A stretch of 64,000 nt of DNA from an uncultured Rhizobiaceae group bacterium (lineage in GTDB: Bacteria > Pseudomonadota > Alphaproteobacteria > Rhizobiales > Rhizobiaceae). The DNA is taken from the NCBI GenBank assembly GCA_938044775.1, contig CALIOE010000095.1:1-64000 (forward strand), in the 5' to 3' direction. A model generated the notes under the pieces. It had not been told where the DNA came from. It did not search any database and saw nothing but the letters and a program-made list of their open reading frames with translations. The position numbers and the translations under genes were made by a program. Shown here one piece after another: positions 1 to 64,000 of the stretch. The stretch's first letter is position 1. Each line of letters starts with the position of its first letter.

Positions 1-755
1 GTTCCGCGCTTAAAGCCGATGACCCGTTCAACAGTCGTGACGTGGTTGAAGCGCCAGCGGCGGAAATAGTCCTCAAAATCCACAAGCTTTTCGGCGAGTT
101 CGTAATATGGCCAATAATCTTTGGGGCGACGATAAACCGTCTCCCATGCGCTCATTAATTGTTCATTGAACGAATGTGCGTCAGAAACATCGCGTTCGAG
201 AAACCCGCGAGACACCTCAATTCCTCCTCGCGCAAGGGCGCGGACAGCTTCATCATAGAGCGAAGGCTTTTTGAGTTCGGCATGAAATTTCTCAGCGATG
301 TCAGGACGATGCTCATGCGGACGAAGCATTGCGTGATTGCGATTTCCGACGGTGAACTCAATCAGCCTGTATTGCCAGGATTGAAATCCCGACGACTGGC
401 CAAGGTCGTCTCGAAAGGCGGTGTATTCACTGGGCGTCATAGTACGAAGCACATCCCAGGCATTGTTGAGCTGATCGAAAATCTTGGCAACGCGGGTCAG
501 CATTTTGAATGCGGGTTGAAGATCGTCCTTTCTGATTGCCTTTCGAGCAGCCTCAATCTCGTGAAGTATCAATCGCATCCACAATTCTGATGTCTGGTGC
601 TGGATGATAAAAAGCATTTCATCATGGGTATTGGTAAGTCTTTGTTGAGCACCCAAAATCATGTCGAGCTGCAGATAGTCGCTGTATGACATTCGGCCAT
701 CGAAGTGCATTTCTGCGCCTTCATCAGCCGGGTCATAGGGAGCTCCGTTGTTCAT
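1..755 (-). CDS. kynA: tryptophan 2,3-dioxygenase (3' part missing, runs off left edge)
   Basis: Heme dioxygenase that opens the indole ring of L-tryptophan to N-formylkynurenine, the first step of the kynurenine pathway; cytoplasmic. Reading the minus strand from 755 gives an unbroken frame with the family hallmarks HDEMLFIIQHQTSELWM, a GFQSWQYRLIEF block and the NRNHAML block that follows. It breaks off at base 1 after about 251 codons, inside RWRFNHVTTVERVIGFKRG, which is the heme-ligand His region of the family. The ATG at 755 is preceded by AAGGA at a good distance. The ORF track misses the gene because it has no stop in the window. It diverges from the BLUF gene with about 500 bp between them. 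The identification is firm; only the C-terminus is unseen. Confidence 0.96.
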   Translation of the reverse strand, partial: MNNGAPYDPADEGAEMHFDGRMSYSDYLQLDMILGAQQRLTNTHDEMLFIIQHQTSELWMRLILHEIEAARKAIRKDDLQPAFKMLTRVAKIFDQLNNAWDVLRTMTPSEYTAFRDDLGQSSGFQSWQYRLIEFTVGNRNHAMLRPHEHRPDIAEKFHAELKKPSLYDEAVRALARGGIEVSRGFLERDVSDAHSFNEQLMSAWETVYRRPKDYWPYYELAEKLVDFEDYFRRWRFNHVTTVERVIGFKRG

Positions 756-1074
756 CGCTTTTGTCCTTCAACGCACAGGTTTCCATCAGGGTATCGGGTT
801 GCAGTTCCTCGGGAAAGCCGAGAGCGTCATCACAATGGTTGACGGCGTGCGATCGTGATGAGCCGGCGAAACAAAAATGCAGACGCGGCCGACAGGTTAT
901 GAAACCGGCACATCTCGAGCAGATTCCTGGTGCGGTGTCAGCAACGTCTTCGGCGCCATGCCCCAACGATCTTCATCGATCATTCCAGGGGCGGAGAAAC
1001 GCAAAAAAGGGCCAGGTGATGCGTCCCGATGCTTAAAACGTCCTTTGCGCCTCGGGCAATGGTCCTCCAATGCA
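756..1074. other. intergenic region between kynA and the BLUF enhancer
   Basis: No convincing gene. ORFs in this stretch on both strands have no recognisable protein pattern and lack ribosome binding sites. It presumably carries the kynA promoter on the minus strand, but I see no clear -35/-10 pair. Confidence 0.5.
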
Positions 1075-1114
1075 TCGAACAATTGTGTCGATACAAACGT
1101 ACGAAAATCGGACG
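1075..1114 (+). promoter_or_regulatory. upstream activating sequence for sigma54 activator, copy 1
   Basis: A 40-bp element matching 35 of 40 bases with the element at 8219-8258 upstream of prmA. It contains the inverted repeat TTGTGTCGATACAA at 1083-1096 and a second, imperfect dyad at 1099-1113. The start of the first dyad lies exactly 85 bp before the -24 GG of the sigma54 promoter, the same as in copy 2. Conservation of sequence and spacing points to one bacterial enhancer-binding protein acting at both sites, most likely the AcoR/MimR-type activator at 18.5-20.5 kb (inference). Confidence 0.85.
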
Positions 1115-1166
1115 ATTCCGGGTGTTCGAAATCTCCGGGTCGTAGAAAACAATGCGGATTCCAGAG

Positions 1167-1182
1167 TGGCACGAACCTTGCG
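1167..1182 (+). promoter_or_regulatory. sigma54 (-24/-12) promoter of the BLUF gene
   Basis: TGGCACGAACCTTGCG matches the RpoN consensus TGGCAC-N5-TTGC, with GG and GC separated by 10 bases. Predicted transcription start is about 12 bp downstream of the GC, leaving a leader of roughly 55 nt before the BLUF start codon. Confidence 0.88.
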
Positions 1183-1250
1183 TTTTAACCGTCAGGAGTC
1201 ACTGTTTTTTCGATCGTGCGGAACACCGGTGTGAAGATTGGGAGGATGAC

Positions 1251-1748
1251 ATGAGTGTTAACGTTGCCGTGCATGATGGCGGTGCGATGGCTCAGGCAGA
1301 ACCATGTTTTCGATTGATATACCGGAGTCGCAGTCTTCTCCCTGAGCGGTCTGAAAGTGTCGAATCCGGGCTTTCCGAAATACTCCGTGTCGCTCGCACC
1401 AATAACCGCAAGCACGGCGTAACCGGTGCTCTGATGTTTTACGAGTACAAGGACTGGTTCGCGCAGGTGCTCGAAGGAGAAGAATCGAAAGTGCAAGATC
1501 TGTTCGAGCGCATCAAGAAGGATCCACGCCACAAGAGCATTGAAGTTCGGGAGGCCGAGCCCGTTCCATCACGCTTGTTCAGCAAATGGGCAATGGCATT
1601 GGTCGCTGAACACGGGGAACCTGACTCACCCCTCGTGGCGACGGCAGGCGGCATTTCGGAAGCGGAGCCCTGGCACATGACGGAGGACCAGGAACGCGTT
1701 CTCACGCAACTTCGTGACATAACGCGCGGCTACGGACGTTCTTACTAA
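1251..1748 (+). CDS. BLUF domain blue-light photoreceptor
   Basis: Short flavin-binding photoreceptor of 165 aa. The BLUF domain occupies about residues 19-110, followed by a roughly 55-residue tail with no output domain that I recognise. Residues that define the photocycle are visible: the Tyr in RLIYRS (about Y24), the Asn pair in ARTNN (51-52), the Gln in FAQVLEGE (about Q72), and Trp/Met in SKWAMAL (about 103/105), so it should bind FAD and respond to blue light. ATG 1251 is chosen because GGGAGGATGAC precedes it. It is transcribed from a sigma54 promoter with the same enhancer as the monooxygenase operon. Short BLUF proteins usually act through protein partners; here the partner is unknown. 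Confidence 0.95.
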   Translation: MSVNVAVHDGGAMAQAEPCFRLIYRSRSLLPERSESVESGLSEILRVARTNNRKHGVTGALMFYEYKDWFAQVLEGEESKVQDLFERIKKDPRHKSIEVREAEPVPSRLFSKWAMALVAEHGEPDSPLVATAGGISEAEPWHMTEDQERVLTQLRDITRGYGRSY

Positions 1749-2031
1749 ATCACCAACTTCTGTCGACCAGTCGAGTTTTCGCTGAAACCCTGACTTCCGC
1801 CGGGATCCGATATTCTTTCGCTGCTGCGAAAACCCACTTCCACTGTCCCGATTGGACTACGGTGCAGAGACTCATGTTTTGGCACGGTTTGTAACAATTC
1901 ACTCATGCAATTTGTGCCGCTTGGACACGGGCATGATTTCGGAACTCTACTTGACACAAAACTGCGGCCACGCACATGCTTTGGGAAAGCTGGCGTCGTC
2001 GGTTGATTATCTTGTTTGGGAGGACAGTCAC

Positions 2032-2340
2032 ATGTGTCACATTTTTGCAGGACAGGACCCTGGGAATTATGCTTTCGAGACCCGCTCGGTCCGCCTCATG
2101 GGACACACCACAAGCGTTCGTCTTGAGCGCAAGTTCTGGGACATACTTGAGCAACTTACTGACGTGCAGAACATGAGCATGGCTCAGTTCCTGTCTAAAC
2201 TCTATGAAGAAGCATCAGAGATTCACGGCGATGTCAGCAATTTTGCCTCGCTGCTGCGCTGCTGCTGCTTAAACTTTGTTGATCGCGACTTCGATGTTGA
2301 AGCTCTGCGTGATCAAGCCGGCCAGGAGCAGGCTGCGTAG
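2032..2340 (+). CDS. ribbon-helix-helix domain protein
   Basis: Small cytoplasmic protein of 102 aa. The region from about residue 16 onward (FETRSVRLMGHTTSVRLE, then the helix WDILEQLTDVQNMSMAQFL) fits the RHH_4 type of ribbon-helix-helix fold common in alphaproteobacteria. Members are presumed DNA-binding but few have a known role. The longer track ORF starting at 1852 is rejected because GGGAGGAC sits just upstream of ATG 2032. It lies between the BLUF gene and the glyoxalase-fold gene, with gaps of about 285 bp on both sides, so cotranscription is possible but not shown. It ends in a Cys-rich stretch (RCCCLNF) and an acidic tail. Confidence 0.75.
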   Translation: MCHIFAGQDPGNYAFETRSVRLMGHTTSVRLERKFWDILEQLTDVQNMSMAQFLSKLYEEASEIHGDVSNFASLLRCCCLNFVDRDFDVEALRDQAGQEQAA

Positions 2341-2628
2341 AAAACCTTACAGTTAAGACCGCATCGAAGCCGCCCCTGGCGACGTAGGTGTAGTATTGAG
2401 ATAATACCGTTTCCCCAAAATTGCCGCTTAAGCTGCGAGCGTTCATCGATGTGACCAGCGGGAAATCCCGTTGAGAGCAAGTAGGCATCGCGAGCACCTG
2501 TCGCGTGGACAGTCCATTGCCTGACAGGGCGTCAGCCCGCGTATGCGAAAGGATTGCGTCGAGCCGGCCAAAGGAAACCTTAGCCCGGATACGCCGCAAA
2601 ACGTCTCGGGTTGAGGGAGTGTCCGATC

Positions 2629-3024
2629 ATGGCAAAAGCGATTCATTCGATGGTCCGGGTACTGGACGAGGCCAGGTCCGTCGCCTTCTACAAAACTGCA
2701 TTCAATCTGGGAATTATGGACCGATACGAATTTGATGGCTTCACATTGGTCTACCTGAAAAACGACGAGAACGACTTTGAGGTCGAACTCACCGTCAACC
2801 ACGGACAAACCGAGCCATACGAACACGGTTCCGGCTACGGTCATTTGGCTGTTTCGGTAGAAGATGTGGACGCCGAGCATACCCGTTTCAAACAATCCGG
2901 ATTGACGCCTACAGACGTCAAGGAGTTTCACCGTGACGGTGCTTTGATGGCGAAATTCTTCTTCGTTGAGGACCCCGATGGCTACAAAATTGAAATCTTA
3001 CAACGGCACGGGAGGTACACCTGA
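2629..3024 (+). CDS. VOC family protein, glyoxalase I-like
   Basis: 131-aa single vicinal-oxygen-chelate unit. The N-terminal half starts IHSMVRVLDEARSVAFYKTAF. The second beta-alpha-beta module GYGHLAVSVEDVDAEH ends in FVEDPDGYKIEIL, the usual lactoylglutathione lyase ending with its metal-ligand Glu. Such enzymes isomerise the hemithioacetal of methylglyoxal and glutathione, though VOC folds serve many reactions. ATG 2629 has GAGGGAG upstream; the track start at 2611 is upstream of that. The Tat-exported gene starts 43 bp later, so the three genes 2629-5199 look like one unit. A role against ketoaldehydes made during C3 alcohol/ketone oxidation is inference. Confidence 0.85.
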   Translation: MAKAIHSMVRVLDEARSVAFYKTAFNLGIMDRYEFDGFTLVYLKNDENDFEVELTVNHGQTEPYEHGSGYGHLAVSVEDVDAEHTRFKQSGLTPTDVKEFHRDGALMAKFFFVEDPDGYKIEILQRHGRYT

Positions 3025-3067
3025 GCCTTTGTTCTTGACCACCACTGAAATCGAAAGGGAGGAATCT

Positions 3068-3616
3068 ATGCGAGTTCTAGACAAGCGACCCAAGGTGTCG
3101 CGAAGAGGGTTTTTGGGCGGCAGCGGCGTTACGCTGGTTGCCATGAGTATTCTGCCAAGCGGTGTCATTATGGGAGCGGACAGCGCCTGGGCGATGACCG
3201 CGAAAGCCCTGAAGCCGGAAAGCTTTGCCACACTCGTTCAAATGTCCCGGGACATTTATCCGCATGATCGACTGAATGATTCCTACTACGCCAAAGCGGT
3301 TGCGGCTTTCGACTCCCAGGCAGAAGAATCCGAGGACTCCAAGAAGATGCTGGAGGATGGTGTTGCCGCCCTCGATGCCGCTGCCATGAAAGCTCATGGA
3401 GTAACTTACGGACAAGTGGGTTGGGAGGCGGAACGGGTTGCTCTGCTACAGGCTATTGAAAGCGACGGGTTCTTCCAAAGCATTCGTGGTGGTCTGGTCA
3501 CCGGCATCTACAACAATCCGGATGTGTGGCCGCTGTTCGGGTACGAAGGCGCATCTGCAGATCAAGGCGGCTACATCGAACGCGGCTTCGATGACATCGA
3601 CTGGCTCGAGGCATAA
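3068..3616 (+). CDS. Tat-exported gluconate 2-dehydrogenase subunit 3-like protein
   Basis: 182-aa protein with a twin-arginine signal (VSRRGFLGGSG, then a hydrophobic stretch ending near AWA). The body matches the small gamma subunit that accompanies membrane or periplasmic GMC-type dehydrogenases such as gluconate, sorbitol or fructose dehydrogenases. The subunit is thought to carry the flavoprotein partner through the Tat pathway. ATG 3068 follows GGGAGGAATCT. The GMC flavoprotein begins 15 bp after its stop, which supports a two-subunit enzyme. No cytochrome c subunit gene follows, so the electron acceptor is not obvious. Confidence 0.85.
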   Translation: MRVLDKRPKVSRRGFLGGSGVTLVAMSILPSGVIMGADSAWAMTAKALKPESFATLVQMSRDIYPHDRLNDSYYAKAVAAFDSQAEESEDSKKMLEDGVAALDAAAMKAHGVTYGQVGWEAERVALLQAIESDGFFQSIRGGLVTGIYNNPDVWPLFGYEGASADQGGYIERGFDDIDWLEA

Positions 3617-3630
3617 GGGAGGATAGGACT

Positions 3631-5199
3631 ATGGCTACTTTTGATCTGAACGACGATAGCGTCGTTGTTGTTATTGGCTCTGGAGCCGGTGGTGGAACCG
3701 TTGGTGCTGAACTGGCGATTAAGGGTGTAAAGACCGTCATTCTCGAGGCCGGAAAACGGCATGAGACGGAAGACTTCATCAATGACGAGTGGGGCAGTTT
3801 CGGGCAGCTCGCCTGGACCGACAAACGAACAACCTCAGGTGACTGGCGGGTCGCGAGGGACTTCTCGGGCCTTCCCGCATGGATTGTGAAATCCGTTGGC
3901 GGCTCCACCACACATTGGGCCGGTGCATCTTTGCGATTTCAGGAACACGAGTGGAAGGCGCAAACCAATTACGGCGATGTGGAGGGTGCAAGCCTTCTCG
4001 ACTGGCCGATCGATGCCGAGGAGATGGCACCCTGGTATGCAAAGGCTGAAGACCGAATGGGCGTCACCCGCACAAATGGAATCCCCGGACTTCCGGGCAA
4101 CAACAATTTCAAGGTGATGAAGGCGGGCGCTGACAAGCTGGGCTACAAGGAATGCCACACCGGGCGCATGGCGATTAACAGCGAACCGCGAGATGATCGG
4201 TCGGCTTGTCTGCAAATCGGCTTTTGCTTCCAAGGATGCAAATCTGCTGCGAAGTGGTCGACGCTGGTGGCTGAAATTCCCAAGGGCGAGGAAACAGGCA
4301 ACCTTGAAGTCCGGCCGGAATCACATGTTCTGAAAATTGAGCACGATGACTCGGGCAAAGTCACAGGTGTTGTCTACGCCGACAAAGACGGCAATCAACA
4401 GCTGCAAAAAGCCCGCGTAGTTTGCGTTGCCGGCAACTCCATCGAAAGCCCGCGCCTTCTGCTCAATTCCGCATCTTCCATGTTCCCGGACGGGCTGGCG
4501 AATTCTTCAGGTCAGGTCGGGCGCAACTACATGCGGCACATGACAGGGTCGGTTTACGCGATCTTCGACAAGCCGGTGCACATGTATCGCGGCACCACCA
4601 TGGCCGGAATCATTCAGGACGAATCGCGCCATGATCCATCGCGCGGCTTTGTCGGTGGCTATGAGCTGGAAACGCTATCGCTGGGTCTGCCCTTTATGGC
4701 TGCATTCCTGAACCCGGGCGCCTGGGGCCGCGAATTCACATCAGCGATGGATGCTTTCGACCGCATGGCCGGCATGTGGATTGTTGGTGAAGACATGCCG
4801 CAAGCCGACAATCGTGTCACACTGCATGGGTCAGAAAAGGACCAGTACGGCTTACCGGTTCCCAATGTTCATTTCGATGATCATCCCAATGATATCGCGA
4901 TGCGCAATCATGCCTACAAGCAGGGCCGTGCTCTGTATGATGCAGTCGGCGCGGTGGAGACTTATCCAACTCCACCCTATCCTTCGACCCATAATCTTGG
5001 CACGAACCGGATGAGCGCGAAGGCAACTGACGGTGTGGTCAACAAGTGGGGTCAGACCCACGACGTGAAAAACCTGTTCATCTCAGACGGGAGTCAGTTC
5101 ACAACCGGGGCGGCGGAAAACCCGACATTGACCATCGTTTCGCTGGCGTTGCGTCAAGCGGATCACATCGCTTCCCAAATGAGCAAAGGCGACCTGTAA
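3631..5199 (+). CDS. GMC family FAD-dependent dehydrogenase, large subunit
   Basis: 522-aa flavoprotein. The N-terminal dinucleotide fold has GSGAGGG near residues 17-23, followed by the TILEAG acid end of beta-2. The GGSTTHWAG motif is typical of GMC enzymes, and the C-terminal segment STHNLGTNRMS ... SDGSQFTTGAAENPTLT carries the catalytic-His region of the gluconate/alcohol dehydrogenase branch. It has no signal peptide and probably rides with the Tat subunit encoded just upstream. Substrate is likely a sugar acid, polyol or simple alcohol. Proximity to the monooxygenase regulon makes an alcohol such as 2-propanol or acetol worth testing, but that is inference. A strong terminator follows. 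Confidence 0.9.
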   Translation: MATFDLNDDSVVVVIGSGAGGGTVGAELAIKGVKTVILEAGKRHETEDFINDEWGSFGQLAWTDKRTTSGDWRVARDFSGLPAWIVKSVGGSTTHWAGASLRFQEHEWKAQTNYGDVEGASLLDWPIDAEEMAPWYAKAEDRMGVTRTNGIPGLPGNNNFKVMKAGADKLGYKECHTGRMAINSEPRDDRSACLQIGFCFQGCKSAAKWSTLVAEIPKGEETGNLEVRPESHVLKIEHDDSGKVTGVVYADKDGNQQLQKARVVCVAGNSIESPRLLLNSASSMFPDGLANSSGQVGRNYMRHMTGSVYAIFDKPVHMYRGTTMAGIIQDESRHDPSRGFVGGYELETLSLGLPFMAAFLNPGAWGREFTSAMDAFDRMAGMWIVGEDMPQADNRVTLHGSEKDQYGLPVPNVHFDDHPNDIAMRNHAYKQGRALYDAVGAVETYPTPPYPSTHNLGTNRMSAKATDGVVNKWGQTHDVKNLFISDGSQFTTGAAENPTLTIVSLALRQADHIASQMSKGDL

Positions 5200-5227
5200 C
5201 TGCCCGGCATTGCCGGATACGGAAATT

Positions 5228-5253
5228 CGAGGCGTCCCGGCAGGGCCGCCTCG
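5228..5253 (+). terminator. rho-independent-type terminator after the GMC gene
   Basis: Inverted repeat CGAGGCG / CGCCTCG with a 12-nt loop, followed by ATTTAGGTT. It lies 29 bp after the GMC stop. The T-run is short, so efficiency is uncertain. Confidence 0.6.
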
Positions 5254-5309
5254 ATTTAGGTTAGAGCGATGCCGACAAAGCCATTAATCACCATCGGCTA
5301 TGCCAATTG

Positions 5310-5489
5310 CTACTGGCGTTCTGAGGGCTGGCTGAAGGACTTGCCATCCGCAATAAACCGGGCGGCAAGGACCAGCGCTCCCATAGAAAACTCCTTTCCG
5401 TGCGCGCCGATCATTTCTTCAGACAATTCGGCGAGCTTCTTGAAAAAGAGGTCCTTACTCTTTTCTTCTTCGGATTGGATCTCGGACAT
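5310..5489 (-). CDS. small acidic protein, unknown function
   Basis: 59-aa frame on the minus strand, too short for the ORF track. It begins MSEIQSEEEKSKDLFFKKLA and ends FSQPSERQ. The start codon has GGGAG six bases upstream, and the predicted protein is a charged helix followed by a short hydrophobic stretch (MGALVLAARFIADG). It lies 37 bp downstream of the WD40 gene on the same strand, so it is probably the last gene of that unit. I do not recognise a family. Confidence 0.65.
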   Translation of the reverse strand: MSEIQSEEEKSKDLFFKKLAELSEEMIGAHGKEFSMGALVLAARFIADGKSFSQPSERQ

Positions 5490-5526
5490 GTCAGGCTCCC
5501 TTCGAATGTTGTGACTGCGCAGTGGT

Positions 5527-6666
5527 CTATTTGAACATTTGCACCGGAACAGAAATCAGAGCTGCCAGCCCCTTGTCTGTGCCGCAGGCAATATGGCCGG
5601 CATCGCGGGACCAGGCGAGGCCTGTCACGGCTCCGTGGTTTTCCGCGCTCAAAACCATTTCATCGCGCCCGCCGATCTGCATTATTGAGATAGTGCCGTT
5701 ATCATAACCGGCAACGACAAGGTCGCGATCAGGATGACAGCTTACTGCACTGATCGGCACAAAGCCGGTTTTCCCTGTTTCCAGTGCGCCGGACGCTGCA
5801 TCTTCAATCGGTGGCTGTTTCATTGACCAGGCCGTCACGCGGAATGCGCCGGACGTCACCAGTGCATCTGCTTCTTTGCTCCAGTCAACAGACGTAACCG
5901 GCGAGGGATATTCCGTCAGCGCGAAAGTGCGGCCGTCTTGCAAAGAGCTGAACTGAAACCCGCCATCGACCAATGGGGCTGCAATCCACCGGGAGTCGGG
6001 ACTCCAGCATATTCGGGAGGGTCCGCCACCAAAAGAGATCTCTCTACCGTCCTGAATTTTTCCGCGCACGGGCCATACGGTCAGACCCTGCTCATGAGCC
6101 CCTGCGAGCAGTTTTCCATCCGGCGAAAACCCGATCGCAGTGATCGATTTACCGGCTTCAAACTGTCGTTCCACAGCCATGTCTGCATGATCAAATATTT
6201 CTACGATCGAACCGCTGGCACATGCGAATCGCCCACCTATCCGGCAGTCATCCATTGCAGAGACCGGATAGTGCATTTCCATAGCAATATCTGACTTGTC
6301 GCCGGCCGTGGTGATTCTGTACAACGGACCCTTGTCGCTGCCGGCCACGAAATCAGTGGCTCCAAAGGTACCAAGCCGGATTGGGCCCGTGTTTTCAACC
6401 TCAACCATGACAAGCGGTTTGGGGCTCTTCACACGAGGCTTTATTGTCTGACGCCCATTTTCAGCGCTGACATGAACACGCTCCTGAGCCGGATCATTAT
6501 CACTGACATATGCAATCGCGACCGAACCATTATCAAGGCCATAGGCAACTGCTGTCTGCCTTGCGTTGAAAATCAGCGACTGGATGCCAACGCCAATATT
6601 CCACTCTCTCGCAAGCAGCTCAAACAGCGTTGGCGGTGATGATGCTATTGTATCTTGAACGCTCAC
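5527..6666 (-). CDS. WD40-repeat beta-propeller protein
   Basis: 379 aa, no signal peptide. Repeated units of the type ITAIGFSPDGKLLAG ... LTVW, SRICWSPDSRWIAAP and VTGLAWSRDAGHIACG show a WD40-like propeller, likely of six or seven blades. Such proteins are scaffolds without catalytic residues. It starts with GTG at 6666 behind AAGGAG. It is flanked by a coiled-coil protein 49 bp upstream and a 59-aa protein downstream, so the set may form a complex. Cytoplasmic WD40 proteins of this kind next to a diiron monooxygenase operon are not something I recognise from described clusters. Confidence 0.8.
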   Translation of the reverse strand: MSVQDTIASSPPTLFELLAREWNIGVGIQSLIFNARQTAVAYGLDNGSVAIAYVSDNDPAQERVHVSAENGRQTIKPRVKSPKPLVMVEVENTGPIRLGTFGATDFVAGSDKGPLYRITTAGDKSDIAMEMHYPVSAMDDCRIGGRFACASGSIVEIFDHADMAVERQFEAGKSITAIGFSPDGKLLAGAHEQGLTVWPVRGKIQDGREISFGGGPSRICWSPDSRWIAAPLVDGGFQFSSLQDGRTFALTEYPSPVTSVDWSKEADALVTSGAFRVTAWSMKQPPIEDAASGALETGKTGFVPISAVSCHPDRDLVVAGYDNGTISIMQIGGRDEMVLSAENHGAVTGLAWSRDAGHIACGTDKGLAALISVPVQMFK

Positions 6667-6715
6667 GGTGTCTTCTCCTTGTCAACAAAAATGCAAGCCA
6701 TGAGGAATCGCGTCC

Positions 6716-7021
6716 TCACAGGCTTTCCAATCTCTGGTCGAGCTCCAAAACCCGCTCCTCCAGTTTTTTCAGCTTACGATTGCAATCTGCGATGATGGAT
6801 TGCAGGTGCTCCTCCTGCGCTTTGGAATTCTCAAACTCCTCGCGCAATGGCTTGGTGTCGCCTTCTTCGGCCAAACGCTCTGCACACCTTTGGAGATTGA
6901 TTCCATTGCCCAGAAGTTTCTGGGAGTTCTGCAATTGCTGGGCGTTCAGTATCGAGATCTCTTCGACGATTGAGATTCGCTTTTTGAAAATCGCCTGAAT
7001 TTTTTCCTGATTGTCAGTCAT
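6716..7021 (-). CDS. coiled-coil protein, unknown function
   Basis: 101 aa, almost entirely predicted helix with heptad-like spacing (ISIVEEISILNAQQLQ, then CNRKLKKLEERVLELDQRLESL). No enzyme motif. It lies upstream of the WD40 gene on the same strand with a 49-bp gap and is probably cotranscribed with it. The ribosome binding site is weak. It could be an adaptor or oligomerisation subunit for the WD40 protein; this is inference from architecture only. Confidence 0.65.
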   Translation of the reverse strand: MTDNQEKIQAIFKKRISIVEEISILNAQQLQNSQKLLGNGINLQRCAERLAEEGDTKPLREEFENSKAQEEHLQSIIADCNRKLKKLEERVLELDQRLESL

Positions 7022-7118
7022 GGCGGCTCACCGGTCTCTGCCGTTGAAAGGCTTCCGGGCTGGTGCTCCACCCCGAATTGACCCACAATCCCCGGGCAGC
7101 AAGATTTCCGGGTGCGAT

Positions 7119-7388
7119 ATGCTTGAAGAATTCACCAAGCGACTTTTCGAAGTCCTTCAGGCGGAGGCAATGACAAGTCTTGGCCGGGATCATCCCTGCC
7201 GTCTGGCTCTTTGCAAAGCTCTTGAAACCGGCATGCAGACTGATATTCATCAAGCCCAGCAGCAGCTTTCGGCGCTTCCGGAGGATGTTCAAGAGCTTTT
7301 GATGAAAGCGACACACAACGTTCTGCGAGAGGATCCAGCTGCTCTGTTGAAAATATGGAGAGGCGGGCCGACAGATCGTTTGAACTGA
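7119..7388 (+). CDS. small helical protein, unknown function (opposite strand)
   Basis: 89-aa frame starting MLEEFTKRLFEVLQAEAMTS with a composition typical of a real soluble helical protein (ALPEDVQELLMKATHNVL). The track gives a longer version from 7011, but ATG 7119 avoids the 11-base overlap with the coiled-coil gene. It sits on the plus strand inside a minus-strand gene set and fills the only long gap in it. The minus-strand frames in this gap look like noise. No strong ribosome binding site and no known family. Confidence 0.5.
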   Translation: MLEEFTKRLFEVLQAEAMTSLGRDHPCRLALCKALETGMQTDIHQAQQQLSALPEDVQELLMKATHNVLREDPAALLKIWRGGPTDRLN

Positions 7389-7408
7389 TTTTCTTGAGGC
7401 TTCGACCA

Positions 7409-7879
7409 TCACGCGTCATCTCCTTTTGATTTCTGCAGAGCGCGCTCCTCCGCAACAGCGGCAAGGATATTTCGAAGACCGCCAATACCCGAGACAAACT
7501 GTGCTTCGGCCTTTTCGATGTGATCAGAAAGAGAATCCCACAGATCGACACGAAACAATTTCATCGGGTCGCCGGCCAGTTTTTCGAACTCCCGAAGCGA
7601 TAGTTGATGTTCGAGGGCAACCCCCGTGGTAACAAACTCAGTCAGTTCGTGGCCGTGTGTTTCGATGAACGGCAACAGCAACGGATGATCGCCAAAATTG
7701 ATGTCTCTTTCTTCGAGCTCAGCGCGAATAAAATCATGAAAATGTTGTTTTAGATTATCTCTGCTTTCGCCCAAAATTCTGACTGAAAAGACCACGTCAC
7801 GATCCGCGTTGCCGACAATTTTTTCGGCAATACCGGCCTTACCGGAGCGTAGAGACATGGGATCGTTTTTGGGGGGCAT
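7409..7879 (-). CDS. unknown protein, first gene of the WD40 set
   Basis: 156 aa from MPPKNDPMSL. The track ORF extends to 8014, but that part is lysine/cysteine-rich and crosses the palindrome at 7917-7939, so the later Met is preferred; no Shine-Dalgarno is visible for either. The protein is mainly helical and acidic (DVVFSVRILGESRDNLKQHF, later SLREFEKLAGDP), with an Ala-rich C-terminus. I recognise no family. It is the first minus-strand gene divergent from the monooxygenase operon, with a 733-bp shared upstream region. Confidence 0.65.
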   Translation of the reverse strand: MPPKNDPMSLRSGKAGIAEKIVGNADRDVVFSVRILGESRDNLKQHFHDFIRAELEERDINFGDHPLLLPFIETHGHELTEFVTTGVALEHQLSLREFEKLAGDPMKLFRVDLWDSLSDHIEKAEAQFVSGIGGLRNILAAVAEERALQKSKGDDA

Positions 7880-7916
7880 CTGGCTACACCGCGCATTTTC
7901 CTTGGTTTGTTGACAG

Positions 7917-7939
7917 TTGAAATAGGCCTTATATTTCAA
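7917..7939. promoter_or_regulatory. 23-bp palindrome, candidate operator of the minus-strand WD40 set
   Basis: Perfect 8-bp arms TTGAAATA / TATTTCAA around a 7-bp spacer, 38 bp before the start of the 7409-7879 gene. Size and symmetry fit a dimeric repressor or activator site. The cognate protein is unknown. Confidence 0.5.
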
Positions 7940-8218
7940 CATGGTATGCGGCTCGAAACAACTCTTTGCCAACTCGGATAACAACCGTTTTGCACTCAAC
8001 CTGTGGCTGTTCAAACCACCACCTTGAGGTGGATGTAAAATGATCCCTTTCGCAAAAGACGCAATAGGAAAAATTTTTTCGATGAATTTTTGAGTGCCAA
8101 AATCTGTCGTGAGCGCCCACGGATTTTGGGGTTCCGTTGCCTCCTGGCCTGGTCGTCAATTTGCAGCCGCTATCGAACCAATCCTACCGCAAGATTTGTA
8201 ACGTTACGGCAACGCCGT

Positions 8219-8258
8219 TCGAACACTTGTTTCGATACAAATGTCCGAAATTCGGACG
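8219..8258 (+). promoter_or_regulatory. upstream activating sequence for sigma54 activator, copy 2 (monooxygenase operon)
   Basis: 40-bp element with two dyads: TTGTTTCGATACAA at 8227-8240 and the perfect 15-bp palindrome GTCCGAAATTCGGAC at 8243-8257. It shares 35 of 40 bases with the element before the BLUF gene and has the same 85-bp spacing to the -24 GG. Two adjacent dyads suit a dimer or multimer of a Fis-type HTH enhancer-binding protein. Confidence 0.88.
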
Positions 8259-8310
8259 GTCATGCAGGCTTGTCGGACGGATAAGTCTTGAAATCGTGCC
8301 TGGGACAAAC

Positions 8311-8326
8311 TGGCACACCCCTTGCA
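8311..8326 (+). promoter_or_regulatory. sigma54 (-24/-12) promoter of the monooxygenase operon
   Basis: TGGCACACCCCTTGCA is a consensus RpoN promoter. It lies about 285 bp before prmA, giving an unusually long leader. Known SDIMO operons of the prm/mim type are driven by sigma54 with an AcoR-like activator, which agrees with the regulator gene downstream. Confidence 0.92.
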
Positions 8327-8336
8327 TCGTTATGGT

Positions 8337-8612
8337 TAATCAAAAGATGCGGCCGATGAAGCTGCATCAAAAAGAACGAAGAACGGGAGGAAGTGCGAAG
8401 GTCGTTCGATTCGCTGAGCCAGGAAACAGATCGTCGGCTCGCCTGATGATCATTCTGTTTTGCTCTGTGGTTCCACAACCAGTCTCAACGACAGGTTCGC
8501 CAAATCTCTAATCTTTGCCAAGCAACCCGATCTGCATCCAGGCCGGTCGACGTACGAATTGCGCTGATGCGCAGGCGAAGCAAGTTGGAAAACATTAGAG
8601 GAGAAATTGGCA
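8337..8612 (+). other. long 5' leader of prmA
   Basis: About 275 nt between the predicted transcription start and the prmA start codon. A 59-codon frame (8333-8512) begins with an ATG at or just before the predicted transcription start and so may not be translated. Its product has no recognisable family, and I treat it as doubtful. The leader ends with TAGAGGAG before prmA. Confidence 0.4.
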
Positions 8613-10283
8613 ATGGCCGACACACTAACTCTGAACAAGATAAAAAATCAGCGAGGCATCTCAGTAGGCGAAGCCGCTGCGAAGATCGCTGACCTGGGTT
8701 GGAACCCTTCCTACGTTCAGGAAGCGATGACCTATCCGACCGACTACAAGATCAAGAAAATTCCCAAAGACCCGATGAAACAGGTTCTTCGCTCCTATTT
8801 TCCGATGGAGGAAGAGAAGGACAACCGCGTCTATGGAGCGCTGGACGCCGCCCTGCGCGGAGACATGTTCCGCAACGTTGAGCCACGCTGGATCGAGTGG
8901 ATGAAGCTTTTCCTTGCAATCATTCCATTCCCCGAAATTTCTGCCGCACGATCCATGGCAATGGTTGCCCGCCTCACGCCAGGTGAGGAGTTGAGGACCG
9001 GATTCACCATGCAAATGGTCGATGAGTTCAGACACTCCACGATCCAGATGAACCTGAAAAAATGGTACATGGAGAATTACATCGATCCCGCTGGATTTGA
9101 TATTACCGAAGAGGCCTTCGGCAAGTGCTACGCCACGACCATCGGCCGACAGTTCGGCGAGGGATTCCTGACCGGCGATGCGATCACTGCGGCAAGCATC
9201 TATCTGACGATTGTTGCCGAGACAGCATTTACGAACACGTTGTTCGTCGCCATGCCATCCGAAGCGGCACGCAATGGTGATTACGCTCTTCCGACCGTCT
9301 TTCTGTCGGTGCAATCAGATGAAAGTCGTCACATCGGCAACGGGCACTCCATGCTCATGTCCATGCTGAAGGAGCCGGACAATTACCAGCTTCTGGAGCG
9401 TGATATGAAATATGCGTTCTGGCAGAACCATGCGATCGTGGATGCGGCAATTGGAACCTTCATCGAATACGGCACCACCAACCGCGACAAGGACAAAGAA
9501 TCCTACGCAGAAATGTGGCACCGCTGGATCTTCGAAGACTATTACCGCACCTACATGCTTCCGCTGGAGAAGTACGGCGTCAAAATTCACCACGATGACG
9601 TACATGAAGCCTGGAAGCGGATCACTGAGAAGATGTATGTGCATACCGTTGCGCAATTCTTCGCCGTCGGCTGGCCCGTCAATTTCTGGCGCATTGAGGC
9701 TCAGACCGAGAAAGACTTCGAGTGGTTCGAGCACAAGTATCCGGGCTGGTACGCCAAGTTTGGCGAATTCTGGAAGTGGTACGAAAAGCTCAGCCACAAA
9801 GGCAGCAAGGTCGTCACGTTCAACGAAGAGGTCGGATACGTTTATCCGCACCGTTGCTGGAGTTGCCTCGTTCCATGCCTCATTCGCGAGGACATGGTGG
9901 TCGATGAGATCGATGGTCAGTTGCATACCTTCGCCCACGAGAACGACCGTTGGACAGCTGTTGAAGCGTTCGCTGATGAATACCAGGGCCGTCCGACACC
10001 GGCCATGGGCAAGTTCAGCGGTAAGCGTGAGTGGGAAACGATGTACCACGGCGTCGACCTGGCCGATGCCATCGTTGATCTGAACTTCGTGCGCTCTGAC
10101 GGCAAGACCCTCATCCCGCAACCGCATCTGCGCTTTGACGACAAGGAAATGTGGACCCTCGACGACGTTCGCGGTCACACCCTGATGTCACCGCTGACGT
10201 TGCTTCGCGAGATGTCTCCAGAAGATCGCAAACAGCACATTGCCGACTATCAGGCCGGTTTTGAGATCAATCCCTGCAATTGA
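8613..10283 (+). CDS. prmA: soluble diiron monooxygenase hydroxylase, alpha subunit
   Basis: 556-aa catalytic subunit that activates O2 at a carboxylate-bridged diiron centre and hydroxylates a small hydrocarbon, ether or ketone. The two ExxH motifs are DEFRH (E138, H141) and SDESRH (E237, H240), with further ligands at PFPEIS (E108) and VAETAF (E203). All six match the six ligands of methane monooxygenase MmoX at a constant offset of six residues. Length and gene order (alpha, reductase, beta, coupling) place it with the propane/THF/Mim group of SDIMOs. ATG 8613 is favoured over the track TTG at 8607 because of TAGAGGAG ten bases upstream. The substrate cannot be read from sequence; propane, acetone, phenol-type and cyclic-ether activities all occur in this group. 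Confidence 0.95.
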   Translation: MADTLTLNKIKNQRGISVGEAAAKIADLGWNPSYVQEAMTYPTDYKIKKIPKDPMKQVLRSYFPMEEEKDNRVYGALDAALRGDMFRNVEPRWIEWMKLFLAIIPFPEISAARSMAMVARLTPGEELRTGFTMQMVDEFRHSTIQMNLKKWYMENYIDPAGFDITEEAFGKCYATTIGRQFGEGFLTGDAITAASIYLTIVAETAFTNTLFVAMPSEAARNGDYALPTVFLSVQSDESRHIGNGHSMLMSMLKEPDNYQLLERDMKYAFWQNHAIVDAAIGTFIEYGTTNRDKDKESYAEMWHRWIFEDYYRTYMLPLEKYGVKIHHDDVHEAWKRITEKMYVHTVAQFFAVGWPVNFWRIEAQTEKDFEWFEHKYPGWYAKFGEFWKWYEKLSHKGSKVVTFNEEVGYVYPHRCWSCLVPCLIREDMVVDEIDGQLHTFAHENDRWTAVEAFADEYQGRPTPAMGKFSGKREWETMYHGVDLADAIVDLNFVRSDGKTLIPQPHLRFDDKEMWTLDDVRGHTLMSPLTLLREMSPEDRKQHIADYQAGFEINPCN

Positions 10284-10306
10284 TCCAACGGCCCAACAAC
10301 GCGGAG

Positions 10307-10326
10307 ACCGGCGGTTGACCGCCGGT
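10307..10326 (+). other. intercistronic hairpin between prmA and prmB
   Basis: Perfect 8-bp stem ACCGGCGG / CCGCCGGT with a TTGA loop, 24 bp after the prmA stop, followed by only three T. It could stabilise the upstream prmA message or partly terminate, giving more hydroxylase than reductase. Inference from position. Confidence 0.65.
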
Positions 10327-10378
10327 TTCCACACCGAAACTGAAATCAAAAAGTGTATCATCCGGGAGACGTTTCAAA

Positions 10379-11455
10379 ATGACTGAGACTTACACAGTCA
10401 CTTTGGTGCCAGTCGACGTCGCGTTCGAAGTCGACGACGGCGAGACCGTGCTTGATGCCGCGTTCCGGCAGGGAATTTCGCTGCCGCATGGCTGCAAGGA
10501 GGGCCAGTGTTCTGCGTGCAAATCCATTTTGCTGGACGGAGAGGTCGAGCTCAAAAAATACTCAACCTTTGCTCTCAGTGAATCAGAACGCGACACCGAC
10601 CACATCCTTCTATGCCGGACACTTGTGGAGAGCGATGCGGAAATTGAGCTGCTCAATTACGACGAGGAGCTTCTCTCCAAATCCATCGCCGTGAAGGAAT
10701 TTACCGGCACGATCACCGCGATCGAGAAACTAACTGGCGACATTCGCCAGGTCGGAATCACCTTGAACAGCCCCCTCAAATTCTGGGCCGGACAATATGT
10801 CGACATCACCGTCACAACCACGAAAGGGGAGACGATTACGCGCTCGTTTTCCATGGCAAATTCGCCGCTCGAAGCCCAGGAAACCATCTTCATCATCAAA
10901 AAATATCCCGACGGAAAGTTCTCCAACGAACTCGACGACGGCGGAATCGAAGTCGGCGCATCAGTCAAAGTCAAAGGACCGTTCGGAACCTGCTTCAGGC
11001 GAGAGGACAGACAGGGTCCAATCGTGCTGGTCGGCGCCGGCTCGGGCATGTCGCCGGTCTGGTCTATCCTAAACGATCACCTGGCCAGCGGAGAAGATAG
11101 AGAAGTTTACTTCTTTTACGGTGCCCGCACCCAGGACGATCTTTTCTACCTGAAGGAAATCCGCGAACTGACTGCGAATAATCCCAGCCTGACCTTCATT
11201 CCGGTGCTTTCAGAAGCCGGTGATGATGCCAGTTGGGAGGGAGAAAAAGGGTTCGTTCATGAGGCCGTAGACAGCCATTTGAAGCGGCTCGATCTCGACG
11301 GGGAAGGCGACGTCTATGCGTGCGGCCCTCCACCAATGATTGATGCTCTGATGCCGGTATTGTTCATGAATGACTTCGATGCGGACCGGACCTTTTTTGA
11401 CAGGTTCACCCCGGCAAACGAAACCGCGACCCCGGAGATGCAACTCACCCTCTAG
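10379..11455 (+). CDS. prmB: monooxygenase reductase (2Fe-2S / FAD / NADH)
   Basis: 358-aa electron-transfer protein that moves electrons from NAD(P)H through FAD and a 2Fe-2S cluster to the hydroxylase. The N-terminal plant-type ferredoxin domain has C39, C44, C47 and C79 (HGCKEGQCSACK ... LLCR). The middle FAD-binding barrel carries RSFSMAN, and the C-terminal NAD domain carries GAGSGMSP and YACGPPPMIDA. Start ATG 10379 follows GGGAGAC. The gene lies between the alpha and beta genes, as in prm, thm and mim operons. Confidence 0.95.
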   Translation: MTETYTVTLVPVDVAFEVDDGETVLDAAFRQGISLPHGCKEGQCSACKSILLDGEVELKKYSTFALSESERDTDHILLCRTLVESDAEIELLNYDEELLSKSIAVKEFTGTITAIEKLTGDIRQVGITLNSPLKFWAGQYVDITVTTTKGETITRSFSMANSPLEAQETIFIIKKYPDGKFSNELDDGGIEVGASVKVKGPFGTCFRREDRQGPIVLVGAGSGMSPVWSILNDHLASGEDREVYFFYGARTQDDLFYLKEIRELTANNPSLTFIPVLSEAGDDASWEGEKGFVHEAVDSHLKRLDLDGEGDVYACGPPPMIDALMPVLFMNDFDADRTFFDRFTPANETATPEMQLTL

Positions 11456-11521
11456 ACCATCAAACACCTTATCCAATTTCATCCAGAACCATCGTTCCAG
11501 AAACCAAACAGGGAGAAGAAA

Positions 11522-12574
11522 ATGCCAGCAACATCAAGTTCAGTCGGATCCGGTGCCGCAGGTGCAGCTACCTTTGCCGATTCAGACAGCCGTAAGTATC
11601 GGTATTTCGAACCGCGCGGAAAACGTGCATCGCACTATGAGGATATGACGGTTGATGTGCAGCCGGACCCCGAGCGATATCTGACTCAGGGCTGGATCAT
11701 TCAATTTCCAAATGGAGAAGGCGCCTACGACAAGAGCGCGACAAAGGCGCAGAGCTCAAACTGGCATGCCTTTCGCGCTCCCGATCAGGAGTGGGAACGG
11801 ACGCATTACCAGCGCCAGTCAAAAATCGAGAGTCTGATTCAGGGTGTCATTGCAAACGCGCGCAAATTTGGTGTGCACAAAAAATTCGACAAAGCATGGA
11901 CCAAGATTCTGCAGGCCCACCTTGGCGCCTGGAAGCACGCCGAGTTTGGTCTTGGGACGTCACTTATGCAGGCGCAACGCTACGGCTACACCCAGATGAT
12001 CAACAACGCCACGTTGACCAACTCCTCCTACAAGTTGCGCCTTTCTCAGGACATCACACTCTACCTCGCCGAAATCGGTCTCGATATCGACGGCTGGAAT
12101 GACGATTTGGGCAAAGAGACCTGGCTCACCGATCCGGCCTGGCAGGGAACGCGCGAATTTGTCGAGAGCATTATGGGCGCGGAAGACTATCTGGAACAGT
12201 ATTTCGCAATCAACATGGTCTTTGAGCCGCTCGTCGGTGAGCTGTTCCGCTCCGGCTTCATGGTTCAGGTTGCCGCAGCAAACGGGGACTCGGTTACGCC
12301 CCCGGTGATCTCCGCAGCCGAGGCCGATTACGAACGCAACCTCGCCAATTCAATTGATCTGTTTCACCTGCTGATAACGGACGAAAAACACGCAGCTCAC
12401 AACAAGAAACTGTTCGCCGGCTGGATCAAAAAATACAGCGCCCTTGCCAAGAAGGCCGCAACGGGATTGCAGCCGATCTGGTCGCAACCGCACTCCAAGC
12501 CGATTTCATTCTCCGATGCTCAGGCCCAGTCAGTGGAGCGTTACGAGAAGATCAAGGGCGAACTCGGCCTTTAA
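11522..12574 (+). CDS. prmC: monooxygenase hydroxylase, beta subunit
   Basis: 350-aa ferritin-like subunit that scaffolds the alpha subunit; it lacks a diiron site of its own in this family. The stretch KYRYFEPRGKRASHYEDMT near the N-terminus, the middle WKHAEFGLG, and the C-terminal SIDLFHLLITDEKHAAHNKK are typical of the beta chain in the propane/THF monooxygenase group. Start ATG 11522 follows GGGAGAAGAAA. It lies 66 bp after the reductase and 29 bp before the coupling protein. Confidence 0.93.
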   Translation: MPATSSSVGSGAAGAATFADSDSRKYRYFEPRGKRASHYEDMTVDVQPDPERYLTQGWIIQFPNGEGAYDKSATKAQSSNWHAFRAPDQEWERTHYQRQSKIESLIQGVIANARKFGVHKKFDKAWTKILQAHLGAWKHAEFGLGTSLMQAQRYGYTQMINNATLTNSSYKLRLSQDITLYLAEIGLDIDGWNDDLGKETWLTDPAWQGTREFVESIMGAEDYLEQYFAINMVFEPLVGELFRSGFMVQVAAANGDSVTPPVISAAEADYERNLANSIDLFHLLITDEKHAAHNKKLFAGWIKKYSALAKKAATGLQPIWSQPHSKPISFSDAQAQSVERYEKIKGELGL

Positions 12575-12603
12575 CATCCAGTTTCAACAATAGGGAAAAC
12601 ACC

Positions 12604-12975
12604 ATGTCGACAGTAGCAAGAGACGCTTCACACGAAAACATTTTCAAGGACATGAGTCATATCGAGTTCAAGGATACCATTTCGCACCAGTGCGGCGTGA
12701 CCATGAACGATTCCGTCGAAGCCCGTGCCATCGCGGAATACAAAGATCAGGATCCCGAAGTCACGGTGACCTATCAGCCTGCATTGATACGGATCGATGG
12801 CGAAGGTGAGCTCGTGTTCAAAATGAGCGAAATATCCGAGTTTTTGGGCAAGGAGATGGACGCGGCGATGTTCGAGGTCAACACGTCGACCCACTACGGA
12901 CGGATGGTGCGCGTTGATGACGACACGGTCATCCTCTTCGGCGATATGGAGGCGATGCGAAAATATATCGAATAG
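12604..12975 (+). CDS. prmD: monooxygenase coupling (effector) protein
   Basis: 123-aa cofactor-free regulatory component of the MmoB/DmpM family. It binds the hydroxylase and gates O2 and substrate access. The pattern CGVTMNDSVEARAIAEY followed by VTYQPALIRIDGEGELVF is the family core, and length and position as the fourth gene fit exactly. It ends with GDMEAMRKYIE. Start ATG 12604 follows TAGGGAAAACACC. Confidence 0.92.
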   Translation: MSTVARDASHENIFKDMSHIEFKDTISHQCGVTMNDSVEARAIAEYKDQDPEVTVTYQPALIRIDGEGELVFKMSEISEFLGKEMDAAMFEVNTSTHYGRMVRVDDDTVILFGDMEAMRKYIE

Positions 12976-12992
12976 GCAGTTTCGGAGACCTG

Positions 12993-13046
12993 CAGGGACA
13001 GATCCGGGTCTTGCCTGCTGCGCAGGCAGACACGGGCGTGTCCCTG
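12993..13046 (+). other. 54-nt composite hairpin between prmD and the amidohydrolase gene
   Basis: Outer stem CAGGGACA / TGTCCCTG encloses an interrupted middle stem and a perfect inner stem TGCCTGC / GCAGGCA with a 3-nt loop. It starts 18 bp after prmD. There is no downstream T-run, so RNA processing or stability control is more likely than termination. The track start at 13011 falls inside it, which argues for the later ATG of the next gene. Confidence 0.7.
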
Positions 13047-13094
13047 GGGGTCGCGATTGCAAACCATGAGGAAACATCAGGGAGGATCCAAGTC

Positions 13095-14117
13095 ATGTAC
13101 AAGACACCAGAAGGAAAAGAGATATTCATCGTCGATGGCCACACCCACTTTTGGGATGGCAGTCCGGAAAACCAGACGAACCTTCAGGGCAAACAGTTCA
13201 TCGAATGCTTCTACGCCTATCACAACGCGCTCAGTCCACCTGAGCAGCTCTGGGAAAAATCCAGATTCGAGAAATACACGGAGGACCAGCTTTATCATGA
13301 TTTGTTTGTCGATGGTCCCGACGACGTGGCGATTATTCAATCCACCTATCTGAAAGACTTCTACAAAAACGGGTTCAGCAGTATCGAGCGGTCCTCGCAC
13401 ATGGCTGCAAAGTACCCAGACCGGTTTATCGTCAACGGGTCCATTGACCCCAGAGATGGAAACAAGACACTCGAATATATCCACTACATGAAGGAAAACT
13501 TCGATATTCAGGGGCTTAAACTCTACACCGCCGAATGGAACGGAAAATCCAAAGGGTGGGCTCTGAACGATCCGGCCGCATACAAGTGCTTTGAGCTTTG
13601 TGACAAGCTCGGAATCAAAAACATGCATGTCCACAAAGGCCCGACAATCATTCCGCTGAACAAAGACGCCTTTGACGTCCACGATGTTGATCACGCGGCC
13701 ACTGACTTCCAGAATCTGAACTGGATTGTCGAGCATTGCGGTCAACCACGTATTGACGACTTCTGTTGGATCGCTGTTCAGGAAAACAATGTCTATGGCG
13801 GTCTTGCCGTCGTGCTGCCGTTCATTCATTCGCGGCCTTACTACTTTGCCGAGATGATTTCGGAACTGTTGTTCTGGGTTGGGGAAGACAACATTCTGTT
13901 TGGCTCCGACTACGCAATCTGGACGCCGCGCTGGCTCGTAGAGAAATTCTGGGCATTTGAGTTGCCAGAGGAGATTAAGCAGCGTACCGGCGTGGATCTG
14001 ACACCGGAAATCAAAGAAAAGATTCTCGGTCTCAATGCTGCAGCGCTTTACAACATTGATGTGGAAGATCGCAAAGCCAAGCTGGAATCGTCGCCGGTTC
14101 TTGTCGCGGCAGAATGA
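13095..14117 (+). CDS. amidohydrolase-family protein of the SDIMO cluster
   Basis: 340-aa TIM-barrel metalloprotein of the amidohydrolase 2 (ACMSD-like) family. The N-terminal HxH metal motif is in DGHTHFWDG; later metal and acid positions are visible in HVHKGP, VEHCGQPR and the LFGSDYAIW strand end. ATG 13095 follows GGGAGGATCC. Homologues accompany prm/mim monooxygenase operons in actinobacteria and proteobacteria, where their job is not well settled; either hydrolysis of a pathway intermediate or an accessory maturation role is possible. It overlaps the next gene by 4 bp, so the two are translationally coupled. Confidence 0.85.
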   Translation: MYKTPEGKEIFIVDGHTHFWDGSPENQTNLQGKQFIECFYAYHNALSPPEQLWEKSRFEKYTEDQLYHDLFVDGPDDVAIIQSTYLKDFYKNGFSSIERSSHMAAKYPDRFIVNGSIDPRDGNKTLEYIHYMKENFDIQGLKLYTAEWNGKSKGWALNDPAAYKCFELCDKLGIKNMHVHKGPTIIPLNKDAFDVHDVDHAATDFQNLNWIVEHCGQPRIDDFCWIAVQENNVYGGLAVVLPFIHSRPYYFAEMISELLFWVGEDNILFGSDYAIWTPRWLVEKFWAFELPEEIKQRTGVDLTPEIKEKILGLNAAALYNIDVEDRKAKLESSPVLVAAE

Positions 14118-14953
14118 GCATGACCATCGCATTGCAGCAGCGCAGGTCAGAAGTTGACCTGGAAAATCCAAAAGTTGCTGAAGTCTGGCGACAATTAGAA
14201 ACCGTATGCGACCCCGAGCTTGACGAGCCGGTTACTGACATGGGTTTCATTGAAGGCCTGGAAGTTGACGAAAACGGTACCGTCGGCATCTGCTTTCGCC
14301 TGCCGACATATTGGTGTTCAGCAAACTTTGCCTTTCTCATGGCGACCGACATGCGTCACCAGGTGGAGAAGCTCGACTGGGTTTCCCGGGCTCGGGTGAC
14401 CCTCAAAGATCATATGTTCGAGGAACAGGTGAATGTCGGCGTCAACGACGGTCGCTCGTTTCGGGAGATATTTGCTGACCTGGCTCCCGATCAGGGGCTG
14501 GACGAAATCCGCGAGAAGTTTCGTCAAAAGGCGTTCCAGCGACGCCAGGAGGTGATGCTGCTCGGTTTGAGGCGAATGAGCTACAGCGACGACGATATCG
14601 TGAAGATGACTCTTCAACACTACGATCGGGTGCGATTCAGCGATCAGGAAGAAGCCCGTCAGCAACGACGGTATCGCGACATCATAGGTGAACTGGAACT
14701 GGCAAACAGTCCTGGGGACCTGGCATTTTGCAGCTATGGCGGCGGCGCTCTGACAGCCCAGGGACTGGACGGATATCTTGCAACCCTGCGTGCTGTCAGA
14801 ATCAACATGGAGTTCAGCGGCGCACTTTGCCGTGGCCTCCTCAACACCCGTTACAAGGAGCTCAAACCGGACGACGACGAGCCCACGCTCGTCGATTTCA
14901 TCTTGGACAGGGTTCCGCCCCGCAACGCGGGAAAAGACGCCGTCCCTGTCTGA
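14114..14953 (+). CDS. DUF59 (MIP18-like) protein of the SDIMO cluster
   Basis: 279 aa. The N-terminal roughly 110 residues are a DUF59/FeS-assembly domain (VCDPELDEPVTDMGFIEGL, then the Cys in TYWCSANFAF). The remaining 170 residues are helical and not recognised. DUF59 proteins take part in iron-sulfur or iron-centre assembly, so a role in loading the diiron hydroxylase or the reductase cluster is plausible (inference). Overlap ATGA with the amidohydrolase gene. Similar proteins occur in other prm-type operons. Confidence 0.82.
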   Translation: MSMTIALQQRRSEVDLENPKVAEVWRQLETVCDPELDEPVTDMGFIEGLEVDENGTVGICFRLPTYWCSANFAFLMATDMRHQVEKLDWVSRARVTLKDHMFEEQVNVGVNDGRSFREIFADLAPDQGLDEIREKFRQKAFQRRQEVMLLGLRRMSYSDDDIVKMTLQHYDRVRFSDQEEARQQRRYRDIIGELELANSPGDLAFCSYGGGALTAQGLDGYLATLRAVRINMEFSGALCRGLLNTRYKELKPDDDEPTLVDFILDRVPPRNAGKDAVPV

Positions 14954-14964
14954 ATCGAGAATGC

Positions 14965-15000
14965 CCTGCCAGGCGTTGGCTCAGGTCAGTGCCTGGCAGG
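14965..15000 (+). other. intercistronic hairpin before the chaperonin gene
   Basis: Perfect 10-bp inverted repeat CCTGCCAGGC / GCCTGGCAGG with a 16-nt loop, 11 bp after the DUF59 stop and 41 bp before the chaperonin start. No T-run follows. It is the third hairpin dividing this operon. Confidence 0.7.
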
Positions 15001-15041
15001 CACACATACATTGATCCGCAAAGGACCACCGGGAGGAAACG

Positions 15042-16673
15042 ATGTCCAAATTGCTTCTACATAATTCAAAGGCGCGCCGCGCGCTTGCTGCCGGTGTCGG
15101 AAAACTAGCAGCTGCCGTCGAGCCAACACTCGGCCCCAAAGGCATGAACGCCATGATCGATCGACCGATCGGAACCCCGATTATTTCTCGCGATGGGGTC
15201 AGCATCGCGGCAGAAATCGAGTTGTTCGACCGGTTTGAAAATATGGGGGCACAGGTCGTGCGGGAAGTATCGATGCAGACCAATGAGGTTGCCGGTGACG
15301 GAACGACGACCGCCATCGTACTCGCAAACTCTCTGATTCAGAAGGGTGTGGAAGCGCTCGATGATGGCGGCAGACCGGTTGATCTGTGCAGAGGTATTGA
15401 TCTTGCTGTCGCGGCGCTTGTCGAAAAACTGAAGTCATCGGCCAGGCAGGTAAAGGACAAGAAAGTGCTGGAGCGGGTGGCAGAAATTGCCGCCACAGAT
15501 GCGAAACTCGGCGCAATTGTTGCCAAGGCTTTCAATACAATCGGCGCGGAAGGGGTAATCACTACGGATTACGGTGTCACCACCGACACCGTGCTGAACA
15601 TTGTCGAAGGCATGTCGTTTGAGCGAGGATATATTTCCCACCACATGGTGACAGACGTCGAGCAGATGCTCGCTGTGCTCGATGAGCCCTACATTTTGAT
15701 CACAGATCAGAAAATCAAAACGCCCGGCCAACTCGATACCGTTCGCGCTATTGCCGACAAGAACCAAAAGCCACTGCTGATCATTGCGGAGGAAGTGGCT
15801 CCCGAAGTTGTTGTCATGCTGCTCGAAGCCGGTGGTGCAGGCAAATATGCTGTCGTTCATCCACCTGAATACGGTCAGTGGCGTACCGCCATGCTGGATG
15901 ATCTTGGGATCCTCCTTGGCGGCAAGGTGCTTGCCCGCGATCTCGGCAAGCGCCTTGAAGACATCACAGTCAAAGATCTGGGCCGCTGCGATCAGGTCCG
16001 GATATCGGCCAGCGAAACGGTCATTATACGTGGCAAAGGCAAAGCCAAGGAGATCGCTGCGCGACGCAAACAGGTTCAGCGCCAGTATGAGTTGGCCCCG
16101 CCCAACATCGAGCAGGACAAATTGCAGGAGCGGCTGGCGAAACTTTCAGGAGGCACCGCCATCATCTATGCCGGAGGTGTCACTCCGGTCGAGCAAAAAC
16201 GCACAATACAATTGATTGATGATGCCCTGAGCGCCGTGCGCGCCGCCGCCGATGAAGGCGTTGTTTCGGGTGGTGGCTCAGCATTGATCCATTGCGAGAA
16301 AGCGCTCGACAAGATCGCTGCGTCGGCCAAAGGCGACGTTGCAAGGGGCATAGAGATCGTCCGGGAAACACTTTCTCAACCCCTCACGCGGATTGCGAAC
16401 AACGCCGGCAGAGAGTCGGAGAAAATCGTTGCAGAGGTGAAGCGCACCAACAGCGGCCATGGCTACAACGCCGCAACGGGCAAGTTCGTCAATATGTTTG
16501 ACGCCGGCATCGTCGATCCGGTTCGGGTGACCTACAGCGCCCTCAAGAATGCAGCTTCCGTTGCAACACTCATTCTCACCACCGAAACACTGATTGGTGA
16601 TCTTGGTGAGGACGAGGACCCTACGGCCGGTCCCGCGCTCGGCGGTGGCTCCGAGAATCTGGGGCGCGCTTAG
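15042..16673 (+). CDS. GroEL-like chaperonin dedicated to the monooxygenase
   Basis: 543-aa type I chaperonin subunit. The ATP site motif GDGTTTA and the N-terminal TLGPKGMN block are intact, but the sequence diverges from housekeeping GroEL and the C-terminus (GGGSENLGRA) lacks the GGM repeat tail. There is no groES beside it. In Mycobacterium, MimG of the same operon type is needed for productive folding of the MimA hydroxylase, and this gene sits at the equivalent place. Start ATG 15042 follows GGGAGGAAACG. Oligomerisation may depend on the housekeeping GroES (inference). Confidence 0.92.
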   Translation: MSKLLLHNSKARRALAAGVGKLAAAVEPTLGPKGMNAMIDRPIGTPIISRDGVSIAAEIELFDRFENMGAQVVREVSMQTNEVAGDGTTTAIVLANSLIQKGVEALDDGGRPVDLCRGIDLAVAALVEKLKSSARQVKDKKVLERVAEIAATDAKLGAIVAKAFNTIGAEGVITTDYGVTTDTVLNIVEGMSFERGYISHHMVTDVEQMLAVLDEPYILITDQKIKTPGQLDTVRAIADKNQKPLLIIAEEVAPEVVVMLLEAGGAGKYAVVHPPEYGQWRTAMLDDLGILLGGKVLARDLGKRLEDITVKDLGRCDQVRISASETVIIRGKGKAKEIAARRKQVQRQYELAPPNIEQDKLQERLAKLSGGTAIIYAGGVTPVEQKRTIQLIDDALSAVRAAADEGVVSGGGSALIHCEKALDKIAASAKGDVARGIEIVRETLSQPLTRIANNAGRESEKIVAEVKRTNSGHGYNAATGKFVNMFDAGIVDPVRVTYSALKNAASVATLILTTETLIGDLGEDEDPTAGPALGGGSENLGRA

Positions 16674-16712
16674 AGGACCAAGTGTAAACACTCAAGTAAA
16701 AGGGAGCATCCC

Positions 16713-17756
16713 ATGTGGGCAGCAAGACTCTACGATTATGACCCTGAGATGAATGTGCAACTCAAGCTGGAGGATGTGAAGCCGCCGACGATTAACAGGC
16801 CCGACGAAGTTATTGTCAAAGTTGGTGCGGCGGGATTGTGCCGCACCGACCTGCATATCATTGAGGGTGTGTGGAAGGACATCATGGACACCGAGGGTTC
16901 GCTGCTGCCCTATGTCATGGGGCATGAAAATGCCGGTTGGGTTGAAGATGTTGGCAGCGGGGTAACATCGGTAAAACCCGGTGATACAGTCATATGCCAT
17001 CCTCACCGCTCTTGCGGCATTTGCCTGAATTGCCGGTATGGCGAAGATATGCACTGCACCGATTCCCTGTTTCCCGGACTCGGTCTGGATGGTGGATTTG
17101 CCGACTATTTCATTACCAACGAACGGGCACTCATCAAGCTCAACCCGAACGTGACACCGTTGGAGGTTGCGCCGATGGCTGACGCGGGCATCACCGCCTA
17201 TCGGGCTGCCAAACGTGCCGCAGAATTACTGCGTCCCGGTGCCTATTGCGTTATGGTAGGCATCGGTGGCCTCGGCCATATAGCACTCCAGTCACTGCAG
17301 GCCATTTCAGGTTGCCGTACGATCGCCATTGATCGCGAGCCGGCAGCACAAAAACTCGCAAAGGAACTCGGCGCCGACTTCGTCCTCGACGGTGGACCGG
17401 ATGTTGTTGAACAGGTGGAGGAGATCACCGGCGGTGGCGCGCAGGTTGTCATCGACTTCGTAGGCGAGCTTGGTGTGGAGAATGTCTGTTGGCAAATGGT
17501 CCGTCAGGGCGGGCAGATGTTTGTGATCGGCTACGGAGGTAAGGTCGAGGTGCCAACCGTCCACCTGGTGATCCAGGAGATCAATATCGGTGGCAGCCTG
17601 GTAGGCAACTTCACTGAATTGGTTGAGCTCATGGAACTGCATGCCGACGGCAAGGTGAAGATGCACTACAGCGAATACAAGCTTGCCAACATCAATGAAG
17701 CGATAGACGATTTCAAAAACAGGCGGTTTGCCGGACGTGGAGTTTTGGTCCCATAG
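16713..17756 (+). CDS. zinc-dependent NAD(P) alcohol dehydrogenase
   Basis: 347-aa medium-chain dehydrogenase. The catalytic zinc region is LCRTDLHIIEG with GHENAGWVEDVG. The structural zinc loop CGICLNCRYGEDMHC has all four cysteines. The nucleotide site is GIGGLGHIALQ. Last enzyme gene of the operon, 39 bp after the chaperonin. It most likely oxidises the alcohol made by the monooxygenase, for example a secondary alcohol to a ketone, as adh genes in prm operons do. Start ATG 16713 follows AAAAGGGAGC. Confidence 0.93.
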   Translation: MWAARLYDYDPEMNVQLKLEDVKPPTINRPDEVIVKVGAAGLCRTDLHIIEGVWKDIMDTEGSLLPYVMGHENAGWVEDVGSGVTSVKPGDTVICHPHRSCGICLNCRYGEDMHCTDSLFPGLGLDGGFADYFITNERALIKLNPNVTPLEVAPMADAGITAYRAAKRAAELLRPGAYCVMVGIGGLGHIALQSLQAISGCRTIAIDREPAAQKLAKELGADFVLDGGPDVVEQVEEITGGGAQVVIDFVGELGVENVCWQMVRQGGQMFVIGYGGKVEVPTVHLVIQEINIGGSLVGNFTELVELMELHADGKVKMHYSEYKLANINEAIDDFKNRRFAGRGVLVP

Positions 17757-17895
17757 CTTTCGTTACTGCCAATCTGACACTCAGCCTTAATATAGACAAA
17801 GAATCGTCAAAAAATGGCCGGACTTGATTACTCGCCCAACATTGGAAATCAATACCAGTTCACCAAATAACTACATGAAGCCGGGAGGTCTAAAA

Positions 17896-18378
17896 TTGAT
17901 ACATATCATATCAAAGAAGGACGGGCCGCGCCGCGAAGACGTTGCAGCAAAGCGAATTATCAAGGAAAATCGCTCAACGATTGAAGCTCTTGCCAATCAG
18001 TTTTCTGGCGGAGCCTACTCTGCGATGCGGCAACCACCCAACCCACCGGAGCCGGAGCAATTTGTTCGCCGACATGTAGTCGGAGCCAGGAACAACGTGG
18101 TTGCCCCAACCCGTGCTGCCTATGTCCGCGTCAGTCTGAATGGCAGGGTTGTGGTTGTTGATGGTGATTCCAACAAACAATTGCATTTCCTGGGCGAAAT
18201 ACGAACTCACGAGAACGATCAGAAGTTTATTTTGGCGACCAAGCGAAACAAATTCTATTCGCCGATGGACGACAAACTCTCACGTAAACTGGCAAAACTT
18301 GATCACAAAACCATCAACGAGGATTTCTCCGAAGAAAGCCTTGCGGCTGAAATACACGAGGTTCTGAGGCTGGGATAA
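17896..18378 (+). CDS. small unknown protein between the operon and its activator
   Basis: About 160 aa if it starts at TTG 17896, which has GGGAGG at ideal distance; ATG 17875 and the track TTG at 17824 lack such a site. The protein is basic at the N-terminus (HIISKKDGPRREDVAAKRI). It then has a beta-rich core (AAYVRVSLNGRVVVVDGD, later QKFILATKRNKFYSP) and a charged helical end. No family recognised. The order enzyme operon, this gene, activator on one strand suggests a link to monooxygenase regulation or function, but that is only context. Confidence 0.65.
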   Translation: MIHIISKKDGPRREDVAAKRIIKENRSTIEALANQFSGGAYSAMRQPPNPPEPEQFVRRHVVGARNNVVAPTRAAYVRVSLNGRVVVVDGDSNKQLHFLGEIRTHENDQKFILATKRNKFYSPMDDKLSRKLAKLDHKTINEDFSEESLAAEIHEVLRLG

Positions 18379-18383
18379 TTACT

Positions 18384-18399
18384 AAACCCTAGCGGGTTT
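18384..18399 (+). terminator. weak hairpin after the 17.9-kb gene
   Basis: AAACCC / GGGTTT with loop TAGC just after the stop codon; short stem and no clear T-run, so only a possible terminator. Confidence 0.3.
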
Positions 18400-18473
18400 C
18401 ATTCAACGGTAAATGCGAGCGCGAGCTCGGGGAGAGTATTTATCGAAAATTGGACGCGCGGATTGGTGTCGAA

Positions 18474-20507
18474 ATGGTTCAGACAGGCGCCCGAAGCGGG
18501 ACGGCTCAAACTCCCGCATTGTTTCGTTACGACGAACGCCAGGTGATGACAGCCTGGGAGTCGTTTCTGACAGGTGGCGACGAACAAACCTTCTCCTGCG
18601 TTCGGTCGCTGGTCAGAGATTCCTGGGCGAGGTGCAAATCCCGGGGAGTGGATGCACGTGGCACCGGAGCCACATTGTGCAATGACCCTGAATATCTGCA
18701 TCAACTCAACGAGAAAAATCAGGATCTGTTACAGGCATCGACAGGTTCTCTCCTGATGTTGAGACATCTTCTGGAGGGCACACCGGCAATGGTACTCCTG
18801 ACCGATCGGGATGGGGTAATTCTCGAAAGCTTCGGCAGTTCCCGTACGTTGGAATCCGGCAGGGATATCCATCTCGAAGTGGGAGGAGGCTGGAATGAGA
18901 AAGTAGCTGGTACAAATGGCATCGGCACCGCATTGCGCACCGGCAAGCCTGTACTCATTCACGCAGCAGAACATTATTGTCAGGACGTCAAGGCGTGGAC
19001 CTGTATCGCGGCTCCGATATTCGACCCCTTCGATGGCAGCACAGCCGGCGTGGTGGATTTGTCAGGCCCGACAGAAATCTTTCAGCGCCACAATATGACC
19101 GTACCGGTCATTGCTGCACGGCAGATCGAACAGGTTCTGCACCAGCGAGGCAATGATGAGCGGTTACAGTTGATGGAGGCCTGTTTCAACAATACTCCAA
19201 CCACCCGTGACGATGACGGACTTGTCGTGCTCGACCGAAATGGTCGGGTTGTTTTTCACAAAAACGCGCCGAGACTGGCGATTGATGGAAAACCCAAACG
19301 GCAGATCAAGGCGGGTGACTATTTATACGCTGCGAAAACCAACATGACCGAAGCCGATATCGCGAACTCATTGTCGGTTGGCTATAGCCCGGAAAAAATA
19401 CAGCCTTTGCGATACGACAACAAACTGTGTGGCACCGCAGTGGTGTTTGAAGGTCGAAAACGTTCTCCCGTAGTACCAGTTTCGCTGCCAGCGTCGTTTT
19501 CGAAGCCGAATCCTGTCGCTGACAACGGCATAGCCTGGCCGCTCATTTTGGGGACATCCGAGAAATTCCGACAAGTTATTGACAAGGTTGGACGCATCGC
19601 GGCCGGTAAGGGATCGGTTTTGATCGATGGCGAGACCGGAGTTGGAAAGGAACTCTTTGGACAGCTGTTTTATGCTCACACTGCCGCCGACAAGAACGTT
19701 CCCTTTGTCACAGTAAACTGTGGCGCCATTACCAAGGATCTGTTTGGCGGGGAACTGTTCGGTCACGTTCCCGGAGCGTTCACAGGAGCCTTGCGTGAAG
19801 GGAAAAAGGGGAAATTCGAAGAAGCCAGCGGCGGCATTTTGTGCCTTGATGAAATCGGTGAAATGCCACTGGATGTGCAGCCCTTCCTGCTTCGTGCACT
19901 GGAGGAAAAAGTGATATACCGGCTTGGTGACAGCAAGCCTCGACCTGCCGACGTTCGCCTGGTGGCTCTCACCAACCGGAACCTGCTTGATGAAGTTGAC
20001 GCCGGAACCTTTCGAAGAGATCTCTACTACCGGATTGGCGGGATAAGAATCTCAATCCCACCATTGCGGGAGCGTGGCGACGATTTTTCAATACTGATCG
20101 ACCATTTCAACAGATTGTTCGCGAGCGAGTACGACGAAGATCTGCTGCAATTTACAGATGAAACGCTGGAGGCGCTTTCTCACTATTCCTGGCCCGGAAA
20201 TGTTCGCGAGTTGCGCAATTTTGTCGAGAACCTGCATCTCACCTCCCAGGACCGACTTGTCCGACAAGCCGACCTCAAAAATTCAGGCCTTGATTTGGAA
20301 GGCCACGAGGATTCGGGAGACGAGCAACATTTGACTCGATTGCCCGGCTTGCCCCCCGACCTGGCGAACTTGCAAACCCTTGCGATCAAAAAGGCGATTG
20401 AAGAAAACAACGGCAATCTGACTCTGACGGCCAAACAGCTCGGCATTGCACGCAGTACTCTTTATCGAAGAATGGAGCAGAGCGGCATCAAACGCAGCTT
20501 CAACTAG
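18474..20507 (+). CDS. sigma54-dependent activator, AcoR/MimR type
   Basis: About 677 aa. The N-terminal part has the AcoR signature VRDSWARCKSRGVD and a GAF-type sensor (roughly residues 90-220). The central AAA+ domain has the Walker A GETGVGKE (about 387), the sigma54-contact GAFTGA (about 436) and an intact Walker B (GILCLDEIGEM). The C-terminal Fis-type HTH ends ARSTLYRRMEQ. There is no receiver domain, so control is by a ligand or redox signal at the GAF region. Start is uncertain: ATG 18474 or the track TTG at 18450. It is the obvious candidate to bind the two conserved 40-bp enhancers and drive both the monooxygenase and BLUF promoters. Confidence 0.94.
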   Translation: MVQTGARSGTAQTPALFRYDERQVMTAWESFLTGGDEQTFSCVRSLVRDSWARCKSRGVDARGTGATLCNDPEYLHQLNEKNQDLLQASTGSLLMLRHLLEGTPAMVLLTDRDGVILESFGSSRTLESGRDIHLEVGGGWNEKVAGTNGIGTALRTGKPVLIHAAEHYCQDVKAWTCIAAPIFDPFDGSTAGVVDLSGPTEIFQRHNMTVPVIAARQIEQVLHQRGNDERLQLMEACFNNTPTTRDDDGLVVLDRNGRVVFHKNAPRLAIDGKPKRQIKAGDYLYAAKTNMTEADIANSLSVGYSPEKIQPLRYDNKLCGTAVVFEGRKRSPVVPVSLPASFSKPNPVADNGIAWPLILGTSEKFRQVIDKVGRIAAGKGSVLIDGETGVGKELFGQLFYAHTAADKNVPFVTVNCGAITKDLFGGELFGHVPGAFTGALREGKKGKFEEASGGILCLDEIGEMPLDVQPFLLRALEEKVIYRLGDSKPRPADVRLVALTNRNLLDEVDAGTFRRDLYYRIGGIRISIPPLRERGDDFSILIDHFNRLFASEYDEDLLQFTDETLEALSHYSWPGNVRELRNFVENLHLTSQDRLVRQADLKNSGLDLEGHEDSGDEQHLTRLPGLPPDLANLQTLAIKKAIEENNGNLTLTAKQLGIARSTLYRRMEQSGIKRSFN

Positions 20508-20756
20508 GTCCTGTCCTGATTGCCGCTCTCCAGGACGCGAGAATTCCCGGAAAGGTCCGGCTCAATATCTCCATGGGGAAGGCCTGCATTGTGGCTGGTC
20601 ATGCGAACCCGCGGGGTCAATGCACAGTCTCAGGTTGAACCAATAGGTCCCGAGACACCCGCGGGCCGACAATCGTTACCGATAAATGTGTTTTTGCCGG
20701 ACAGCTGTCATCCATTGCGGCTGTTCGTGATGCTGGTCGGGCAACCGTTTTCATCA

Positions 20757-20785
20757 TTGACATATTGTTTTATGACAAGTAATGA
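20757..20785 (+). promoter_or_regulatory. candidate sigma70 promoter for the DUF2975 genes
   Basis: TTGACA, 17-bp spacer, TAATGA. The -35 is perfect and the -10 moderate. It would start transcription near 20792, which favours the ATG at 20817 for the first gene. Confidence 0.5.
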
Positions 20786-20816
20786 AAATAAAACGGCAAG
20801 TTTTGGAACGGAGAAC

Positions 20817-21350
20817 ATGCCTCGTTCACTCATTCAGGTGGCACGCGCCACGTTATTGGGCCTGGTCGTATTTGCGGCTTACTACCCTTACAAATTGCTG
20901 ACGACCTTCGTTCCATTTGCTTTTTCGGGTGCCGCTTCCTGGCAGTCCCATTGGATGGTGGATGATGCAGCGCTCGTTCCTTTCTGGGGGCGGCTCGCTC
21001 AATTCGGCCTCTGGGTACCAACCATGGTAGCGACCCAGATTATGATCCTCCTGGCAATTTATCTGGTTTGGCTCTTTCAACGCGAGGTACTTTTCGAACA
21101 CACCACTATTCGCGTGTTGAAATGGCTTGGCGGTTCGGCTGCGCTCGCTGCGGTTTTCGCTCTCATTGCGTTCGCCTTTGACGCCTGGTGGTTAACATCA
21201 TGGAATACGGAGCTGCCGAGGCGCGCCATTCAATTCCATTTTGAAAGCGGTGAAATGGGAGTGCTTCTTTGCGGGTTGGGATTGTTTCTACTGGGTCATG
21301 TTCTTGAGATCGCAGCATTCAAACAAAATGAAAATGAGGACATCATCTGA
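20817..21350 (+). CDS. DUF2975-like membrane protein, first of a pair
   Basis: 177 aa with four predicted membrane segments (beginning ATLLGLVVFAAYYPYKLL and ending GVLLCGLGLFLLGHVLEI). Layout and size match the DUF2975 family that occurs with small Xre-type HTH proteins. The track start at 20520 is rejected. ATG 20817 has GGAG close by and lies downstream of the likely promoter; ATG 20772 is the alternative. Its stop overlaps the next start. Function of the family is unknown. Confidence 0.65.
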   Translation: MPRSLIQVARATLLGLVVFAAYYPYKLLTTFVPFAFSGAASWQSHWMVDDAALVPFWGRLAQFGLWVPTMVATQIMILLAIYLVWLFQREVLFEHTTIRVLKWLGGSAALAAVFALIAFAFDAWWLTSWNTELPRRAIQFHFESGEMGVLLCGLGLFLLGHVLEIAAFKQNENEDII

Positions 21351-21892
21351 TGACCACAGGCCGAAACTTCATGCGCGTGCAAACCGGCGCACTTATACTG
21401 ATGATTGTGGTGGCCGCCGAGATGATCCGCTACCTGATCACCTCACTGAACCGGGCGCTCAACTTTTCTTTCTGGGAACCCCGCATGTGGAACACGCACC
21501 ATCTCGTCGATCCCAATACCGTCGTGGAAATGGGCCCACGCATTGGATATTTCACGGTTTGGAGCACGGTCATTCTGCTGTCGACCCTCGCCTTTCTGGC
21601 GGCCCTGCAATTGCTGAACAACGTCCGCAGGGGCAAAATTTATCATCCGAAAACTGCGGCATATGTCAGCCGACTCGGATTGATCCTCGCGATTGCGATG
21701 ATCGCCGACCAGATTTTTCACTCAATCGACTCCTGGCTATTGACCCGTTCGAACTCTGAACCATTGGGTATCCATTGGGGCTATGATCCTTCAGACATCA
21801 AAACGCTTATCATGGCCACTATCCTTTTCCTTTTCGGTTGGGTGATGCGACAGGGCATCGTGATCGACCGGGAAAACAGCGAGTTTGTCTAA
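21350..21892 (+). CDS. DUF2975 family membrane protein, second of a pair
   Basis: 180 aa, four membrane segments (ALILMIVVAAEMIRYLI at the start, TLIMATILFLFGWVMRQGI at the end). This C-terminal pattern is typical of DUF2975. TGATG overlap with the upstream gene and TAATG overlap with the HTH gene show tight translational coupling of all three. The two DUF2975 proteins differ in sequence but have equal length and layout, so they may be ancient duplicates or form a heteromer. Confidence 0.75.
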   Translation: MTTGRNFMRVQTGALILMIVVAAEMIRYLITSLNRALNFSFWEPRMWNTHHLVDPNTVVEMGPRIGYFTVWSTVILLSTLAFLAALQLLNNVRRGKIYHPKTAAYVSRLGLILAIAMIADQIFHSIDSWLLTRSNSEPLGIHWGYDPSDIKTLIMATILFLFGWVMRQGIVIDRENSEFV

Positions 21893-22098
21893 TGGAAATT
21901 ATCGTCAACCTTGATGTCGTTCTGGCGCAGCGCAAAATGAAGTCGCGCGAACTCGCTGAGCACGTTGGCATAACGGAGCAAAATTTGAGCCGCCTGAAAT
22001 CCGGAAAGGCCAGAGGCGTTCGTTTTGAAACGCTTGCCAGGATTTGCGACGCGCTCGACTGTCAGCCGGGCGATCTGTTCGAAGCGCGTCGCTCCTAA
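21892..22098 (+). CDS. Cro/CI-type (Xre) HTH regulator
   Basis: 68 aa, a single HTH_3/HTH_26-type domain: LAQRKMKSRELAEHVGITEQNLSR is the HTH, followed by FETLARICDALDCQPGDL. Closely resembles the YozG-type regulators that pair with DUF2975 proteins. Coupled to the upstream membrane protein gene by TAATG. Probably controls the expression of its own operon; a membrane-tethered signalling pair is possible. Confidence 0.88.
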   Translation: MEIIVNLDVVLAQRKMKSRELAEHVGITEQNLSRLKSGKARGVRFETLARICDALDCQPGDLFEARRS

Positions 22099-22247
22099 CC
22101 TGTTGCAACAACGACAGCCCGACGCACCATTCAGCGTCCAGTCCGTTCGCTTTGGCTACATCGGACCACACCCATCTGTGGCGTGGGTGCTACCGGCATT
22201 CGTATGCTAAGAATAGAAACCAAGGTAACCATTTGAACCAGACCGGA

Positions 22248-23081
22248 ATGATCTACAGCACGCGACCTGCATCTTCAAAACTTGCTCCCTTCGTAAAATC
22301 GATCTGGTGCTATGCAGACAGCCCAAAGCATCGTGTGGAAGCGGTCTTGCCGCGGATTCGCCCACAGCTTCTGGTAAATCTTCACAAAACGAAAATGTCT
22401 CTCATGAGCGAGGCCGGCACCGTATTGTCTTCCGCCGGACCCGTTGCTCTGCAGGGCGTATTGACACGGCGGTTTGTCATTGACGCAGAGTTGAAGCGAA
22501 AAATCTGCGGCGTTGAGTTCGAGCCGGGTGGACTGAGCGTGTTTACGGATCGGGAGGCAGTCCACTTTTGCGACTGCGTGACTGACGCACGCGAAATATG
22601 GGGCAGTGTTTCCACAGAGTTGCATGCCTCTCTCTCCGCGACAGTTGATGCCGGCAGGCAATGTGAAATCCTGGAGTCCTTTCTGATTGATCATTTGGTT
22701 CCCCGACCGGAGGAAGACGCTCTTCTCGAACAAGTGCTGACCGGTATTCAAAATGATCTGCGAATACAGGACATTCAGAAAGGCTTAGGTCTGTCTCAGA
22801 GAAAACTGCATGAATTGTTCGATCGCCGTATCGGTGTGCGCCCGAAACTCTTTGCGAGAATTCTGCGCCTTTCCGCCAGCCTTTCCGGGTTCGAGGAAAG
22901 GTCTTCGCTGGCTGGCCTTGCTCAGGAAAACGGCTACTCCGATCAGGCTCACTGCTCCAGAGAGTTTCGCCAGCTCGCTGGAACGAGCCCGGGCGCCCAT
23001 AAGCCCATCGCACGGCAGCCCAACCATGGAGAGTTTCGGACGGATAAAATGTTCAAGACCCGGAAAAATACGTCGGCCTAA
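22248..23081 (+). CDS. AraC family transcriptional regulator
   Basis: 277 aa from ATG 22248 (TTG 22233, with AAGG upstream, is a close alternative; the track start at 22044 is too early). The N-terminal domain (SKLAPFVKSIWCYADSP, then GVEFEPGG) is the DUF6597-type cupin-like sensor. The C-terminal double HTH is visible as LGLSQRKLHELFDRRIGVRPK and LAQENGYSDQAHCSREFRQL. Its downstream neighbour, 35 bp away on the same strand, is the VOC gene, a frequent arrangement for regulators and their PhnB-like targets. Confidence 0.88.
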   Translation: MIYSTRPASSKLAPFVKSIWCYADSPKHRVEAVLPRIRPQLLVNLHKTKMSLMSEAGTVLSSAGPVALQGVLTRRFVIDAELKRKICGVEFEPGGLSVFTDREAVHFCDCVTDAREIWGSVSTELHASLSATVDAGRQCEILESFLIDHLVPRPEEDALLEQVLTGIQNDLRIQDIQKGLGLSQRKLHELFDRRIGVRPKLFARILRLSASLSGFEERSSLAGLAQENGYSDQAHCSREFRQLAGTSPGAHKPIARQPNHGEFRTDKMFKTRKNTSA

Positions 23082-23116
23082 GATGGAGGACAAAGTCAAC
23101 GAAACCGAGGACGACT

Positions 23117-23551
23117 ATGCCCACCCACACAAATTTATACCCGAGATTGATCGTGGCGGAACCAGACAACACATTGGAGTTTTATCGCAAGGTTTTGGGA
23201 GCCGTGTTAATCGAGCGCTTCGTTGACCAGGAAAAGCGCATGGTCCATGCCGCTTTTTCGGTCGGTGAGGCAGTACTGTCCATGGCTCAATCGGTGAAGG
23301 CTTGGGGCTTACACGACCCGTTAAGCCTGGGTGGTTCGCCCTGCCTGCTTCATCTGTCGGTCGAAGCTCCAGACGAGATTGCATCAAAATTCGTTGTCGA
23401 GGGCGGCGAAATCATAATCCCGATCGAAGACAGGCCTTATGGAAAGAGAGAGGGACGCGTATCCGATCCGGCCGGACATTTATGGATTCTCAGCAAAACA
23501 ATCGAGACGGTTGATGAAGAGGAAATCTCCCGACGCCTCCGCAGCGGCTAG
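23117..23551 (+). CDS. VOC family protein, PhnB-like
   Basis: 144 aa. Typical PhnB/glyoxalase-like pattern: YPRLIVAEPDNTLEFYRKVLGA at the start (first beta-alpha-beta), SPCLLHLSVEAPDE in the middle and GRVSDPAGHLWILSK at the end. The catalytic activity of this group is mostly undefined. Preceded by an AraC regulator. A decayed second copy of its 3' half lies at 27.4-27.6 kb. Confidence 0.88.
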   Translation: MPTHTNLYPRLIVAEPDNTLEFYRKVLGAVLIERFVDQEKRMVHAAFSVGEAVLSMAQSVKAWGLHDPLSLGGSPCLLHLSVEAPDEIASKFVVEGGEIIIPIEDRPYGKREGRVSDPAGHLWILSKTIETVDEEEISRRLRSG

Positions 23552-23782
23552 TCATGTTCAATCTGCCGCCACTTCAGCTGCAATTGAGAACAGATCGACT
23601 TGGCCCGAACCAATGGGCAGGCTGCTCGGCAATCAGCAAGTTCCGGCACCCGGATTTGGTGGCTGAAATGCACCGTAACTGATCTCGTTGAACATGGCCG
23701 TTGTAATTGATTCAGATCAAAGAAATGCGATCAAAAACTCCCTTTGCTGGATGGAACGGCGGCCTCAATCTTACGGGAAACC

Positions 23783-24604
23783 ATGACACTGAAGTGCATT
23801 CTTGCGTATCTGCCATCAACCGAAGGCGCAGACAACGTGCTCCGGGTCGCCAGAAAACTAGCGGAGTTCCACCAGGCCAGACTGATTGGAATTCACGTCA
23901 TCCCGGTTATTCTGGCATCCAGCGTTCCGCGTTATCCAATTCCCAATGACTTTCTGCGCGCTGAACAAGAGATTAGAAAACAGCAAGCAGAGACGCTGAC
24001 CCGGAAATTCGATGATGAGACCACAGACATAAGTGATCGCACCGAATGGATATTGATAGATACCCAAACCGGCACAATGGCCGAGCATGTGTTGGAACAT
24101 GCATTGACCGCAGATCTGATTGTCGTGCCGCATCAGGAAGACTATCCGCTGGATGCCACGGCGGACATCGGGTCAGAACTGACCTTAACATCTGGGCGGC
24201 CGGTGATCGTTGTTCCGACTGCTGCCAAAATCCCGACTGTTGGTGAAAATGTTCTGCTGGCCTGGAAACCTGCTCGGGAGGCAACGAGAGCGTTCTTCGA
24301 TTCCCTTCCGATCATGAAACATGCCAGCTCCACTCACGTCGTCGCGGTGGACGAAGGAGGCGCGAATGACCGGGAGTTGCAGGCGGTGTGTTCTGCCCTG
24401 TCAGATCACGGTGTTGATGCGACTTACCGGCTTTTGAGGGGAAAAGAAGCTGGCCCTGGTTTGCTTGAAGAAGTGCACAATCTGAACTGCGATCTGCTGA
24501 TAATGGGTTGCTACGGGCGCTCAAGGTTCAGGGAGATGGTTTTTGGCGGAGCCACCAGATACATTCTGCGCAAAATGGATGTTCCAGTCCTGATGTCTCA
24601 TTAG
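23783..24604 (+). CDS. universal stress protein, tandem Usp domains
   Basis: 273 aa with two Usp-like halves. The first begins LKCILAYLPSTEGADNVL and has ADLIVVPHQ. The second has CDLLIMGCYGRSRFREMVFGG and ends MDVPVLMS; GxxGRSR followed by the G pair is the nucleotide-binding motif, intact only in the second half. Start at ATG 23783 rather than the track 23744. Usually induced by stress or growth arrest. Stand-alone gene. Confidence 0.9.
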   Translation: MTLKCILAYLPSTEGADNVLRVARKLAEFHQARLIGIHVIPVILASSVPRYPIPNDFLRAEQEIRKQQAETLTRKFDDETTDISDRTEWILIDTQTGTMAEHVLEHALTADLIVVPHQEDYPLDATADIGSELTLTSGRPVIVVPTAAKIPTVGENVLLAWKPAREATRAFFDSLPIMKHASSTHVVAVDEGGANDRELQAVCSALSDHGVDATYRLLRGKEAGPGLLEEVHNLNCDLLIMGCYGRSRFREMVFGGATRYILRKMDVPVLMSH

Positions 24605-24742
24605 AACCAACATGGTTGTCTGTGCCGGACACTTTAGCTCACGCTTCCAGGGAGGCGGTGCTGGTCGTTGGAACAACTGTGCTTGTTCCAGGAGTCCATG
24701 CCCGATAAACCTGTTCGCTCATTGCAGCGTTGGGATACAATT

Positions 24743-25720
24743 ATGAGCATACGGGTGGGCATCGTCGGGATCAGCGGATTTGGCGGCGGTGAGTCGATGC
24801 GACTGGTCGCAAGTCATCCTGATTTCGAGCTGATCTACGCCGCTGGAGCCGGTAGCGCCGGCAGCCGGTTGGCTGACCGCTTCCCCGGCCTGCCGGCTAA
24901 ACTGGGTGAGTTGGTGATCGAGAAATGGGACCCTGAGACTCTGCCAAAGCTCGATTTGCTGTTCGTGTCGCTGCCCACGGGCACCTCGGCAGAGGCGTTG
25001 GCGCTCGTGCCCAGCCATGTGAAGATCGTCGACATCGGCGGCGACCATCGCTACGCCGAGGGTTGGGCTTACGGCCTGGCCGACATATGGCCCGACCAGA
25101 TCGAGGGAAATATCCGGGTTGCCAATCCCGGCTGCTTCCCTGCGGCAACGCTGAGCGCGCTGGCTCCTCTGCTGGTCAACCAGCTCATCGAGCCTGGCAA
25201 TATTGTGATCGACGCCAAGACCGGAATCTCCGGTGCAGGCCGGGGCAGTTCCGACAGCAAATTCGGTTACGCCGAGAGCAATGAGAACCTGGTTCCCTAC
25301 GGTTTGCTCAAGCACGTTCACATGCCGGAGATGACCAGGACAATTGAGCGGTTGAGCAGCGGCAAAGCAGACGGGCTGGTATTCACACCACATTTGGTGC
25401 CAATGACCCGCGGCGTGTTAGTCACCATCTATTGCCGCGGCCGCGCCACCACGAGTCAGTGCCTGGATGCGGCCCGTAGCTTCTACGCTGAGCGAGCATT
25501 TGTCCGCGTGACCGACAAGCCGCCGCAGACTAAGTGGGCTACCGGCTCGAACCTCGCATTCGTCAGTTATGCAGCTGATCCAGAGCGCAACCTGGTGATC
25601 GCGATGGGCGTTGTCGATAATCTTGGCAAAGGAGCGGCCGGTCATGCAGTGCAGAATGCGAACCTGATCTGCGGCCTGCCAGAGACCACAGGGCTGGACA
25701 GCGTACCTGTCTGGCCGTGA
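24743..25720 (+). CDS. argC: N-acetyl-gamma-glutamyl-phosphate reductase
   Basis: 325-aa NADPH-dependent enzyme of arginine biosynthesis. N-terminal nucleotide fold VGIVGISGFGGGES, the catalytic cysteine in NPGCFPAA, KTGISGAGRG, and the C-terminal NLGKGAAGHAVQNAN are all intact. ATG 24743 is preferred to the track 24668 because homologues begin with this strand. No other arg gene is nearby. The gene looks more GC-rich than its neighbours, so recent acquisition or a second argC copy is possible. Confidence 0.93.
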   Translation: MSIRVGIVGISGFGGGESMRLVASHPDFELIYAAGAGSAGSRLADRFPGLPAKLGELVIEKWDPETLPKLDLLFVSLPTGTSAEALALVPSHVKIVDIGGDHRYAEGWAYGLADIWPDQIEGNIRVANPGCFPAATLSALAPLLVNQLIEPGNIVIDAKTGISGAGRGSSDSKFGYAESNENLVPYGLLKHVHMPEMTRTIERLSSGKADGLVFTPHLVPMTRGVLVTIYCRGRATTSQCLDAARSFYAERAFVRVTDKPPQTKWATGSNLAFVSYAADPERNLVIAMGVVDNLGKGAAGHAVQNANLICGLPETTGLDSVPVWP

Positions 25721-26140
25721 GGCATTTGGTGCCGTGGGAAGCTCAAGCGTGCTCGGATGGCACCCGCATCGGGTATGGTTATGCTGAGTTCTGAACAAAC
25801 CGGTGACACCCGCAGAGGAACACCAACGGGCAGCTCCTGACGGTCAATGGGCTGGCCGGCTTCACCTGGCTTCATCAGTCAGACTCGTAGGGAATTTGCC
25901 ATCCGACTTCGACAGTGTGCGGTTGAACAACCGCCGACCAAACACTAAACTGCTGCCTGTCGAAATGGAGATTTTATGTCCCGGTAAGGTGGGAAGGCAA
26001 CAGCCCTCCCGATGCAAAAACAGCAACTGATATGCGCCGCCAGTGACTGACAGCGGGTAGTTGCGATTTGCCGATTTGAGCATTCCTTACCATTGGGCTC
26101 GAGCATCGGCTCGCGTTCACGACATGAAAGTTGTTCCACG
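25721..26140. other. intergenic region between argC and rsgA
   Basis: 420 bp without a credible gene. The minus-strand frames overlapping here are shadows of argC or rsgA. No terminator or promoter stands out. Confidence 0.5.
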
Positions 26141-27223
26141 ATGAAACGTGACCATTTCCAGTTTCTTCCGCTAAGTCCGGGCGATGAAGGGTCAAGACAA
26201 CACCTGTCTCCCCTTGCGGCGCTGGGCTGGCAGCCGTTTTTTTCCCAGCAAACCGACATAGATGAACTGGCCGAAATGCCACCCGTTCGCGTCGTCGAAG
26301 TGCATCGCAATGCTCTGCATGTTCTCGGCGAAGACATCGACGAGACAATACCGCCCCTGCCTGACGTAACCGTCGGCGACTGGTTGTTGCTCAATCGCGA
26401 ACATTCGAAATTCAGCCGGGTTCTGGAACGAAAGAGCCTGATCAAGCGACGCGCGGCCGGAACAGATCGCCAGGAGCAACTGATTGGCGCCAACATTGAT
26501 ACCGCCTTTATCGTTACGTCCTGCAATCAGGACTTCAACGTTGCCCGCCTTGAACGCTATGTCGTTCTGGCCTTTGAAGCAGACATCACACCAGTGATTG
26601 TCCTCACAAAGACTGATCTGACCTCTGCCCACCAACCTTATGTCGACAAGGCCGGGACGATCTCCGATCGGATTGCGATCGTCGCTCTGGATGCAAGAGG
26701 TGACGAGCCTGGGACCAAGCTGGTGAGCTGGTGCAAACCGGGTGCAACTGTCGCATTCCTGGGGTCATCCGGAGTCGGCAAATCGACACTGGCCAACGCC
26801 CTGTTGGACACCCGGTCAATTGCAACTCAATCTATCCGCGAAGATGATGCCAAAGGACGGCATACCACGACGCGACGGCAACTTTACCCGATGCGGAATG
26901 GCGGGTTGGTGCTGGACACTCCCGGTATGCGCGAATTGCAGCTCACAGATGCAGCTTCCGGCATTGAGGATGTATTTTCGGACATTCGCGATCTCTCGAC
27001 CCAATGCCGATTCAATGATTGCAGACACGAAACAGAGCCCGGCTGCGCTGTTTTGGAGGCGGTTGAAAACAGTGAGATCGACCCCGCACGAATTGATCGT
27101 TGGCGCAAACTCATGGCGGAAGAGGCTTTCAACTCTGCCAGCCTGGCTGAACGCCGGGCCAAGGACAAAGCTTTCGGCAAGATGGTTCGCAAAATCACCC
27201 AACACAAGAGCAAAAGGAGGTAG
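26141..27223 (+). CDS. rsgA: ribosome small-subunit GTPase RsgA
   Basis: 360-aa circularly permuted GTPase that helps 30S maturation. The G4 motif VLTKTDL comes before the P-loop FLGSSGVGKST, with the G3 LDTPGMRE after it, which is the permuted order. The C-terminal zinc site is CRFNDCRHETEPGC. The end is very basic (HKSKRR). ATG 26141 gives a normal N-terminal OB-fold domain; the track start is upstream at 26093. Confidence 0.95.
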   Translation: MKRDHFQFLPLSPGDEGSRQHLSPLAALGWQPFFSQQTDIDELAEMPPVRVVEVHRNALHVLGEDIDETIPPLPDVTVGDWLLLNREHSKFSRVLERKSLIKRRAAGTDRQEQLIGANIDTAFIVTSCNQDFNVARLERYVVLAFEADITPVIVLTKTDLTSAHQPYVDKAGTISDRIAIVALDARGDEPGTKLVSWCKPGATVAFLGSSGVGKSTLANALLDTRSIATQSIREDDAKGRHTTTRRQLYPMRNGGLVLDTPGMRELQLTDAASGIEDVFSDIRDLSTQCRFNDCRHETEPGCAVLEAVENSEIDPARIDRWRKLMAEEAFNSASLAERRAKDKAFGKMVRKITQHKSKRR

Positions 27224-27354
27224 CCGGATGCCGACTGACAGATCAGGCCGGATCGTCTGACACGATCTGTTCACTGCCTGCACAAAACGCTCGATAATGT
27301 TTTTCCAACAGGTCGCACAGTGGGCGTTTGAAACAGAGCGAGCCACAGACTTTG

Positions 27355-27617
27355 TATGGGGCGGTGGCGAGAAGGACTTCGTTCCGGCCCTGCCGGGTGG
27401 CTCGCCTTGCCTACTTCATCTGTCGGTCGAAGCTCCGGACGAAATCGCATCAAGATACATAGCCGGGGGCGGCAAAATCATCATCCCGATAGAAGACAGG
27501 TCTTATGGAATGAGAGAGCGTCGCGTATTGGACCCGGCGTGACATTTGTGGATTCTCAGCGAGACTATCGAGACAGTTAATGCGGTAGAAATCTTACGAC
27601 GCCTTCGCGGCAGCTAA
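27355..27617 (+). pseudogene. decayed copy of the PhnB-like VOC gene
   Basis: The frame GGSPCLLHLSVEAPDEIAS followed by IIIPIEDRSYGM is nearly identical to the protein at 23117-23551. A TGA interrupts it where the intact gene has GGA (Gly), after which the same frame continues HLWILSETIETV ... LRRLRGS to a TAA at 27615. The 5' half is not recognisable. It is therefore a partial, nonsense-broken paralogue or an old recombination scar. The track ORF 27297-27542 covers only the part before the stop. Confidence 0.88.
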
Positions 27618-27893
27618 TCAAGTTCGGGAAGCAATTCACCTGGCAAATGTGAAATCGGACCCCCTTCATCCGACTGAGTTTGCAACGTCCCATGTCCCGA
27701 ATGGGTCGAGAGATCGCAAGTGATTTTTGGCCCAACACCAACCCGAGCCGACGGGCAGGAATCATCACAGTCAACAAGTTCGGTTGCCGGATTGGATCGG
27801 CAAAGATGGCCGGGACCAGCAGACCGAGACATCCTGCGTCATCTATTGTAGAGCTGGGAATGCTAAATGGGATTGGGCCGGACGAGGGAACTG

Positions 27894-28940
27894 ATGTTTC
27901 AAGCTGAACTGAGTCTTGTTCCTGAACTGAAAAAGCATCCTCGCGCCGACTTAGGCATGATCAAGACGAATCTTGAACCGCTCCCGCATCTCGGCGCGCA
28001 TCTCGGCATTGATCTCAACATAAAGCGAGATGATACGCTGCCGTTGGCAATGGGCGGAAATAAAGTACGCCAGCTTGAATATTACTTTGGTCTGGCTGAG
28101 CGGGAAAACGCAGATACGGTTCTGATAACTGGGGCCGTACAATCGAATTTCGTTCGGCTTTGCGCTGCTGCAGCTCGCAAACAAGGTTGGCAACCAATTG
28201 TCCAGCTGGAAGACCGGGTCGCCAGCGTGGAGAGCGACTACAACAATTCAGGTAACGTCTTACTTGACCGGCTGCTTGGGGCAGAGATTCACTATTTTCC
28301 GGAAGGAGAAAACGAAGCGGCGGCTGACGCAAATCTGGATGTCCTGGCCGCAAAACTGCTTGAGCAGGGTAAGCGGCCCTATGTCATTCATCTGGGATTG
28401 GATCATCCGCCCATCGGCGGGCTGGGATATGTTCTGTGCGCCCTGGAAACGTTTCTCCAGGCAAAGGCAGTGGGCCGCCAACCTGACCATGTCATTATTC
28501 CCAGCGGCAGTGGATTGACTCATGCAGGATTTCTGGCCGGTGCCCACGCTATAGGCTGGAATGTTCGCGTTCACGGAATTTGCGTGAGACGGGATGCCGC
28601 CCAACAGCAAATTCGGATACAACAGCGTTCCTTGGAACTTTTAGAGTTGCTGGGCAAACCGAGTGCATTTGATCCATATGATGTGCACGTTCATGACATG
28701 GTGCTCGCGCCGGGATACGGCCGGCTCAACCAGCAGGTCGTAGAAGCGATGAAGCTGGCCGCCCGACTGGAGGCGCTCGTGCTCGAACCTGTCTATTCGG
28801 GAAGAATGATGGCGGGCCTTGTCTCATTGGTCGAAAGCGGAGTCATTTCAGCTGCAGACTCGGTTACCATGATACATACCGGCGGTCTGCCCGGACTTTT
28901 TGCATACGAAAGCAAGATCAGAGACTTCCTGACTTCGTAA
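27894..28940 (+). CDS. PLP-dependent D-cysteine desulfhydrase / ACC deaminase family enzyme
   Basis: 348-aa tryptophan-synthase-beta fold enzyme. PLP lysine is in GGNKVRQLEYYFG; the substrate loop TGAVQSNFVRL and the phosphate-binding SGSGLTHAG are present. The family contains D-cysteine desulfhydrase (D-Cys to pyruvate, H2S and ammonia), ACC deaminase and L-cysteate lyase, and sequence inspection alone does not separate them. ATG 27894 has GAGGGA upstream and is favoured over ATG 27867. Confidence 0.85.
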   Translation: MFQAELSLVPELKKHPRADLGMIKTNLEPLPHLGAHLGIDLNIKRDDTLPLAMGGNKVRQLEYYFGLAERENADTVLITGAVQSNFVRLCAAAARKQGWQPIVQLEDRVASVESDYNNSGNVLLDRLLGAEIHYFPEGENEAAADANLDVLAAKLLEQGKRPYVIHLGLDHPPIGGLGYVLCALETFLQAKAVGRQPDHVIIPSGSGLTHAGFLAGAHAIGWNVRVHGICVRRDAAQQQIRIQQRSLELLELLGKPSAFDPYDVHVHDMVLAPGYGRLNQQVVEAMKLAARLEALVLEPVYSGRMMAGLVSLVESGVISAADSVTMIHTGGLPGLFAYESKIRDFLTS

Positions 28941-29135
28941 TGGTGTTTTTGGCCGGAGCTCTAAAACATCACTTTCGGGTTCGCGACCGCACCCTGCGAA
29001 GAATGATCTGATGACAGGCGCCACCACGACTCTCAAACAGCTTCACCACCATGGCGTGCCAAATATCGGCTTGGGCGCAGGGAAACCTTCCCGGAAGCCG
29101 AAGATCAAACGAGGGCTCGACGCAGTCAGTCGGGG

Positions 29136-30080
29136 CTACAGCGTTCCAATTCGGTGCAGAATCAGTTCAAAGAACCCGTCTGCATCAAGGTCCGTGACCC
29201 AAAATGCATTTGGTGACCGTCGGGTGACTTTCCAGTAGTCGACGACTGTCATACCCATTGTCAGTTCGGATTCGGTCTCGATCTCGACGTTGACAAAGCG
29301 GCCGGAATAAAGATCGGGTTTGAGAAGGTAGGCGATCACGTTGGGGTCATGAAGCGGGCCACCGTCTGTGCCGTATTTTTCCTCATCAAAGCGCTCGAAA
29401 AAGTCGAGCAGTTCAGCAGTTGCGATACCTGCTTGTGTATCCAGGTTGCGAAAAGCCTTAACGCGGGCCGCTGTGGTCTGTGCCTTATGGGTCACATCGA
29501 GAGGCATCACGACAAGCGGTATGCCAGAACCAAAAACCAGCGCTGCGGCGTCGGGATCCACAAAAATGTTGAACTCAGCGGCAGGCGTAACGTTTCCTCC
29601 TTCAAAGAAACCGCCGCCCATCAGAATTATTTCTTTCACACGCGGGACGATTTCAGGCGCCTTCTGAAGTGCCAGACCAATATTTGTAAGCGGTCCGAGT
29701 GCGCAGATTGTAACGGTCTTTTCAGGGCTGGATTTGAGGACTTCGATGATAAAGTCGACGCCGTTCTGTGCCTGCAGTTTCATCATTGGGTCTGGCAATT
29801 CAGGGCCATCCAGACCGGACTTGCCGTGAATGTTTTCCGCCGTAACGAGCCGCCGTTTCATAGGACCGGCGGCGCCGGCGAATACCCTGGTCTCCGGCCG
29901 TTTGGCCAACTCACAAATGATGCGACAGTTCTTTTCTGTCAGACCGAGGGGTACATTGCCCGCTACAGCTGTTATCCCAAGGACGTCCAACTCCGGGCTG
30001 GCAAGAGCGACCTGGATCGCGACGGCGTCGTCATGCCCTGGATCAGTGTCGATAATGATGGCTCTTTTTGATGTTTCCAT
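29136..30080 (-). CDS. nucleoside hydrolase
   Basis: 314-aa member of the inosine/uridine-preferring nucleoside N-ribohydrolase family, which splits nucleosides to base and ribose. The calcium-binding IIIDTDPGHDDA motif at the N-terminus, the ALGPLTNIG block, and GPLHDPNVIAYL with the catalytic-His region near the C-terminus are intact. Start METSK at 30080 rather than the track 30146. Stand-alone minus-strand gene. Confidence 0.93.
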   Translation of the reverse strand: METSKRAIIIDTDPGHDDAVAIQVALASPELDVLGITAVAGNVPLGLTEKNCRIICELAKRPETRVFAGAAGPMKRRLVTAENIHGKSGLDGPELPDPMMKLQAQNGVDFIIEVLKSSPEKTVTICALGPLTNIGLALQKAPEIVPRVKEIILMGGGFFEGGNVTPAAEFNIFVDPDAAALVFGSGIPLVVMPLDVTHKAQTTAARVKAFRNLDTQAGIATAELLDFFERFDEEKYGTDGGPLHDPNVIAYLLKPDLYSGRFVNVEIETESELTMGMTVVDYWKVTRRSPNAFWVTDLDADGFFELILHRIGTL

Positions 30081-30394
30081 AATGTCGGATTCCCTGAACT
30101 TGAGAGCTGGCGGAACGATTGGCATTTGCCGGAAAATCGGGTGCATTTCAGTCGGGTCGCAGACGTCACTCTAAACCCAAACGTCAACACAATACTGATT
30201 TTTGAAAACCTGGCGAGAAGACGCTGTCGGGGCCTCAATCCACAGGCTCAGAATTCGCTCAGCGGGTGATGTGGCGAGATCCAGTCTCTTCCGGCACAGC
30301 ACCGCAAGCACGGTGACCAAACTCAATTGACGAAGGCGTCAGGACGCGACCGTCCCTGAATCGCACAGCAGATGTGACTGCCCTCAACAAAACG

Positions 30395-30420
30395 GCCGCA
30401 TCGTCCTTAGACGATGCGGC
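30395..30420 (-). terminator. rho-independent terminator of the alpha/beta hydrolase gene
   Basis: Perfect 11-bp stem GCCGCATCGTC / GACGATGCGGC with a 4-nt loop, 24 bp beyond the minus-strand stop at 30444. On the minus strand it is followed by CGTTTTGTTG, a usable T-rich tail. Confidence 0.85.
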
Positions 30421-30443
30421 AGTCTTTCGCAGTACAGCAGCTG

Positions 30444-31418
30444 CTATTGGCTGTTTCGATCCATGAACTCGATCATCCGACCGGCAATCCTGGCGCCATA
30501 TTCTTCAAGCGCGAAGTGACCGGTATCCAGCAGGTGGAATTCAAGCTCCTTCAGATCCTGCTTGTAGGGATGAGCCCCTTCGGCAGGAAAAATGTGGTCG
30601 TTCTTGCCCCACATGAGCAGCGTCGGAACCTGGTGTTTGCGAAACAGCGCCTGCCATTTCGGGTATTCAGCGACGTTGGTGCCGTAATCGAGGAACATCT
30701 CAAGTTGCACCTCCTGGTTGCCTTTGCGATCCAGCAGATATTGAACATGCCAATAATTGTCCGGGTTGATCCGCTCCGGATGTTGAGTGCCATGGGTAAA
30801 TTGCCACTTGGTTGCCTCAAGCGTCAGGAAGCCGCGAAGTTTGTCTCCATTTTCCTTTGTCGGGTCGGCCCAATAGGCTTTGATCGGATCCCAGAAATCC
30901 TGCAAGCCTTCTTCATAGGCGTTGCCATTCTGGATGATGAATCCGGACAGCCGCTCCGGGTGCTCTGCGAACATACGAAAGCCGACAGGCGCACCGTAAT
31001 CCATCAGATAGACGGCGTAGCGGTCGACCTTTTTGCGGTCCAGCAGCGTGGTCATCATTCCCGCAATCCTGGCAAAGGAATATTCGAAATTCTGGGCCTG
31101 TGGCATGTCTGAGGCGCCGAAGCCGGGATAGTCAGGAGCTATAACGTGATACTTGCCGGCCAGTTTCGGTATCAGATTTCGAAACATATGCGAGGACGTT
31201 GGAAAGCCGTGCAGCAGCAGGATCGTCGGGCGGGATGGGTCACCGGCCTCACGGTAAGCGATCTTGATTCCGTCAATGGTTTCTGACCGGAACACGACTT
31301 CTGTTTGTTGTGACTGGGAAGCCAGTCCGGTGGCAGCGCCGGGAGTTGTGATCAAGGGCGAGGCAACGGCAAGTGCTATGAGGCTCGCGCCGATGATTGA
31401 AGTGATGGAACGGGGCAT
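30444..31418 (-). CDS. exported alpha/beta hydrolase, epoxide-hydrolase/dehalogenase-like
   Basis: 324 aa with a probable Sec signal peptide (SIIGASLIALAVASPLITT). Alpha/beta fold marks: LLLHGFPTSSHMFRNL (oxyanion HGFP), a nucleophile elbow YLMDYGAPVGF with Asp as nucleophile, and the catalytic His in LDTGHFALEE. An Asp nucleophile is typical of epoxide hydrolases and haloalkane dehalogenases. ATG 31418 has GGAGGG upstream. A strong terminator follows. Export is unusual for this enzyme group but seen in some members. Confidence 0.87.
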   Translation of the reverse strand: MPRSITSIIGASLIALAVASPLITTPGAATGLASQSQQTEVVFRSETIDGIKIAYREAGDPSRPTILLLHGFPTSSHMFRNLIPKLAGKYHVIAPDYPGFGASDMPQAQNFEYSFARIAGMMTTLLDRKKVDRYAVYLMDYGAPVGFRMFAEHPERLSGFIIQNGNAYEEGLQDFWDPIKAYWADPTKENGDKLRGFLTLEATKWQFTHGTQHPERINPDNYWHVQYLLDRKGNQEVQLEMFLDYGTNVAEYPKWQALFRKHQVPTLLMWGKNDHIFPAEGAHPYKQDLKELEFHLLDTGHFALEEYGARIAGRMIEFMDRNSQ

Positions 31419-31485
31419 GTTGGACCCTCCTTTCGAGGACTTGGGTTGTGAAGCAGCAAAGCGCCGCTTGTCGTGAACAAGTCGA

Positions 31486-32115
31486 TCAGGCCTTCTGATC
31501 AAGTGCGATCTTCAGTTTTTTGTTCTCACTTTTGAGTCGTGCGATCTCGTCGCGAACCGGTTTGAGCTGAGGCTCCAACTCTTCCAGGGTCATGCGTTGG
31601 GGGATGTGCTGCGGACAGTTCCAGTCCAGGGCTTCCACCGCAATGATCACCGCACGCTCCGGCAGTGCCCGATATGAAGGGTCCTGCAGTTTCGTCATCA
31701 GGAGCGCATCTTCCTTTGATCCGACAAGTTTCGCCCGTCCCCAGATCTTGAGGCGGCGACGGTTCGGATAGTCCATCAAAATGAGGGAGACGCGGTCGTT
31801 GTCTGAGATGTTCCCCGCGCTCAGGTATTGCCTGTTTCCACGAAAGTCTGCGTAGGCAATTGTTTGATCATCGAGCACTTTGAGGAAACCCACAGGTCCG
31901 CCTCGAAACTGCACATACGGCCATCCGCCGTCGGAGACTGTTGCCTGATAGAATCCATCTCTCCTGGAAATGAACTCTGCTTCAGCGGGTCCAACCTTGT
32001 CCCCCCGGTCTGCATCAGGTTCCAGAAATTGTGCGTAGCCTTCCGCCGAACCCTGTTGTTCCTGGATGGCAAGAACGGAAGGCGTGAAGCTGATTTCGGC
32101 AAAGGCACGTGACAT
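31486..32115 (-). CDS. pyridoxamine 5'-phosphate oxidase-fold flavoprotein
   Basis: 209 aa. The split-barrel core (EFISRRDGFYQATVSDGGWPYVQFRGG, shown in part) with FADFRGN-like and ILMDYPNRRRLKIWGRA segments matches the PPOX FMN-binding family. The C-terminal tail is a charged coiled coil (LKSENKKLKIALD). Substrate unknown; relatives are often flavin-dependent reductases of small molecules. It diverges from a LysR gene, whose likely target it is. Confidence 0.85.
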   Translation of the reverse strand: MSRAFAEISFTPSVLAIQEQQGSAEGYAQFLEPDADRGDKVGPAEAEFISRRDGFYQATVSDGGWPYVQFRGGPVGFLKVLDDQTIAYADFRGNRQYLSAGNISDNDRVSLILMDYPNRRRLKIWGRAKLVGSKEDALLMTKLQDPSYRALPERAVIIAVEALDWNCPQHIPQRMTLEELEPQLKPVRDEIARLKSENKKLKIALDQKA

Positions 32116-32207
32116 GATGTGATCCTGTTCGGTTGAGTTGGTAAACGCTCGTTAGACAGGATTTAGTCTGTTTCTTGAATTTTTAGAATGTTCGTAATAT
32201 TGAATTT

Positions 32208-32230
32208 ATTATTCCTTTTTCTGGAATAAT
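32208..32230. promoter_or_regulatory. inverted repeat abutting the LysR start codon
   Basis: ATTATTCC / GGAATAAT, perfect 8-bp arms with a 7-bp spacer, ending directly before the ATG at 32231. It is a candidate LysR autoregulatory or operator site in the divergent PPOX-LysR region, or it could fold over the start codon. Confidence 0.5.
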
Positions 32231-33133
32231 ATGATGGACAAATTTCAGGCCATGCAGGTCTTCATTTCAGTTGCCGATTGCAAGGGATTTGCCGCGGCCG
32301 CGCGCCAGCTGAATATGTCACCGCCGGCAGTTACACGATCAGTGTCGATGCTGGAGGACCATCTCGGCGCCCGGTTGTTTACCCGCACAACACGTTCCGT
32401 GAGTCTCACGGACGTTGGCGAAAGGTTTCTGGAAGATGGCCGCCGTATCCTGCTTGAACTGAAAGAAGCGGAGCATGCGGCGGTGGGATCGCATGCGGAA
32501 CCGACCGGTGAGTTGCGCGTTACAGCATCAGTTCTGTTTGGCAGAATGATTGTAACGCCACTGCTTGGCAGGTTCCTCGATCAGTATCCGCAGGTTGATG
32601 CGAGAACATTGTATGTTGATCGGGTCGTTAATCTGATTGACGAGGGCCTTGATGTTGGCATTCGAATTGGCGACTTGCCGAATTCCTCGCTCATTGCCGT
32701 TCGTTGCGGCAGCGTTCGGCAGGTCGTGTTCGGGGCGCCGGAATATTTCGAAAAACATGGTCGACCCGATCGACCCGAAGAGCTGACTGCTCACACATTG
32801 ATCCAGTCACTCGCCTTAACGCCCACACAAGAATGGGGCTTCCAGAACAAAGGGCGCCGCCAGTCTGTGCACATCAAGCCGCGTGTTCAAATGAACACCA
32901 ACGATGCGGCAATAGAAATGGCGCTTCGAGGGCGGGGGCTGTCGAGAGTGATATCCTATCAAATATCACCCTACATCGCTGACAACCAACTGTGTGCCGT
33001 TCTTGAGGATTTTGAACTTCCCCCAATGCCGATCCACGTGGTGCATCACGAAGGGCGCATGGTATCCGGCAAAGTGCGGGCCTTTGTTGATTTTATGGTC
33101 GAGCACCTGCGGGCGAACCCGGACCTGCAATGA
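32231..33133 (+). CDS. LysR family transcriptional regulator
   Basis: 300 aa. N-terminal winged HTH: FQAMQVFISVADCKGFAAAARQL then VTRSVSMLEDHLGARLFTRTTR. The effector domain resembles the CrgA/DmlR-type group with RTLYVDRVVNLIDEGLDVGIRIG. Divergent from the PPOX-fold gene with 115 bp between. Start at ATG 32231 or 32234; no strong Shine-Dalgarno because the palindrome occupies the site. Confidence 0.93.
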   Translation: MMDKFQAMQVFISVADCKGFAAAARQLNMSPPAVTRSVSMLEDHLGARLFTRTTRSVSLTDVGERFLEDGRRILLELKEAEHAAVGSHAEPTGELRVTASVLFGRMIVTPLLGRFLDQYPQVDARTLYVDRVVNLIDEGLDVGIRIGDLPNSSLIAVRCGSVRQVVFGAPEYFEKHGRPDRPEELTAHTLIQSLALTPTQEWGFQNKGRRQSVHIKPRVQMNTNDAAIEMALRGRGLSRVISYQISPYIADNQLCAVLEDFELPPMPIHVVHHEGRMVSGKVRAFVDFMVEHLRANPDLQ

Positions 33134-33201
33134 CCGAACGGCGGATTGCCGGCCAACTGACGTTCAAAATCCTACGCTGGTAGGGACTTTCAATCATGGT
33201 T

Positions 33202-33609
33202 CTATTCGCAGATATTCTCTTTGATGAAGCAATTTGAACCAATGCAGCCATCCCAGCCTTTCAGCTTGATGGATTGGGACTTCTCATTGAACGCCCCGTC
33301 AATAATTTTGACCGACTTGATTTTGTCAAACCTGAAAATCCGTTCGGAAGCATAGTCTCTTCCCTTAGTGCAACCCCGGCTTTGCCAGCCATGCATGTAC
33401 ATTTTACCGTTATTGCCAATTGCAACCTGATGCACATCCACAAGACGCGGAAGACAGCCTTTGCTGGCGTCCTTGTCGTATATGATCTCGACGACGCGGT
33501 TTGTCTTGGCCGCCTCGCAGAGCGGGGCTTCATGTTTCGACTGGGCCAGGACGGGTGAGCAGAGAGCAGCAGTAGCAAGCGTTGCAATTGCTATTTGGAT
33601 CAATTTCAT
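33202..33609 (-). CDS. small exported Cys-rich protein, unknown
   Basis: 135 aa with a clear signal peptide (IQIAIATLATAALCSPVLAQS). The mature part has six Cys and the pattern VVEIIYDKD ... RLVDVHQVAIGNNGKMYMHGW ... RIFRFDKIKSVKI. This resembles the beta-rich WYL-type sensor fold, but with export and disulfides; the resemblance is by eye only. ATG 33609 has GGGAGA upstream. Stand-alone gene. Confidence 0.75.
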   Translation of the reverse strand: MKLIQIAIATLATAALCSPVLAQSKHEAPLCEAAKTNRVVEIIYDKDASKGCLPRLVDVHQVAIGNNGKMYMHGWQSRGCTKGRDYASERIFRFDKIKSVKIIDGAFNEKSQSIKLKGWDGCIGSNCFIKENICE

Positions 33610-34120
33610 CTCAGTTCTCCCAACGACAAGCTGATGCTTGTCTCAAGCCTCGTTCAACAGGTTGTTTAACGTCTTTGGCAACAACCTTACAATCCGCGGT
33701 TTTCCAGGCGCGTTCAACCGCCCGCGCAGGACTGCAGATTCTGGATCAAATTGAACTTTCGGGTGACTGAGAAAACAAACAGGCGATAGACCATCTTCCG
33801 GAAATCCGATGCATGCTCGAGACGGGCATTTTTAGCACCAGCATAGGTTTCTGTTTCAGCTGAAAATCCCAGGCCTGGCGCCATGCCGTCGAGCACCACG
33901 CGCCACTGCCCTGTGGAGTGCGCTGAAAATGCCGGGTCAAACTTGTCATATCAAGCATGCTGATTGACGGCTTCGGCCTGGACCCGTCAACCGGGCTCAT
34001 TCGAGTTCGATCCGGTCATTCAGCAGCAGACGCGGACCGGCAATTTCACAAGACGTTCTTTAGCGGACCCAAACTGTCAGGTGGTGTGGTATGATCTCGA
34101 CTGAATTCGGGAGGGAAGAG
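33610..34120. other. 511-bp region with no firm gene
   Basis: Contains a minus-strand frame (about 33714-33960) reading FDPAFSAHSTGQWRVVLDG and onward to NLQSCAGG, which looks protein-like but has an in-frame TGA upstream, no start and no ribosome binding site. It may be the end of a decayed gene. Nothing else seen. Confidence 0.4.
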
Positions 34121-34966
34121 ATGCTGTGCAAAATTGGTGAAATCGAAGTCTGGCGAATTCTTGAGCTAAATGGCCCCTATCTGACCCCGGAAGAGCTCTT
34201 TCCGTTCGATGCGTCTGAAGCGCGAGAGGCAATTAATGCTCACGCGCCAAGTCAGCTCTGCCCGTCGACCGGTGGATTAATCCTGCCCATACAAGGGTTT
34301 CTGCTGAAGACATCGGCACATGTCATTTTGGTCGACAGCTGCGTTGGCAACGACAAGGACAATGCACACCCGGACTGGAACCAACGGTCAGGCAAGCGGT
34401 TTATGGCCTCGATGACCGCGGCAGGAATTAGTCCCCGGAACGTTGACTACGTTCTTTGCACTCACCTTCATACGGATCATGTTGGGTGGAACACCAAACT
34501 TGAAGACGGGCGTTGGGTGCCGACTTTTCCCAATGCCCGCTACCTGGTTCCGGCTGCGGATGAACAACATTTTCGCGATGGGGCTGGAAGCTCTTATGCG
34601 CAAAGTGTCTTACCCGTGATAGAGGCAGGACAGGCCGAAATGGTTACGCCTGGACATATGCTTGGAGACAACGTCACCTTAATATCCACTCCCGGTCATA
34701 CGCCGGGCCATGTATCGGTTCTGTTAAGAAGCGGTAGTTCAGAAGCTGTGATTACCGGTGATGCACTCCATACAACGGCCCAATGCTGGCATCCGGACTG
34801 GCACTTCAAATATGACATCGATGGACCCATGGCAGTTGCTTCACGACGGCGTTTGCTGGAGGAGTCCTCAGAAGCGGATCGAAAGGTTTTGGGCAGTCAT
34901 TTTGCATTGCCATCAATTGGTCGGGTGTTTGCAAAAGGGGATTCGTTTCGCTGGGAAGAGCAGTGA
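34121..34966 (+). CDS. metallo-beta-lactamase-fold hydrolase
   Basis: 281 aa. The metal motif is CTHLHTDHVGWN (HxHxDH), with further ligands in STPGHTPGHVS and ITGDALHT. Relatives include lactonases and glyoxalase II-like esterases; the length and internal layout fit the AttM/AiiB-like or generic MBL-fold group. ATG 34121 is directly preceded by GGGAGGGAAGAG; the track ATG at 34091 is not. Lies before the LysR and tricarboxylate transporter genes. Confidence 0.9.
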   Translation: MLCKIGEIEVWRILELNGPYLTPEELFPFDASEAREAINAHAPSQLCPSTGGLILPIQGFLLKTSAHVILVDSCVGNDKDNAHPDWNQRSGKRFMASMTAAGISPRNVDYVLCTHLHTDHVGWNTKLEDGRWVPTFPNARYLVPAADEQHFRDGAGSSYAQSVLPVIEAGQAEMVTPGHMLGDNVTLISTPGHTPGHVSVLLRSGSSEAVITGDALHTTAQCWHPDWHFKYDIDGPMAVASRRRLLEESSEADRKVLGSHFALPSIGRVFAKGDSFRWEEQ

Positions 34967-35316
34967 TGCGCGCTTGTGTGGTTCCAGGTGAAAGGCTCCG
35001 GGGCATCATTTGACGACACATTTAACGACCAATGGCTCACCATGCCGGTCGCCGCCGACAGCCTTTGAACCCGGCAACCTCCGGGCATCGGCTCACCGCC
35101 CAGTTGCCTGATTGCTATCAAATGAAAAAGTGGACCTGCACCAGTTGTGTAACTGGTTAGCGGACCAGGCTAGAGAACCAGGGCAATTCAAGTGCCTCGA
35201 AACACCAAGGGTGGCAAATCCGGAGTTGATGGGCGCGCAATGCTGGATGATAAAGGTCTTACAAGAAGATTTTTGGCTCTGGTCTGTAAACGCAAACCAG
35301 GAATTTCGGTGCCGTT
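34967..35316. other. 350-bp intergenic region before the second LysR gene
   Basis: ORFs here (35112-35372 and its antisense) have no recognisable pattern. No clear promoter or terminator. Confidence 0.45.
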
Positions 35317-36222
35317 TTGTCCATTCAACTTTTGAAAACACTGATCGCTGTATCCGAGTGTGGCAGTTTTAGCGAAGCAGCGAAACGGGTCTTCGTTTCG
35401 CAGGCCGCCATCGGCCAACAAATGAAACGACTCGAGAACATGATCGAAACCGAGCTGTTCGATCGATCAAAGAACCCGCCGGTCCTCAACAGCCGTGGCC
35501 GTTCCATCGTTCCACGTGCGCGTGAAGTCGTTCGCTCCTACGAAAACCTGCTTGCAGAGATGAATGGAGAATTCATGCTTCAGGGGGAGTTAAGCCTTGG
35601 CGCAGTGCCCTCAACAATACGCGGTTTGATTCCAATCTCGATTAAATCACTGGTCGAAAATTACCCGGACCTGCACATTCGGGTTGTTGCCGGTACATCA
35701 GGTGAACTTCATGAACTGATCGAACGTGGCGCGCTGGACGCTGCGGTCCTGAGCAGACCCAACAAGATCGGACCCAATCTGCACTGGCAGACGATCGTCG
35801 AGGAAGATCTGGTCTTGCTCACATCACGAGACGTAGAAGAACGAGAACCAAAATTCCTACTCAGTACACTGCCATATGTGCGACTGACGGGTCGAACATC
35901 GGTGCGGCAGCTGGCAGACGAGTGGCTTACCGACAATGACATTTCTGTTCGCCCAACCATGGAAATGGACTCGCTCGAAACGCTTTCCAGTATGATCGCC
36001 CACAATCTGGGAGTTTCCATCGTTCCAAATTTTTGCGTTCAGGACCCCATTTTTGCCTCTCTCAGAAAGATCGAATTGCAGGGAACGTCAAAGCCCCGCG
36101 TGCTCGGCATGATGACCAGGGTGGATTGTCTAAAACTGAACTTCGTCGATGCACTGCTGAACGAGTTGAAACGCACGGTGGTGGATCACGCGACAACGGA
36201 CACCCCTAAAGAAACTCTTTAG
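35317..36222 (+). CDS. LysR family regulator of the Tct locus
   Basis: 301 aa starting at TTG 35317. HTH: QLLKTLIAVSECGSFSEAA and VFVSQAAIGQQMKRLENMIE. The effector domain has LSLGAVPSTIRGLIPISI and SSMIAHNLGVSIVPN. Followed 128 bp later by TctC-TctA-TctB and a FAD dehydrogenase on the same strand, so it probably regulates them in response to the imported acid. Confidence 0.92.
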   Translation: MSIQLLKTLIAVSECGSFSEAAKRVFVSQAAIGQQMKRLENMIETELFDRSKNPPVLNSRGRSIVPRAREVVRSYENLLAEMNGEFMLQGELSLGAVPSTIRGLIPISIKSLVENYPDLHIRVVAGTSGELHELIERGALDAAVLSRPNKIGPNLHWQTIVEEDLVLLTSRDVEEREPKFLLSTLPYVRLTGRTSVRQLADEWLTDNDISVRPTMEMDSLETLSSMIAHNLGVSIVPNFCVQDPIFASLRKIELQGTSKPRVLGMMTRVDCLKLNFVDALLNELKRTVVDHATTDTPKETL

Positions 36223-36350
36223 GAACAGGCAAAATTATATTGCTAGATTAAAGCATGAATTTACCTGACAGTGGTGATCCACACGCCTATTTGCTCGCCT
36301 GAATCCGGCTTGATCACGGCAGATTGCGTGAAACAGCAAGGGAGAAAAAC

Positions 36351-37304
36351 ATGCTGAGAAGAACAATTTTGAAGACTGCTGCTGCAATGGCATTGGCAGC
36401 GGCCACCGGCACCACCGCGTTTGCGCAGACCAATGGCCCGGTCGACTATGTCATTCCATTTGGACCGGGGGGAGAATCCGACATTTCCGCCCGCCTCCAG
36501 CAGCCGTTCTTTAAAGAAAAATTTGGCCAGGACCTGGTGATTTCATACAAGCCGGGCGGTGGTGGCGCCGTTGGTTGGGCTTCACTGAACGGCTTGAACA
36601 GCAACGGCCAAACCATCATGGGGGTAAATCTTCCGCACATCATCATCAAGCCTGCACAAAAGGACGTCGGCTTTAAAACCGAAGAGCTGAACACTTTCTA
36701 TATGTTTCACTACACACCCGACGCCATCGTGGTGAAGGCGGACAGTCCTTACAAAACATTGAAGGATCTGGTCGACGACGCAAAAGCCAATCCCGGCCAG
36801 GTTACGATGTCCGGTTCGGGAAAGGCCTCCGCCAACCATCTTGCCCAGATTAAGTTCGACAAAATGACCGGTGGGAAGACCACCTATGTACCGTTCAAGG
36901 GCACCGGAGCATCGACCACAGCTATGCTTGGTGGTCAAGTGAAAGCCCAATGGGGCTATTCAACCGTTGGTGCTAAACAGGGCGATGCGGTTCGTATGCT
37001 GGCAGTGGCCATGGAGGAACGCCATCCACTCTTCCCCGATGTTCCGACTTTCAAAGAACTTGGATATGAAATGGTCGGAGGGGCATACCGCGGCATAGCA
37101 CTGCCCAATACCGCAAGCGCAGAAACGACTAAGAAGTGGTCGGATATGATCGGTGAGATCAACAATGACCCGGCATTCCGTCAAAAGATGCTTGATGGCG
37201 GCTTCGCACTGCTGGATGTGGATTCGGCAGGTATGGCTGACTTTATGAAAGCCCGTACAGAGGAATATTTGAAGGATGCCCGCGAAGCCGGCCTGATCAA
37301 ATAG
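36351..37304 (+). CDS. tctC: tripartite tricarboxylate transporter, periplasmic binding protein
   Basis: 317 aa with a signal peptide (TAAAMALAAATGTTAFAQ). The mature protein shows the TctC/Bug pattern: VIPFGPGGESDISAR, YKPGGGGAVGW and MSGSGKASANHLA. It captures a carboxylic acid in the periplasm for the TctAB permease. ATG 36351 follows GGGAGAAAAAC. The next gene follows 32 bp later. Confidence 0.93.
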   Translation: MLRRTILKTAAAMALAAATGTTAFAQTNGPVDYVIPFGPGGESDISARLQQPFFKEKFGQDLVISYKPGGGGAVGWASLNGLNSNGQTIMGVNLPHIIIKPAQKDVGFKTEELNTFYMFHYTPDAIVVKADSPYKTLKDLVDDAKANPGQVTMSGSGKASANHLAQIKFDKMTGGKTTYVPFKGTGASTTAMLGGQVKAQWGYSTVGAKQGDAVRMLAVAMEERHPLFPDVPTFKELGYEMVGGAYRGIALPNTASAETTKKWSDMIGEINNDPAFRQKMLDGGFALLDVDSAGMADFMKARTEEYLKDAREAGLIK

Positions 37305-37336
37305 ACGTCATGGCCTGGGGTTAGGGGAACGGTTTT

Positions 37337-38854
37337 ATGGAATTCGGCCACCTCATTTCAGCGTTCACTCCCTTCAATTTTTTGTTGGCGTTGTGTGGCG
37401 TGGTGGCCGGAACTGTAATTGGTTCCATTCCCGGCTTAACAGCTACTATGGCAGTGGCTGTTCTCGTCCCCATTACATTCAGTATGGAGCCCGCTTCGGC
37501 TCTGATTCTTTTGGGGGCAATCTATACCGGGGCAATTTATGGCGGCGCCTATGCTGCCATTTTGCTCAACACGCCAGGCACACCATCGGCCATCGCGACC
37601 ACGTTTGATGGCTATCCCATGGCAAAGAAGGGAGACGGAGACCTCGCTGTTGCAATAGCTTGTTACGCTTCGGTTGTTGGCGGCATGGTCGGAGCCCTGG
37701 CGCTTCTGTTCATCGCCCCGCCTCTGTCTTCTGTGGCTCTTGCATTCGGCCCAATCGAGTATTTCTGGCTCTCCGTTTTCGGCCTTTCTCTCATTGCGTC
37801 TCTTTCAACAGGCAATGTTGTGAAGGGGCTCGTTGGCGGGGCTTTTGGCATGATTTTGTCGACTGTCGGGGTAGCAGAAATATCAGCTGATATTCGGCTC
37901 ACTTTCGGAAGTCAGACCTTGATCAGCGGGTTTGGCGTCGTAGGTGCCCTGATTGGTCTTTATTGCATACCGGTGCTCATTGACCTGGTCGCTACCCCTG
38001 ACCGGCATCTGAAGGTCGAAAACGAGGTCAGGTCTGTTCGGATCACTGAAGCCGGGCGCATTGCCTGGGGTTCAAAGTTCAACCTGATCCGCTCCTCAAT
38101 CATTGGAACCCTGGTTGGTATCCTCCCGGGAGCGGGCGGATCTGTCGCCGGCCTTGTCGCTTACTCGGAAGCCAAGCGCAGCGCTAAACCACACCAGAAG
38201 TTTGGTGAAGGTGAGCCGGATGGCATCATGGCGACTGAAGCTTCCAACAACGCAACAGTTGGTGGCGGATTTATACCGACTCTCGTCCTGGGAATTCCGG
38301 GGACACCACCGGATGCGGTCATCCTTGGCGCGCTTCTTGTTCAGGGAGTCCGCACCGGACCAACACTTTTTGAATCGGGTGGGTCGATTGTCTACACGTT
38401 TATCTACGGACTGATTATCGCAACCATTCTCATGCTGCCGACAGGCCTGCTGATCGGGCGCTACGCCTATCAGACCATTGTCACCATTCCCAAGGCTGTT
38501 CTGGTCCCTCTGGTTGGTTTCATGACATTGATTGGCACATTTGCCATCAGAAACAGCGTTTCCGACGTGGTCATCATGATCGGACTGGGTGTATTTGGAT
38601 GGCTCGTGGGAAGATTTGGTTTTGCCGCGTCTCCCATAGTTCTGGGACTTATTCTTGGCCCCATCGCAGAACAGGGTTTCGTGCAAAGCTGGACCATCGG
38701 GGCGGCAACCAACAACCTTTCGGGCATTTTCTTCGGCAGGCCGATTTCACAAGCGATTGTTGCCTTCACAATTCTGACTTTGGTCTACCCCCTGTTCACT
38801 CAATGGAGATCAGCCAGAGCAGGCAAGATCAGTGGAGCAACCGATGCGGAGTGA
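37337..38854 (+). CDS. tctA: tripartite tricarboxylate transporter, large permease
   Basis: 505 aa, about 11-12 membrane spans. Family marks are the N-terminal VAGTVIGSIPGLTATMAVAVL, the INTPGTPSAIATTFDGYPMAKKG-like loop (NTPGTPSAIATTFDGYP here) and the repeat LGIPGTPPDAVILGALLV. Transports a di- or tricarboxylate with sodium or protons together with TctB and TctC. Its stop overlaps the start of tctB by 11 bp. Confidence 0.95.
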   Translation: MEFGHLISAFTPFNFLLALCGVVAGTVIGSIPGLTATMAVAVLVPITFSMEPASALILLGAIYTGAIYGGAYAAILLNTPGTPSAIATTFDGYPMAKKGDGDLAVAIACYASVVGGMVGALALLFIAPPLSSVALAFGPIEYFWLSVFGLSLIASLSTGNVVKGLVGGAFGMILSTVGVAEISADIRLTFGSQTLISGFGVVGALIGLYCIPVLIDLVATPDRHLKVENEVRSVRITEAGRIAWGSKFNLIRSSIIGTLVGILPGAGGSVAGLVAYSEAKRSAKPHQKFGEGEPDGIMATEASNNATVGGGFIPTLVLGIPGTPPDAVILGALLVQGVRTGPTLFESGGSIVYTFIYGLIIATILMLPTGLLIGRYAYQTIVTIPKAVLVPLVGFMTLIGTFAIRNSVSDVVIMIGLGVFGWLVGRFGFAASPIVLGLILGPIAEQGFVQSWTIGAATNNLSGIFFGRPISQAIVAFTILTLVYPLFTQWRSARAGKISGATDAE

Positions 38855-39284
38855 AGGCAAAACAGGTTCACTTTTGATTTCGGCTTTTTTTGTTTTCGCC
38901 GGTATTGTCACGCTGTGGGACACTCAAAACTATACCGATTCCGACTCCCAGGTGTTTCCGCAGACCGTTTCAATTGTGCTCATCGTTTGCGCCACGATCT
39001 CCCTTGTGATGACGTTGTTGAAAGGTGAAGAAGACAGCGGCTTCGGCGATGGGATCTGGTGGCGGAGGGCGCTGCTGATTGCCTCGTTGTTAATCGCGTG
39101 TTTCCTGATGCCCTATGTTGGATTCCTCCTATCGGGAATTGTCGCTTTTGCCGGTGGTTTGATTGCAGCTATGCATGACAGGTGGAGCGGCAAAACGGGA
39201 TTGATCTACGGCCTGTCTGGTCTGGTCGTCATGAGTGCTTTCTATGCACTCTTTCGATATGTTCTTCTTGTACCGCTGCCGTAG
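38844..39284 (+). CDS. tctB: tripartite tricarboxylate transporter, small permease
   Basis: 146 aa, four membrane segments (SLLISAFFVFAGIVTLW at the start, LSGLVVMSAFYALFRYVLLV at the end). Poorly conserved family, recognised from size, topology and position after tctA. ATG 38844 is favoured over GTG 38832. The FAD dehydrogenase gene starts 8 bp after it. Confidence 0.88.
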   Translation: MRSEGKTGSLLISAFFVFAGIVTLWDTQNYTDSDSQVFPQTVSIVLIVCATISLVMTLLKGEEDSGFGDGIWWRRALLIASLLIACFLMPYVGFLLSGIVAFAGGLIAAMHDRWSGKTGLIYGLSGLVVMSAFYALFRYVLLVPLP

Positions 39285-39291
39285 AAGCACA

Positions 39292-40746
39292 ATGCCGTTC
39301 TCTCCCTCAGTGGTCGCTTATCCTCAATTGCCAGCTGGTCTGGCTGAGCTCTCCAGAACAATCTCATGGTTGCCGGCCGAAGAAGCGGAAAAATACATCA
39401 TAGATCCGCGTGATCGATTCACCGGTAAATCCGTGCCTGTTTTCTTGCCTCGCTCAACATCGGAAGTGTCTGATCTGGTTACCGCCTGCCATCTGAACGG
39501 GATCAGGATCGTGCCGTATGGTGGCGGGACTGGTGTTGTTGCGGGGCAACTGGTTTTTCACGCCGAGAATACAATCGTGGTCTCTTTGGAGAAGATGAAC
39601 GCGGTGCGACAAATCTCAAAGGCAGACTCCGTCGTTGTGGTTGAGGCTGGTTGCATCCTCGCTGATGTTCAAGCTGCTGCCGAGGCCGTCGACATGCTGT
39701 TCCCACTCAGCATGGCATCAGAAGGCAGCAGCATGATCGGGGGCAATCTGGCCACAAATTGCGGCGGGATACAGGTGCTGCGATACGGCAACGCCCGTGA
39801 CTTGTGTCTGGGAATAGAAGCCGTGTTGCCAGATGGATCCATCCTCAATGAACTGACCCCTCTGCGAAAGAACAATACAGGTTACGATTTACGCCACTTG
39901 ATGATCGGAAGTGAGGGAACTCTCGGCATCATCACGGCCGCTTCGCTTTCCTTGAAACCTGCAGACAAACACACACTGACGGCGTTCTGCGCAGTGAGCT
40001 CGCCAGCGCGAGCCGTTGATCTACTGTCCAGGCTGCGCAGTGCTTTGGGCGACAGCATCAACGCTTTCGAGTTGATGTGTGACTTTGGGTTCACTGTTCT
40101 CGAACGCCACTTTCCGCAGGAGCGGTTTCCGCTTGAAAAAAGCAGCGATTGGTATGTTCTTTTGGAGGTTGGTGGAACTGACGACCTGGAAGCGCGCTTT
40201 CACAACCTGCTTGAGCACCTTTTCGAGGTCGGCCTTGTAGCCGACGCAGTGGTTGCAGCTTCAGAAGCACAGCGCGCGGCTCTCTGGCGCCTGCGGGAAT
40301 CGATGCCCGAGGCGAACCGCCTGAGCGGGGCGGTCTGTAACAGCGACACCTCTGTCCCACTAAGTCAGATCCAGGATTTTGTAGACCGGACCTACCAGGC
40401 CATCGCCGATATCGACCCGGCTCTGACCATCAATTGCTACGGGCATGTGGGTGATGGCAACATCCACTTCAACGTGTTCCCTCCGCCAGATCGCGATAAG
40501 CAACACATCATTCTTCATGATCAAGAACTGCTGGATTCCATTCGCACGGTGATCAATCAAACCACAATGGCCTGCAAAGGTTCAATAAGTGCAGAACATG
40601 GTATCGGGCGCCTCAAGCGAATCGATCTGGAACGTTTCGGTGACCCTGTGAAACTGGCTTTGTTCAGAACTTTGAAAACGGCACTGGATCCGAAGGGGAT
40701 AATGAACCCGGGCGCTTTAATCAGCGATTCAGGGACAGCGAGTTGA
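39292..40746 (+). CDS. FAD-linked 2-hydroxyacid dehydrogenase (GlcD / D-lactate dehydrogenase type)
   Basis: 484 aa. PCMH-type FAD domain: RIVPYGGGTGVVAGQ and GGNLATNCGGIQVLRYGNARD. C-terminal FAD-oxidase domain: NCYGHVGDGNIHFNV and ISAEHGIGRLK, with the metal-binding His residues. Oxidises a 2-hydroxyacid such as glycolate or D-lactate to the 2-oxoacid. The start at ATG 39292 is preferred to the track 39235, which overlaps tctB. Joined to the Tct transporter, it suggests uptake and oxidation of one hydroxyacid. Confidence 0.92.
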   Translation: MPFSPSVVAYPQLPAGLAELSRTISWLPAEEAEKYIIDPRDRFTGKSVPVFLPRSTSEVSDLVTACHLNGIRIVPYGGGTGVVAGQLVFHAENTIVVSLEKMNAVRQISKADSVVVVEAGCILADVQAAAEAVDMLFPLSMASEGSSMIGGNLATNCGGIQVLRYGNARDLCLGIEAVLPDGSILNELTPLRKNNTGYDLRHLMIGSEGTLGIITAASLSLKPADKHTLTAFCAVSSPARAVDLLSRLRSALGDSINAFELMCDFGFTVLERHFPQERFPLEKSSDWYVLLEVGGTDDLEARFHNLLEHLFEVGLVADAVVAASEAQRAALWRLRESMPEANRLSGAVCNSDTSVPLSQIQDFVDRTYQAIADIDPALTINCYGHVGDGNIHFNVFPPPDRDKQHIILHDQELLDSIRTVINQTTMACKGSISAEHGIGRLKRIDLERFGDPVKLALFRTLKTALDPKGIMNPGALISDSGTAS

Positions 40747-40833
40747 TACAGTCATTCGTTGTCGTCTGACCGGCGCGATCCGGCTTGCATACATCGGGGT
40801 GAATCAATTCCACCTTGAGCGCCCGGCGCGGAA

Positions 40834-41210
40834 TCAGTCCAACAATTGACGAAAGGTCCTGGACATCTCTTCGAGCGAATATGGCTTTCGCAACCACAAC
40901 GTGCCGTCATTGGGAATTGTACCGTCCTCCGCATAGCCTTATGTGATCAGTCGCTTAATGTGTGGGTGCTCCGCCTGCACCTGGGCAAGAAGGTCGGCGC
41001 CCGCCATGCCACCCGGCATTGCCATATCGGTGAAAACAACGTCGACACCATCGGCCTTTACCAGGACATCCAGGGCCTTTGGGCCAGACTCAGCCTCTAT
41101 GATCTCATATCCCAGATGCTTCAGCCTTTTGACCGTGATCTTGCGAATGCGCCCATCGTCTTCCACGACCAACACTTTCTCACCACCAGACCTGTTTGGC
41201 CTGAGCAAAC
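40834..41210 (-). pseudogene. remnant of a hybrid histidine kinase receiver domain
   Basis: The minus-strand frame reads GGEKVLVVEDDGRIRKITV, the phospho-acceptor VVFTDMAMPGGMAG, then HIKRLIT. A TAA stop (40941-40939) replaces the usual Ser, and the same frame goes on GYAEDGTIP ... LRKPYSLEEMSRTFRQLLD to TGA at 40834. This is the C-terminal receiver of a hybrid sensor kinase with one nonsense codon; the kinase part is absent. Its 5' end runs into the next small gene without a start codon. Confidence 0.85.
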
Positions 41211-41219
41211 CTTTACATT

Positions 41220-41405
41220 CTAGTTCCAGCTGCCGAAAAGCAGCAGCGCTACACAACTGACTGCGGTCAAGAGGACCGCAATCAGAAAGTTACGTCGAGC
41301 CCTGGGCTTCTGTTGTTCATGTAGCCGCTGCAAATTACGTTCGGCTTCAATTTGGGCTACTTCAACGCCTGATTCTGCATCCTGATCGTCGTTGTGGCTT
41401 TGCAT
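41220..41405 (-). CDS. small single-span membrane protein
   Basis: 61 aa starting MQSHNDDQDAESG, with a charged helix (QIEAERNLQRLHEQ) and one C-terminal membrane segment (NFLIAVLLTAVSCVALLLF). ATG 41405 has a strong GGGAGGGTGAT before it, while the track start at 41453 has none. It looks like a tail-anchored or Nout-type small membrane protein. No family recognised; the neighbouring receiver domain is a decayed remnant. Confidence 0.65.
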   Translation of the reverse strand: MQSHNDDQDAESGVEVAQIEAERNLQRLHEQQKPRARRNFLIAVLLTAVSCVALLLFGSWN

Positions 41406-41698
41406 ATCACCCTCCCATAACCGGGCTACAATACTGCATTTGAGAGGCCACATCCACCTTGTCTCATTGATCCCGGTGTTTTACCCGATCGTCCTGGTGC
41501 TCGTCCGGGGAAGCCCTTTTTCATCATTGTCCGACATCCTGCCGCTAAGCCCATTTGGGCTCAATGTTTGCTGTGTCGCCGAAAGTGGCGACTGGCTGCA
41601 TGACCGCTTCATCCCCATAGCGCACACCAGCGTCATTGGGCCGAACTTCCGCTCTGAGCCCAAGGCGACAATTCTTGTGTCGGGTCCAATGTCTGCCT
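41406..41698. other. intergenic region between small membrane protein and MFS genes
   Basis: About 290 bp. The plus-strand ORF 41392-41826 is not protein-like and runs into the MFS gene. Nothing else seen. Confidence 0.4.
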
Positions 41699-42976
41699 TC
41701 AGGTGGTTTCGTTCGCGACTGCGGAGAACCCTTTGCCCAATGGTTTCCAGGCGAACGCCGTCAATAGCGCAGCACCAATGGCCGCCGTTGCGAACGGCAT
41801 GGCCAGTGACGTACTGCGCGTCATAGAGAGCTCCGCCACGCTGACGATCACTCCTGAAAGAAGCAATCCGATTGGCATCATGCCCCAGGCTAGGAGTCGG
41901 TAGATGCTGTTCACTCGTCCAAGCAACTCATCGGGTATGGCCCTTTGTCGGTATGAAACGGAAACGGTATTCCAGACCAGTCCGGTAAATTCGAACGCAG
42001 CCAGGACAATCGCCAAAACGAACCCGTTTGGCGCGAAGGGTATTGTCACAAAAGCCACCGCAGAGGCCAGTGTCATCCATTTCGCGGCTGCACCGGGTCC
42101 CATACGCTTTACAACCCGGTCTGCAAAAACTCCTCCCGCGATGCCTCCGACTGCTGCGGCTGCAAGGATCAGGCCGTAGCCCCATGCCTCAAGGCCAAAT
42201 ATTTCCTGCACGTAGAGTACGAGGGCAATAACCACCATCTGGTGAAGCAGATTCCACACACCCGTGATGAGCGCAAGAAGGCGAAGCAAGGGTGCGCTGC
42301 GCAAGAAGGACAATCCCTGACCCAACTCGGCCCGCCAGTCTCGTTGGTCTGACCGGTCAGGCGCAAAGCCGCCACGCAATCCGAGCATCATCACAGCCGC
42401 AAGCACAAACGCGACAGCATTGAGAGCAAAGGGGAGCCAGATCACCGTGGCGATGAGAAAGGCACCGAGAGCGGGGCCCAAAAGCGAATTGCCAACGAGT
42501 TCAACACTCCAGAGCCGACCGTTTGCCCGTTCCAATTGATCGTGGGGGACGATTGCGGGAAGCATCGTCTGCGCTGCATTGTCTCTGAACACCTCCGCGA
42601 TTCCAACCAACAGCGCGCATCCCAAAAGCGAGCCGAACAGAAGCGGCATGGCCGTTCCGTCATCTGCCGCAGGTACCAGCGGCAATGAGACCCACACAAC
42701 GATGGCCGCAGTTCCGAACACAACAGCTCTCACAATGTCCATCGCCAGTATTAAGCGCCGACGATCCGATCTGTCGGTGATGATACCCGCTGGCAACGCG
42801 AAGAGAAACCAGGGCAAGCGAAGTGCGACAGGCATCAGGGCAATCAAAATCGGATCACGGCTTAAAAGGGAGGCGATCCACGCCCACACGACAATTGCGA
42901 TTCCATCAGCAAGGTTTGTCAATCCGCTCGCAATGACGAATCTTGGAAGCTGGTCGGGCTTGAAGAGAGAGTTCAT
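41699..42976 (-). CDS. MFS transporter, EntS/MFS_3 type
   Basis: 425 aa from ATG 42976 with twelve predicted membrane spans. The loop 2-3 motif ITDRSDRRRLILAMD and the second-half match FADRVVKRMGPGA are the MFS signature pair. The NAAQTMLPAIVPHDQLERANG segment is typical of the MFS_3 (enterobactin exporter-like) group, suggesting export of a hydrophobic or siderophore-like compound. No biosynthetic genes nearby to define it. Confidence 0.9.
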   Translation of the reverse strand: MNSLFKPDQLPRFVIASGLTNLADGIAIVVWAWIASLLSRDPILIALMPVALRLPWFLFALPAGIITDRSDRRRLILAMDIVRAVVFGTAAIVVWVSLPLVPAADDGTAMPLLFGSLLGCALLVGIAEVFRDNAAQTMLPAIVPHDQLERANGRLWSVELVGNSLLGPALGAFLIATVIWLPFALNAVAFVLAAVMMLGLRGGFAPDRSDQRDWRAELGQGLSFLRSAPLLRLLALITGVWNLLHQMVVIALVLYVQEIFGLEAWGYGLILAAAAVGGIAGGVFADRVVKRMGPGAAAKWMTLASAVAFVTIPFAPNGFVLAIVLAAFEFTGLVWNTVSVSYRQRAIPDELLGRVNSIYRLLAWGMMPIGLLLSGVIVSVAELSMTRSTSLAMPFATAAIGAALLTAFAWKPLGKGFSAVANETT

Positions 42977-43209
42977 ATGTAGGCCTTGCAACCGGTTTTG
43001 CCCGTACTGACGGTTCTTCTTAGGTCCTCAAGTTAACCTGAGGTCAATACCAAAACTCAGTCCTGGTCCAACTTTGGCTTTACCGATACTCCTCAGCGGC
43101 ATGTTCAAAACAGGACTGGGCTTCCGCCATGATCCCATAGTTACCAATTGAAACACTGAGGATCAGGCGTTAGTCATCGTCGAGTACAGCTAATTGAAAG
43201 CCTGACTGC

Positions 43210-43842
43210 ATGCCGTCAACCGAACTTCTGGTCGCTTTCTTTCTGGCAACCAGCATATTCGCCTACATGCCGGGGCCCTCAACGCTCTATGCTGCTGCGC
43301 AAACAATTGCCCGGGGACAACAGGCTGGATGGTTTGCTGCACTTGGCATTCACATCGGCGGATACGTCCATGTGTTGGCTGCAGCTCTCGGCCTGGCAAT
43401 TTTGTTCAAAGCGATTCCTGTCCTCTATCTCGCGCTAAAGTTTGGTGGTGCCGCATACCTGATTTGGCTTGGCTTCAAGATGTTTAGGTCTAAAGCGACT
43501 TCAGGAAAAATCGATTTGAGGATAGATGCAAGAAGACCTCGAAGAGCCTTCTGGGAGAGCATCGCCGTCGAGGTTCCCAACCCCAGGACCGCAGTTTTCT
43601 ATGTCGCGTTCCTACCTCAGTTCACAGACCCAAGTGCTGGTCTGGCTATTTGGATGCAGCTGCTTATTCTCGGCACGATTGTGAATATCATGTTCTCGAG
43701 CGCAGATGCTTTGTGTGTGGTACTGGCAGACAAAGTCACCGCATATTTCAAAAGATCGGGCTCTGCAAACCGCATCGCCCAGCGGGCGGGAGGCAGCATC
43801 CTGATGGCACCTGGCCTCAATATAGCATTCAATCGCCAATGA
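43210..43842 (+). CDS. LysE/RhtB family exporter
   Basis: 210 aa, about six membrane segments. Conserved motifs are YMPGPSTLYAAAQ near residues 19-31 and EVPNPRTAVFYVAFLPQF in the middle. Family members export amino acids or their analogues such as homoserine or threonine. ATG 43210. Stand-alone gene. Confidence 0.92.
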   Translation: MPSTELLVAFFLATSIFAYMPGPSTLYAAAQTIARGQQAGWFAALGIHIGGYVHVLAAALGLAILFKAIPVLYLALKFGGAAYLIWLGFKMFRSKATSGKIDLRIDARRPRRAFWESIAVEVPNPRTAVFYVAFLPQFTDPSAGLAIWMQLLILGTIVNIMFSSADALCVVLADKVTAYFKRSGSANRIAQRAGGSILMAPGLNIAFNRQ

Positions 43843-44154
43843 CGGCTTTGTCCGCATGGCTGTCGCGGGGCCCGCCTTGTCTCATTGTCCGAAAGGCCAC
43901 AGATTGCAGGTATGGGGTAGCGAGGTCACGTCAAAGCCAATGCCCACATACGCGGACGGGATACAGCTTGGGTTGAGCTGAACCTCTCGGGTTGCACAGC
44001 CGGCAGATTCTTTGCCCGAGAGCCTTGAAACGAACTGAACCCGGATCCGGTACAGGGAGATCGCAGGCCCTATCATGGTTTCGAGACCAACCATTGCGCT
44101 GGTCTGATGCGGCCGTATGAAATAGTTTGGCCAGATTGCCCGTCGGAAGTGCTT
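43843..44154. other. intergenic region before the BCCT transporter
   Basis: 312 bp; the minus-strand ORF 43882-44262 is a shadow that crosses the transporter start. No hairpin or promoter stands out. Confidence 0.4.
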
Positions 44155-45648
44155 ATGAAAAATCCCGTATTGATTGTGGCGCTCCTGATCACGGGCGCAA
44201 TTGCTGCCTGGGGCATTCTGGACAACGAGGGTCTGGCGTCTGCCGCCGCGCAACTCGTTCACATCCAGTTCAAAAGCCGTGCATGGTTCATCATGCTGAC
44301 GGTGACCTTCATGTTCGTCATCAGCGTGTGGCTCGCCTTTTCGCGATACGGCAACATTAAGCTCGGCAAGGATGAGGATGAGCCGGAGTTCTCAACCGTG
44401 TCCTGGCTCACCATGTTGTTTTCGGCGGGTATGGGAGTGGGTCTGCTGTATTGGGGGACCGCCGAGCCTTTAACCCATTATCTGGTTCTCACCGATGGTG
44501 GTGCTGATGCCAGACAGGCTGCCAATCAGGCGCTGTTCATCACGAATTTCCATTGGGGCCTGCACGCATGGGCAATCTATGCGGTGACAGGACTGATTAT
44601 CGCCTACTTTAGTTTTCGGCTTGATTGCCCAAGCCTTATAAGCGCTCCGATTACGAAGGTATTTGGAGGCGGCAAGATACCCACAATTGCCGGGTTACTT
44701 GCCGACCTATTGGCAATCGTTGCGGTTGCTATCGGTCTCGGCGGTTCAATCGCCATGGGCGTTTTTCAAATCAAGGAAGGCGTCGATGCCTGGCTCGGAT
44801 TGCAGGGCACCGGCCTGGGGCTGACACTGTTGATCTTTGGGGTGCTCGTGGTCGCCTACATTCTGCCTCTGATGGTGGACTTGTCCCGGGGCATGGCGCT
44901 GCTATCCAATACCGCTATGGCAATCGCCGGCGGGCTTATGATCTTCATTCTGCTGGCCGGTCCGACGCATTACATAATGGGCGGTGTCACGGAAGCCACT
45001 GGCGAATATTTCTGGAATGCTTTCGTGCACGGTTTCCGCACATTCACGTTCATGGATGAGAAGGTGGAGAACTGGTTTCAGGCATGGACACTCACCTACA
45101 TGGTCTGGTGGCTGGCCTGGGCGCCATTTGTCGGCGTGTTCATTGCACGGATCTCCAAGGGTCGGACCATTCGAGAGTTCATTTTGGGAGTTGTGGTCGG
45201 TCCAACTCTGTTCTCCATATTATGGTTTGGCATATTCGGCAGCATCGGATTTCATACTGCGCTCAACACCCAACTTCCCATTCTTGAAATCGCCAGAAAC
45301 AATGCCAGTGCAATCACGTTCTATGTACTCAACAACTTGCCGCTGGCAGGGGTCACAATCCTCGCTGTCGTGGCCGCCGCATTTCTCTTCGTCATCACAA
45401 GTGTCGTTAGTGCAGCCTTTGTGTTGGGTATGTTCTCCAGCAAAGGCGATCTGAATCCACCTGTCCGCATTAAGCTGATCTGGGGTGGTATATTGGGCGC
45501 GCTCGGCCTGGTCATGATCCTGTCCGGCAGCATCGAAGCAGTGAAGTCTATCATCGCCCTGGGAGCATTGCCCTTTGTCTTTGTTGTGCTGTTGTTGGTT
45601 GTATGCCTGCTAAAGGCCCTGAAAGCGGAGAGCATGAACGCACCATGA
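44155..45648 (+). CDS. BCCT family transporter (betaine/carnitine/choline type)
   Basis: 497 aa, twelve membrane spans. FSAGMGVGLLYWGTAEP is the family hallmark at about residues 89-105, and FHWGLHAWAIYAVTGLI plus TYMVWWLAWAPFVG hold the substrate and ion-site tryptophans. It probably imports a quaternary ammonium compound or a sulfonium analogue with sodium or protons. It lacks the long regulatory tails of osmosensing BetP. ATG 44155 has GGAAG upstream. Its stop overlaps the start of a 33-codon gene. Confidence 0.93.
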   Translation: MKNPVLIVALLITGAIAAWGILDNEGLASAAAQLVHIQFKSRAWFIMLTVTFMFVISVWLAFSRYGNIKLGKDEDEPEFSTVSWLTMLFSAGMGVGLLYWGTAEPLTHYLVLTDGGADARQAANQALFITNFHWGLHAWAIYAVTGLIIAYFSFRLDCPSLISAPITKVFGGGKIPTIAGLLADLLAIVAVAIGLGGSIAMGVFQIKEGVDAWLGLQGTGLGLTLLIFGVLVVAYILPLMVDLSRGMALLSNTAMAIAGGLMIFILLAGPTHYIMGGVTEATGEYFWNAFVHGFRTFTFMDEKVENWFQAWTLTYMVWWLAWAPFVGVFIARISKGRTIREFILGVVVGPTLFSILWFGIFGSIGFHTALNTQLPILEIARNNASAITFYVLNNLPLAGVTILAVVAAAFLFVITSVVSAAFVLGMFSSKGDLNPPVRIKLIWGGILGALGLVMILSGSIEAVKSIIALGALPFVFVVLLLVVCLLKALKAESMNAP

Positions 45649-45746
45649 GTGGTTTTGTCGATACGATTATGAATATCGAGATTTTCGCATTCATCGGATT
45701 GCTGATCTGGCTCTATCTTAGGCCCGGAACGATAGATCGCGACTGA
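45645..45746 (+). CDS. 33-residue membrane peptide coupled to the BCCT gene
   Basis: The ATGA overlap with the transporter stop opens a frame of 33 codons: a short polar start (MSGFVDTIMNIE), one hydrophobic helix (IFAFIGLLIWLYL) and RPGTIDRD. It is too short for the ORF track. The overlap and the single clean membrane helix make a small transporter-associated subunit plausible. It overlaps the 3' end of a convergent minus-strand gene by 34 bp. Confidence 0.55.
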   Translation: MSGFVDTIMNIEIFAFIGLLIWLYLRPGTIDRD

Positions 45747-46003
45747 CTAAGCTTCCTTCGATCGGAGCGAATCCATTGCTCATGGTCTCGAAACGAATGA
45801 AGCACAACAAGAGACCAGCTTCCGAGCGCTTTCTCCAGAACACCCATCGCCCTTGCCTTGGGCGTATCCACGCAATCCTCGAGGAAAATTGCCTTTGATC
45901 CCTCCACCCGCTGAACATCAACGATGTTGTCGCCGCGTTTGTGAGCAAGGTAGCCGTGCAGGAACGCAATCGTCGTGTCGCGGTCAATGCCAGCCATAAT
46001 CAT
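45713..46003 (-). CDS. small unknown protein
   Basis: 96 aa from ATG 46003 with AGGGAT before it. MAGIDRDTTIAFLHGYLAHKR at the start, then acidic and basic segments (VVLHSFRDHEQWIRSD). No recognised family. Convergent with the BCCT genes and back to back with the phosphodiesterase remnant. Confidence 0.5.
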   Translation of the reverse strand: MIMAGIDRDTTIAFLHGYLAHKRGDNIVDVQRVEGSKAIFLEDCVDTPKARAMGVLEKALGSWSLVVLHSFRDHEQWIRSDRRKLSQSRSIVPGLR

Positions 46004-46539
46004 CACATCCCTGCATAACAGATTGTCCAGATTGTTCTCGGGTTCCGGCTGATCTGTCTGCCCAAAGGCAACAGAAAATTCGCCAGCTTTATCCGAGTCA
46101 GAAGACGGGCTTGTGGGTATCCGCAGACATTGGAGACCTGAGCGGGCTTGATTTAGATTTTCTGGCCTGGTCCAGGTCGTTGATCAATGCGCGCGTTGTT
46201 GCACAGTCTCGCGACGATGGTCGCCCTATCTATGTGTGGACCGTCCATGATGAAGACGAAATGACCCGCATGCTGGATATGGGGGTCGATGGAATCATCA
46301 CAAACCGGCCCGGCGCGCTGCGGACCTTGTTGAACGAGTTGAATGGGATGAGCGAAACCGAGCGTGTTGTAGTACTCATCGGACGTCGCTTGCGAGAGTA
46401 CCGATCATTCGCTGCCGGATTGGGTGCCATCGCTCCGGTGAGCCAGGACAATGTTCGACAAGGCAAACAAGCTATGGCCCTGACTTTCATGCAGGCTGGC
46501 GCAGCCGAAACGCGTACGAGTCTTCAAGCTCTAATTTGA
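46000..46539 (+). pseudogene. 3' remnant of a glycerophosphodiester phosphodiesterase gene
   Basis: An open frame from about 46000 contains LWVSADIGDLSGLDLDFLA and GRPIYVWTVHDEDEMTRML, followed by GVDGIITNRPGALR. These are the last beta-alpha units of a GDPD TIM barrel. The N-terminal catalytic half (the HRG and E.D motifs) is missing, and no start codon with a ribosome site exists. The track ORF starts at TTG 46111. About 60 further residues after the barrel end are not recognised. Confidence 0.7.
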
Positions 46540-46619
46540 ACTACCGAACTGCCAGGCGCATTGGTTTTGGTCAGTCACACAGGCCACAAAAGACCGACCA
46601 GACGGAAGGGAATGTTGGA

Positions 46620-47933
46620 ATGAATATCCGCGATCAGAACACCGGGTTCAGAGCCGAAGAGCTTGCGGCGCAACGAACCGCCGCTATCGGACGCTTCGTA
46701 GCTATGATTGCCATCGCCATCATGCTGACTGGCCTCACTCCCTGGCCGATGCCCATCTACTACTACGGAACGCTTTCGCTATTCGCTGCGCTCGGCTGGG
46801 CAGCATACAAGACCGCTGAATCACATTGGGGGAAACCGTGGCATCAATACGCGTTTGTGGCAGCGGATTTTGTCTTACTCACATTTGTCATTTTGTATCC
46901 TAACCCTCTGGCTCCAACTGAATTTCCCTCTCAGCTCGTTTTGAGGGGCGGCACATTTGTTCATTTCTTCGTTCTTCTCGCGGGGCTGACATATATCTAT
47001 CAGGCCCGATTGGTGCTTTGGGGCGGCATTGCAGCGAGTGTAGCATGGATGGGAGGGATTTTCGTTCTTCTTGCGCAACCGGAGACGGTGTGGCGAGCGG
47101 TTCGAGACGATGATCTCGAAGGCTTTCTTCGGGACTCGGCAAGCCCGTTCTTTGTCAATCTCAATCCCAGGGTTCAGGAAGTCATTGTATTTCTGATCGT
47201 TGCTGGACTGCTCGCTCTGGCAGTGAAGCGCTCTCGGACCATCACGCTTCGCCAGGTCAACCTGGCGCAAGAGAAGACCAACCTGGCGCGATACTTCCCG
47301 GCCAAAACCGTCGAACTGCTGGCCAGCAAAACCAATGTTCTGTCGCGACCGCGTGAGCACAATGCTGCAGTTCTGTTTACCGATCTGGTAGGCTTTACAA
47401 CCTGGTCGCAGCAACACACTCCGGCGGAGACCATTGCCTTGCTTCGAGAAGTTCAAGGCCTCATCACGACGATTATCTTTCGTCATGATGGTACACTCGA
47501 CAAGTTCATGGGTGATGGATTGATGGCGACATTCGGGACGCCCGAACCGACGGACAGAGATGCAACAAATGCGCTTGCAGCCGCCATCGAGATTTCAAAA
47601 ACCTTTGAAGAACTGCGGTTATCAAAGACCGCCGGCAAAGGCCGCAATTTGAAGCTGGCCGTTGGCTCACACTATGGCCCGATTGTACTTGGAGATGTGG
47701 GAACCGAGGACAGATTGGAGTTTGCAGTTCTTGGCGACAGTGTGAACATTGCGAGTCGCCTGGAACAGGCGACAAGGCAGGTCGACTGCAAATGTTTGGT
47801 TAGTGGCGACTTGGTTGATGCTGCTGAAAAGGAAGCTTCAGCTGATTTCTCCAGGCTGAAAAACCAGTTATCCAGCATCCCACCCATCGCCTTGCGCGGG
47901 CGTGATGGCACAACACCTGTCTTTGCGATCTAG
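46620..47933 (+). CDS. class III adenylate/guanylate cyclase, membrane-bound
   Basis: 437 aa. The N-terminal half has five or six membrane segments; the C-terminal cyclase domain starts near residue 240. Catalytic elements are seen: LFTDLVGFTTWSQ (first metal Asp), DKFMGDGLMATFG (second metal Asp) and GDSVNIASRLEQATR (transition-state Asn and Arg). Makes cAMP or possibly cGMP as a second messenger. Start ATG 46620 rather than the track 46536. Receptor type unknown. Confidence 0.92.
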   Translation: MNIRDQNTGFRAEELAAQRTAAIGRFVAMIAIAIMLTGLTPWPMPIYYYGTLSLFAALGWAAYKTAESHWGKPWHQYAFVAADFVLLTFVILYPNPLAPTEFPSQLVLRGGTFVHFFVLLAGLTYIYQARLVLWGGIAASVAWMGGIFVLLAQPETVWRAVRDDDLEGFLRDSASPFFVNLNPRVQEVIVFLIVAGLLALAVKRSRTITLRQVNLAQEKTNLARYFPAKTVELLASKTNVLSRPREHNAAVLFTDLVGFTTWSQQHTPAETIALLREVQGLITTIIFRHDGTLDKFMGDGLMATFGTPEPTDRDATNALAAAIEISKTFEELRLSKTAGKGRNLKLAVGSHYGPIVLGDVGTEDRLEFAVLGDSVNIASRLEQATRQVDCKCLVSGDLVDAAEKEASADFSRLKNQLSSIPPIALRGRDGTTPVFAI

Positions 47934-48559
47934 GCTCACACTTTTGGAATGGACGCCAGTTGCACGCCCACGATTTGGCACAAATTGTGATTTGGTTGGA
48001 GACCGGCAACGCCATCTTGTCGCCTGGAGTCGGCGCCGGCTCGACGGTTGTTTCATCACCAAAGCGGACACTAATGCGATTGCATCGAACGGCCCCTTTG
48101 AGCCCATTCTGCATAATGCTGCACCATGCTCCAACGGCAACAAAGGAAACGCAAACGGGACATTGCAGCGGTTGGGCGTCGGGCTGGCCAACTTTGTCGT
48201 TCGTTGTGGTCATCGTGCAAGATGACACCCCAAGGACACGGGCCATATTCGCGACCGAAGGGCCAGGGCTCTGGTGCTGCCAGACCTGACACCGCCCGTA
48301 CGCTCATTGATGAACGTCGGTTTCGCGGTTGTTCAACGAACTGAGTCCATAAAGGCAGCCGGCTCGAGAGCAAGCCCCCTTTTTAATTCCTCCGTCCGTT
48401 CGACGGTATCGCCATCCTCCCATAGAATTGCGACCTCGCGACTCCAGTTCTAAAACAGATGGTCGTGAGCATGGAAGAAACCGGCACTTTCGCTGTCGCA
48501 ACCGACGTCAATTCCTGGAGGCCCATTGTCGTACTTCACGATAAAGGCGCACTCCCATC
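47934..48559. other. 626-bp region without a gene, left border of the sugar block
   Basis: Several overlapping ORFs on both strands, none protein-like and none with a ribosome binding site. It separates the cyclase from the higher-GC sugar catabolism block. No repeat, IS end or terminator was recognised. Confidence 0.45.
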
Positions 48560-49240
48560 TCAGTTACGCGGACGCGCCACGTCGTTGCTGCCCTCGGGCT
48601 CCGGACCGTTACCATAACTCATCCGCTGCATCTGGTCGATCACGCGAGTCATTTCTTCATCCGACAGGATCGGCGGCTCGCCTAATGGCAAAGCCTGTAC
48701 ATAAAGACGCGAGAGGGTTTCGATCTCGGTCGCCAACCAAAGTGCCTGATCCAAAGAACGGCCAAGCGAGATCTGTCCATGCTGACCCAAGAGACAGGCC
48801 AGCCGATCCTCGAGTGCTCTCAGCGCGACGTCTGACAATTCCTGCGTGCCAAATGTCGCATAGTCCGAACACCGGATGGTCGTGCCACCGGCAATGCCGA
48901 CCATATAGTGAAAGGCCGGAATATTCCGGTGGTGGCAGGCCAGGGTCGTTGCATAAACAGAATGGCAATGCAGGACGACGTCGATATCGGTACGGCTTTG
49001 TAAGATATCCCTGTGGAACCGCCACTCGGACGATGGCACTCGTCCCGCATAAGTGCCTTCGAAATCCATCTCGACCAGATCATCCGGGCACATGTCGTCA
49101 TAGGGCAAAGATGACGGCGTGATCAGAAACCCATCGCCACAACGCGCCGAAAGGTTCCCCGCTGTGCCCTGGTTGATCCCCGTCGCATTCATTTGTCGGC
49201 AGGTTGCGACCATGCGTTCGCGCAGTTCGGTATTGCTCAT
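48560..49240 (-). CDS. class II aldolase (L-fuculose-phosphate aldolase-like)
   Basis: 226-aa zinc aldolase/adducin-fold enzyme. NQGTAGNLSAR is the phosphate/N-terminal motif, EWRFHRDIL carries the catalytic Glu, and VVLHCHSVYATTLAC gives the zinc His pair. It splits a ketose-1-phosphate to dihydroxyacetone phosphate plus an aldehyde. Its start abuts the kinase stop directly (no gap), and it is the last gene of the sugar operon. Confidence 0.92.
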   Translation of the reverse strand: MSNTELRERMVATCRQMNATGINQGTAGNLSARCGDGFLITPSSLPYDDMCPDDLVEMDFEGTYAGRVPSSEWRFHRDILQSRTDIDVVLHCHSVYATTLACHHRNIPAFHYMVGIAGGTTIRCSDYATFGTQELSDVALRALEDRLACLLGQHGQISLGRSLDQALWLATEIETLSRLYVQALPLGEPPILSDEEMTRVIDQMQRMSYGNGPEPEGSNDVARPRN

Positions 49241-50662
49241 TCAGGTGCCCTCCGTTTGTTCAGCGCTGATACGCCATTGATTAGCATAATCGGACAGACC
49301 AGGTATCGCAGCCGGGGTGACCGGCTCGAGTGCAAGGGAAGCAGGCGCCTTGCCCATGGCATGGTCGGCAAGACACACCGCCCCCGCCACCACACCGTGG
49401 GTCTCGTCACAGAACTCAGTTTGCTTTGTGCCAATCAGAGCAGCCACCAATGGCGCAAAGAGGGGTTCGTTGAGGAAGGTGCCGTCAAGGATGGTTCGCG
49501 GACCTCCGTTCAGCACCTCGGCGCAGGTCGCGGTCAAAAGTGCTGAGTGCAACAAGGCAAGAGCGGCGCGCTCCCCGTCGTTTTCCGGCGGGGGCCCAAG
49601 AATGCGTCCTCGTCCGGCGCTGCCCGGGAACTGGCCCTCGTTGCTGCTGAAGCTGGGGCGGGCCACGGTTCCCTGCGCGACAATCCGGGCCACCGCTCCT
49701 TCATCGATCGCCGCGCTACGCCACCGATCACCCGCGATGGCCGAGAATTCGCGCCCGCCCATGGCCAGGGCGCCAGCCACCGGAGAGCCTTCCATGTCCG
49801 CATTAATCGTGGTTCCCCTGCTGTGATCCAGCTTTTTTGTGTTTGCCTCGCGTGAAAGGGCCACCAGCCAGGTGCCGGTCGACACCAGAGTGAAATCGCA
49901 CAGGCCTGCCGCCAGATAACGATAGAAATTTGCCGTGGAATCATGGGCGCCGGTCAGCACCGTGATGCCATCGGGCAGGCCGAAGCGTCGCACGATGTTT
50001 TCGCGGATATGACCTTGCGGTGCCCAGGCGGGACGAAAATCAGGCAACAACCGCTGCCAGCCTTGCTGTTCGACTATGGGCGACCAGCGGTGCTCGGGAA
50101 CGTTCCACAAATGAGTTTGTGCGCCCATGGCGGAATATTCCGAGGCCACGGCACCCGTCAGCCACCAGCCCCAATATTGAGCAATGTTCAGATAGTGCCG
50201 CGCTCTGGCAAATGCGTCCGGATCCGCCCGCTCCATTCGCAACATTTGCCTGGCCGCATGGGTCATTGCCATCATCACCGGACTGCCACGATCCTCGAAA
50301 GAGCCGGATTTGCGAGCGTACTCGGTGTCTATTTCAGGCGGGCAGACATCCTCATAGTCTATCATCGGAAATGCGATACCCATGTCGCCGGCATCGGGGT
50401 CGCTGCCAACCAGAACTCCGCCCGAGCCGTGGCCTACCGGCACCAACAGTCGGATCGGGTGATCGCGACACAGCTCCGCCAGCGTCTCTCCCACCCAAAG
50501 CCCCAATGCGGTCAGGTCGTGGTGCCGCCAGGGAGGCCCTTCCAACACATGGTTCGGCGTCGTCCGGCTTTCCAGCAACGTCCCGCCTGTCTCTGCCACC
50601 CAAAGATCAACGTTGGTCTTGCCGACGTCCAGAACCGCGATGACACCTCGTGACGTCATCAT
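49241..50662 (-). CDS. FGGY family sugar kinase
   Basis: 473-aa kinase with N-terminal VIAVLDVGKTNVDLWV and the ATP-site VSTGTWLVALSRE, in the fuculokinase/rhamnulokinase region of the family. It phosphorylates the ketose made by the epimerase/isomerase for cleavage by the adjacent aldolase. Length and both ASKHA domains are complete. Starts at 50662 or 50659. Confidence 0.9.
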   Translation of the reverse strand: MMTSRGVIAVLDVGKTNVDLWVAETGGTLLESRTTPNHVLEGPPWRHHDLTALGLWVGETLAELCRDHPIRLLVPVGHGSGGVLVGSDPDAGDMGIAFPMIDYEDVCPPEIDTEYARKSGSFEDRGSPVMMAMTHAARQMLRMERADPDAFARARHYLNIAQYWGWWLTGAVASEYSAMGAQTHLWNVPEHRWSPIVEQQGWQRLLPDFRPAWAPQGHIRENIVRRFGLPDGITVLTGAHDSTANFYRYLAAGLCDFTLVSTGTWLVALSREANTKKLDHSRGTTINADMEGSPVAGALAMGGREFSAIAGDRWRSAAIDEGAVARIVAQGTVARPSFSSNEGQFPGSAGRGRILGPPPENDGERAALALLHSALLTATCAEVLNGGPRTILDGTFLNEPLFAPLVAALIGTKQTEFCDETHGVVAGAVCLADHAMGKAPASLALEPVTPAAIPGLSDYANQWRISAEQTEGT

Positions 50663-50723
50663 GCGCGTCGATGATCAGATACGGAGCATAGGCACATCTG
50701 GGCCGTCCTGCATGCCAGGCCTT

Positions 50724-51572
50724 TCATATCAACCGATACTGCGCGGCCTTGTTGCGCAGGAATGGCAGCCCCTTGTCCATGACCTCTTCAAAAGACTCCG
50801 CGACCGGACGCCAGATCGCCAGACCATAGCCCACCTGCGGCGGCATGTTGATGAAGCTCTCCATCGCCAACCCGCCCTTGAAACCGATAGCCGCCAGCGT
50901 GGCATATATCTCGTCCCAATCGCAGGTGCCCTCGCCAGGCGTGCCTCGATCACTCTCAGACAGATGAATATACCGCAAATGCTCGCGAGCATCGAGTATC
51001 CCGTTGCCGACGCCCTTTTCCTCGATGTTCATATGGTAGGTGTCGAGATGAATGAAGATATTGTCGGCCCCTACCTTCTCGATCATTTCCCTGGCCTGCC
51101 GGGCGGTGTTGATCAGATGGTTCTCGTAGCGGTTCACCGGTTCGATCCCGAAAGCGATTCCTAAGCTCTTGGCGTGTTTTGCTGTCGCTTCCAACGCCCG
51201 CGCGATGTTGTCGTATTCGGTGTCGGTTGGTGGCACGCCGCTGCGTTCGCCGATCCCGCCATAGGTGACCCCCGACAAGGCCTCGGCCCCCATCTCTTTG
51301 GTTTTGTCCATGGCATCGATCAGGTGGGCGATGGCCCCGTCGGGATTGATCGAGGCCCAACTCTCTTGCGGCAATCCAAGCGAGCAGACCGCCCGCATTT
51401 CGTGCTTGGCCAGAAGTTCGCGAGTGTGTTTTGCATCAACAATACTGGCATCGAGAAGCGCGATCTCGATGAAATCCATCTTGTAGGCCGCTGCCGCCGG
51501 GATAGTTCGTTCGGCACCTGGGCGGTCCCAATGCATTGTCCACATGCTGGTATGTACGCCAAAACCTTCCAT
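50724..51572 (-). CDS. sugar phosphate isomerase/epimerase, D-tagatose 3-epimerase-like
   Basis: 282-aa TIM barrel of the AP-endonuclease 2 superfamily. The residues that bind the metal in ketose 3-epimerases are in place: GIEPVNRYE (Glu), FIHLDTYHMN (Asp), IHLSESDRGTPG (His) and AMESF (Glu). It probably interconverts ketohexoses at C3. ATG 51572 has AGGAGGAACG upstream; the track start is 84 bases earlier. Gap of 61 bp to the kinase. Confidence 0.9.
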   Translation of the reverse strand: MEGFGVHTSMWTMHWDRPGAERTIPAAAAYKMDFIEIALLDASIVDAKHTRELLAKHEMRAVCSLGLPQESWASINPDGAIAHLIDAMDKTKEMGAEALSGVTYGGIGERSGVPPTDTEYDNIARALEATAKHAKSLGIAFGIEPVNRYENHLINTARQAREMIEKVGADNIFIHLDTYHMNIEEKGVGNGILDAREHLRYIHLSESDRGTPGEGTCDWDEIYATLAAIGFKGGLAMESFINMPPQVGYGLAIWRPVAESFEEVMDKGLPFLRNKAAQYRLI

Positions 51573-51574
51573 AA

Positions 51575-52567
51575 TCACGTTCCTCCTCGTTGTCTGTTTC
51601 GCCATCGCATCCCGACCCACCTGAACGCCATGACGGCAATCAGGAAGAGACCCCAAACGGCGGTTGAAAGATGCTGGTTTGCGCCGATCAGGTTCAGACC
51701 CGATGACAGCGCCTGCAGAATGATCAACGCGATAGCAACCGGCAACACCCGCCCGAAACCGCCGAAAGGATCGATGCCACCCAAAAAGCAGGCCAGAACC
51801 GTGACCAGCAGGAGCGCCTCGCCGTGCCCCACTCTGACCGAGTTGAAGCGCGCCGCCATCACAATGCCGGCGACCGCGCAGATCACCCCCGAAATCGCAT
51901 AGATTGTGACCAGCGTCCGACGCGTATGAAGGCCCGAATATTCCGCCGCCTCGATGTTGCTGCCGACCATATAGACCGAAAACCCGTGCCGTGATCGTTT
52001 CAACATGATGTGCCAGAAGACCGCCGCCAGAATAAAAACGATCATCGGAACTGGAATGCCGATGAAGCTGCCGTGGCCCAGGACGTTCATGAATTCGGGG
52101 AAGCCCGAGATATCACCGCCCCGGGTCAGAAACTCACCCAATCCGCGCAGAAATATCATCATCGCAAGCGACACTAGAATTGGGTGTGCGCCGACATAGG
52201 CCACCACTGCACCCATCAGAGCGCCCGAGGCAGCTCCGACCAGAACAGCGAGAGCACCTGCCAGAACGAAAGCGCCAATCCCAGCCTCCGGCCCGCCAAA
52301 CTGGATCAGGACCCAGGCCAGCGCCAGACCCGAGATATTGGCCTGAAAGATGATCGCCAGATTCAAACCGCCCGACAAAATCGGTACCAGCATGGCCAGT
52401 GTCAGCAAGCCCAACACTGGCATTTGAAACGCCATCGACCGCAGGTTGGCGCCGGTCAGGAAAAGCGGTGTCGCCAGCGAAAATGCCAGGAAGACCACGC
52501 CCAGAAAAGCCAGAAGGGGCAGCGTCTCGGCGCCAAGCGCGTCGTTGATCCGGTCGTGCAGCTTCAT
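51575..52567 (-). CDS. sugar ABC transporter permease (RbsC type), second
   Basis: 330 aa, eight to ten membrane segments of the BPD_transp_2 family. The conserved EAA-like stretch is in VGSNIEAAEYSGLHTRRTLV and LGGIDPFGGFGRVLP. Start overlaps the end of the other permease (ATGA). It lies 2 bp before the epimerase gene. Partner of the permease at 52564-53562. Confidence 0.9.
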   Translation of the reverse strand: MKLHDRINDALGAETLPLLAFLGVVFLAFSLATPLFLTGANLRSMAFQMPVLGLLTLAMLVPILSGGLNLAIIFQANISGLALAWVLIQFGGPEAGIGAFVLAGALAVLVGAASGALMGAVVAYVGAHPILVSLAMMIFLRGLGEFLTRGGDISGFPEFMNVLGHGSFIGIPVPMIVFILAAVFWHIMLKRSRHGFSVYMVGSNIEAAEYSGLHTRRTLVTIYAISGVICAVAGIVMAARFNSVRVGHGEALLLVTVLACFLGGIDPFGGFGRVLPVAIALIILQALSSGLNLIGANQHLSTAVWGLFLIAVMAFRWVGMRWRNRQRGGT

Positions 52568-53562
52568 GGCGCGACTTCCACCGGTTCTGCCCTGCCCCGC
52601 AGCCTAAATGACAGATTTGACGATGAAATCGCCACAAGGATTGCAGCCCCGATGATCATCTGGAACGCAAATGGCGAAATGCCCAGAAGGTTCAGCCCGT
52701 TTTGCGTGATCGCAACAAACATCACGCCCAGAATACAGCCAAAAATTGTACCGCGTCCGCCGCCCAGCCGCGCGCCGCCCAGAACGACTGCGGCCAGCAC
52801 GTCCAGCTCACGGCCGTAAAGGGCATTCGGCACCACTTCCTGCGCAATGTTTACCTGCATCAGACCACCGATCCCCGCCATCATCCCGCACCAGCCGAAC
52901 GCCACGACCTGCATCTGCCAGATATTGACGCCTGCGCGACGCGCGCCCTCGGGGTTGTCACCGAAAGCATAAAGCTGACGGCCAAGCGTCGTCAGGCGGA
53001 TCAATATCCAGGTCGCCAGCACGCAGGCGACCATGACCGCAACCGACAGGTTCAGCTCCGACCAGGTGCCGTCCGCCGCCTGCCGCTCGAAGATGAAAAC
53101 CCGGTTGGTCCACCAATCGGGAAGGTCGTAGATGTTCCGGCCCCTGGTGAAAAACATCAAAAGCCCGAAAAATGCGTTGAAAGTTGCGATGGTGATGACG
53201 ATGGAAATCACCCGGAAGCCATGGATCAAAAGCGCATTGATCAGCCCCAGCCCGATCCCTAAGCCCGCCGCAATGGCGAACCCGATCGCCCAGTTACCAC
53301 CTCCGACCGCCATGAAAATCTGCGCCGCCACATATTGCACGACCGAGGCCGCCACTGCGAACGAGATGTCAATGCCACCCGTAATCAGCACCACCAGAAG
53401 GCCCACCGCCCAGATCAGATTGACGGCGTTGTTGTTCAGAAGCGACGTGATGTTGCCGAGCGTCAGGAAAGTGTCAGTCATCACCGACAACACCGCGATG
53501 ACTGACAAAAGCACGACCGAAAGCCGCGCCTCGACCGGGTATGTACGAAAGACGTCACGCAT
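52564..53562 (-). CDS. sugar ABC transporter permease (RbsC type), first
   Basis: 332 aa, eight to ten membrane segments. LLVVLITGGIDISFAVAASV and FGDNPEGARRAGVNIW are the usual family landmarks, with GGARLGGGRGTIFG near the C-terminus. ATG 53562 overlaps the ATPase stop by 8 bp; the track start is further upstream. The two permeases differ, so they form a heterodimer as in LsrCD-type importers. Confidence 0.9.
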   Translation of the reverse strand: MRDVFRTYPVEARLSVVLLSVIAVLSVMTDTFLTLGNITSLLNNNAVNLIWAVGLLVVLITGGIDISFAVAASVVQYVAAQIFMAVGGGNWAIGFAIAAGLGIGLGLINALLIHGFRVISIVITIATFNAFFGLLMFFTRGRNIYDLPDWWTNRVFIFERQAADGTWSELNLSVAVMVACVLATWILIRLTTLGRQLYAFGDNPEGARRAGVNIWQMQVVAFGWCGMMAGIGGLMQVNIAQEVVPNALYGRELDVLAAVVLGGARLGGGRGTIFGCILGVMFVAITQNGLNLLGISPFAFQMIIGAAILVAISSSNLSFRLRGRAEPVEVAP

Positions 53563-55060
53563 AGATCTGTGCTTCCAACTCGGACACTTCCGTTGCACGC
53601 GGATCGTATTCCCCGACGATCCTGCCGTCTGCCATATGCAGGACGCGGTCCGCATTGAACAGAACTTCGCTCACTTCGTCAGAGATCAGCAGGATCGCAA
53701 GCCCCTCGTCCGCCAGCTGCCGCACAATACGAAAAATACCGGCACGTGCGCCCACGTCGACACCCACTGTGGGGCTGTCGAGGATCAGAAGACGCGGCTC
53801 GGTGGCCAGCCATTTGGCCAGAACCACTCGCTGTTGATTGCCACCGGACAGGGTCGATACAGCGTCTCCGGGCGCACCGATCTTGATTGCCAGTTCGTCG
53901 ATCCAGTGACGAACCAAATTGGACTGCATGACAGGCGAGATCAGACCAAGGCTGCCCAAAATACGATTCAGAATTGAAATCACTGTGTTGTCGGCAATGG
54001 ATTGCGGCTGAATCAGGCCCAGTGACAGCCGGTCCTCGGACACATAAGCCACGCCCCGCGCGATGGCATCGCGGATTGAGTTGAACCGGACAGGCGCACC
54101 TTCCAGCCACACCTTGCCCGCGTCCGACGCCCGCATCCCGATCAACGCGTGGGCCAGTTCACTTCGGCCAGCGCCGATCAATCCGGTCAATCCCATAACC
54201 TCGCCCCGCCGGATGGTCAGGTTGACGTTTTCGAACTCGTCATGACGCGTCAACCCCTCAACCTCAAGCACCGGTTCGGCTTCCGAGCGATCTTTGGCGC
54301 GCACAATGTTTTCCAATTGTGCACCCGTCATCAGCTCGCCCAGGCGAAATTGGGTCATGCCTTCGGTCGCAAAAACGCCGACCAATTGGCCGTCTCGCAA
54401 AACTGTCACCCGCTCGGAAACGTCGATTACCTCAGCCAGGCGATGGCTCACGAACACCACCGCGATACCCTGGGCCGCCAGCGTTCGCACAACCTCCAAA
54501 AGTGCGTCCGTCTCGCTTTGTGTAAGAGACGCGGTCGGTTCGTCCATGAAAACCAACCGCGCCTGGCCCATAAGGGCCCGCGCGATGGCCACGATCTGAC
54601 GCTGGGCGATTGGCAAATCGCCCAACCGCGTATCCAGTTTCAAAGATACCTTCAATCGATCCAGCACCGTCTTCACGCGTTCCCTGTATCGGCGTCCGAA
54701 AGACAAGCGCGGCACAACGCCCACCATTTCGTCGAAGGCTATGTTCTCGGCCACGGTCATATGCGGAAACAACGCCAGGTCCTGCCAGATCACCGCTATT
54801 CCCAGAGCCCGCGCCCTGTTCGGTGAGATCGTATTGTTCCTTTCGCCGAACAGCTCCAGCTCGGCTCCGGGATCGGGCGTATAAACGCCCGTAACGATCT
54901 TGATCAACGTCGACTTGCCGCAGCCATTCTCGCCGGCAAGACAATGCACCTCCCCAGCGCGCACCTCGAAATCGACAGATTGCAGCGCCTTTACGCCGCC
55001 AAAGGTCTTCGAGACATTTCTGAGCCGCAGCGCCGGGGCCGGATCGGGGTCGGTTGTCAT
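53555..55060 (-). CDS. sugar ABC transporter ATPase (RbsA type, two domains)
   Basis: 501 aa from ATG 55060 (the track start is upstream without support). Two fused ABC domains. The first has Walker A GENGCGKST and FMDEPTASL. The second has the degenerate first motif GLIGAGRSE, the signature LSGGNQQRV and ILDSPTVGVDVG. This asymmetry is normal for RbsA-type proteins. Energises import of the sugar. Confidence 0.93.
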   Translation of the reverse strand: MTTDPDPAPALRLRNVSKTFGGVKALQSVDFEVRAGEVHCLAGENGCGKSTLIKIVTGVYTPDPGAELELFGERNNTISPNRARALGIAVIWQDLALFPHMTVAENIAFDEMVGVVPRLSFGRRYRERVKTVLDRLKVSLKLDTRLGDLPIAQRQIVAIARALMGQARLVFMDEPTASLTQSETDALLEVVRTLAAQGIAVVFVSHRLAEVIDVSERVTVLRDGQLVGVFATEGMTQFRLGELMTGAQLENIVRAKDRSEAEPVLEVEGLTRHDEFENVNLTIRRGEVMGLTGLIGAGRSELAHALIGMRASDAGKVWLEGAPVRFNSIRDAIARGVAYVSEDRLSLGLIQPQSIADNTVISILNRILGSLGLISPVMQSNLVRHWIDELAIKIGAPGDAVSTLSGGNQQRVVLAKWLATEPRLLILDSPTVGVDVGARAGIFRIVRQLADEGLAILLISDEVSEVLFNADRVLHMADGRIVGEYDPRATEVSELEAQIYA

Positions 55061-55127
55061 GATTGTATTTGATGCCTGAAAAGCGAACCCGCGCGAGGCG
55101 GGTTCCCCGATGTCAGCACAGGAGAGG

Positions 55128-56111
55128 TCAGAGCCCCTTTGCCGCCAAGTCGTCCACGGTGCTCTTATTGATCTCAAGCAGGTTGTCCGTGATGATATTG
55201 CGAGTCGCCGCATCCGGCTCAACAACACCAAGGCCTTCGATCTTGGTTCCGCTTGCGATCTCCTGGCCTTCGACCAGCATGTTGCCCATTGTGACAAAAA
55301 CGCGACCAGCCTCAGCCGGGTTCCACATAAAGCCACCCGAGATCACATCGTTCTTGAGAAGCTTCTGACCCTGGCCGGGCGAGAACGGCCCCATCACATG
55401 AACTTTGCCGCCGAGACGACGTTCTTCGATGGCGCGCCCAGCGCCAATCGGACCCTGGCTCCCGAATGCAAGAAATCCACGCAGATCGGAGTTAGCTGCA
55501 ATCAGGTCGAGCGCGGTCGAGCGGCTATCGTCGACGCTTTCGGCGACACCGTAGCGGTCGCCCACAGGCTTCAGCTTGTCGGAGCAATTCTCGGCGATCC
55601 ACTTGATCCCGGCATCGGCCCAGGCATTGTGCAGTGGCACGGTCAACGAGCCGACATACACTGCAAAAGTACCCGGCTCTTTCGTTTTCTCGCACAAAAG
55701 CTTGGCATGAGCTTCGCCAAAACCGTCCGCCGAGGCCAGTTCGAAGTTCCAGTCCACATTGTTCAGGCCTGGACCTTCATGTGCGACAACCTTGATACCC
55801 GCCTCCATTGCCTTTTTAAGAACAGGCTCAAGTGCGGCCTCATCATTCGGCACAACGCCGATGACGTCGACACCTTTGGCGATGAGGTCTTCGATTGCAC
55901 GCACCTGCAGCGCCGGGTCGGCCGAGGTCGGTCCTATCATTTCGGCGCTGACGCCGAGTTCGGCAGCGCGCTCCTTGATGCCTTCTTCCATGGCGTTGAA
56001 CCATGGAATGCCGCCGATCTTGACGACGATGCCCATCGAGGTTTCAGCATTGGCGGCACTGGCAGAGACCACCAAGGCGACCGCAGCGGCCGCGTTCAAA
56101 AGTTTCTTCAT
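55128..56111 (-). CDS. sugar ABC transporter binding protein (periplasmic)
   Basis: 327 aa, signal peptide LLNAAAAVALVVSASAANA. The Peripla_BP_4 fold begins MGIVVKIGGIPWFNAMEEG and includes GVDVIGVVPNDEAALEPVL. This binding pattern is found in RhaS/LsrB-like proteins for rhamnose, AI-2-type and related ligands. First gene of the operon. ATG 56111 has GGGAGGAAAAC upstream. A LacI-type operator lies about 90 bp upstream. Confidence 0.92.
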   Translation of the reverse strand: MKKLLNAAAAVALVVSASAANAETSMGIVVKIGGIPWFNAMEEGIKERAAELGVSAEMIGPTSADPALQVRAIEDLIAKGVDVIGVVPNDEAALEPVLKKAMEAGIKVVAHEGPGLNNVDWNFELASADGFGEAHAKLLCEKTKEPGTFAVYVGSLTVPLHNAWADAGIKWIAENCSDKLKPVGDRYGVAESVDDSRSTALDLIAANSDLRGFLAFGSQGPIGAGRAIEERRLGGKVHVMGPFSPGQGQKLLKNDVISGGFMWNPAEAGRVFVTMGNMLVEGQEIASGTKIEGLGVVEPDAATRNIITDNLLEINKSTVDDLAAKGL

Positions 56112-56197
56112 GTTTTCCTCCCATGCGCGGCGCACAGGCGCCGCTCCGTCTTCGGTTATCCGATTAAGACCGGGGCTCGATTCAAGCCAAAAATCGG

Positions 56198-56217
56198 TTG
56201 CTCAATCGATGTAGCAA
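56198..56217. promoter_or_regulatory. candidate LacI-family operator
   Basis: TTGCTCAATCGATGTAGCAA, 8 of 10 symmetric pairs with the central CG usual for LacI sites. It sits in the divergent 172-bp region between the binding-protein gene and the LacI gene. Confidence 0.6.
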
Positions 56218-56283
56218 AGGTAGACAGAAAGAAAATGTCAGTCAAGCAGCGGATGAGGCGGTTTCAGTGAAGGGTTCAGTCTC

Positions 56284-57291
56284 ATGAAATCCGGACAGAA
56301 AAGCACGATCTACGACATCGCCAGAAAGGCAGGCGCGTCGCCGTCCGCAGTGTCCGCGGCCTTGAGCGATAAGTGGAAACAACGGAGGCTGAAGCAGGAG
56401 ACCGTCGAGCGAATCAGGCAGATCGCGCGAGATGAAGGGTATTCAGCCAACCTCCAGGCGCGGGGGCTGCGAAAGGCCGAATCCGGCCTCGCGGGCATGG
56501 TGCTGCCTGACCATGAGAACCGGTTTTTCGCCGAGCTCAGCCAGCAATTTGCGCGCGAAGCTCATGCGCGCGGCCTTTGCCCTGCGATCGTCCACGCCGG
56601 ACGTGAGGCGGATGCGCAGCTCAGGTCGGTTGAAAGCCTGATCGCCTATTCAGTCGACCTTCTGATGATCGCAGGTGCCACAGAACCACTGGAGCTGGCC
56701 TATGCCTGCCGCAAGGCACGTGTGCGCCATGTCTTCGTCGACCATCCCTGTATCGAAGCGCCCTCAGTTGTCACTGACAATACCGCCGGCGCGACGAAAC
56801 TGACCCAAACGCTGCTGAATGACATGGAAGCCCCCTCGGCCTCAGACCCGACAACATGGCTCTACTTTCTCGGCGGCGAGCAGCACCTGCCAGCGTCTGC
56901 CGAGAGAATTCTGGGGTTCCGCCAAGAAACAAAAGCCAGCCAGGCGTTGTTCGACCCAGAGCAGATACTGGCATGCGGTTACGAGAGCGAAAAGGCCGAA
57001 AAGGCGCTTGCGGCACTTCACGCCAGATTAGGGCAGTTGCCCGCTGGTCTCTTCGTCAATTCAATCGGATGTCTTGAAGGGGTTTTGCGTTTTCTCTCGC
57101 GCCTTCCCGAGGGCGAGATCTCAAAGTCCACCTTCGGGTGCTTTGACTATGACCCTTTCGCGACCCTGTCGCGCTTTCCGTTGCGTATGGTTCGCCAACG
57201 CGCCGATCTCATGGTGGGTGAAGCCTTCCGGCAGCTGGATGCCGGTGCGTTCGAGCCGAATTTGATCCGCGTCCCCACACAACTGATTTGA
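56284..57291 (+). CDS. LacI family regulator of the sugar block
   Basis: 335 aa. N-terminal HTH and hinge: TIYDIARKAGASPSAVSAAL, then RQIARDEGYSANLQARGLR. The ligand domain is periplasmic-binding-like (VLPDHENRFFAELSQQF, LFVNSIGCLEGVLRFL). Divergent from the sugar operon, so it most likely represses it until the sugar or a phosphorylated intermediate binds. Confidence 0.94.
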   Translation: MKSGQKSTIYDIARKAGASPSAVSAALSDKWKQRRLKQETVERIRQIARDEGYSANLQARGLRKAESGLAGMVLPDHENRFFAELSQQFAREAHARGLCPAIVHAGREADAQLRSVESLIAYSVDLLMIAGATEPLELAYACRKARVRHVFVDHPCIEAPSVVTDNTAGATKLTQTLLNDMEAPSASDPTTWLYFLGGEQHLPASAERILGFRQETKASQALFDPEQILACGYESEKAEKALAALHARLGQLPAGLFVNSIGCLEGVLRFLSRLPEGEISKSTFGCFDYDPFATLSRFPLRMVRQRADLMVGEAFRQLDAGAFEPNLIRVPTQLI

Positions 57292-57642
57292 TGCTGTGTG
57301 GTGCGATTTCTTTGGAAAAGCAAACCACAAATCCAAGTCGAGCTGGAATGGTACATGAGCCGAATGAATCGTACCCAGCCTGTTTTCCTCAATTGCAAGG
57401 TGTAGACTGATCCGGTCGCAATCGTCGAAAGGGCCCAGTTTCAGGTTGATGCGCTTTTCGCCGTTGTCGCGAAGATCGGAAAGCCGACTTTGGAGCTAAC
57501 GTTGCGAAGGGCAGTTTCGTCCGGTGGTTTCAACGGGTCGAGTTCTGCGGGTACTTCCCAGTCACAAAATGGGGAAAACAGTAGGGGTCAAATAAATCGA
57601 CTCCATTTTATGTCATAAAAACCAAGATTTATGAAAAGATGG
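57292..57642. other. intergenic region between lacI-type gene and tRNA-Ser
   Basis: 351 bp, no gene. A short AT-rich stretch ends at the tRNA. I looked for a direct repeat of the tRNA 3' end as an att site and saw none. Confidence 0.45.
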
Positions 57643-57732
57643 TGGCGGAGAGACAGGGATTCGAACCCTGGGTACCCGCAAAGGCACAACGGTTTTCGAG
57701 ACCGCCCCGTTCGACCACTCCGGCACCTCTCC
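57643..57732 (-). tRNA. tRNA-Ser(CGA)
   Basis: 90-nt tRNA on the minus strand. The acceptor stem begins GGAGAGG and pairs with the 3' CTCTCC end, with encoded CCA. The anticodon loop is CTCGAAA (anticodon CGA), there is a long variable arm as in class II tRNAs, and the T-loop is GGTTCGAATCC. The plus-strand track ORF starting at 57639 reads through it and is not a gene here. Confidence 0.96.
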
Positions 57733-57873
57733 GCAGAGGTATTTTTCAAGGTCTGTTGTTCGCCAAGGGAGATATCGGGACTGGTCCAACTAATCAAGAA
57801 AGAAAGCACGGCGGTTCAATGCGATGGGTCACTTCGAAAAGCCCCAAACAAACCGCCGCCGGCACTGTAGTTC

Positions 57874-57901
57874 TTGACTCGGTTTTTGTTTCCTTTATAT
57901 C
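57874..57901 (+). promoter_or_regulatory. rplU: sigma70 promoter of rplU-rpmA
   Basis: TTGACT, 16-bp spacer, TATATC. It lies about 134 bp before the rplU start codon, so the leader is about 127 nt. It fits a strong ribosomal-protein promoter. The rest of 57733-58034 shows no gene. Confidence 0.65.
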
Positions 57902-58034
57902 CAGCTGCAGATTGGCGTGGGGAGACCCGCGCCCTTTCTTGTTTACCAACCAGACCCTTAACCAGACTGGCAAAAAGGCGCTTGTTGCTCTCGCGACAAA
58001 GCGCAGCCTGAACACAGCCCGAAGAGGAAAAAAG

Positions 58035-58706
58035 ATGTTCGCAGTCGTAAAAACCGGAGGCAAGCAGTATCGCGTGTCCGCCGGCGACCGTCTCAAGGTC
58101 GAAAAACTCGCCGGTGAAGCCGGTGATATTGTTGAATTGAACGAAGTTCTGATGATCGGCGACCAGATCGGCGCTCCGCTTGTTGACGGCGCCTGCGTGG
58201 CAGCCGAAATCGTCGAGCAGGGCCGCGACCGCAAGGTCATCGCCTTCAAAAAACGCCGTCGCCAGAACTCACGCCGTACCATCGGCCATCGCCAGCACCT
58301 GACAACGCTGGAGATCACTGAACTGCTCACGGGTGGCAAAAAGCCCTCCAAGAAAGCCGCGACGAAACCCGCAGCCAGGAAAGCGGAAGCTCCGAAGGCC
58401 GAAGCTAAGGCTGAACCAAAGAAGGCTGAGCCCAAAAAGGCTGAACCAAAGGCCGAGAAAAAGGCTGAGGCTCCTGCAGCCGGTGCACCCTTGTTTACCG
58501 CACCGGCCGGCGGCGAGAAAGACAAGCTGACCGACATCAAAGGCATCGGCCCGGTGGCGGAGAAGCAGCTCAACGAGCAGGGCATCATGACGTTTGCCCA
58601 GATTGCCGCGCTGACCAAAGCGGAGATCGCGACGGTTGACGAAAACATGCCGTTCAGCGCCGACCAGATCACTGACTGGCAGGCACAGGCAAAAGAGAAA
58701 GCCTGA
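58035..58706 (+). CDS. rplU: 50S ribosomal protein L21 with C-terminal extension
   Basis: 223 aa; the L21 core is residues 1 to about 103 ([18 protein letters not shown] and [17 protein letters not shown]). Next come a low-complexity linker of [18 protein letters not shown] type and a roughly 60-residue helix-hairpin-helix module ([20 protein letters not shown]). Such extensions are typical of Hyphomicrobiales L21. ATG 58035 is chosen over the track 57639 because it matches the family N-terminus. Confidence 0.97.
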
Positions 58707-58814
58707 GGGTAGATCAGGCAAGGGAGGTCTTTCCGCTTGGCAAGTCGCCAGATGACAGGAAAGTCTGACCTAAAGGAAACGAGAAACGCACGGCGTTTCG
58801 AAGGAGACTGAAAA

Positions 58815-59084
58815 ATGGCACATAAAAAAGCCGGTGGCTCATCCCGTAACGGTCGCGATTCAGCAGGCCGTCGCCTTGGTGTGAAGAAGTTCGGTGGCGA
58901 ATCTGTCGTCCCGGGCAACATCATCGTGCGTCAGCGCGGCACCAAATGGCATCCGGGCAACAATGTTGGCATGGGCAAAGATCACACCATCTTTGCGCTT
59001 ACTGAAGGCAAGGTCACATTTGCCGCGAAAGCCAATAAGCGCACCTACGTATCGGTGATGCCGATCGCGGATGCCGCCGAATAA
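58815..59084 (+). CDS. rpmA: 50S ribosomal protein L27
   Basis: 89 aa, complete. [20 protein letters not shown] at the start and [19 protein letters not shown] in the middle are the family signature. Located at the peptidyl-transferase centre of the 50S subunit. It follows rplU by 108 bp and is cotranscribed with it; a strong terminator follows. Confidence 0.98.
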
Positions 59085-59149
59085 CCGGATCAACTTTTTC
59101 ATCCGGTGGTCACAAACCCTCCGGATGTCATAGCAACGACACTTTCGAA

Positions 59150-59177
59150 GGGGAGATGGCCACCATCTCCCCTTTTT
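59150..59177 (+). terminator. rho-independent terminator after rpmA
   Basis: Perfect 10-bp stem GGGGAGATGG / CCATCTCCCC with a 3-nt loop followed by TTTTT. Closes the rplU-rpmA unit. Confidence 0.95.
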
Positions 59178-59228
59178 GATTCTCGAGGGAGGAATCAAAG
59201 GGGGCCAAAACCGGGAAGGAACAGCCCC

Positions 59229-59768
59229 ATGGATATTCTCGTAACCAAGAGACTGACACTGAGACCACCTCTTGAGGTCGATGTGGATGATATTGCGCTT
59301 GGCATTGCAAATCCTCGCGTTGCAAAAATGCTCGGCTCGGTACCCCAGCCCTATGCGCAAAACGATGCCCGTATCTGGCTCGACAAGGTCAGAAAAGAAC
59401 GCTGCGTCTACACCATCCATCTGCACCGTCTTATTGGTTGCGTCGGCGTGCATGAGCATCCCGGTCACCTGGAACTGGGTTACTGGCTTGCAGAACCGGA
59501 TTGGGGCAGGGGTTATGCAACCGAGGCCGCCCGCGCAGCATTGACGAGAGCGTTTTGCGTGTTTGACGCCGACGAGATTGTATCGGGTGCGGCCGTTGAT
59601 AATCGCGCGTCCCTGCGTGTTCAGGAAAAGCTCGGCTTTGAAGAGATCGGACAGCGACCACGCCGTTTCCTGTCTCGCGAGACCGACGTCAATGCCGTCA
59701 ACACAAGACTGACGCGCGACCGGTTTCAGCGTCTCTTCGGCCCGCTGGAAACCGAGAGGGCTGCCTGA
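59229..59768 (+). CDS. GNAT family N-acetyltransferase (RimJ/RimL type)
   Basis: 179 aa. LVTKRLTLRPPLEVDVDDI is the N-terminal pattern and ELGYWLAEPDWGRGYATEAARA carries the acetyl-CoA pyrophosphate loop (GRGYATEA). ASLRVQEKLGFEEIGQR ends the fold. Acetylates an amine, perhaps a protein N-terminus. A GNAT at this place between rpmA and obgE is usual in rhizobial genomes. Confidence 0.92.
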   Translation: MDILVTKRLTLRPPLEVDVDDIALGIANPRVAKMLGSVPQPYAQNDARIWLDKVRKERCVYTIHLHRLIGCVGVHEHPGHLELGYWLAEPDWGRGYATEAARAALTRAFCVFDADEIVSGAAVDNRASLRVQEKLGFEEIGQRPRRFLSRETDVNAVNTRLTRDRFQRLFGPLETERAA

Positions 59769-59803
59769 CCGTTGCTACACCATGTGAGCAACGGAGTATC
59801 AAC

Positions 59804-60349
59804 ATGTCTACCAGCACCCGGGTCCGCTTTTACTTTCTCGCCGTCCTTGCAACGTTTCTGCTTGCGCCATCACTGGCGCAGGCAAAGCCCTTGTTCACTT
59901 TCGAGGACTATTTCCGTGGCAAGACCATTGCCTACGGGAAGTTTTCGGCCATCAACGGCGTCAAGCGTTCCTTTCGCGTCGATCTGAACGGCATTTGGGA
60001 TGGAAAGACGCTGAAGCTGATCGAGAAATTCAGTTACGACGACGGCCTGAGGGAAACAAAGATCTGGTATTTCACCAAGACCGCTGAAGGCCACTACACA
60101 GGCCGTCGGGACGACGTGAAGGGAGTTGCCAGGGTGCGCATTCGAGGCAAAACCGCACGTTATGGCTACCGGCTCTATCTCGATGCCGAGAACCGCAAGA
60201 ACCTCGTCCGCTTTCGCGACAAAATGGTGCTGAAGGACGACGGAACATTGGTGAACACTGCCACCGTTTTCAAATTCGGATTGCCCGTTGGCCGGGTTAC
60301 GGTGAACTTTGCCCGGGCACGTGATGCAGGAAAACTGAAGAAGCCCTGA
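59804..60349 (+). CDS. exported DUF3833 family protein
   Basis: 181 aa with a signal peptide (FYFLAVLATFLLAPSLAQA). The mature part has the DUF3833 features YFRGKTIAYGKFSAINGVKR and DDGLRETKIWYF. A beta-rich, probably lipid- or membrane-associated protein of unknown function. There is no lipobox Cys. Convergent with the permease gene. Confidence 0.82.
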   Translation: MSTSTRVRFYFLAVLATFLLAPSLAQAKPLFTFEDYFRGKTIAYGKFSAINGVKRSFRVDLNGIWDGKTLKLIEKFSYDDGLRETKIWYFTKTAEGHYTGRRDDVKGVARVRIRGKTARYGYRLYLDAENRKNLVRFRDKMVLKDDGTLVNTATVFKFGLPVGRVTVNFARARDAGKLKKP

Positions 60350-60360
60350 GCAACCACCCG

Positions 60361-61404
60361 TTACGATAAGACAGACAAGTAGCTGTTGAACAGCAGTCCA
60401 GTGAAGATCGCTCCACCGATTCCCAAGCCGACATAAGTCGCAAAGACGGACCGCTTAACCAGCGCGAAGACAGCAGTCATAGCGGGAATAGACGTCACGC
60501 CTCCAGCGACCATAAAGGTCATCGCCGCGCCGGCAGTCATGCCTTGCGCCATCAATCCAGAGACGATGGCCGGAGCAGCGTAACCGTTGAGATAGGCCGG
60601 TGCACCGACAAAGGCACTGATGACAATCGGTTGAATACCGGTGCCGCCCACAACCCCGGCAATGGTCTCGGCCGGTATGTAGCGGATCATCAGGCTTTCG
60701 AAGAGATAGGCGAGTGCCAGCCACTTGAGCAAGAAAAGTCCATTCGTCCGCACCTCGGTCCAGAACATCTTCGTGCGCTCATTTTCCTGCCAGAAGCGCC
60801 AGAACGGTTTCCCCTCGAACGGAAGGCTGGCGCCACATCCGCAGCCGGCCTGTGTTTTTGGCAGCAGAACATCTTGAAAATAGCCAGCCCGCACCGACGC
60901 TCGGACAACGAACCCGCCGGCCAGGCCAAGGGCGACCGCTGCTCCCGTTTTTGCAATGGCAAACGTCCAACCGAGTTCGCCGGCTGTGATCAGAAAGATT
61001 GACGGGTCCATAATCGGGGATGCGAGCCACAGTGCCATGACGGCCGAAAGCGGTGTCCCAACCGCAAGAAGGGCTGCGATAAAGGGGATAATCTCACACG
61101 AGCAAAAGGGTGCCAGTCCACCAACGAGAGAAGCCAGAATGATCATCCTGGTCTCGTTTCCCTGAAACGCGCTGGCGACCAGTTTCTCGGCTCCGGTTGC
61201 CTTGAGGAAGCCAATCGCAGCAACGGCCAGCACCATGTAGGGTGCAGTGCTCAAAACAGCCTTGATGGCAAACAGCAGGGTTGGAGGTAACTGCTCCGGG
61301 TCGACAAGCGCCAGTCCACCAAGGGTCAGCGCTATGAAGAGCCAGACGCGATCAATGTTTTTGGCGGCAAACCAACCGCGTTCGCCGATTTCTGTCGTCG
61401 TCAT
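60361..61404 (-). CDS. SO_0444/ArsP-type membrane permease
   Basis: 347 aa, eight or more membrane segments of the pfam03773 permease family. LAPFCSCEIIPFIAALLAVG carries the conserved FCSC cysteine motif, and QAGCGCGASLP is a cytoplasmic Cys loop. Members move metalloids or small thiol-binding ions (ArsP exports organoarsenicals). It overlaps the ArsR gene by 4 bp (ATGA), so the two form one operon with metalloid regulation. Confidence 0.88.
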   Translation of the reverse strand: MTTTEIGERGWFAAKNIDRVWLFIALTLGGLALVDPEQLPPTLLFAIKAVLSTAPYMVLAVAAIGFLKATGAEKLVASAFQGNETRMIILASLVGGLAPFCSCEIIPFIAALLAVGTPLSAVMALWLASPIMDPSIFLITAGELGWTFAIAKTGAAVALGLAGGFVVRASVRAGYFQDVLLPKTQAGCGCGASLPFEGKPFWRFWQENERTKMFWTEVRTNGLFLLKWLALAYLFESLMIRYIPAETIAGVVGGTGIQPIVISAFVGAPAYLNGYAAPAIVSGLMAQGMTAGAAMTFMVAGGVTSIPAMTAVFALVKRSVFATYVGLGIGGAIFTGLLFNSYLSVLS

Positions 61405-61733
61405 GACCGGACTCCGGGATTTGCATCCGCGCAGCATTCTTCCGTCAGGTAGTTGAGCAGTTCGTCCATATTTTCGTAATTGGCGCAGCTCAGGATCGTT
61501 CGCCCCTCGCGGCGTTGCATGACCAAAGCTGCCTGGCGCAATGCAGCGATGTGATGAGAAAGTGTAGAGGCCGGAATTCCAAGGCGTTGCTGAATGTCAC
61601 CAACAGGCAATCCGTCTGGCCCAGCGCGAACCAGCAACCGATAGATGCGCAAGCGGCTTTCATTTCCAAGCGCCGCAAGCATCAGTGCCGCCTTCACTTC
61701 TTGCTCATCATGGATTCGGGATATTGTCGACAT
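61401..61733 (-). CDS. ArsR family metalloregulator
   Basis: 110 aa winged HTH. The DNA-recognition region is RLGIPASTLSHHIAALRQAALV, with MQRREGRTILSC and the C-terminal ECCADANPG. Cys pairs suggest binding of As(III), Sb(III) or a soft metal; the usual alpha3 CxC motif is not seen, so the site would be C-terminal. ATG 61733 lies directly at a repeat region with no Shine-Dalgarno, so a leaderless message is possible; the TTG 61769 of the track has none either. Confidence 0.9.
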   Translation of the reverse strand: MSTISRIHDEQEVKAALMLAALGNESRLRIYRLLVRAGPDGLPVGDIQQRLGIPASTLSHHIAALRQAALVMQRREGRTILSCANYENMDELLNYLTEECCADANPGVRS

Positions 61734-61749
61734 AACTATATAACTAGTT
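61732..61749. promoter_or_regulatory. candidate ArsR operator/promoter repeats
   Basis: ATAACTA occurs twice with 8-bp spacing, followed by the palindrome AACTAGTT, overlapping the proposed start codon. On the minus strand TTGCAA and TAGTTA (17-bp spacer) could be -35 and -10, placing the transcript start near the ATG. Confidence 0.45.
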
Positions 61750-61850
61750 TTATCGAATTGATTTTGCAAGAAGAATTTTCAGCCGGGCTGTCTTGCCTGC
61801 TGCAAAGCCAGCACCTGTAACATTTGATCGCCAATGCCGAACAGCAATAG

Positions 61851-63026
<1,176 letters not shown>

Positions 63027-63034
63027 AATAAGCC

Positions 63035-64000
63035 ATGTCTCGACTTTCAGCTCATAAGAGAATTGTCATCAAGATCGGCTCCGCCCTGTTGGTGGACCGT
63101 GACACTGGCCTGCGCCGTGCGTGGCTTGAGAGCCTGATCGACGATATTGCTGCTCATGTACAGGGCGGCGGCGAAGTGATTGTCGTTTCCTCCGGCGCCA
63201 TCGCCCTTGGCCGCTCGGTTCTCAGCCTGCCCCGAAGGGTTCTGCAGCTGGATGAAAACCAGGCCGCGGCGGCCGTCGGGCAGATCGAGCTCGGCCGTGC
63301 CTACAACGAAACGCTGGCTGCCCACGATCTTGTTGCCGGACAGATTCTGCTCACCCTGAGCGACACCGAAGGACGCGCCAGCCGTCGCTCCTATCTCAAT
63401 GCAAGGGAGACAATTGACAGATTGCTGTCCCTGAAGGCCGTCCCGATTGTCAACGAAAACGACACCGTTGCCACATCCGAAATTCGCTATGGCGACAACG
63501 ATCGGCTGGCCGCCCGCGTGGCAACCATGATGGGTGCCGATTGTCTGGTGTTGCTGTCTGATATCGATGGGCTCTATACGGCACCGCCAACCGACAATCC
63601 GAACGCAGAGTTCGTGGCAGAGGTTCCTGCAATCACGGCCGAAATCGAGGCCATGGCAGGGAGCGCCGGGTCAGAGCTTTCACGGGGTGGCATGGTAACA
63701 AAGATCGAGGCCGGCAAAATTGCTACATCAGCAGGAACGACCATGGTCATTACGTCCGGCAAGGAGGACCATCCGCTTGCCGGGTTGAACCGTGGCAAGC
63801 GGGCCACCTGGTTTGCGCCCCGCGAAGCCAAGGCCAATGCCCGTAAGAAGTGGATCGCCGGACAGTTGGAAACCAAAGGAACGCTCGTCATTGACGATGG
63901 GGCAGCAACGGCCCTGTCGCGCGGCAAGAGTCTGCTGCCTGCCGGGGTGTCAGCGGTCGAAGGGGTGTTTTCCCGCGGCGACGCGGTGGCCATCCACAGC
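63035..64000 (+). CDS. proB: glutamate 5-kinase (3' end missing, runs off right edge)
   Basis: 322 codons seen, still open at 64000. [14 protein letters not shown] and [13 protein letters not shown] are the amino-acid kinase domain, with [21 protein letters not shown] for substrate and ATP. After about residue 265 begins the PUA domain ([20 protein letters not shown]). First enzyme of proline synthesis. Starts 9 bp after obgE, so cotranscribed; proA would be expected next, outside the window. Confidence 0.96.

Follow-up and report, generated by a model that had tools for sequence, protein, structure and literature searches.

A phased five-half-site array at two sigma54-type promoters as the probable target of an AcoR/MimR-type activator linked to a di-iron monooxygenase operon and a BLUF gene

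In a 64,000-nucleotide stretch of DNA from an uncultured Rhizobiaceae group bacterium (the window, taken here at its full length), two closely similar inverted-repeat blocks precede -24/-12 promoters, one upstream of prmA in a di-iron monooxygenase operon and the other upstream of a gene for a short BLUF protein (Table 1). We asked what unit these blocks form, which regulator would read them, and what a blue-light sensor gene shares with a monooxygenase operon. MimR of mycobacterial mimABCD is an AcoR-like activator adjoining a propane/acetone/phenol-type di-iron monooxygenase operon, and the window is alike in that an AcoR-like activator stands beside a di-iron monooxygenase operon. We found no MimR binding site in the searched literature and know of no described BLUF target for mycobacterial MimR.

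Table 1. Features of the window discussed in the text, with predicted regulatory sites
Feature	Position	Strand	Evidence or comment
BLUF enhancer array (predicted), ACA-N2-TGT-N6-ACA-N2-CGT-N11-ACG	1079..1114	+	orthologous array upstream of BLUF in G395 and G456
BLUF -24/-12 sigma54 promoter (predicted), TGGCACGAACCTTGC	1167..1181	+	52 bp past array
Short BLUF-domain protein, 165 aa; Y24, N52, Q72, W113, M115; conserved C-terminal tail	1251..1748	+	PF04940; PDB BLUF matches
prmA enhancer array (predicted), ACA(8223-8225)-N2-TGT(8228-8230)-N6-ACA(8237-8239)-N2-TGT(8242-8244)-N11-ACG(8256-8258)	8223..8258	+	46.8 bits (matrix R1, built partly from this site itself)
prm operon -24/-12 sigma54 promoter (predicted), TGGCACACCCCTTGC	8311..8325	+	52 bp past array; sigma54-type site common among 80 prmA loci
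prmA/mimA, di-iron monooxygenase large subunit	8613..10283	+	PF02332; 86-97% identity to homologs
Operon remainder: reductase, small hydroxylase subunit, MimD-like effector, amidohydrolase, FeS-assembly-like protein, GroEL, alcohol dehydrogenase	10379..17756	+	
MimR/AcoR-type sigma54 activator: GAF, AAA+ with GAFTGA, Fis-type HTH, recognition helix ARSTLYRRM	18474..20507	+	PF00158, PF02954

The activator combines GAF, AAA+ and Fis-type HTH domains and is encoded with the mim/prm operon, as is characteristic of the AcoR/MimR type. Its genome encodes rpoN (PF04552, E = 1e-66), and TGGCAC-N5-TTGC is present at both promoters and at the orthologous ones; together with the GAFTGA motif and Fis-type HTH of the activator, these features identify the two sites as predicted sigma54 promoters. 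The MimD-like effector did not reach the curated threshold of the propane 2-monooxygenase MimD model (NF045941, 98.2 bits vs. 150), so that the substrate can be named no further than ‘propane/acetone-type’, while the operon type is clear.

At the prmA site, we found the 14-mer TTGTTTCGATACAA (8227-8240) and, 2 bases on, the perfect 15-bp palindrome GTCCGAAATTCGGAC (8243-8257), as reported in a preliminary description made from the window; the same order and most of the bases recur before BLUF (TTGTGTCGATACAA at 1083-1096 and GTACGAAAATCGGAC at 1099-1113), again as described. The 15-mer is a perfect dyad about its centre base, and the 14-mer is a 6/7 dyad whose mismatched pair is identical in the prmA and BLUF copies. 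The conserved unit extends 4 bp beyond the upstream end described, because an ACA half-site precedes TTGT. Comparison of the resulting 36-bp blocks (8223-8258 and 1079-1114) shows 31 of 36 identical bases, against a best match of 20-23 in ten shuffled windows and of 24 at the best other position in the actual window. TGGCAC-N5-TTGC lies at 8311 and 1167, in both cases 84 bp downstream of the respective 14-mer (first base to first base) and 52 bp past the end of the 36-bp block.

With this many bases in common and both copies within 8 kb, the BLUF copy might be a functionless relic of a duplicated prmA upstream region. Outside the core, however, the two copies are at chance identity (spacer 0.27, upstream 0.25, downstream 0.22), and arrays with sigma54 sites also stand before BLUF in two other genomes, G395 and G456, in which BLUF and prmA are on different contigs. 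Convergent genes follow BLUF in both of these genomes, where BLUF is thus apparently transcribed alone. Since BLUF is there unlinked to prmA and apparently monocistronic, its enhancer is better seen as a true second target; the duplication reading is largely refuted, and we consider it scarcely credible.

To examine the unit beyond the window, 80 prmA homologs were fetched with their flanks, and prmA promoters were compared across other Alphaproteobacteria. In most of the 80 loci, a sigma54-type site precedes prmA by about 270-400 bp. The conserved upstream unit consists of five ordered half-sites, ACR-N2-YGT-N5/6-ACR-N2-YGT-N11-ACR, of which the two palindromes described earlier represent half-sites 2-3 and 4-5. 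Hence, the description of two adjacent palindromes at a fixed promoter distance holds as regards a fixed-distance sigma54 enhancer, whereas the palindromes themselves are parts of a larger array. Of 58 sigma54-type upstream regions (those of prmA loci and that of BLUF in the window), 29 carried the full array, among them the window's prmA and BLUF sites and G395; the array essentially never arose in shuffled sequence, and it was found in none of 25 upstream regions lacking a sigma54 match (0 expected). Identity was 0.78 within the array vs. 0.27-0.36 in its surroundings. In Rhizobium, Mesorhizobium, Labrys and others, the array reads approximately TTACA-N2-TGTAA-N-TTACR-N2-TGTAA-N7-TTACA, and the window's group has the same half-sites with GC-rich inner bases (TGTCC, CGTCC). 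A stricter 31-bp pattern (up to 3 mismatches) occurred exactly twice in the window's own 4.18-Mb genome and had no match in 100 related genomes, being confined to its own genome because bases drift while the layout stays.

The exact array is missing from many prmA loci (Bradyrhizobium, much of Rhodobacteraceae) despite the presence of an activator. Six Rhodobacteraceae loci (L009, L012, L022, L039, L043 and L049) carry a three-half-site core, ACA-N2-TGT-N11-ACG, upstream of prmA; they have a GAFTGA activator, and their prmA upstream regions lack TGGCAY-N5-TTGC. Bradyrhizobium loci (L024, L025, L031, L042 and others) combine a perfect sigma54 site with a different conserved upstream block, TTTTGCAAYTCNTGTCGCARTTTGCA, and an activator helix SRATLYRKL.

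Sites of the form TGT..ACA with a 10-12 bp spacer are the standard UAS of many Fis-type EBPs (PMC6615313), which makes half-sites 4-5 (TGT-N11-ACA) ordinary; this pair fits one Fis-type dimer. The N5/6 gap separating half-sites 2 and 3, by contrast, seems to leave too little room for another such dimer. The composite might serve two proteins, the activator occupying the TGT-N11-ACA dyad and a further regulator or a repressor occupying TTGTNTCGATACAA, as could be expected from dyads that differ in sequence and centre parity and of which the first is lost more rapidly between species (3/7 pairs at G456 prmA, 1/7 in L008). Against this stands the finding that Rhizobium, Mesorhizobium and Labrys carry one half-site sequence (TTACA/TGTAA) at all five positions in the same order, which points to one protein, and we regard the two-protein arrangement as unlikely. 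The statement that the BLUF copy keeps the first dyad well and the second only partly holds only within the window; when six promoters from three genomes are compared, conservation of the second dyad is at least as good as that of the first.

The distance between array and promoter is similarly constrained. Among the 29 arrays, the end of the array lies 51-53 or 72-75 bp from the -24 element, never between, and the distant relatives L008 and L004 have gaps of 62 and 64. The gaps cluster about 52, 63 and 73 bp, that is, at whole helical turns (Rayleigh R = 0.90, period 10.5 bp, n = 20, with related genomes treated as independent). The Rhodobacteraceae locus L063, which did not enter this test, departs from the phase of the 52/63/73 series, with a three-half-site core 89 bp away from a sigma54 site. 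The spacers of the six promoters contained no match to the IHF consensus. The layout resembles NifA/FhlA-type UAS in having TGT-N11-ACA upstream of a -24/-12 promoter, and differs from them in the three extra fixed-spacing half-sites that precede (ACR-N2-YGT-N5/6-ACR-N2) and in a gap to -24 that is held to whole helical turns.

Which protein reads the array is suggested by the activators themselves. The helix SRPTLYR was paired with the half-site GTAA in all 21 array-bearing loci for which both were known, and S-type helices were paired with GTCC/GTAC/GTTC (ARSTLYR in the window, G456 and G395; SRSTLYR in L004 and L008). Such a match between helix and half-site is the expected pattern if the linked activator is the reader of the array, yet phylogeny confounds it. 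The sites could instead be used by another sigma54 activator, given that the genome encodes four further EBP-like proteins and that the ligand is assigned from sequence. However, the linked activator is the only full-length homolog in its own genome, the other EBPs matching it in the AAA+ and C-terminal part only (33-43%); it is a common neighbour of array-bearing prmA loci, and the array sequence changes with its recognition helix. We therefore hold use by another activator to be very improbable. A candidate array close to the start of the activator gene (18519, TTGTTTCGTTACGA) lies within the gene and was rejected as a chance-level match. The proposed binding model for AcoR/MimR-type activators thus stands in that helix/half-site tracking makes the linked activator the best candidate ligand, and is amended to a layout of five half-sites. 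Both sites are very probably UAS of this activator, which would co-activate the monooxygenase operon and the short BLUF sensor gene.

The preliminary description proposed a genome-wide motif scan to list the regulon and took a motif that is abundant and unconnected with sigma54 promoters as evidence against its model. In the window's own genome, a matrix made of six sites (prmA and BLUF in this genome, G395 and G456, whose scores are therefore high by construction) gave 50.3 bits for BLUF, 46.8 bits for prmA and 12.8 bits for the next best site elsewhere, and prmA and BLUF were likewise the only strong matrix sites in G395 and G456. The strong sites are thus two, not many, and both are linked to sigma54 promoters; the predicted regulon comprises just the prmA and BLUF promoters. 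Because the matrix holds the six sites, the half-site pattern provides an independent test: among the matches listed for five genomes with up to 1 mismatch, 30 of which became loci and were checked, a sigma54 site lay no more than 120 bp away in only six, namely the three prmA and three BLUF promoters of the three genomes, with a gap of 52-53 bp. The remaining array-pattern matches listed had no sigma54 site. Secondary matrix matches in G456 (17 bits) were set aside; no sigma54 site accompanied those inspected, and two are part of an ordinary repeated element, GAAAACCGGACGGTTTC.

The BLUF protein has a BLUF domain with Tyr, Asn, Gln and Trp/Met at the flavin site, as in short BLUF photoreceptors. 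Close orthologs (E <= 1e-35) were found in 6 of the 61 prm genomes searched (own genome counted), in none of 384 other Alphaproteobacteria sampled and, above 60% identity, in no plasmid. BLUF directly follows the operon's alcohol dehydrogenase gene in two Tabrizicola genomes, and in G457 it is preceded by groEL and one further ORF, all in the same orientation. In the window, BLUF and a gene for an RHH_4 protein are followed on the same strand by glyoxalase-family, gluconate-2-dehydrogenase subunit-3-like and GMC oxidoreductase genes (2629-5199), of which the latter two types also occur near the prm operon in many Rhodobacteraceae; their products may process oxidation products. A WD40-repeat protein gene lies between the two promoters (5527-6666, minus strand); most loci have a homolog of it close to prmA, and G456 has a related gene just upstream of BLUF.

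If the linked activator is indeed the reader, its inducer-bound form would assemble on the array from several dimers and face sigma54-RNA polymerase across a short DNA bend in the phased spacer, and would switch on the monooxygenase operon and the BLUF blue-light sensor together. Less certainly, BLUF might then modulate the pathway by light, possibly by contacting the activator. That BLUF acts as a light-dependent feedback partner of the activator, with blue light gating short-chain alkane/ketone oxidation in these Alphaproteobacteria, is a tentative and rather doubtful proposal. Quite conceivably, BLUF is a regulon member but not the pathway's light sensor, being a flavin-binding accessory or having an unrelated target: the searched literature contains no link between BLUF and propane monooxygenase, nor did we find in it a paper tying a BLUF photoreceptor to a hydrocarbon/ketone oxidation regulon, and this BLUF is missing from most prm genomes, so that light control cannot be general. 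Conversely, the five aligned orthologs (window, G395, G456, G457 and G460) keep every residue of BLUF photochemistry and also share the C-terminal tail, and a parallel case has been published. BlsA of Acinetobacter, a short BLUF protein, binds AcoN in blue light, whereby acetoin catabolism is derepressed, and homologs of AcoN carry the annotation of sigma54-dependent Fis-family regulators (PMC6595428). BlsA, too, is thus a short BLUF protein, tied to control of a C4 hydroxyketone pathway via a regulator with this annotation; the two cases differ in that BlsA binds a repressor, whereas the link read from the DNA here is only that the BLUF gene has the activator's predicted enhancer.

For di-iron monooxygenases, the sites bound by AcoR/MimR-type activators are ill-defined, and this is true even of BmoR, a sensor in wide use whose site remains unsettled. 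The BmoR site of Thauera butanivorans is described as a putative hairpin that lies 193 bp before the -24/-12 boxes and whose deletion left activation intact (PMC8899819). BmoR/Pbmo shares with the present system a sigma54-dependent EBP, an inverted-repeat UAS and a short-chain-alkane di-iron monooxygenase, whereas the array described here is 52 bp from -24 and conserved. What is new is the phased five-half-site layout and the BLUF target. With the array, a phased site is concretely defined in a form readable across Alphaproteobacteria, and a correspondence of recognition helix to half-site comes with it. That the only other strong copy of the array precedes BLUF in each of three genomes suggests that the light sensor would be made together with the oxidation enzymes, and through this second target, which is conserved, a blue-light photoreceptor is connected with a regulon of hydrocarbon/ketone oxidation, making light control of the pathway directly testable.
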